Below are positions 1-26,232 of a stretch of 26,232 nt of DNA, piece by piece (within the stretch, counting starts at the first letter, position 1; each line of letters opens with the position of its first letter). The notes under the pieces are model-generated. The model was given only the letters and a program-made list of their open reading frames with translations. It did not search any database and was not told where the DNA came from. Origin of the DNA: a virus; the IMG/VR virus record IMGVR_UViG_3300005664_000070, positions 1 through 26,232 of that record; one strand, written 5' to 3'. A program made the position numbers and the translations under genes.

Positions 1-208
1 AGAAACATTCTAATGGTTTCCAATCTCTACTATGTAGAGAATTTATTTCATCTATATAATCATAGGTAATTTGTTTACCGTAAGTTCGTTGATGTTTGGA
101 TTTCCTACATGATTTAGTCTTACCTATATAGATTTTATTAGGGTCTCCATAGCAGTTAGTTACTAAATAGATCTTGGTAATTTGGGAAGTTTCTTGTATA
201 TTTATCAC
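1..208 (-). CDS. GIY-YIG homing endonuclease, N-terminal part (cut by window edge)
   Basis: This is the N-terminal 69 residues of a GIY-YIG nuclease; the rest lies outside the window. The signature is plain: IYLVT, then YIGKT, then a basic stretch (CRKSKH) and KPLECF, which carries the family's catalytic Glu. By hand count 54 of 69 residues match the complete GIY-YIG gene at 13344-14057. The start is a GTG at 208: it aligns with an internal ATG of the other copy, and an in-frame stop lies a few codons upstream. It sits just downstream of the DpdA-like gene, separated by the hairpin at 251-270 that the other copy also carries. Role (family knowledge): free-standing homing endonuclease that spreads itself among related phages. 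GIY-YIG assignment is secure; total length unknown. Confidence 0.85.
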   Translation of the reverse strand, partial: MINIQETSQITKIYLVTNCYGDPNKIYIGKTKSCRKSKHQRTYGKQITYDYIDEINSLHSRDWKPLECF

Positions 209-232
209 GGTAATAATTTATTTATTGGCGTA

Positions 233-277
233 TATAAATATTACTTCCTTAAGCCTCTATTCAGAGGCTTTTATTTT
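233..277. repeat. 45-bp repeat flanking GIY-YIG gene, copy 1 (contains hairpin)
   Basis: This stretch matches 14083-14127 at 44 of 45 positions by hand count. It contains an 8-bp perfect stem (251-258 with 263-270, sequence AAGCCTCT) and a T-rich tract on the plus-strand side. In both copies it lies between the end of an upstream gene and the start of a GIY-YIG gene, and the upstream gene's last codons (reading KIKASE) lie inside it. I read it as part of the mobile cassette. Confidence 0.85.
251..270 (-). terminator. Hairpin overlapping the 3' end of the DpdA-like gene
   Basis: Perfect 8-bp inverted repeat with a 4-nt loop. The stop codon of the upstream gene is inside the hairpin. On the minus strand (gene direction) there is no U-run after the stem, whereas the plus strand has TTTTATTTTATTT after it. 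It would therefore be a better terminator for plus-strand transcripts. In the gene direction it may act as a weak terminator, a 3'-end stabiliser, or an element controlling the downstream endonuclease. Confidence 0.5.
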
Positions 278-1069
278 ATTTACTATATTTCTAAAACAAT
301 TTATATTAGATAATATATTTTCCAAACATTCTTTATCAATATCTAAATCAAAAAATTGTTCCATTTTAGATTTTGATTTAGTTTTAAAATTTTGTTCTGT
401 ATATAAACCTTCTTCAATAGCTTTAATAATTGGATTAGAAGTATCAATACTATTTACTATTCCAGGTAATGCCTGATTATAATAATGGAATTCTGTCACA
501 TCTGTTGCTCCAAGAAGATGGATCCAATGATGTTCTTTTATTATATTTTTATTCCATAATCTTCGAATAAGTGTAATTCTACCAATTTTTGCTTTTTCAA
601 TTTTATCTTCAACGGAACCAACTTCATTTTGATAAGCAATAGAAGAGTGATTAAAAGCAAAGTGCCTATATCCTAAATCGATGCATTGTTGGTATAGTTG
701 TTCTATTTCAGAAAATGTTTTACCTTGTAAAACTACCATTAAATTTAAATGGGGTTCTAATACTCCTGTTTTTTTAAGAGACATCCAATATTTAGCATCT
801 TTAGCAGTAGCTGTAGCATCGTTCCAAGTATCTACAGGAATAAAAATTGTTGGTTTTGATTGTTTAATAAGTTGGATTAATTCTTGAATGGTAGGTACTT
901 CACCTTCAAATAACCCACAATCCAAAATTTTCATCCCATTATATTCATCCATAAACTTTTTATACTTGTCATATCTAGTATAGAAGTAGGGGAGTATATA
1001 TTGAAAGTCATTATACTCTTTACTTTTCTCCAATAAACATAGAGGAGACTCATGTGAAATTAATATCAT
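257..1069 (-). CDS. dpdA: TGT-like 7-deazaguanine transglycosylase (DpdA-like)
   Basis: Member of the tRNA-guanine transglycosylase (TGT) fold. These enzymes exchange guanine for a 7-deazaguanine base; phage DpdA proteins do this in DNA. Visible landmarks: ILDCGLFEG with Asp50 (position of the TGT general-acid Asp, normally DSGGFQ), IPVDTW with Asp80, VVLQG with Gln115 (TGT VQGG), HLLGATD at 184-190, and SIDTSNP with Asp209 at the nucleophile position. At 270 residues it is about 100 shorter than bacterial TGT and has no CxCxxC...H zinc site, which argues against an ordinary tRNA TGT. It is the last gene of an operon that begins with queD, which makes a precursor of the same base. Its last six residues (KIKASE) lie in a repeat shared with another locus. 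DNA rather than tRNA as substrate is inference. Confidence 0.75.
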   Translation of the reverse strand: MILISHESPLCLLEKSKEYNDFQYILPYFYTRYDKYKKFMDEYNGMKILDCGLFEGEVPTIQELIQLIKQSKPTIFIPVDTWNDATATAKDAKYWMSLKKTGVLEPHLNLMVVLQGKTFSEIEQLYQQCIDLGYRHFAFNHSSIAYQNEVGSVEDKIEKAKIGRITLIRRLWNKNIIKEHHWIHLLGATDVTEFHYYNQALPGIVNSIDTSNPIIKAIEEGLYTEQNFKTKSKSKMEQFFDLDIDKECLENILSNINCFRNIVNKIKASE

Positions 1070-1071
1070 AA

Positions 1072-1197
1072 TTATTTATATTTAAATATGTAACCTTTTA
1101 TTGCTTCTTTAGCCACAATCAATGCTTTATCTTCACAACTAACTTCAACATCGAAATCAACATTAAAACTTACTTTACCTTGTATATTAAATTCCAT
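1072..1197 (-). CDS. 41-aa hypothetical protein
   Basis: A short open frame that exactly fills the gap between the 2H phosphoesterase (stop at 1200) and the DpdA-like gene (start at 1069), two nucleotides from each. The peptide starts MEFNIQGKVSFNVDFDVEV, alternating hydrophobic and polar residues as in a beta-hairpin, followed by an Ala/Lys-rich likely helix (DKALIVAKEAIKGY). I do not recognise it. The tight fit and normal ATG make it a likely real operon member. Confidence 0.6.
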   Translation of the reverse strand: MEFNIQGKVSFNVDFDVEVSCEDKALIVAKEAIKGYIFKYK

Positions 1198-1199
1198 AA

Positions 1200-1754
1200 T
1201 TATATTTCTATTTCATCTTGGGTTCCATCTGGTTTACTATAAACTGCATAACTAGGTTGTAAATTAAATTGTGTTCCTTTATATGCGTCTACATATTTTT
1301 GTCCTTCTCCTTTTTTCAAATAAGCAATCGTCATATGAGGATGATATTCATATGGAGATTCTTTATGAGGAAATGACTTAAGTTGTGTATTTATTTTTCC
1401 TAATACATTTCCTCCTTTAATTTTATAACCAACATCAAATTTAAGTACATCATATTCGGGATTATCAAAAATTGACATATTTGATACCATAAAAGTTTTA
1501 TCTAAATCATGACCATTTATTACTCTAGTTATATCATCTGTTGTTACTTCTGGATGTAAACCAAATAATAAAGTACAATGAGGTTCTGATTCTAAACCGA
1601 ATGATGGGTCTTCTTCGTCAACGTAAATATCTTCTTCTTTTATAGCACTATGGATTTTAAATATTTGAGGGAAATTAAAATATAACATAGCACACCCGAA
1701 TTCATGATTGTGATCTTCTAGAAGTAGTTGATTAATTGCTTTTCTTATATCCAT
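1200..1754 (-). CDS. 2H phosphoesterase (2'-5' RNA ligase/phosphodiesterase superfamily)
   Basis: Two HxT motifs define the 2H superfamily and both are present: H59-C-T61 in EPHCTLLFG and H140-M-T142 in YHPHMTIAY, about 80 residues apart as expected for the bilobed fold. Members hydrolyse or ligate 2'-5' or cyclic phosphodiester bonds in RNA or cyclic nucleotides; the phage anti-CBASS protein Acb1 belongs to this superfamily, as do enzymes that repair RNA ends. The gene lies between queD and the DpdA-like gene, two nucleotides after a 62-aa gene, so it is probably co-expressed with a putative DNA-modification pathway. The N-terminus (MDIRKAINQLLLED) is a short amphipathic segment ending in an L-x-E site, faintly like the tag on three other small proteins here. 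Family is clear; substrate is unknown. Confidence 0.8.
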   Translation of the reverse strand: MDIRKAINQLLLEDHNHEFGCAMLYFNFPQIFKIHSAIKEEDIYVDEEDPSFGLESEPHCTLLFGLHPEVTTDDITRVINGHDLDKTFMVSNMSIFDNPEYDVLKFDVGYKIKGGNVLGKINTQLKSFPHKESPYEYHPHMTIAYLKKGEGQKYVDAYKGTQFNLQPSYAVYSKPDGTQDEIEI

Positions 1755-1755
1755 A

Positions 1756-1944
1756 TTAAATAGTTATTGATGTTTTATTTTTATTTTGGATACAAGCCAT
1801 TGTATTATATGAATATAATATATCACTAACATTATATTTTTCTTCCAAAATATATTCCATATTTTCACGAGTTATATAACCTTCGTTTTGTAAAACATAT
1901 AATACTCTCATAACATCTTCCAGTAGTGGTGTTGTATTTTTCAT
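1756..1944 (-). CDS. 62-aa hypothetical protein
   Basis: No family recognised. The N-terminal two thirds (LLEDVMRVLYVLQNEGYITRE) reads as helices and could be a small winged-helix-like fold (NEGYITRENMEYIL), but this is only an impression. Its start overlaps the stop of the upstream 134-aa gene by 4 nt (ATGA), which suggests translational coupling inside the queD-dpdA operon. Confidence 0.55.
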   Translation of the reverse strand: MKNTTPLLEDVMRVLYVLQNEGYITRENMEYILEEKYNVSDILYSYNTMACIQNKNKTSITI

Positions 1945-2345
1945 TCTCTAATTAATTTATGATTATCCCATTTGAAGTTACCAATAATTACCCCACTTTG
2001 TATTATACAAGTATTTATAATTTCAAATAAATTAGAAAGATATATTTCTATCATATATCCATCAGGATGAATTAATTCAGCCCAATCTTGACTTTTACCA
2101 GATCTATAACCATTTATTTTCCATCCACTTCTAAATGTTTCTTTTATAATATAAATGGGGAGATTTTGTTTTTCCCAATATGTATTTCCCCAATTTTCAA
2201 ATGATTTAGGAATTTCCCCCCTTTGAGTAAATTTAGATAAAAATCCTGTTTTAGGGATATTTGGAGATGAAGGATATTTATCCCAAATTTTTAAAAGAAA
2301 TTCATCTTCTTCTAATATATAACAAGGTTCATATAACTTTTTCAT
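1941..2345 (-). CDS. 134-aa hypothetical protein
   Basis: No family recognised. The protein is soluble and rich in Trp, Tyr and Gly, with a motif-like middle (FRSGWKINGYRSGKSQDWA) followed by a hydrophobic beta segment (GYMIEIYLSNLFEII). It begins 2 nt after queD and overlaps the next gene by 4 nt, so it is firmly part of the operon. A role in deazaguanine metabolism cannot be read from the sequence. Confidence 0.6.
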   Translation of the reverse strand: MKKLYEPCYILEEDEFLLKIWDKYPSSPNIPKTGFLSKFTQRGEIPKSFENWGNTYWEKQNLPIYIIKETFRSGWKINGYRSGKSQDWAELIHPDGYMIEIYLSNLFEIINTCIIQSGVIIGNFKWDNHKLIRE

Positions 2346-2347
2346 AA

Positions 2348-2812
2348 CTATTCTTGGTAAATTCCACTATTTTTTGTATTCTCATTACATTCAACTTTAA
2401 CGACTTTAACTCTTCCACCTTCAGTTTTAGAAAATACATCATTAAATTTATTGAATACTAATTTAGCAGCACTTTCTGCTCCAATTCTATCCATAGTAAC
2501 TAGTTTAAGTAATCCTAATTCTTCCATCATTTGAAATGATTCTAATTGTGGATCATCTTTTTCAATAATTGTAGTATGATCAAACATATCATTTAACCAA
2601 TCTTTCAAACCATTTCTACTAAATAATCCAAAATCAACTATCCAATTCATTTCATCAAGTTGATCTTCTTCATAACCATCTTTGGAAGCAAACCATACTT
2701 TAAATGTAAATGCATAACCATGTAATAATTGACAATGACTATGTTGCGCTTTGTGTTGTCTAATAGCAACAGAAAAATTATCAAATATTTTTGTTGATAA
2801 ATAAGTACCCAT
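2348..2812 (-). CDS. queD: QueD-like 6-carboxytetrahydropterin synthase
   Basis: QueD converts dihydroneopterin triphosphate to 6-carboxytetrahydropterin, the second step from GTP to preQ0, precursor of queuosine and of 7-deazaguanines in DNA. Family landmarks: Cys27 in HCQLLHGY (QueD nucleophile position), FDHT with Asp78-His79 (catalytic pair), and VKVECNENTKNSGIY with Glu141 (pterin-binding Glu). Two of the usual three zinc histidines differ by my alignment: the canonical HGH is HGY (Tyr33), and the first ligand aligns with Ile17, though His20, His24 and His26 are nearby. It is the first gene of the operon that ends with the DpdA-like enzyme. It could instead be another PTPS-fold pterin enzyme, but the TGT-like partner favours QueD. 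FolE, QueE and QueC are not in the window. Confidence 0.8.
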   Translation of the reverse strand: MGTYLSTKIFDNFSVAIRQHKAQHSHCQLLHGYAFTFKVWFASKDGYEEDQLDEMNWIVDFGLFSRNGLKDWLNDMFDHTTIIEKDDPQLESFQMMEELGLLKLVTMDRIGAESAAKLVFNKFNDVFSKTEGGRVKVVKVECNENTKNSGIYQE

Positions 2813-2818
2813 ATTTTG

Positions 2819-2850
2819 TATTTTTATAATTTTATTTATATGAATATATG
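2819..2850 (-). promoter_or_regulatory. Candidate promoter of the queD operon
   Basis: Just after the hairpin behind the endolysin gene, the minus strand reads CATATATTCATATAAATA before the queD start. It shares ATATATTC with the repeated element upstream of the polymerase gene and of the 43-aa ORF, and contains TATAAATA, the T4 late-promoter word. In DNA this AT-rich such words arise by chance, so the call rests mainly on position between a hairpin and an operon start. Confidence 0.35.
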
Positions 2851-2851
2851 A

Positions 2852-2870
2852 AGGCCTTTATAAAAGGCCT
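2852..2870 (-). terminator. Hairpin after the endolysin gene
   Basis: Perfect 8-bp stem AGGCCTTT/AAAGGCCT with a 3-nt loop, between the endolysin stop and the queD start. The downstream tract in the gene direction (TCATATATTC) is AU-rich but not a true U-run. It probably separates the lysis unit from the queD operon. Confidence 0.55.
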
Positions 2871-2896
2871 AATAATTTTTAATATATTTTCTGAAT

Positions 2897-3547
2897 TTAG
2901 ATATATTCTGCGTATTTTAACGTTAGTTGAATTCGTTCTTGTAAACCTTTATCTCCCCCATTTATTATTTTAGATATTCTTGTTATAGTAGGAATACTAA
3001 AACCTCTATCACATTCTTTCCATACTCCAAATCTTGAAAAGTAGAACATAGCTGACTCGAATGCATATTTAGTTGCTACTAAATCTGGGTTTGTCATTAT
3101 TTCTGGATCTTTTATAAATTGTGAGAATAATAAATAATTTGCTCTACCTGTTAATTGTAACGCCCCTCTTCCTCTAAATTTCCAACCATCTCCCGACGCT
3201 TCATTTCCATTACCATTTTGATTTGCATAAACAAAATTAGCAATAGCTTCAGGTTTACTAACATATTTTTTAGCAAATTCTAATTCTTGTGGAGAAATTA
3301 CTTTATCTTTATTTAAATCGAAATCATGTTTAAATACTCTAGCTAAATTTTCGGCACTTTTATAGTTTAAATTTTCAATAAAAGTATCAAAATGACCAGT
3401 CTCATGATTTACTTGTGCAAAAAAATGTGCTCCCCTTTGAAGAGTTGTTATTTTAAGATATTTACATGTTGCTTTAAAAGTATTTTTACCAAATACCCCA
3501 TCAGGTTCTACTCCACTATTTTTTTGTAATATCTGTAACGAATTCAT
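2897..3547 (-). CDS. Endolysin, GH19 chitinase-like, with EF-hand loop
   Basis: Cell-wall hydrolase for host lysis. The N-terminus (SGVEPDGVFGKNTFKA) resembles the first repeat of a peptidoglycan-binding domain. The catalytic part has the GH19 pattern: FFAQVNHETGHF with candidate proton-donor Glu49, IENLNY at 57-62, and FRGRGALQLTGRANY at 124-138. Between them is a 12-residue loop, D77-L-N-K-D-K-V-I-S-P-Q-E88, that fits the EF-hand calcium pattern (acidic/polar at 1, 3, 5, 9 and Glu at 12; the usual Gly at 6 is Lys). No signal peptide is visible, so export should depend on a holin. It is the last gene of the lysis cassette, starting 2 nt after a 78-aa membrane protein. Confidence 0.88.
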   Translation of the reverse strand: MNSLQILQKNSGVEPDGVFGKNTFKATCKYLKITTLQRGAHFFAQVNHETGHFDTFIENLNYKSAENLARVFKHDFDLNKDKVISPQELEFAKKYVSKPEAIANFVYANQNGNGNEASGDGWKFRGRGALQLTGRANYLLFSQFIKDPEIMTNPDLVATKYAFESAMFYFSRFGVWKECDRGFSIPTITRISKIINGGDKGLQERIQLTLKYAEYI

Positions 3548-3549
3548 AT

Positions 3550-3786
3550 TTATTCTTCTTTTGATTTATTAATATTAGACCAAGTAGTTAAACCAAATAA
3601 GGCTGCAATAAAAGTATAGTCAATTGTTAACACCATTTCTAATTGTGTTAAATTACCTATCATTAACCATTTAGTATGAACAATAATTACTAATACAATT
3701 AACACGAATGCTGTTAATTTTTTAGAGCTAAATCCTTCCTCATTAGTTTTAAAACTATTTAATAAATCATCTAATATTTTTTTCAT
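3550..3786 (-). CDS. Small two-TM membrane protein, holin candidate
   Basis: 78 residues: a short charged N-terminus (KKILDDLLNSFKTNEEG), two hydrophobic segments at about 26-42 (AFVLIVLVIIVHTKWL) and 55-69 (TFIAALFGLTTW), and a charged tail (NINKSKEE). Size, topology and position directly upstream of the endolysin (2-nt gap) fit a class II holin or spanin-like accessory. No specific family recognised; the function is inferred from position. Confidence 0.6.
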   Translation of the reverse strand: MKKILDDLLNSFKTNEEGFSSKKLTAFVLIVLVIIVHTKWLMIGNLTQLEMVLTIDYTFIAALFGLTTWSNINKSKEE

Positions 3787-3798
3787 TTTTAAATATTA

Positions 3799-4410
3799 TT
3801 AAATAGATTTTTCTTCTTCATCTTCTTCAAATATATTATCGAATGAAGAATCTATTTTGTTAGTAATTTTTTTCTCAAATAAATTTAGTATATTATCCCA
3901 AAATTTAAATATTCTTGGTTTATATCCATATATTTTTTCATGATTTTCTCCTATACTATGAATTTCAAATCCACAAGATAATAACCAAACAGTTCCTTGT
4001 AAACTTATACTAATAATATAAACCCAAGTTAGACCCATTATTTCTATCATTATTGAGGTTACTGCTAATAAAAATGACAATAACGATACTCCTAATAATT
4101 TCCATAATGTTCTATATAACTTATAAGATTTTACATAAGGTTTTTTTGGATCTTTAAATTTTATTAAACTCTTATGTTTAGCTGCTTTTAAACCTGTTAT
4201 CAAATCCGCTAGGCACACAATACAGAACATTATAGTTCCTACTACCATTAACACTATTGGAATTAATAAATGTTTAAGATCAGTACCATTCGTTAAAGTT
4301 TCAAACCAAAAAGTTAAAGGCATAGATAATGAAAACGACAACAATGATAATGTTCCTTTTTTAAATGATATTATTTTCCATATAAAATTTAACGCTACTT
4401 CAAATACCAT
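3799..4410 (-). CDS. Membrane protein of the lysis cassette, probable holin
   Basis: 203 residues with about four membrane segments (around 18-36, 49-70, 104-124 and 126-146) and a long, charged cytoplasmic tail ending EEDEEEKSI. The piece CLADLITGLKAAKHK, followed by a basic stretch and KLYRTLWKLLGVSLL, resembles the D-x-x-TG...KA region of large phage holins common in Bacteroidota phages. Its start overlaps the preceding 151-aa membrane protein by 16 nt, and a 12-nt gap separates it from the 78-aa membrane protein. It is probably the pore former or an accessory; which of the three membrane proteins is the holin cannot be decided here. Confidence 0.6.
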   Translation of the reverse strand: MVFEVALNFIWKIISFKKGTLSLLSFSLSMPLTFWFETLTNGTDLKHLLIPIVLMVVGTIMFCIVCLADLITGLKAAKHKSLIKFKDPKKPYVKSYKLYRTLWKLLGVSLLSFLLAVTSIMIEIMGLTWVYIISISLQGTVWLLSCGFEIHSIGENHEKIYGYKPRIFKFWDNILNLFEKKITNKIDSSFDNIFEEDEEEKSI

Positions 4411-4850
4411 TTAATAAAATTTATTGATATTAATAATATTATTGTGCTTAATAATATAGGTTGGATGAAAATAACATATGTTATAGCAGGAAATGATATT
4501 AATAATGATATTAAAGATATAACTTGAACAAATGAAAACATACAACTTATTATTTTCGTACTCAAACAACTAGTATATCGAAAAGACTTAAATATAAAAA
4601 ATAAACTAAATATAAATAATTCTAAAGTTGCAAATAATGGGAACCAAAACAATAAATAATTATCCCCTTTATTAGTAATTATTGCTGGATTGTTGCTATC
4701 TGGTATAAAAAAAGAAATTATTTCTATAAATGATACTAAAAAAATTACCAAAGCCATAGAATAATCTAATGTTTTTTTATTACTTATCTCTTTTACTTTA
4801 GTGATTAGAGAAGTTTTCTTTCCTAAACTTTCATCAGGTATTCTGGGCAT
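4395..4850 (-). CDS. Multi-spanning membrane protein, first gene of the lysis cassette
   Basis: 151 residues with about four hydrophobic segments (roughly 31-49, 66-87, 98-118, 122-148) after a basic N-terminus (KVKEISNKKTLDY). No known family recognised. It overlaps the next gene by 16 nt, which implies coupling, and is the promoter-proximal gene of the unit after the nrdJ terminator. It could be an antiholin, a superinfection-exclusion protein or a holin partner; sequence alone does not decide. Confidence 0.6.
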   Translation of the reverse strand: MPRIPDESLGKKTSLITKVKEISNKKTLDYSMALVIFLVSFIEIISFFIPDSNNPAIITNKGDNYLLFWFPLFATLELFIFSLFFIFKSFRYTSCLSTKIISCMFSFVQVISLISLLISFPAITYVIFIQPILLSTIILLISINFIKWYLK

Positions 4851-4885
4851 AATATGTAGGTTAAAATATACTCATAAATATATAA

Positions 4886-4902
4886 GGCCCCTATAAGGGG
4901 CC
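4886..4902 (-). terminator. Terminator after nrdJ
   Basis: 6-bp GC-only stem GGCCCC/GGGGCC with a 5-nt loop followed by TTATATATTTAT on the minus strand. It lies between the RNR stop and the first lysis gene and is the likely end of the nrdJ transcript. The AT-rich stretch right after it (TTATATATTTATGAGTATATTTT) could hold the lysis promoter. Confidence 0.65.
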
Positions 4903-4982
4903 GAATAATTTAATTAATTTCTAATGAAAGAGTGTAGATCCAACATTCTACTCCCATATATTTATATATCATGTTTTATTTA

Positions 4983-7205
4983 TTAAAATGTTACTTCACA
5001 CTGTCCTCCACTACAAGCAAGAGCTCCCATAGTGTCAATATCGACATAATTAGGTTCTTTCAAAATAGAAGGATAATCAATTAATTTAAAATTTCTAGAA
5101 ACTGTATTCCATTTATGCCAAAGGTGGATATCTTTTAAACAATATATCGTTTTGTTCATATCTCCTTTGAAATAATTTTTAGCAAATTGTTTAGTTCTTC
5201 TAATCCAATCTTTTTTCAAAAGTACTTGTTCTCTTGTTCCAACAATAGGGGAAGTGGGGTCAGATACAGTTCCAGTGGCAGTCCATAAATCACCATTAAA
5301 ATAATGTAACCCATCCACAATTAATCCAGATGCAAACAACACCCCATTTCCATATTTAGATATTAATTCTTCCGTATTTAACACTGATGTAAAAGGAGAT
5401 TGTGGATAATCTTTATCCCCAAATAATGATAAGAAAGATACTGCTGAGAAGTTATCTTGATGTTCAAATATATAATCTACAACTTCTTCTTTATTATCAA
5501 TAATAACAGTATTACTTACATTATGGTTGGCTGTTTTTATATAGCATGCTTCTTCTCTTTTACCTTCAGTCACCCAGTATTTTTGAACTAATTCGATTAA
5601 TTTAAGGTGTTTTACTCCTTGAACTTCATCTTTATACATTGTTACTTCGTTATTTTCACAAGGAGAATAAACAACATAATCCGTTTTAGTGCTACTCCAT
5701 ACTGATTCTTCCAATAATTCAGGGCATGTTTCTTCTAAATATTTAGCAGTATCACTATCTTTATTTAATTGCATTATTCTAAAATATCTTTTAGAATGTT
5801 CTGGATGGATTCCCGATGGTGTTTTTAGAATTACCGAAGCATTTCCAGAAGGTTTTACTGTTGTAGTACGTGCAGCTACATTTAATCCTAAAACTTTAGC
5901 AACCTCTTCATTAACTTGTTTTACAATATGAGCCCCTTTTGTTAGTATATCAGCATTAAATAATTCAGGTCTAGCCATCCAACCTGTTATTGATACTCCT
6001 AATAAAGCTTCACCAGCTACTATTTCTTCAGTCTCTTTTCCTAAATATGGGAAAGTAGTATAACCAGCTTGCATTGTTCCTACAATAGAAGCCTTTCTAC
6101 ATAATTCGTAGAATTTCTCTTCACTAAATCTTCCTTTTTTATCAGAACAAGCAGAAGCACTAATTTCATTTAAATTACAAAATTGAAATACAGCATAATT
6201 TTTATCTTTAATTTGTTCATAAAAATTAAATTGAATTTCAAAACATGGATTAAACATATCATCATCGTGAGACATAAATACAAATCCAAGATCATTATCT
6301 CCTTCATTTAATGCTACTAAATCTTCAAATTGTTTCTTAGTAAATTTATTTCTTAGAAGACCTACAGAGTTATTACTTCTAGCTCTCCATGGATGTTTAG
6401 TTCTCCAATCACCCACCTTAGCATTAATCATCTCTTCATCATCTTCGTCTATAACAACGTTCATTGCTGATCTTCTGACACCTCCTGATAAAACCGCATC
6501 CGATAAATGCATGAATATATCATATACTATAATAGATCTAAATGGAGTTGAGTCTGAACTTCCTAGGTTTTTGTTTAATAATTCTTCTATTCTTTCCAAA
6601 GATTGTTTTAGTCCATCAGGTCCTGGTGCTCTAAACCCCCCAGATATTAATGCCCCTTTAGGTCTAATTTGGGAATAATCTAATTTAATTTCATATCCAT
6701 AATATTCTTCGTATAAAGATTTATGTTTACAAAATGAACTCATTAATACCTTACAAGCTTCACCCCAACCTTCTGTTGAATCCGGGACTACAAATGTTTT
6801 AGTTCCTAATTTTCGTTTATCTATAGAAGGAAGTTGAGATATAAATTTCTTTTTTAATGAAACTCCTAATCCAGTACCTGCTAATAATATAAATAATCCC
6901 TTATTGAATACATCTGGAGAGTATGCATATGTAACGCAACAGTTGTATAACCTAGCATGATTCTTTAATATAAGATGCTCTCTAAATTGAAGATTTCTCT
7001 GTGATGATAAAAACTCTTTATTACAATATGAGTCTAATACTTCATTTATATAAGGAGTAACGATATCTCCATATTTTAAATAATGTGTATTTAACACTTT
7101 AGCACAAGCCTCATTCCAAGTTTCATATCTTCCTAAATTTTCATCAAATTTGAGATAGTCCGTGTATAATTTTAATTGTGAAACAAATTCTTTTCCCTTA
7201 CTCAT
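4983..7205 (-). CDS. nrdJ: Adenosylcobalamin-dependent ribonucleotide reductase, monomeric class II
   Basis: Reduces ribonucleotides (triphosphates in the type enzyme) to deoxyribonucleotides using a B12-generated thiyl radical. At 740 residues the length matches the Lactobacillus RTPR type. Visible: NCC at 88-90 (one redox Cys), KGALISGGFRAPGP at 183-196, SGGVRRSAMN at 240-249, the radical loop N319-P-C321-F-E323, the second redox Cys343 in FCNLNEIS, KPSGNAS at 451-457, and the C-terminal CSGGQC (Cys731 and Cys736) that re-reduces the active site, with the 5-residue spacing of that enzyme. No small subunit or activase gene is nearby, as expected for class II. It stands alone before a terminator, after a possible 23-aa leader ORF. 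B12 must come from host or medium. Confidence 0.93.
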   Translation of the reverse strand: MSKGKEFVSQLKLYTDYLKFDENLGRYETWNEACAKVLNTHYLKYGDIVTPYINEVLDSYCNKEFLSSQRNLQFREHLILKNHARLYNCCVTYAYSPDVFNKGLFILLAGTGLGVSLKKKFISQLPSIDKRKLGTKTFVVPDSTEGWGEACKVLMSSFCKHKSLYEEYYGYEIKLDYSQIRPKGALISGGFRAPGPDGLKQSLERIEELLNKNLGSSDSTPFRSIIVYDIFMHLSDAVLSGGVRRSAMNVVIDEDDEEMINAKVGDWRTKHPWRARSNNSVGLLRNKFTKKQFEDLVALNEGDNDLGFVFMSHDDDMFNPCFEIQFNFYEQIKDKNYAVFQFCNLNEISASACSDKKGRFSEEKFYELCRKASIVGTMQAGYTTFPYLGKETEEIVAGEALLGVSITGWMARPELFNADILTKGAHIVKQVNEEVAKVLGLNVAARTTTVKPSGNASVILKTPSGIHPEHSKRYFRIMQLNKDSDTAKYLEETCPELLEESVWSSTKTDYVVYSPCENNEVTMYKDEVQGVKHLKLIELVQKYWVTEGKREEACYIKTANHNVSNTVIIDNKEEVVDYIFEHQDNFSAVSFLSLFGDKDYPQSPFTSVLNTEELISKYGNGVLFASGLIVDGLHYFNGDLWTATGTVSDPTSPIVGTREQVLLKKDWIRRTKQFAKNYFKGDMNKTIYCLKDIHLWHKWNTVSRNFKLIDYPSILKEPNYVDIDTMGALACSGGQCEVTF

Positions 7206-7206
7206 T

Positions 7207-7278
7207 TTATTTGTTAATTGTTATTTTAATAATTTCTTCATCATAAACCTCTATTTCATTAATTTTACTTTGTTCCAT
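7207..7278 (-). CDS. Possible 23-aa leader peptide upstream of nrdJ
   Basis: An ATG-started frame between the helicase and RNR genes, ending one nucleotide before the RNR ATG. The peptide is short and charged (starts MEQSKINEIEVYDEEII). The tight abutment with nrdJ is the only support; it could be chance in AT-rich DNA. Confidence 0.3.
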   Translation of the reverse strand: MEQSKINEIEVYDEEIIKITINK

Positions 7279-7306
7279 ATTTTTTCTTTAGTTGTAATAA
7301 TAAATA

Positions 7307-8677
7307 TTATTCTATACTAAAAGCTTTGAATTTTGAAAGTAATAATTCTTTTTCTTCCTTTTGGACTTCGTTTGGATTTTTTGATTTAGGTTTTTGATCC
7401 TGATAAGACTCAGTATCATCATATTCATCTAAGAATTCAAACCCACCATAAGATGTGTCTATATTCATATTATATGTCATTCCATCAGGACCGTATCTAT
7501 TTTTTTGAATATGTCCTCTTCCTTTACCTGATGTTTTATCTTTTTTGAGTCTAGATAAAGACATACCGAAATCAACGATTGCTTGTTTAGTGTAACTTCC
7601 AGAGGTTTTATCTCCTTCAACTACTTCATCTTTGGCCCCAGCTCTGTTTACTTGAGATACAGACCAAATTGGTTTGTTTAATTCTTTAGCTAAACCTTTA
7701 ATACCATAATGAATATCATCAGCTTCTTCTAATTTGTCTCTTCGTTTAATTGGAGGTTTTAATAATTCAGCATAATCTAAAAGAATTAAATCTGCTTCAA
7801 ATCCCATATCACCACATTTTTGGATGTGGGCTTTTAATGTTGACAAAGATGCTCCTTTTGGTGGGTATTCTTTGATAATAAGATTATTCTCAAAACCAGA
7901 TATTTTCTCTTTAATTTTATCTTTAAAATCACCAACTTCACTTACAGATATTTTGGTAAAACAAGCATCATATCTTTTCCCGACATAATCCTCACCTAAT
8001 TCTAAAGTATAGTGAATAATTTTATACCCTAAAGCTAAGGCAAATGCACCAATGGCAACTAGTGCCCAAGATTTACCACCACCGGGACCTCCATAAATTA
8101 ATCCATAATCTCCACCACCAAGACCTCCTTGTAATAAAGAATTGATTATATGCCAAGGAGTTGGAACAGGACTTCTACTATTTTCTAGATATCGTTTTTC
8201 AATATCTTTAGTATACTCATGTCCAATTTCTTTATTTTGTCCTGCTTTTAATGCATTTTCTATTTTATGTCTGATCTCTTCATATTGGCCTGTGTTTAAT
8301 AAATCAACAGAATCTAGAAGGGCTTGTTTTAATTTTTGATTAATACAAAATTCACTAAATTCTTGTTCAACATACTCTCTATCTTCATTAATAATAGTAA
8401 AAATTGATTTAAGTTGTTCAGTAATAGCAACTTGAAGAACTTCATTTTCTAATTTTTTAACCTCAATTTTAAAATATTCTAGGTTTGGAGCCATATGATA
8501 TTGATCGAAATATTTTAATATTTCTTCAACAACCCAACGTAAACCTATATGTTCGAAATGTTCAACTTCTATAACATCTCGTATATTCAATAAAAATTGT
8601 CTTTCCTTCAAAAGGGAATTAACAACTTTAAGTTGAAAATTATGTCCATAACTCTCTAGTGATTTTAATGCACTCAT
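7307..8677 (-). CDS. Replicative DNA helicase, DnaB/T4 gp41-like
   Basis: Hexameric 5'-3' helicase of the phage replisome. A helical N-terminal domain (about 1-150) is joined to a RecA-like ATPase. Walker A is GGPGGGKS at 196-203, Walker B LILLDY at 297-302, and SQVNRAG at 341-347 is the DnaB-family motif that senses phosphate. The length (456) is close to T4 gp41 (475). It begins 5 nt after a 47-aa zinc-ribbon peptide and follows the RNase H-like and UvsX genes, a T4-like replication order. No primase is visible in the window; T4 uses a separate primase (gp61). The acidic/Lys-rich C-terminus is family-like. Confidence 0.9.
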   Translation of the reverse strand: MSALKSLESYGHNFQLKVVNSLLKERQFLLNIRDVIEVEHFEHIGLRWVVEEILKYFDQYHMAPNLEYFKIEVKKLENEVLQVAITEQLKSIFTIINEDREYVEQEFSEFCINQKLKQALLDSVDLLNTGQYEEIRHKIENALKAGQNKEIGHEYTKDIEKRYLENSRSPVPTPWHIINSLLQGGLGGGDYGLIYGGPGGGKSWALVAIGAFALALGYKIIHYTLELGEDYVGKRYDACFTKISVSEVGDFKDKIKEKISGFENNLIIKEYPPKGASLSTLKAHIQKCGDMGFEADLILLDYAELLKPPIKRRDKLEEADDIHYGIKGLAKELNKPIWSVSQVNRAGAKDEVVEGDKTSGSYTKQAIVDFGMSLSRLKKDKTSGKGRGHIQKNRYGPDGMTYNMNIDTSYGGFEFLDEYDDTESYQDQKPKSKNPNEVQKEEKELLLSKFKAFSIE

Positions 8678-8682
8678 TTATT

Positions 8683-8826
8683 TTATTTAATTAATAATAT
8701 TCTTAATAAGGAAAAAATAAATAATGAAATTAAAATAATTCCAAATATTATACTTCTCCTTTCATCTCTTTTACATCTAGGACAACCATTCATATTAATT
8801 TTAATTAAACAATGTTCACACTTCAT
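8683..8826 (-). CDS. 47-aa zinc-ribbon peptide with one membrane segment
   Basis: This small frame starts in a TAATG overlap with the stop of the FEN-like nuclease gene and ends 5 nt before the helicase ATG, so it is tightly packed in the replication operon. The peptide has two CxxC pairs (Cys3/Cys6 and Cys15/Cys18) forming a candidate zinc ribbon, a basic linker (KRDERR), then a single strongly hydrophobic segment (about 26-45). A membrane-anchored zinc knuckle beside the helicase suggests tethering or a regulatory role, but no family is recognised. Confidence 0.65.
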   Translation of the reverse strand: MKCEHCLIKINMNGCPRCKRDERRSIIFGIILISLFIFSLLRILLIK

Positions 8827-9845
8827 TATTTATACTTATTTAATGGTTCAAAATTATTACTTAACCACATATTCAAATTCATTATACTATTTTCCAATTT
8901 ATCTTCATTATAATAATTTAGAAATTTAGTTTTATTGAAATTAAATGGTTTTGATTTAACCATCTCTTCTAATCTTACCTTTTCTTGTTCTGGAATATTA
9001 GGATTTTTTAAATCCATCAACTTTTCGTTAATATACAACTGATGTTTGAAATTATATATATCTCCATACCAGGGATTGTTTTTAGATTCGATTAAGCTTT
9101 TGTCTATAATTTCTTGTAATGTAATAGGAGTTGTACCCTCTAATTCTGGGAACATTTTCATCAATTTTCCAGGTCCTATTTTAGGTACTTTTGGAACATT
9201 ATCGGAAGTATCGCCTAATATAATCTTTTTATTTAGGAAATTTTGAGGCCACAATCCGAATTCTTCAAATATTAGTTCTGGTGTATAATACTTCTTTTTT
9301 ATAGGTGAATATACGGAAATTTTTTCACTTACCAACTGTAAGAAATCTTGATCGGCAGAAACTATAATAGATTTATTGAATTTTGGCGCTAAATAAGCGA
9401 TTACATCGTCGGCCTCTAATTTATCAACGATGGATATGGAAACAGGGAGACATTTAAGATAATCAATTAATCTTAACATCTGATCCTTCATAGATTCTGA
9501 TTCCTGTTGTAAGTTATCGAACCCCGTCCAATTTGTTATACGTTTTATTTTACGAGTACCTTTATACTCTGCGTATAGGTTTTTCTTATTTGTTATATTT
9601 CCCTCTCCGTCAAAGATTAAGATAACCCTTGTTGGGTTAATAGTATTAATCATAGCTCCTAAAGAACGTAAATATCCTGTTAGGCCTCCGGTATGATGAC
9701 CTTGAGCATTGAATTTATTTATAGTACTAAAACTACGAATAAACATATTCATAGAGTCAATGAGTATTACCCTATCATTTAATGATAGGGTTTCCTCAGT
9801 TGAATTTTCTTGTACTAAATCTAATAAATGTTGATATTTAGACAT
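8826..9845 (-). CDS. 5'-3' exonuclease / T4 RNase H-like FEN nuclease
   Basis: Removes RNA primers and flaps during lagging-strand synthesis. The PIN/FEN fold residues are clear: ILID with Asp30, IFDG with Asp79, KLEADDVIAYLA with Glu144, Asp146 and Asp147, SADQDFLQLV with Asp165 and Asp167, and LGDTSDNVPKVPKIGPGK (Asp212, Asp215 and the helix-hairpin-helix). Length 339 versus 305 for T4 RNase H. Its first 8 nt overlap the end of the UvsX gene, indicating coupling. A perfect 10-bp inverted repeat lies within codons about 18-26. Confidence 0.9.
   Translation of the reverse strand: MSKYQHLLDLVQENSTEETLSLNDRVILIDSMNMFIRSFSTINKFNAQGHHTGGLTGYLRSLGAMINTINPTRVILIFDGEGNITNKKNLYAEYKGTRKIKRITNWTGFDNLQQESESMKDQMLRLIDYLKCLPVSISIVDKLEADDVIAYLAPKFNKSIIVSADQDFLQLVSEKISVYSPIKKKYYTPELIFEEFGLWPQNFLNKKIILGDTSDNVPKVPKIGPGKLMKMFPELEGTTPITLQEIIDKSLIESKNNPWYGDIYNFKHQLYINEKLMDLKNPNIPEQEKVRLEEMVKSKPFNFNKTKFLNYYNEDKLENSIMNLNMWLSNNFEPLNKYK
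9769..9791. repeat. Perfect inverted repeat inside the 5' end of the FEN nuclease gene
   Basis: ACCCTATCAT, 3-nt loop, ATGATAGGGT: a 10-bp perfect stem inside the coding region, about 55-75 nt after the start codon. There is no U-run after it, so it is not a standard terminator. It could fold in the mRNA and tune translation of the downstream genes or stabilise a processed uvsX transcript. Confidence 0.5.
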
Positions 9846-10899
9846 TTATAAAATCTATTTCGTTATCAGATACGGTTTCCTCAGTAAATTCAAAATCTTC
9901 CGAACCTAATACCAATCCCCACTCCTTCTTATGCTCTTTTTTATAACTATCTTGAGATGATGGGGTGTCTCTTATAAAACCATGCGCTGTACTAATAATA
10001 GTTCCTTTACCTACATTTCCTGTAACGTGATTTTTATCTACTTGAACTTTAGTTTTTAAACCCCACTCAATTACACGTTTATCCTTAGTTACATTCAATT
10101 TTTGTGTACCATCACTTGTTATATTACCAAAAGTAATAGCCATAGAACAATCATAATACATTGAATCACCATTTTTGTTTTTCATTTTAGGTTGAGCCAT
10201 AGGCATTAAAGCTGGTTCAATCCAAATTTTATTTACATAAAGTGCACTGTTTGTATATGGTTGTGACTCTTTTCGTGATAATACTATTTGTTGATTAACA
10301 AAATTTGCGAATTGTTGTGAAAGTGCGGCAGCATTCCACATAGGACTATTAGAACTTTTTTCTATACTCATTCTACAAGGAATAGATCCAATAGAATCCC
10401 ATAAAAACAACAAATCGTGTGGTAAATTTCCTTTTTTCTGTTCATTCAACATATCCATGATGAACTCTGCAACATCTTCAATACATTTTAGTCTTTCTGA
10501 ATCGACATATATGAAGAACCCATTATAAGATGTGTTTCCATCTTTGTCTACTTCTCTACCCAAATCGAATCCCATAGTTTCCCAATGTTCCCAAGAGTGT
10601 TTCATTTCTGTAATAATAATTACAGGAAGGATTCCATCTTTTTGGGCTTGAACTGCTTGTTCTATAAGAAGAGTTGTTTTTCCTGTATTACTTCGACCTC
10701 TAATTAAAGTTGTATGACCTTTTGGAATACCAGGAACTTGTAATACCTCTTGCATTGATTCAGAGAACTTAATCCATTCTTGTGGTTTGTAATTAGAATT
10801 GGAACTACCTAAGTTTTTTCCAGTTTTAAACTTATCTAAAGAAAATGAAGAGTTTACTTTTGTCCCCAACTCTGAGGACAGACTTTTTGGTTTTGCCAT
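9838..10899 (-). CDS. uvsX: UvsX-like RecA recombinase
   Basis: Strand-exchange protein for recombination-dependent replication and repair. Walker A is GRSNTGKTT at 68-76, catalytic Glu98 is in IIITEMK, Walker B is LLFLWDS with Asp168, and the later stretch SRKESQPYTNSALYVNKIW is typical of T4-type UvsX rather than bacterial RecA. Length 353 (T4 UvsX 391). The acidic C-terminus (EFTEETVSDNEIDF) fits partner binding. It is preceded by a terminator-like hairpin behind the SSB gene and overlaps the FEN-like gene by 8 nt. Confidence 0.9.
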   Translation of the reverse strand: MAKPKSLSSELGTKVNSSFSLDKFKTGKNLGSSNSNYKPQEWIKFSESMQEVLQVPGIPKGHTTLIRGRSNTGKTTLLIEQAVQAQKDGILPVIIITEMKHSWEHWETMGFDLGREVDKDGNTSYNGFFIYVDSERLKCIEDVAEFIMDMLNEQKKGNLPHDLLFLWDSIGSIPCRMSIEKSSNSPMWNAAALSQQFANFVNQQIVLSRKESQPYTNSALYVNKIWIEPALMPMAQPKMKNKNGDSMYYDCSMAITFGNITSDGTQKLNVTKDKRVIEWGLKTKVQVDKNHVTGNVGKGTIISTAHGFIRDTPSSQDSYKKEHKKEWGLVLGSEDFEFTEETVSDNEIDFINV

Positions 10900-10915
10900 A
10901 ATTTAAATAAAATAA

Positions 10916-10935
10916 TCCCTCCCCTAAGGGAGGGA
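10916..10935 (-). terminator. Terminator between ssb and uvsX
   Basis: 8-bp stem TCCCTCCC/GGGAGGGA with a 4-nt loop, followed on the minus strand by TTATTTTATTT. It is one of the most GC-rich stretches around and lies a few bases after the SSB stop. It would limit read-through from the abundant SSB transcript into uvsX. Confidence 0.75.
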
Positions 10936-10942
10936 ATTAAAA

Positions 10943-11743
10943 TTAGTCCTTGAATAACTCGTCGAACTCATTAGCAGTAACTACTTCTTTCTTTTTAGTA
11001 GAGGCAGTAACTACATCACCAGGTTCAGAAGGAAATGCATTTGCTTTTTCAGTAGTAACAACTGTTTTTTCTTCTTCTTTATCTGGGTTTAACCAATCTT
11101 CTAGAAAACCTTTCATTTCATCAAAAGTAAATCTTGAATAAAAACCAATAGGGTCTGGTTGATTACTTAACCAAGCTTCAACCTGTTTTGGGTCTTTAGA
11201 AAGTGGAGACTGTTTCATTGCAGGTCTAATTGTTGACTCTTTATATGTAGCACCTTGCACTACATCTAATTTAAAATCAAGACCGTTCATTACATCAGTA
11301 AAATCACCAATTTCTTCATCAGCCGCCAATCCCATCAAAGTAGTATAGATTTGAGTACCAAATTCGTAGAATCTAACACCTTTGTCTTCTTCACCTCTTA
11401 CAATAACAGGGGCAAATACTCTCATTTTAGGTTTAATTTTTTTAGCTAATTTCCAATCTTCGGGATCAGATGATTTACCTAAATTTTTGGCAAATTCTAC
11501 CATCGGATCTTTTTCACCAAAGTTAATTGGGGAGATGATGGTTTTTTTCCCGAACTGGTAATGCATGAAAAGCTCAATGAAGGGATTTTCTGGGTTTGTT
11601 TTTAGTGGTACGAATCTCAATAGGGATTTTCCTAATGGGGCTTTCCAGAATATCTTTGCTCTTTCTTCAGCATTCTTGGAACTGTTACCTTTGCGTGGAT
11701 TCTGGATTTGCTCCAGTTTCGATTGAATTGACTTTAAGTCCAT
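10943..11743 (-). CDS. Single-stranded DNA-binding protein, T4 gp32-like
   Basis: Coats ssDNA at the replication fork and recruits recombination proteins. The N-terminus (MDLKSIQSKLEQIQ) matches the cooperativity region of gp32-type proteins, the core has KIFWKAPLGKSLLRFVP and PMVEFAKNLGKSSDPEDWKLAKKIKPK as in phage SSBs, and the C-terminus is acidic (NEFDELFKD). The protein contains no cysteine, so the zinc ligands of T4 gp32 (three Cys, one His) are absent. Its neighbours fit: uvsX and the helicase follow, and an HNH endonuclease gene ends 17 nt upstream. Confidence 0.85.
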   Translation of the reverse strand: MDLKSIQSKLEQIQNPRKGNSSKNAEERAKIFWKAPLGKSLLRFVPLKTNPENPFIELFMHYQFGKKTIISPINFGEKDPMVEFAKNLGKSSDPEDWKLAKKIKPKMRVFAPVIVRGEEDKGVRFYEFGTQIYTTLMGLAADEEIGDFTDVMNGLDFKLDVVQGATYKESTIRPAMKQSPLSKDPKQVEAWLSNQPDPIGFYSRFTFDEMKGFLEDWLNPDKEEEKTVVTTEKANAFPSEPGDVVTASTKKKEVVTANEFDELFKD

Positions 11744-11760
11744 ATTTAAAAATTAATTGA

Positions 11761-12402
11761 TTACTTAATTATTGTTAACAAATTTCTTTTAATTTCTCTA
11801 TTATATTTAGAACATAGAGGTTGATAATTTGAAAAATGACTCAACTTTAAAATTTCTTCCTCAGTAGAACCACTTGATATTGGGATTATATGGTCTATAT
11901 CCCAATTTTTATTAAATTCAAGAATTCCATCCTTAGGGTTACCTTGATTATCCCAATTCATCCAAGGTTCGAATAATGATTCGATATATAATTTAAATTC
12001 TTCGAAGGTACAACCTAAAATTTGATATGTTTTAGATTTTTTAGAATAACCTCCCCATTTTAATGAACAGTAAGTTAAAGATCTTACGATTTTTGAAATT
12101 CTAAATATAGGATCTGTTTGATATTTATTATTTTGTTGAGATTTTATTTCATCCTTATTAGATAGTCTCCAATTTTTTTGAGTTTCTTGTACTTTTTCTA
12201 TATTATCGAAATAATATGATTTATTATATTCTCTTAAATATTCTTTCTTACCTTGATTTTTTTCTTGTATATTATCTTTATTTAACAAGTACCAATCCCC
12301 TCTACATTGTTTACAATTATAACTTAAACCATCTTTAGAATTTTTACTCTTACTAAATTCCACTAGTTCTTTATCTACTTTACATTTAGTACACGTCTTC
12401 AT
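11761..12402 (-). CDS. HNH homing endonuclease
   Basis: Free-standing mobile nuclease. The N-terminus holds a zinc finger of two CxxC pairs (Cys4/Cys7 and Cys30/Cys33; CTKCKV...CKQCRG), as in many phage HNH enzymes that recognise DNA. The middle is Lys/Gln-rich and helical. The HNH core is NWDIDHIIPISS at 167-177 (Asp170-His171), then LSHFSNYQPLC and KYNREIKRN (Asn201). It lies between a terminator and the SSB gene, 17 nt upstream of the latter, a common site for homing genes near replication genes. Confidence 0.88.
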   Translation of the reverse strand: MKTCTKCKVDKELVEFSKSKNSKDGLSYNCKQCRGDWYLLNKDNIQEKNQGKKEYLREYNKSYYFDNIEKVQETQKNWRLSNKDEIKSQQNNKYQTDPIFRISKIVRSLTYCSLKWGGYSKKSKTYQILGCTFEEFKLYIESLFEPWMNWDNQGNPKDGILEFNKNWDIDHIIPISSGSTEEEILKLSHFSNYQPLCSKYNREIKRNLLTIIK

Positions 12403-12462
12403 ATTACTTATTTATTATGCTATAATATACAAAGGAAATTATGTATATCCAAGTATTAGGGT

Positions 12463-12487
12463 AAAAAAGAGGATAAAATTTATCCTC
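12463..12487 (-). terminator. Terminator after the 118-aa gene
   Basis: A 9-bp stem (GAGGATAAA/TTTATCCTC, 1-nt centre) followed on the minus strand by six Ts. It lies between the 118-aa gene and the HNH gene and is a textbook intrinsic terminator for minus-strand transcripts. Confidence 0.8.
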
Positions 12488-12518
12488 ATTGTTTATCATA
12501 TTTTATTTTTATTTATAT

Positions 12519-12875
12519 TTATATTTTTCTTAGATATTTCGGGTCAATTCTAGTATTACTTCCTTCATCACTTTCAAAAGCTCCATCATAATATATTCCT
12601 TCTTCCCCTTTATCTATATATAAAGAAGCAGCATCTGGTTCCAATTCTAATATATTATCGTACCCGAGTTCATCTAACTCATATTTAGGAACCGCACTAC
12701 TACTAAATTCATTGTATATATCTCTATCTTGATAATCACCTTTATCTCCACTAAAATGATATACGTCTGTTAATATAACACAACGATCCCCATCTTTTAC
12801 AGGTGATGGATTGTGAACTTTTATTTCAGTAAGTATTCCAGCTAATTCTTGTAATCTTTGTATTTCGTTACGCAT
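12519..12875 (-). CDS. 118-aa protein with shared N-terminal tag
   Basis: The first 25 residues (RLQELAGILTEIKVHNP) are almost the same as those of the 91-aa protein at 19547-19822, while the rest is unrelated: an acidic, Asp/Tyr-rich C-terminal part (YDNILELEPDAASLYID, FESDEGSNTRIDPKY). The tag is an amphipathic helix ending in an L-T-E site, the form (L/I-x-E) cut by T4-type prohead protease. The C-terminal part may be a small SH3-like or beta domain (VKDGDRCVILTDVYHF). Function unknown; a protein packaged in the capsid is one inference. Confidence 0.7.
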   Translation of the reverse strand: MRNEIQRLQELAGILTEIKVHNPSPVKDGDRCVILTDVYHFSGDKGDYQDRDIYNEFSSSAVPKYELDELGYDNILELEPDAASLYIDKGEEGIYYDGAFESDEGSNTRIDPKYLRKI

Positions 12876-12884
12876 CTCCTCCCA

Positions 12885-13331
12885 TTATATTGTGATTATT
12901 TTATGAATCTTTGTTGACATTTTTTTCAATACACCATCTTGTACTAATAAAATAGAGTTTTTGTAATCACCCCAATTGATTTCATACTGAGTATCAATTT
13001 TTCCACCATTTAATTCCTGAATTAATGTATTTAAAGAATTAATGCTATATAATACGTTATGTTCTTTCTTACGGTGAAGTAAAATAGTGTTAGGAATTAC
13101 TTTATCATTAATATTGAATTGATCAATATTATAAGTAGCTATTAAATTTTCTTTACCTTCAACCTGAAGTATGAATATCTTACTATGTAATATAGTATAT
13201 CTTTTAGTAATTTCTTGAATTGTATTTTCTAAGTCTTCTTCGTTGAAGAACGTAACAAATAATTTACCCATATCGTGTTTACGATTAAAATCTAGTTCAT
13301 CTATAAATACGTCGTTTTTTTGCTCTTTCAT
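12885..13331 (-). CDS. 148-aa hypothetical protein
   Basis: No family recognised. It is a soluble, evenly charged protein of alternating strands and helices (GKLFVTFFNEEDLENTIQEI, YTILHSKIFILQVEGKENLI). It starts 12 nt after the GIY-YIG gene and ends 9 nt before the tagged 118-aa gene. The position next to polymerase and SSB genes suggests an early or replication-associated role, but nothing in the sequence proves it. Confidence 0.6.
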   Translation of the reverse strand: MKEQKNDVFIDELDFNRKHDMGKLFVTFFNEEDLENTIQEITKRYTILHSKIFILQVEGKENLIATYNIDQFNINDKVIPNTILLHRKKEHNVLYSINSLNTLIQELNGGKIDTQYEINWGDYKNSILLVQDGVLKKMSTKIHKIITI

Positions 13332-13343
13332 AATCTTAATTTA

Positions 13344-14057
13344 TTATATTAATTTGTTTTTAAATTTCCATTTATATCCACCAGATGTTTTAAGTTTACC
13401 TTTACAGCATTTCAATATTGTAATTATATTAAAATTAGGATTCTCTTTATAAGCATGAGTAGCACTGTTCCACTCTTTAATAAACTTATTTTCTAAACTA
13501 TATTGAATTATAGGTTTTGAATGACCATTAGGAGTGTGTTTATAATTAGATTCTAATGGATATTCTTTATATCTCCAAATATAACCATAAGCAGTTTTTA
13601 ATTTTCCTTTACAACATCCTGTTATATCACTACCTTTAGAATTATTTATTTTAAAAGAAGCAGATCCAATACTTTTCCATTCTTTTATAAAATTACCTTC
13701 TAAATCATATTGAAATATTGATTTTATTCCCTTACCTAATTTATTATTACTTATTTTATCTTTTGTTTCTTTAGAAGCAAAATCCATCCCATTTCCACCA
13801 TTATTTTTATTTTGTATATTGAATCCTAATTGTCTAAAATATTCAATCCAAAAACATTCTAAAGGTTTCCAATCCTTACTATCAAGAGAGTTAACTTCAT
13901 CTATATAATCGTAAATAATTTGTTTACCAAATTTACATTTATGTCTATTTTTACGACAATTTTTTGTTTTTCCTATATAGACTTTGTTGGGGTCTCCATA
14001 GCAATTAGTAACTAGGTAAATTTTTGTAATTTGGGAAGGTTTTGATATATTTATCAT
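13344..14057 (-). CDS. GIY-YIG homing endonuclease with NUMOD repeats
   Basis: Complete GIY-YIG enzyme. Numbered from the ATG at 14057: KIYLVT with Tyr14, VYIGKT with Tyr27 to Gly29, Arg35 in NCRKNRH, Glu67 in PLECFWIEYF, and the terminal NIQNKNNGGNG. A NUMOD3-like DNA-binding motif (SKETKDKISNNKLGK, about 95-109) follows, then two NUMOD1-like repeats (about 113-163 and 182-232), each of the form QYxLExxFIKEWxS...CCKGKLKTxxGYxW. An ATG at 14081 would add eight residues, but the paralogue at 1-208 aligns from here and has a stop upstream. It is a free-standing gene between the DNA polymerase and an unknown gene. Confidence 0.9.
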   Translation of the reverse strand: MINISKPSQITKIYLVTNCYGDPNKVYIGKTKNCRKNRHKCKFGKQIIYDYIDEVNSLDSKDWKPLECFWIEYFRQLGFNIQNKNNGGNGMDFASKETKDKISNNKLGKGIKSIFQYDLEGNFIKEWKSIGSASFKINNSKGSDITGCCKGKLKTAYGYIWRYKEYPLESNYKHTPNGHSKPIIQYSLENKFIKEWNSATHAYKENPNFNIITILKCCKGKLKTSGGYKWKFKNKLI

Positions 14058-14082
14058 CGTAGTATGTTTTAATGTTTGCACG

Positions 14083-14127
14083 TATAAATATTACTTCCCT
14101 AAGCCTCTATTCAGAGGCTTTTATTTT
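14083..14127. repeat. 45-bp repeat flanking GIY-YIG gene, copy 2 (contains hairpin)
   Basis: Matches 233-277 at 44 of 45 positions. It contains the end of the polymerase gene (codons for KIKASE and the stop) and the hairpin. Both copies precede a GIY-YIG gene, so the repeat is probably carried with the mobile gene. Confidence 0.85.
14101..14120 (-). terminator. Hairpin overlapping the 3' end of the polymerase gene
   Basis: The same 8-bp stem (AAGCCTCT/AGAGGCTT, 4-nt loop) as at 251-270. In the gene direction it is followed by AAGGAAG rather than U-residues, so its efficiency as a terminator is doubtful. Confidence 0.5.
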
Positions 14128-15453
14128 CCTCAAACTATTATAATTAATCCCATAACTTACAGAACACCTAAACTCACTTTTTTCTATTATCTTTTTAATA
14201 TCTTTCAATAAATGTTTTCCATCTTCCTTTTTATAATCTAATAGAATTGCATCATAACTATAAAGTATTATTTTGCTTTTTTTATCCCTTAAATATACGA
14301 ATAAATCTTTTAAAATCAAAATATTATAATAAGTTTCTGAACTCTGAATTATGTAATTCCAACATTTTTGTGGTGTTGGGTTTGGAATTTCAGACAATTT
14401 TATTTGTCTTCCCCCAACTAGTTCTACAAACCCTTGTTCTTGTATCCGTTTCCATAATTCTTTGATATGGTTTTCTAACTTATTCCAAAATGGAACATGT
14501 TTGTATTGGGAAAATACACCCCCATTCATTTGTTTGAATGAAAGTTGTTTACTTTCTTTATATTCTTCTTCAGATAATTCTTCTTTTCCAAAATATGATT
14601 TTCCAAATTCTGTATGTATATCACCTTGAGGTAAATCAAAACCAATTATTTTAGCAGAGAGGAAAAGATGATATGAATTCATATCAAACTCAAATAAATA
14701 ATCTTCACTAGGTATTATAAATTCTCGAGTTCCATCGTTCTTTTTTAATGCACCGAAATTAACTCCATTAAATGAATTAGACGGACGAGAGGTAAAATTA
14801 TATAAATTATATTGGGTAAAAATTTTATTATCTTTTATAGACAATTGTGGGTGTTTTATTGAATAATGTTGCTCAAAACAATTATTATCAAGCGACATCC
14901 CTTCATTTTCAACACGGTACATGACTTCTATATAATCCGTGTTATAATACGTTGATTTGAATTGATTACCAATATATTTCTTAATAAAATTGTATATTAA
15001 ATCTTGCTCCTCATAATGTTTAGTTACAGGAATATAAGAATTTAAATTTGGATTAGTTTTAAAAGACCCTTCAATATAATTCGCAACTATTGATTTATAA
15101 TCAGGTATTTCTAAATTGTTTATATTACTTTCAAGGTGAAGTAAATTTATATCTATAATTTTAGAATCTAAAAATTCTTCTCCCAAAAAATATATTGATT
15201 TCTTTTTATCTAATATATAAATATTTGGATGTTTTAATATGAATTCTTTAACTAAACCTAATTCAATTCCTATTCCATCGTTATGATTGATTGGGAAAAT
15301 ATAACCCTTATGACCTTCAACTTTATAATAAATTAATGAAATTTCAGTTAATTTAGGATGATAGTTATGATTTAGTGGAATTATAGATATAAAACATTGT
15401 TTATTATAAGATAATTTTTCTAATTGTTCTTTTTCTTCTATTAACCAATACAT
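14107..15453 (-). CDS. Short family-A DNA polymerase with degenerate exonuclease region
   Basis: Template-directed DNA synthesis. The polymerase domain (about 215-440) keeps the family-A order: TSRPS at 221-225 (TGRLS-like), motif A FDMNSYHLFLSA with catalytic Asp257, motif B region KQLSFKQMNGGVFSQY (about 302-317), the WNYIIQSSETYYNIL segment at 365-379 (QGTAADI-like), and motif C LYSYDAILLDY with Asp401 where HDE is usual. The N-terminal 170 residues have the layout of the 3'-5' exonuclease domain but lack its DxE motif (SIIPL at that place), so proofreading is probably lost. At 448 residues it is shorter than bacterial Pol I Klenow (about 600). No 5' nuclease domain: a separate FEN gene exists. 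It may be the replicative or an auxiliary polymerase; none other is in the window. The end RKIKASE lies in a repeat. Confidence 0.85.
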   Translation of the reverse strand: MYWLIEEKEQLEKLSYNKQCFISIIPLNHNYHPKLTEISLIYYKVEGHKGYIFPINHNDGIGIELGLVKEFILKHPNIYILDKKKSIYFLGEEFLDSKIIDINLLHLESNINNLEIPDYKSIVANYIEGSFKTNPNLNSYIPVTKHYEEQDLIYNFIKKYIGNQFKSTYYNTDYIEVMYRVENEGMSLDNNCFEQHYSIKHPQLSIKDNKIFTQYNLYNFTSRPSNSFNGVNFGALKKNDGTREFIIPSEDYLFEFDMNSYHLFLSAKIIGFDLPQGDIHTEFGKSYFGKEELSEEEYKESKQLSFKQMNGGVFSQYKHVPFWNKLENHIKELWKRIQEQGFVELVGGRQIKLSEIPNPTPQKCWNYIIQSSETYYNILILKDLFVYLRDKKSKIILYSYDAILLDYKKEDGKHLLKDIKKIIEKSEFRCSVSYGINYNSLRKIKASE

Positions 15454-15468
15454 AACTTTTTATTTACT

Positions 15469-15490
15469 TAAATATACGAATATATTTTGA
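15469..15490 (-). promoter_or_regulatory. Repeated palindromic promoter-like element, copy 1 (polymerase gene)
   Basis: The minus strand reads AAATATATTCGTATATTT, two 7-nt arms around TTCG, within a 22-bp block identical to 15670-15691. It ends 16 nt upstream of the polymerase ATG, right after a terminator. The equal position before two genes suggests a phage promoter (TATATTCG resembling the Bacteroidota -7 box TAnnTTTG) or an operator. No -33 TTTG at the proper distance is visible. Confidence 0.5.
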
Positions 15491-15492
15491 TT

Positions 15493-15517
15493 AAAAAAGA
15501 CCTTCATTGAAGGTCTT
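15493..15517 (-). terminator. Terminator after the 43-aa ORF
   Basis: 9-bp stem AAGACCTTC/GAAGGTCTT with a 3-nt loop, followed by six Ts on the minus strand. It lies between the small ORF and the polymerase gene and separates the tail transcript from the replication transcript. Confidence 0.85.
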
Positions 15518-15521
15518 AATA

Positions 15522-15653
15522 TTATCCTATATAATATTCGTAATGATATCTATATTTTTCTTTATTTTCAGTTTTAACTAAAAATGGGATATTATTCCAA
15601 GATGCATATAATAACACATACAATAAATAAGTTTTAAGAATTTGATTTTCCAT
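15522..15653 (-). CDS. 43-aa hypothetical peptide
   Basis: ATG-started frame between the terminator at 15493 and the second copy of the 22-bp element, with the same spacing to the element (17 nt) as the polymerase gene. The peptide begins MENQILKTYLLYVLLYASWN: a possible short membrane-interacting helix and a Tyr-rich tail (YRYHYEYYIG). No family recognised. Having its own promoter-like element and terminator makes it more credible than a random short frame. Confidence 0.55.
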   Translation of the reverse strand: MENQILKTYLLYVLLYASWNNIPFLVKTENKEKYRYHYEYYIG

Positions 15654-15669
15654 ACTTTTAAATTTTAAG

Positions 15670-15691
15670 TAAATATACGAATATATTTTGA
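15670..15691 (-). promoter_or_regulatory. Repeated palindromic promoter-like element, copy 2 (43-aa ORF)
   Basis: Identical over 22 bp to 15469-15490 and 17 nt upstream of the 43-aa ORF. Related shorter words (AATATATTC) occur upstream of the gp53-like gene (about 20131-20142) and of queD (about 2840-2850). Confidence 0.5.
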
Positions 15692-15700
15692 AACTCCAAA

Positions 15701-16315
15701 TTAAGGTTTAGAAAATTGTTCTAGATTAGTTAGATATTGTTTTATTCCCGAAAATGATTTTTCTTTAATATCTAATATTCGTTGGTTGGTTCCTTTTACT
15801 GTTTCTTGAAATTTATGAGTTGTTTTATCTTTACTTAATGATTCTGATATCCTCCACAACAATGATATCGGCTTCCACAATGGGTAATTGTAAATTCCTC
15901 CTAATGATGATAAATCTTCGTATGTTAACTTATCTATTTCTATTATTTGGAATTGTCTTATTGTTCTTTGTTTTGCAAAGTATCTTGTAATTTTGTTGTT
16001 ACTATAATCAGCTTTTGTTGGTGAGGGATAAAATTGTGTTGGTTCTTTAAATTCTAATATATTAACACCTCCTTTATTTAACGAATTAAATATTAACGAA
16101 TCTCTACTTACTATTAATTTTGATGGAATGGAATTATTTTCTGTTATTCTAATTAAAGGAGATACTAAAACGTCTTGAGGATTTTTTCCTGTGAATTGTT
16201 TTCCATCATAAGTTATAAAGTAATCTCCTACATAATCTTTTCCATCTTTAGTAGTGAATTCTCCTAAATTTGCTTTCAGATTAGTAATAACTCTAGATTT
16301 TGGAAAATACGGCAT
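15701..16315 (-). CDS. 204-aa protein, putative virion/baseplate component
   Basis: No named family recognised. The N-terminus (GKDYVGDYFITYDGKQFTGKNPQD) has the 'Y-x-G-x-Y-x-x-x-x-G-x-x-x-T-G' pattern of small structural proteins I associate with contractile-tail phages. The middle has ITRYFAKQRTIRQFQIIEID, and the C-terminus is helical and basic. The gene follows the baseplate-hub gene by 5 nt as the last gene of the tail operon, so it is probably virion or assembly related. Confidence 0.6.
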   Translation of the reverse strand: MPYFPKSRVITNLKANLGEFTTKDGKDYVGDYFITYDGKQFTGKNPQDVLVSPLIRITENNSIPSKLIVSRDSLIFNSLNKGGVNILEFKEPTQFYPSPTKADYSNNKITRYFAKQRTIRQFQIIEIDKLTYEDLSSLGGIYNYPLWKPISLLWRISESLSKDKTTHKFQETVKGTNQRILDIKEKSFSGIKQYLTNLEQFSKP

Positions 16316-16320
16316 AAAAG

Positions 16321-19300
16321 TTAATTAAAGGGATTATAATATGTAGGCATAAATATAGGAGTTTTACCACTATATTCTATTCTAGTTTTAATTAGGGCGT
16401 TTGCTATAGTTTTAATATCAACTTTAGCAAAATTTGGATTACCTCCAGTACCACCATAGTTTGCTATTTGTCCTACTCCTGTAATTACATTACCTACTAA
16501 TTCTCCACCAGATTTAGTTACTACAGGCATTGAAGCCCATTCATATCCTATATTATTTATTGCATTTGCTAAGTCTATAGATGATCCTTTATTGATTCCT
16601 TTAATATAATTTCCTACAATATATCTGAATTCAAGTAGCATATGATCTCCCATTTTCTCTTGATTTTGTGGAGTGTATCTGTCGTTATCTTTAAATTTTA
16701 GTGCTACTTTTAAAATATTCATAGTACTAGGAATAATTTGAAATCTTCCAGAAGCAAATACCCTTCTTCTATCACTTTCACTTGATATATTTTGTAAGGA
16801 TTTAATGTTTTGAAATGACATACCACTAACATTGGTTGAAGATCTCATACCTTTTCCTCCAGTATTTGCAACTCCATAATTATTTCCACTCTCATAATTT
16901 CCTATTATATTCTTTAATTTAGTTAATGATTTATCAGTTTGTACTACATTAGAAGGTACGGTTAATATATTAATAAATGGGTTTGATAAATTTGGTATAT
17001 TTGAATTAAATGAAATATTCTGAGATTGGTTATAGCTAGTATATGTCTTGATATCTTCTTTATCAAATCTTATACTAAGAGTTTGTCCTGTTATTTTTGT
17101 AGTCCATTTATTATTATCAAAAGTTTGATCTATTCCGTGTATTATGAAGGCTATTTTAGGTAATTTATCTTTAGTTTTATATGATGATGGTAGTAAGTTT
17201 GTTGGTATAGTAAAAGCTGAATTTGGTATTATTCCAGAAATACCATCCATTGTTATATTAAAATCTAAAGGAATTATAACAGACGCTTTATTAATTGAAT
17301 CTTTGGCTATTCTATATTCTGATAGTAATCCCCTATATGTGTTTATGGAGGGGTCTATAGATGATATGTTTATATCAAAGTTACTTCCTCCTGAACCCAT
17401 TATACTTTCTAAATGTTGAATTAATGTTTTTAAATTATCTTCTGATATAGCAGGGTCTGGGGTTGTTGGAGTAGAGGGAGAGAAATTTGATGTTGTTTTC
17501 TCTGCTGATATTCTGTCTATTAAACCTCTAGATAAATTAGATATAGCGAATGCATCATCTCCTAAAGCACTTGGATTTGCTTGAGCGGCTATTGTTACCA
17601 TACTAGCCATATTAGGACCTATTTTACTTTTAAAATTATAATTATATACTATACTTTTATTACCTAATATAGGGATTTCGGTATATTGTGTTGAGTCTTC
17701 TAATTCTTTTTGAAGAGATAATTTATTATCATCTACTAACCTAACACATTTATTAGAATCATCTACAACCACTCTAAATTCATTAAATCCCCCCAAAGCT
17801 TTACTAATACCATCTAGTAAAGAATTTAAAAATTCAGAAAAATTAACATCTCCCTTACCATCTTTATCTCTTTGATTTCTTAATATATCTGTGATATAAT
17901 TAATATTAACTAATATACACATCATACGAGCTCTAACTTCCTTTTCTTCTGGGGTTACATTAAGATAATTATTTACAAAACTATCAGATTTTATTTCTTT
18001 TTTATATTTTATTTCTCCTTCTTCATATGTGCTAGAATACATAGAACCTCCAGAAATATTAGAAGGAGTGTATTCTTTTTCAACAACGACACCATTAATA
18101 TCATTAAATACTCTGTCTATCATTATCCCTAAACCAAAGGGATCATCCATATTGCTTTGATTTCGTGGTATAATACAAACTCTAGGATCTAGGGACATTT
18201 GTCCTTTAAAAGTGGCACAGTAATTTAATTGATCATTAAAATCTATGTAAATATATGGTTTTATATTATCTCCACTTTTATTATATATCATTCCAGTAGC
18301 AGTTATTAATGCTAAAAGATGACCTAATGTTATATATATTTGTTTTTCATCATTTCCATTACCTTCATTATCTGTTATGTTATATGAAACTCCTACTGAT
18401 GTAAATAGAGTGTTGGATATGTTTTGTATTTGAACTTTTTCTCCACCATTATTTTTATTTAATTCGGATATTAAAGAGTAGTGATTTCCTTTTATAGCAT
18501 TTTCGTCTCCAACGATATTTCCTTTATCATTAAAACTTAAAAATTTATATGGAGTATTATTATATATCTTATTTAATACTTTTCTATAATACGGACTATT
18601 AACTCCTAAAACAGTAACTCCAGAATCTCTAGATGGTGTATTATTTACTTGTTGATATATAGAAAATAGTGCTTTATTTAATACAGATAAATTTTTATCT
18701 GCAATTTGAGATGTTATATTTTTTTTATCTTCTTCATCTCCCGTATTTTGAGGTTTAGATAGAAAATTGGTATTTTTATTTACAGCCTGATTTATTTTTA
18801 ATGAATCTAATATATCTCCAGCCCCAACTAATTTTATATCACACAGATATGAACCATCATCTTGTATCTCCCAACCAAAATTGGAAGTAGTTCCGACCAT
18901 TGCATCATAATTTCCAGAATGGTCTATTCTTTTCTTTTGAATTGCTTTTACTAGTTGTTCTTTATTCGAGTAACTAAATACATCTAGGGGTTTTGGATTG
19001 GATAGGTTTGAATTTTCATCCAAATAGACAGTATGACCCCATTCTAAAACTAATGAAAACCCTAATTTCATATATAAGGCATCCATTAATTCTAATTGCT
19101 TTATATCATAACAAATAAATTTTATAGTAGCATATTGTAAAGTACCTAACTTTCCCGCAGAACTCAAATCAATAGATGTTATACCAGGCATAGGTTTAAA
19201 ACCTAATGGTTTAGAAGGAAGCATACTATAAGAACCGTTTGGTTCTACTCCAAACCTATTAGTAATTTTACCATTATCATTTTGGACAGTACCTCCTTGT

Positions 19301-19542
19301 AAAATATATTTTTTGGATAATGCAGCTCCAGATAGTCCATATTCTGCAAATAAAGGGTGGGATTCTGTTACATCAACACAAGATGTTAATCTAATCCAAG
19401 CATTTTTGTTATTGAAGTATATAAGATGCTTATTTTCTCTTTTTCCATTATATTCTTCAACAAATTTCTTTCTATTTTCAATCTGTTTAACTACATATGG
19501 TTGAAAAGGTCCACCAGCAATATTTGTAAATTTATCTGCCAT
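16321..19542 (-). CDS. Baseplate hub protein with C-terminal muramidase-like domain
   Basis: The largest gene in the window (1073 residues). The N-terminal and middle parts read as a baseplate hub/spike protein: repeated beta-rich segments (e.g. IKFICYDIKQLELMDALYMK, LVLEWGH, CDIKLVGAGDILDSLK). From about residue 873 there is a lysozyme/transglycosylase-like domain: NYESGNNYGVANTGGKG with candidate catalytic Glu884, then ASGRFQIIPSTMNILK at about 930-945, the pattern of tail-associated muramidases. In T4 the hub lysozyme is on a separate protein (gp5); here hub and enzyme appear fused. The domain would open the cell wall during DNA injection. It lies between the tagged 91-aa gene and the 204-aa gene, 4-5 nt from each. 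Exact hub homology (gp27, gp5 or other) is uncertain. Confidence 0.75.
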   Translation of the reverse strand: MADKFTNIAGGPFQPYVVKQIENRKKFVEEYNGKRENKHLIYFNNKNAWIRLTSCVDVTESHPLFAEYGLSGAALSKKYILQGGTVQNDNGKITNRFGVEPNGSYSMLPSKPLGFKPMPGITSIDLSSAGKLGTLQYATIKFICYDIKQLELMDALYMKLGFSLVLEWGHTVYLDENSNLSNPKPLDVFSYSNKEQLVKAIQKKRIDHSGNYDAMVGTTSNFGWEIQDDGSYLCDIKLVGAGDILDSLKINQAVNKNTNFLSKPQNTGDEEDKKNITSQIADKNLSVLNKALFSIYQQVNNTPSRDSGVTVLGVNSPYYRKVLNKIYNNTPYKFLSFNDKGNIVGDENAIKGNHYSLISELNKNNGGEKVQIQNISNTLFTSVGVSYNITDNEGNGNDEKQIYITLGHLLALITATGMIYNKSGDNIKPYIYIDFNDQLNYCATFKGQMSLDPRVCIIPRNQSNMDDPFGLGIMIDRVFNDINGVVVEKEYTPSNISGGSMYSSTYEEGEIKYKKEIKSDSFVNNYLNVTPEEKEVRARMMCILVNINYITDILRNQRDKDGKGDVNFSEFLNSLLDGISKALGGFNEFRVVVDDSNKCVRLVDDNKLSLQKELEDSTQYTEIPILGNKSIVYNYNFKSKIGPNMASMVTIAAQANPSALGDDAFAISNLSRGLIDRISAEKTTSNFSPSTPTTPDPAISEDNLKTLIQHLESIMGSGGSNFDINISSIDPSINTYRGLLSEYRIAKDSINKASVIIPLDFNITMDGISGIIPNSAFTIPTNLLPSSYKTKDKLPKIAFIIHGIDQTFDNNKWTTKITGQTLSIRFDKEDIKTYTSYNQSQNISFNSNIPNLSNPFINILTVPSNVVQTDKSLTKLKNIIGNYESGNNYGVANTGGKGMRSSTNVSGMSFQNIKSLQNISSESDRRRVFASGRFQIIPSTMNILKVALKFKDNDRYTPQNQEKMGDHMLLEFRYIVGNYIKGINKGSSIDLANAINNIGYEWASMPVVTKSGGELVGNVITGVGQIANYGGTGGNPNFAKVDIKTIANALIKTRIEYSGKTPIFMPTYYNPFN

Positions 19543-19546
19543 AACA

Positions 19547-19822
19547 TTATTTTATATTAAACCATTTCATATCTATTCCAGATATGTTATTATGGGGAGT
19601 TTCTAAGTATTTTTCATAGTTTTTATACTTATTACTAACCACATAAATGCGATCATCTTGGATAGCGACATCTCTATCTAATAATTTACCACTTTTATCA
19701 TAAATTCTACCTTTTCCTGTTGGGGTTTTTTTAAGAATAAAAGGAAGGGTTGGATTATTCACTTTTATTTCAGTAATAATACCAGCTAATTGTTGAAGAC
19801 GTTCTATTTCGTTATATTTCAT
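19547..19822 (-). CDS. 91-aa protein with shared N-terminal tag
   Basis: The N-terminus RLQQLAGIITEIKVNNP nearly equals that of the 118-aa protein (12519-12875), and the underlying DNA is also similar (a shared tract such as ACTTTTATTTCAGTAA on the plus strand). The rest is short and basic with beta strands (GKGRIYDKSGKLLDRDVAIQ). I-T-E fits the T4-type prohead protease consensus. It overlaps the gp53-like gene by 11 nt and precedes the hub gene by 4 nt, so it is expressed with tail genes. Function unknown. Confidence 0.7.
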   Translation of the reverse strand: MKYNEIERLQQLAGIITEIKVNNPTLPFILKKTPTGKGRIYDKSGKLLDRDVAIQDDRIYVVSNKYKNYEKYLETPHNNISGIDMKWFNIK

Positions 19823-20114
19823 TTGTTTTTTGGAAAGTATTTATTATAGAAGTTGAATCTCTTGGTATTCTAAGTTGCATTCCTACTGGAGGGTAAAATG
19901 AATCACATTCTAAATCGTTTACCATTGCCACAGCCCACCATAAAGATTCATCTCCCCAGAAATCATACGCAATAAGATCTAATCTATCATTATATGAAGT
20001 TATAATATACGTATCATCTTCGTTAATGCCAATTTCTGGATAATAAGTTTGTGAATAAAGTTGTTTTCCTTCATCATTTGTATAGGTAGGTATTGTTGTA
20101 TAACGTGATGACAT
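19812..20114 (-). CDS. Baseplate wedge protein, T4 gp53/LysM-like
   Basis: 100 residues. The centre, NDRLDLIAYDFWGDESLWW, followed by AVAMVN and a PxGxxLRIP ending, is the LysM-like signature shared by T4 gp53 and by tail protein X families, which join baseplate and tube. T4 gp53 is about twice as long, so this is a compact version. It lies between the 610-aa baseplate protein and the tagged 91-aa gene. An AT-rich promoter-like stretch (AATATATTCAAATAC) lies upstream. Confidence 0.78.
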   Translation of the reverse strand: MSSRYTTIPTYTNDEGKQLYSQTYYPEIGINEDDTYIITSYNDRLDLIAYDFWGDESLWWAVAMVNDLECDSFYPPVGMQLRIPRDSTSIINTFQKTNEI

Positions 20115-20152
20115 GTTTTATAGTTTTGTATTTGAATATATTAAAAGCAATT

Positions 20153-21985
20153 TTAATTACCTAATAAATTTTTCTTATCAATATTTAAATTATAGAATGG
20201 ATTTTTGTTAGTGATAAAATTCTCAGTGTCTCCTACATTTTCAGATATTAATGAAGGTACTTCATAATCAAATAATGTAATAGTTCTTGGTAATGTATGT
20301 AGTATTGGAACAAATGAAACTGATACGTTTATTGCTTGTGGTAATTCCATCATATCATTGTCTTTGCCTTCTTCAGGTTCATCCATTTTTATCTCCCAAG
20401 AAAAGTTATCATCAATAGAATAGTTTAAAGATTTTAATATTCCAGGAGTTCTATATAAATACTCTCCAATAGTTAATCTAGTTATATTTCCTCTCATAAA
20501 TCCATCAACAGAATAATCTGGTTGCAAAGTTGAATTAAGGTAGTTTAATTTTTGCCATAGAGGTTTCATCTCTTGTTTAGATTGTGCTACTATAGTAAAA
20601 TTAAATGAAATAGTTCTATCAAATCCTTGATATGTATACATATTTTCCCCCCTACCTGTATATCTTTTACCTTCCCAATCTGCTGTGTTACTATCTGTGA
20701 ATCCTTTTAAAAATGCTCTGAAATGGGTTCTATATGTGTTGTTATTACTATTATTGTCTATAGTCTCAAATGCAAATTTTATTAAATCTCTTGAATTTGG
20801 ATCTTTTTCTACAGTGTGTTTATCAAAATTACCATAATATATAGGGGTCATGTTAACTTTATCTTGACCATCTTTAAATACATTATTTGTACTTTCTCTT
20901 CCATTTTTCAATGTCCCAACACTAGTTCTAGGTCTTGCACCTGGAGATCCGATTCCTATACGAGTAGCCATTGGGATTTGGGAATTTGTGTAATCTCTTG
21001 AAAATACACTACCAGATATTCCTACATCTTTTCTAAAATCTGTAACTTTGTCTCCAAAAACTTTTTTAGAAATTTGATCATATGTTAAAGTGTTGGAAAA
21101 AGGTGAAGTTTGGAAAGTATAATTTATTGGTTGTGGAATATTTCCACTTCCATCAATTCCAATTAAATCATTTACATTACTACCAGAATTATATAATTTT
21201 AAATGACTACTTATATCACTATTAATAAAATATAAATTATTTCCCAAAGATCCTGTAGTAGGTTGTATTATATATCGAGAAAAAGGATCAGCCCCTTTAG
21301 CTCTTTTTGTATCTATTATAGAACCTTTATTATCTGTAGATCTAAATATTATAGTTTCTCCATCTCCATATAAAGAATTTGGTCCACCTCCATATTTTTG
21401 AATTTGGAATTCATCTGTTGATATTCCTAAATTATCTAATATAATTGAACCTGTATCAACTTTAATTATTTTATTATTATATAGATTTACTAATCTATTT
21501 TCTTCAAGAGATTTTTTTCCAACAATAGATAAATATTTTTGATCATCATCTAATAAAGTTAATGGAGTGGCACCAGACCTAGAATAATGAACCCCAGTTC
21601 CTGTTGTAAGAGTTGAAAATAATAAATTAGAATTTAAATTATAAGTTCTAGTATTAATTCTTCCTCCATTTTTACCAGTTTCTATTAGAGGATTTGATTT
21701 TTGTAAACCAACCTGTTTAGAAGTAAAGTTACTTCCTTTAGGAAAATCAGTTAAAAATTTGCGGATTCTAATAGTATCTTCTGCAGCAGCACGGATAGCA
21801 TAAAAACCACCTCTTTGTGGATAATCTGAGCTGAATCTCGCTGATTCTAATATAGTTTTAGTTGGGTCCGAATCAATGTTGTTTAGAGAATATTTTATAT
21901 ATGGTAGTCCAGAACTTCCCCCATCAGGGCGATCTTTTCCATATTTTAAATTTCGTAAATCTGATTTTAATTCCTTTAAACCCAT
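20153..21985 (-). CDS. 610-aa baseplate/tail-tube-associated structural protein
   Basis: Found in the tail operon between small virion proteins and the gp53-like wedge gene. The N-terminus is Gly/Ser-rich and flexible (DRPDGGSSGLPYIKYSLNN). The C-terminal 200 residues are beta-rich: GFDRTISFNFTIVAQSKQEM, LWQKLNYLNSTLQPDY, NITRLTIGEYLYRTPGILKS, INVSVSFVPI. This resembles the tube-like fold of baseplate initiators (T4 gp48/gp54 role), but I cannot fix the exact homologue. Structural role likely, specific role uncertain. Confidence 0.65.
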   Translation of the reverse strand: MGLKELKSDLRNLKYGKDRPDGGSSGLPYIKYSLNNIDSDPTKTILESARFSSDYPQRGGFYAIRAAAEDTIRIRKFLTDFPKGSNFTSKQVGLQKSNPLIETGKNGGRINTRTYNLNSNLLFSTLTTGTGVHYSRSGATPLTLLDDDQKYLSIVGKKSLEENRLVNLYNNKIIKVDTGSIILDNLGISTDEFQIQKYGGGPNSLYGDGETIIFRSTDNKGSIIDTKRAKGADPFSRYIIQPTTGSLGNNLYFINSDISSHLKLYNSGSNVNDLIGIDGSGNIPQPINYTFQTSPFSNTLTYDQISKKVFGDKVTDFRKDVGISGSVFSRDYTNSQIPMATRIGIGSPGARPRTSVGTLKNGRESTNNVFKDGQDKVNMTPIYYGNFDKHTVEKDPNSRDLIKFAFETIDNNSNNNTYRTHFRAFLKGFTDSNTADWEGKRYTGRGENMYTYQGFDRTISFNFTIVAQSKQEMKPLWQKLNYLNSTLQPDYSVDGFMRGNITRLTIGEYLYRTPGILKSLNYSIDDNFSWEIKMDEPEEGKDNDMMELPQAINVSVSFVPILHTLPRTITLFDYEVPSLISENVGDTENFITNKNPFYNLNIDKKNLLGN

Positions 21986-21989
21986 TTAA

Positions 21990-22190
21990 TTATATAGGTA
22001 AATTGTTAATATATTTTTTAGCAGGTTGTTTTGGATCTAATTCTGATGGGGATGGTTTATTCGGTATATTTGGTAATCCATTTATAGAATATTCATTATG
22101 TTGCTTAGAGCCTTGTAATTTATTTAAATTATTTTGTGTTAATCCTTTTGTGGATAAATTCGAATTTTTTTCTTGACCTAGTATTGACAT
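21990..22190 (-). CDS. 66-aa small virion-associated protein
   Basis: Low-complexity, Asn/Pro/Ser-rich peptide (LPNIPNKPSPSELDPKQPAKK) with no hydrophobic core, probably extended. It lies 4 nt before the 610-aa baseplate gene inside the tail operon. Probably a small linker or decoration; no family recognised. Confidence 0.55.
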   Translation of the reverse strand: MSILGQEKNSNLSTKGLTQNNLNKLQGSKQHNEYSINGLPNIPNKPSPSELDPKQPAKKYINNLPI

Positions 22191-22222
22191 GATATTTTAT
22201 TTATTTTATTTGGGTTTATTTA

Positions 22223-22507
22223 TTAATCTTCAATCATACTCCAATCCAGAATATCATCATTAATTTTCCATATATAAAATGGAATAAATGGATTTTTTGT
22301 TTGATTAAAGGGAGTTTTATTAAAATCAATTAGGTTATAATGTCCAGGATATCCCGATTTCCAATCTTTCCCTATTGTTTGTATGAGTCTAAGGACCTCA
22401 TTTTTATTATTAATTACAGTAGGTGTATTATAGCTACCTATATTTAAAGGGCCTGCATTTACTCTTATTTCACTTAATAAGAAATTTCTATGTTTTGATA
22501 TATCCAT
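22223..22507 (-). CDS. 94-aa protein with a related N-terminal tag
   Basis: Begins MDISKHRNFLLSEIRVNAGP: a short helix, an L-S-E site, then E-I-R-V as in the E-I-K-V of the two tagged proteins. The rest (NEVLRLIQTIGKDWKSGYPG, FIPFYIWKINDDILDW) is aromatic and unrelated. It follows the tape-measure gene by 25 nt. A packaged or tail-associated role is possible but unproven. Confidence 0.65.
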   Translation of the reverse strand: MDISKHRNFLLSEIRVNAGPLNIGSYNTPTVINNKNEVLRLIQTIGKDWKSGYPGHYNLIDFNKTPFNQTKNPFIPFYIWKINDDILDWSMIED

Positions 22508-22532
22508 TTTATTTTATTATAAATATTAATTA

Positions 22533-25016
22533 TTATATTCTTCTATTTGATATAGCTAGTGGTGTTAATAATTCTTGAGAAACTTTATTTCCATCTAAAT
22601 TAACAGTCATCCCTTTTTTTAATTCCCCAGACATCACCCTAATTTCTGAAATTAATTGGTCTAATTTATTATTAAGTGATGATGCTAAAGAAGAAACATT
22701 ACCACCTTCTGATTTCTGTCCTCCCATTAAATCAGTTCCTGCTATAACACTATCATCTTTATTATTAAGTGATGATGCTAAAGAAGAAACATTACCACCT
22801 TCTGATTTCTGTCCTCCCATTAAATCAGTTCCTGCTATAACACTATCATCTTTATTTAATTGGATTGATCCTTTAGGACCTGATAATATCATCCCCCCAT
22901 CAGGACCTACCATACCATCATCCATTGATTTTAAATAACCATATGCCGCTGCCCCACCAGCTAAACCGATAGCAGTTGCTATACCTAATGTAGCAGCACT
23001 CATACCAGTCATTTGTGATACCGCTGTTGCTATTGCAACTCCTAAATTTTTAACCATTAATACACCCTGGGCAGCTAATGATTTAATTGAACTCGCTTCA
23101 GCTGCTGCTCTTATGGTAGAATACATCGCAGATGCTTGTTGTAGTGTTTTAGCTATTCCTAAACTTATTACAACACTTCCTATTAATGATTCCCAAATGG
23201 TTAACTGTTCTGTTGAACCGGTAAATAAACCAAATATTTTAGATACTGATTCTAATATGTATCGGAATGTTCCACTTATTGTTGTTAAAACTGGAAATAA
23301 GGTGTCAACTATTGGAGAAACTATACTCATTATAGGCCCAGCCATTGATACAAAAACTTCTTGTAGTTTTTCTGTTAAAGCTAAAAATCTTTCTTGGGTA
23401 GTAGTAGATTTTAATTGTCTTGCATATTCTTCTTTTCCTAATTTAACAATAGATGATAAACTACCTCCATGGTCAGTAAGATATTTAAGTTTTTTTCTAT
23501 TTTCTTCATTATCTGTCATACCTAATTTAGAAAGAGCTTCTTGTTCCATCAACATATTACCCATCTCATCTCTAGACATACCCATTGCTTTAGCAATTGA
23601 TTCTTGTTGCAAAACATTCATATCACCAAATGATGCCGATGTTATACCTTGTTTAGCTATTTCTTGGGATAAACCAGATATATCATTTGTTAACGCATAA
23701 TATCTTGCTCTTTCTAGGTTAAGAGATTTACCTGTCATTACTTCAGCTTCAAATTCAGAAGCAATAGAACTTTCTATATCAAGAAGTGAATTTTGTATTC
23801 CCTCTATTTCTTTTAATCCAAGTCCTATTTTTTTAACTTCGAAAGCAGCTTTCGCCAACTCAGCAGGATTCTTAGAAAATGTAATTAATGTTGCTTTAGA
23901 AATGTTTGAAATATCGTTTAATAACGCTTTTTCATTGATAGCTAAACCTTTTTTTAAATTTAAAGCTTTTACTTGACCTAAATAAGTAGCAGCAATTTCC
24001 TTTTCAGGTTTACCAGTAATTAATCTTAGTTTGTATAATTGTTCAGCAGCTTCATTAGAATATCCTGCTTGTTTTGTTAATTCAGTATAGGTAGTTAACA
24101 TTTCTCCATTCAATTGAGCACTAGTACCTAAGGAAGTATTTAAAGCGTTTTGAGCTTCTACTAATGATTTAGTAGTAATAAAAGTATTAGATGAAGTAGC
24201 AGCAACTTGAGTTAATTCTTGATTTATTTTAGAAGCTTGTTCATAAGAAATACCCATGGATTTGGCGGTTTCTCCTGTCATAGTATCAAAATTGGACATA
24301 GCTTTAACTATCATAGTTAATGCAGCCCCAAGTAATGCTATTGGTCCTAATGTTTTTGTAATATTTCCAAATAATTCCCCAGAAAATTTACTTATAATCT
24401 GAAATTTATTTTTATTACCTTCATTAGCTACTAACCATTCTTTAGTCTTAAATACAGCGCCATCAATATCTAATCTTTTAGATAAACTCCCAAATCCTAA
24501 TTTATCTAAGGACTTACTTATACCCTCAGCAATACTTGGTATCATACCCATTTTATCACCAATCATATTTGTAAGTCTTAATTCTTCTTGTAGAGAATGT
24601 TCAATTTCTCTTCTAGAATCTATTTGAGATTCAAGACCACTAATCAAATCATCTATATGCTGTTTTTCAGGTCCATTTAATGCATTTGATTTTTTTCTTA
24701 ATTCTAATAACTCAGTTATTAAACTTCTTTGAATATTTTTAGATTTTACTAAATCTTTTTCAATAGTTACTAATGGTCTTTCTAAATTATTTCTTTCTTT
24801 TAATTGATCTATTAATGATTTATTTAGATTAGATAAATCCCTATTTGCTTGATTAATTTTTAATAATTGTTCTCTACCTAAAGTATTTAACCCAAACGTT
24901 TTTTTAATTAAAGACATTTGTTCCCTTAATTCATCAGAATTCAATCTAGTTATCTCTAATTGAGATAATAAAACATCATTTTGGTCCTGTAAATCCTGTA
25001 ATGTAAAATCGGCCAT
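22533..25016 (-). CDS. Tape-measure protein
   Basis: Sets tail length and lies in the tail lumen. 827 residues: a long, heptad-rich coiled-coil N-terminus (about 1-160), a central domain with Gly/Ala-rich hydrophobic helices (GPIALLGAALTMIVKAM at about 223-239; GIATAIGLAGGAAAYGYL near 700), and a Gly-rich C-terminus with GPDGGMILSGPKGSIQLN. It is the largest protein between the chaperone locus and the baseplate genes, the classic position. At about 1.5 angstrom per residue (known rule) the tail would be near 120 nm. A perfect 93-bp tandem duplication (22665-22850) adds 31 residues near the C-terminus. Confidence 0.88.
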   Translation of the reverse strand: MADFTLQDLQDQNDVLLSQLEITRLNSDELREQMSLIKKTFGLNTLGREQLLKINQANRDLSNLNKSLIDQLKERNNLERPLVTIEKDLVKSKNIQRSLITELLELRKKSNALNGPEKQHIDDLISGLESQIDSRREIEHSLQEELRLTNMIGDKMGMIPSIAEGISKSLDKLGFGSLSKRLDIDGAVFKTKEWLVANEGNKNKFQIISKFSGELFGNITKTLGPIALLGAALTMIVKAMSNFDTMTGETAKSMGISYEQASKINQELTQVAATSSNTFITTKSLVEAQNALNTSLGTSAQLNGEMLTTYTELTKQAGYSNEAAEQLYKLRLITGKPEKEIAATYLGQVKALNLKKGLAINEKALLNDISNISKATLITFSKNPAELAKAAFEVKKIGLGLKEIEGIQNSLLDIESSIASEFEAEVMTGKSLNLERARYYALTNDISGLSQEIAKQGITSASFGDMNVLQQESIAKAMGMSRDEMGNMLMEQEALSKLGMTDNEENRKKLKYLTDHGGSLSSIVKLGKEEYARQLKSTTTQERFLALTEKLQEVFVSMAGPIMSIVSPIVDTLFPVLTTISGTFRYILESVSKIFGLFTGSTEQLTIWESLIGSVVISLGIAKTLQQASAMYSTIRAAAEASSIKSLAAQGVLMVKNLGVAIATAVSQMTGMSAATLGIATAIGLAGGAAAYGYLKSMDDGMVGPDGGMILSGPKGSIQLNKDDSVIAGTDLMGGQKSEGGNVSSLASSLNNKDDSVIAGTDLMGGQKSEGGNVSSLASSLNNKLDQLISEIRVMSGELKKGMTVNLDGNKVSQELLTPLAISNRRI
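22665..22850. repeat. Perfect 93-bp tandem duplication within the tape-measure gene
   Basis: Two adjacent 93-bp units (22665-22757, 22758-22850) are identical; the match runs on about 6 bp into unique sequence. 93 is a multiple of three, so the frame stays open and 31 residues (including AGTDLMGGQKSEGGN) appear twice. Complete identity points to a recent event or to an assembly artefact. Confidence 0.95.
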
Positions 25017-25039
25017 TTATTTATATTTTATATAAATAT

Positions 25040-25069
25040 AAAAAAGACCTCTATTTTTTAGAGGTCTTT
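25040..25069 (-). terminator. Terminator between the chaperone locus and the tape-measure gene
   Basis: 11-bp stem AAAGACCTCTA/TAGAGGTCTTT with a 5-nt loop and a T-rich tail on the minus strand. The stop codon of the frameshift ORF lies inside the stem. It would reduce read-through from the chaperone gene into the tape-measure gene, which has its own AT-rich upstream region. Confidence 0.75.
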
Positions 25070-25332
25070 GAATTATATTGATTCTGTGGTGGAACTGATG
25101 GTCTAGCTATTTTGTCGGTTTTAGTTGTATTTGAAATAACATTGTTTTGTTCTTCAACTTGTTCATTTTTCTTTCTATAAAATTCTTCAATTTTTTTATA
25201 AGTAAAATTTCTTAACCAAACAGGCATATTATAAACTGTTTCCCAATCATATCCTCCATTTCCATGGAATATTATTTCGTGAATTTGGGAAAATAGTTCT
25301 ATTCTATATTGTTGATTCAGGCCAAAAAAAGT
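25051..25332 (-). CDS. Out-of-frame extension of the tail chaperone (candidate frameshift product)
   Basis: Open frame of 93 codons without ATG, GTG or TTG before its conserved-looking part (ELFSQIHEIIFHGNGGYDW, VYNMPVWLRNFTYKKIEEFY); the first ATG falls inside that part. It overlaps the end of the gp26-like gene and is +1 (or -2) relative to it. A run of seven Ts (mRNA U, 25324-25330) sits in the overlap, read AAC UUU UUU UGG. A +1 or -2 slip there would give a fusion of about 338 residues, the first 248 from the gp26-like gene. The arrangement mirrors lambda gpG/gpGT, upstream of the tape-measure gene. A CTG start or a homopolymer sequencing error are the alternatives. Confidence 0.6.
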   Translation of the reverse strand, partial: TFFGLNQQYRIELFSQIHEIIFHGNGGYDWETVYNMPVWLRNFTYKKIEEFYRKKNEQVEEQNNVISNTTKTDKIARPSVPPQNQYNSKTSKK

Positions 25333-26068
25333 TTAGATTAATTGGAATAGGTGTGCCCTCCACTTCACCCTCTTCTCTATAAATCAATTCAATGTCTGGA
25401 GATATTCTTTTAATTTCATTTCTTAATTCTTTACTATCTCTAGCTAATAAATTTTGATCTACAAATTCTCTAATGGTTTTTGTTTCTCTATCTCCATCAA
25501 CTGAAGTAATAATAAATTTGAATCTTGTTGTTAATTCTGGTGCGGGTTTATTTGGGAATAGTTTTTTCAAACTTTCTATTTCTTTATCTATCTTTTTCTC
25601 ATCGCCATGAGTTAATAATTTAAAAGTAATAGGAATTTTCATATAAGGTAAAACAAATGAAAATTCATTTTTACCCTTTTTAGATAAATAATCATCATTT
25701 AATACTTTATCTTCTAAAGTGGTTAAATCAATCGTTTTATCTGAATAGTTTCCATCAGAATCAAATGTTTTAAATGTATAATTTTTACCATATCCCAAAA
25801 TACGAGAAGCTATTAATATAGCATTTTTATCCCCTACTATTAAATCATTTATATCTATTTTTGATATAATAAGGGCTTCCATTAGTTTATCTAAAACTGT
25901 TCCTTGTTTAATATAATTCTGGTTGGTAAGAATATCTTCTTCTGCAGCCGTCATATATTTCATCTCTATCTTTCCACTTGATAGTGGATTATCTTCGGGA
26001 TATATTAATCCACGAGATGGAAGATCAATCGTTTCTGTGGGTAATTTGAATTTTGGTTCTTGACTCAT
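25304..26068 (-). CDS. T4 gp26-like baseplate/tail assembly protein
   Basis: 254 residues. The N-terminus (LPTETIDLPSRGLIYPEDNP) and MKYMTAAEEDILTNQNYIK are typical of T4 gp26-type proteins in contractile-tail phages. The middle (ILGYGKNYTF, LLTHGDEKKIDKEI, RFKFIITSVDGDRETK) keeps the same family features. It ends NLNFFWPESTI. Immediately upstream of the tape-measure gene, this is the position of tail assembly chaperones, and the frameshift ORF at 25051-25332 begins inside its end. Whether it acts in the baseplate hub or as a tape-measure chaperone is not settled by sequence. Confidence 0.75.
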   Translation of the reverse strand: MSQEPKFKLPTETIDLPSRGLIYPEDNPLSSGKIEMKYMTAAEEDILTNQNYIKQGTVLDKLMEALIISKIDINDLIVGDKNAILIASRILGYGKNYTFKTFDSDGNYSDKTIDLTTLEDKVLNDDYLSKKGKNEFSFVLPYMKIPITFKLLTHGDEKKIDKEIESLKKLFPNKPAPELTTRFKFIITSVDGDRETKTIREFVDQNLLARDSKELRNEIKRISPDIELIYREEGEVEGTPIPINLNFFWPESTI

Positions 26069-26132
26069 AATTTAATTTTATTTTGTGTATATAAATATAT
26101 AATAAGATAGAGAAACCTAACATTTCTGTTAA

Positions 26133-26232
26133 TTACTTACAGTTTTCTAATAATATTCTTTTTACTTCGAGTATGTTATTATTTATATCTGATTCCCAGA
26201 ATCTAAGTAGTTTATAATTATTATCCTTTAAC
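26133..26232 (-). CDS. C-terminal end of a putative homing endonuclease (cut by window edge)
   Basis: The last 32 codons of a gene entering from the right edge. The peptide (NYKLLRFWESDINNNILEVK) has the 'Y-K-[VL]-L-R-F-W-[EN]-x-[DE]-I' ending of Vsr/DUF559-like restriction-fold nucleases, common as free-standing homing enzymes in phages. The stop lies 64 nt upstream of the gp26-like gene. The catalytic part is outside the window, so this rests on a short C-terminal signature. Confidence 0.5.
   Translation of the reverse strand, partial: LKDNNYKLLRFWESDINNNILEVKRILLENCK

Follow-up and report, generated by a model that had tools for sequence, protein, structure and literature searches.

A tightly packed run of six genes at the left end of a phage genome fragment raises the question whether this phage modifies its own DNA with 7-deazaguanine bases and, if so, which of the six genes take part. 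The window, i.e., the whole stretch of 26,232 bases analysed here, is an IMG/VR virus fragment, and the rest of its gene content gives it the look of a T4-like tailed phage, with genes for a DnaB-like helicase, an exonuclease, a UvsX-like recombinase, a single-stranded DNA-binding protein, a ribonucleotide reductase and a baseplate hub protein. All six genes are located on the minus strand and lead from a queD family gene (2348–2812) via genes for proteins of 134 aa (1941–2345), 62 aa (1756–1944), 184 aa (1200–1754) and 41 aa (1072–1197) to a dpdA-like gene (257–1069) encoding 270 aa. The arrangement given in the initial annotation was reproduced in full, with a gap of 2 nt, an overlap of 4 nt and gaps of 1, 2 and 2 nt when counted from queD.

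Among the genes of the 7-deazaguanine pathway, the window holds queD and dpdA alone, and the contig ends just after dpdA. The approximately 250 bases that are left 3′ of dpdA contain the start of a partial ORF directly downstream (2–208, minus strand), whose GIY-YIG-like beginning (IYLVTN...IYIGKT) occupies the place usually held in relatives by queC and a small gene described below. This ORF is possibly a homing endonuclease gene inserted into the modification cluster. Furthermore, strong hairpins followed by T-runs were observed on the plus strand at 251–270 and 2852–2870, flanking the six genes of the minus strand; in total, 8 terminator-like sites were counted at positions 1–4900, compared to 1.1 expected.

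A short DpdA with a predicted TGT fold

The Pfam scan of the 270-aa protein yielded no match above the cut-off, and the two PHROG families that were matched (phrog_19058 and phrog_20335) are both without a function. The NCBIfam equivalog model of DpdA (NF041059) was found with an E-value of 0.023 and 13.5 bits, short of its curated cut-off of 200 bits, and a sequence-profile search of the PDB listed the DpdA structure 7ui4 with an E-value of 0.4, below chance matches. Homologues covering 97–99% of the length were detected by tblastn in Campylobacter phages of the genus Firehammervirus (32%) and in Flavobacterium phage immuto (28%), and at least 544 relatives were confirmed by a profile scan of IMG/VR. 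The NCBIfam DpdA model was matched by 14 of 57 family members at E ≤ 0.05, the best one at 2.7e-5.

Invariant residues in these 57 members include D50, D80, Q115, H184, G187, D209, P213 and K231. D50 and E55 sit in the motif used to fetch the loci, and their conservation is therefore partly due to selection; Q115, H184, G187, D209 and K231 had no part in the fetching. An hhalign comparison with six DpdA proteins of the 9g type and E. coli Tgt brought the catalytic motifs into register, at a probability of 2–3% with shallow alignments, and was used for residue mapping only. D50, Q115 and D209 align with the E. coli Tgt motifs DSGGFQ (D89), IIQG (Q187) and FDCVMPTR (D264), and the order of the motifs VQG, LLG and DxxxP together with the catalytic Asp pair agrees with that of E. 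coli Tgt. Since the profile alignment is of low probability and weak by itself, this mapping, already proposed for the three residues in the initial annotation, rests on motif order and fold. The Tgt zinc motif CxCxxC (+ His) is absent from the 270-aa protein, in which five scattered cysteines were found, in agreement with the earlier claim that a zinc site is missing. D209 is the probable nucleophile and D50 the probable general acid/base, and D80, Q115 and the HLLG motif are probable elements of the base pocket.

An AlphaFold model of the 270-aa protein, calculated from 57 sequences, reached a pLDDT of 93.6 and a pTM of 0.91. In a Foldseek search against the PDB, the best matches were all TGT structures (2.7e-7), and the DNA preQ0 insertase DpdA (7ui4) followed at 9.8e-7. 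The Z values obtained with VIA-align are tied, at 17.5 for TGT (232 residues aligned) and 17.1 for 7ui4 (231 residues, rmsd 3.6); 7ui4 is longer (413 residues) and shares 15% identity with the window enzyme. Among viral models, M4SLA5 of Cellulophaga phage phiST was the second-best match (TM 0.84/0.87). Also among these fold matches was the 464-aa protein R9TGF0 of Vibrio phage nt-1, which is presumably the published DpdA2. Judged by its predicted structure and the matches of its family, the 270-aa protein belongs to the TGT superfamily, in line with the fold first suggested for it, and it is a member of a short, divergent DpdA subfamily. The proposal of the initial annotation thereby withstood the structural check that had been named there as able to refute it.

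Unannotated short dpdA-like genes were also noticed in phiST (L084:10291–11070) and in MA9V-3 (41897–42691). phiST encodes FolE, QueD and QueE, and no QueC match was found in it; this gene set would be in keeping with an earlier intermediate, e.g., CDG, being inserted.

Pathway genes in related loci and a QueD variant

QueC is encoded in 77 of 80 related IMG/VR loci. A full downstream flank, defined as 7.5 kb or more on the downstream side of dpdA, is available for 43 loci, which contain genes for QueC (43), QueD (41), FolE (39) and QueE (38), all four being present in 36. The closest phages, L002, L005 and L006, with DpdA identities to the window enzyme of 70%, 67% and 53%, each carry the complete set of folE, queD, queE and queC. 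In the relatives, folE, queE and queC are placed just beyond what would be the left edge of the window, i.e., where the initial annotation had suggested looking for them. Because most of the related viral loci with full flank carry the rest of the pathway, a phage 7-deazaguanine DNA-modification system is very likely present in the phage of the window, and we infer that it has folE, queE and queC as well.

In L002, an ORF resembling class II glutamine amidotransferases (L002:10244–10879) overlaps the 3′ end of queC. Reading the two as a split Gat-QueC and thus as a predictor of dG+ was dropped after a direct comparison with the Gat-QueC of phage 9g was negative. Since the amidotransferase-like ORF is absent from the other loci, no base was predicted from it.

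The 154-aa product of the queD family gene was assigned to the 6-carboxytetrahydropterin synthase family by a PTPS match in Pfam (E-value 2.6e-13) and a match to phrog_2389 "QueD-like" (5.6e-33). Two of the three zinc-binding histidines are replaced (H16→I and H33→Y, E. coli numbering) and C27, H31, D70, H71 and E110 are kept. The earlier statement that this QueD makes a preQ0 precursor therefore has to be qualified. Ile or Phe and Tyr at the two positions are also found in the QueD proteins of L005, immuto, phiST, phi38:2 and Iggy, and the five other residues are strictly conserved across the variants compared. In total, 108 of 118 scored matches to the QueD profile in the loci have this form (HGY), and one of the canonical matches is that of E. 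coli itself. The HGY form is not restricted to phages, as it also occurs on a Rhizobium plasmid. In the sister phages L002 and L006, a canonical QueD takes the place of the variant, an argument for the two forms doing the same job.

Genes between queD and dpdA and a small protein next to dpdA

The proteins of 134, 62 and 41 aa had been put forward as candidates for new components, and their near-absence from the 175 loci searched speaks against this. For the 134-aa protein, which has a weak match to phrog_2475 and no assigned function, no homologue was found in any other locus. Homologues of the 62-aa protein, likewise without an assigned function, exist solely in the two closest phages L002 and L005, and the only relative of the 41-aa protein in the set is the longer, 62-aa homologue in L002. 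The 184-aa gene product is a 2H phosphoesterase according to its PF13563 match (E-value 1.4e-6). A 2H phosphoesterase gene with two HxT motifs is located just upstream of dpdA in the window (1200–1754), in L002 (6614–7171) and in L006 (7078–7614). As such an enzyme is encoded in only 3 of the 80 related loci (L002, L006 and L049), it probably stands outside the modification pathway; relatives were also found in phages of Maribacter and Microbacterium. Since cyclic-nucleotide defence signals can be degraded by 2H enzymes of phages, a counter-defence role is possible for the enzyme of the window. As far as the evidence goes, the transcription unit carries the three small proteins and the 2H enzyme as lineage-specific passengers.

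A different small gene lies directly 3′ of dpdA in many related loci. It codes for a protein of 60–80 aa with the consensus SLYDYLGKAAGxxLGKxV...RxVSNPKYxGKVMLYPKxFLxxYF and adjoins dpdA or queC, as exemplified by L005:8809–9027. The gene is absent from the window, whose contig ends before the expected place. A profile of the protein matched in 59 of the 80 loci and in 35 of the 43 with full flank. In L076 (7992–9023) and L082 (6711–7733), the small protein forms a fusion with the C-terminus of DpdA, and in L019 (2125–3252) it is joined to the QueC N-terminus.

A reverse scan starting from the SLYDYLGKAAG protein yielded 76 loci not seen before. A short DpdA is encoded in the fetched flank of 71 of them, and 75 have one or more pathway genes. 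By name, 16 of the 76 loci are on contigs that the first scan had already given, and without these the counts are about 55 of 60 for the short DpdA and about 59 of 60 for a pathway gene. Among the distinct copies, 101 of 102 have a pathway gene in their locus, and most are located within 100 nt of dpdA, queC or queE or are fused to them. An exception is the 59-kb record L145, which has the SLYDYLGKAAG protein without dpdA. Among 50,697 phage records, the protein was found in immuto phages only, 0.9 kb from queC, and among 84,980 species genomes on a single MAG contig, which may be viral and in whose 17-kb stretch no pathway gene was found. CP220, phiST and several dpdA loci with full flank gave no match.

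Pfam, PHROG and PDB sequence scans revealed no relative of the protein. Its model (pLDDT 92.7) has the order helix-helix-strand-strand-helix, and no trustworthy match was obtained in a fold search. The SLYDYLGKAAG protein is a better candidate component than the three small proteins of the window; the initial annotation thus named the system correctly, but chose the wrong candidates for its components. Linkage and fusion suggest a function as a partner, and we consider it rather probable that the short DpdA branch has in this protein a dedicated partner not described before. Its role could be, for example, that of a subunit recruiting the enzyme to phage DNA, setting its specificity or channelling the base from QueC to DpdA.

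Comparison with known systems and proposed function

The Campylobacter phages CP220 and CPt10 (Firehammervirus), which have dADG DNA, share the DpdA homologue with the window (32% identity over 97%). For CP220, PMC8306585, citing Crippen 2019, reports that dADG takes the place of 100% of dG in its DNA. The short DpdA profile has exactly one match in CP220 (E-value 2.4e-63), the gene gp056 (NC_027997.1, 54675–55451), which is annotated as hypothetical and falls into the short DpdA family. By this homology, gp056 is a candidate for the ADG-inserting enzyme of Firehammervirus phages. Crippen et al. reportedly proposed in 2019 a post-replicative insertion, with the enzyme not named. Like the relatives of the window, CP220 has FolE, QueD, QueE and QueC, but its pathway genes are scattered, its QueD is canonical, and the SLYDYLGKAAG protein of those relatives is missing.

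The cluster of Flavobacterium phage immuto (Immutovirus), described as queuosine-like, contains a short DpdA (28% identity) annotated as such, the zinc-variant QueD (42–46% to that of the window) and, as in the relatives, FolE, QueE, QueC and the SLYDYLGKAAG protein; it differs in also having QueF. Phages 9g (Gat-QueC and DpdA, dG+) and nt-1 (DpdA2, dPreQ0) combine a TGT-fold enzyme with preQ0 pathway genes as well, whereas their DpdA proteins (317 and 464 aa) were not matched in the sequence search with the window enzyme, and 9g has Gat-QueC and a canonical QueD instead of the zinc variant. The 9g DpdA inserts preQ0 into DNA when expressed in E. coli (PMC6884629), a result in favour of this mechanism for the superfamily.

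The best explanation, with a probability of about 0.87, is that the window contains the upstream portion of a phage cluster for 7-deazaguanine DNA modification, whose short DpdA exchanges guanine in DNA. The analysis shows the fold, the conserved catalytic residues, the family and the linkage to the pathway. QueD would convert the FolE product to 6-carboxytetrahydropterin, and QueE and QueC, encoded in relatives beyond the window edge, would lead via 7-carboxy-7-deazaguanine and its amide ADG to preQ0. The short DpdA would then use the TGT mechanism to put the free 7-deazaguanine base in the place of guanine in the phage DNA, the presumed target. In this mechanism, D209 would attack the glycosidic carbon, giving a covalent DNA-enzyme intermediate from which guanine leaves, and the incoming base would displace the enzyme, D50 acting as general acid/base. 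Either dPreQ0 or dADG is the most likely product. Replacement of guanine in their own DNA is a known defence of phages against bacterial DNA-cutting enzymes, and here the modified base probably shields the phage DNA from host nucleases.

Three other explanations were weighed. A queD-like gene that lost its function along with its zinc site, so that host preQ0 is used and dpdA alone is needed, would account for the two replaced histidines, and a phage DpdA on its own can be provided with preQ0 by E. coli (PMC6884629). Such a loss is unlikely in view of the five strictly kept residues, the majority status of the variant in the clusters (108/118) and the canonical QueD in the same slot of L002 and L006. 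Even less probable is a 270-aa enzyme that modifies host or phage tRNA with queuosine- or archaeosine-like bases and does not act on DNA. The shared Tgt fold and the rank of the TGT structures above DpdA in Foldseek, although with tied Z values, fit such a target. However, the enzyme is without the Tgt zinc motif and shorter than E. coli Tgt (270 vs 375 aa), its homologue is the only profile match in CP220, the DNA of which contains dADG, and the layout of the cluster is that of phage DNA-modification loci.

The tight packing and the overlaps make co-transcription of the six genes probable and would also be expected if they formed one functional unit with the three small proteins and the 2H enzyme as new components. 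We regard this as highly improbable, as nearly all of the 80 related loci lack the small genes; the 2H enzyme, encoded in 3 of them, has relatives in phages of Maribacter and Microbacterium. The preferred assignment to an upstream part of a DNA-modification cluster places the window in the known class of phage 7-deazaguanine systems, which it joins with a divergent short DpdA. The subfamily represents a variant of this class, probably with a new partner protein.

With these results, the unannotated gene gp056 of CP220 is tied to a large short-DpdA family in uncultured, mainly Bacteroidota-like phages, and the short DpdA can be tested as a candidate for the enzyme behind the complete guanine replacement in the dADG-containing Campylobacter phages. 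The zinc-altered QueD of the short-DpdA clusters raises the question how catalysis proceeds at its rebuilt metal site. Furthermore, the small protein, with its strict linkage, gives access to the recruitment of DpdA to DNA and on why replacement is complete in some phages, whereas few bases are modified in others.
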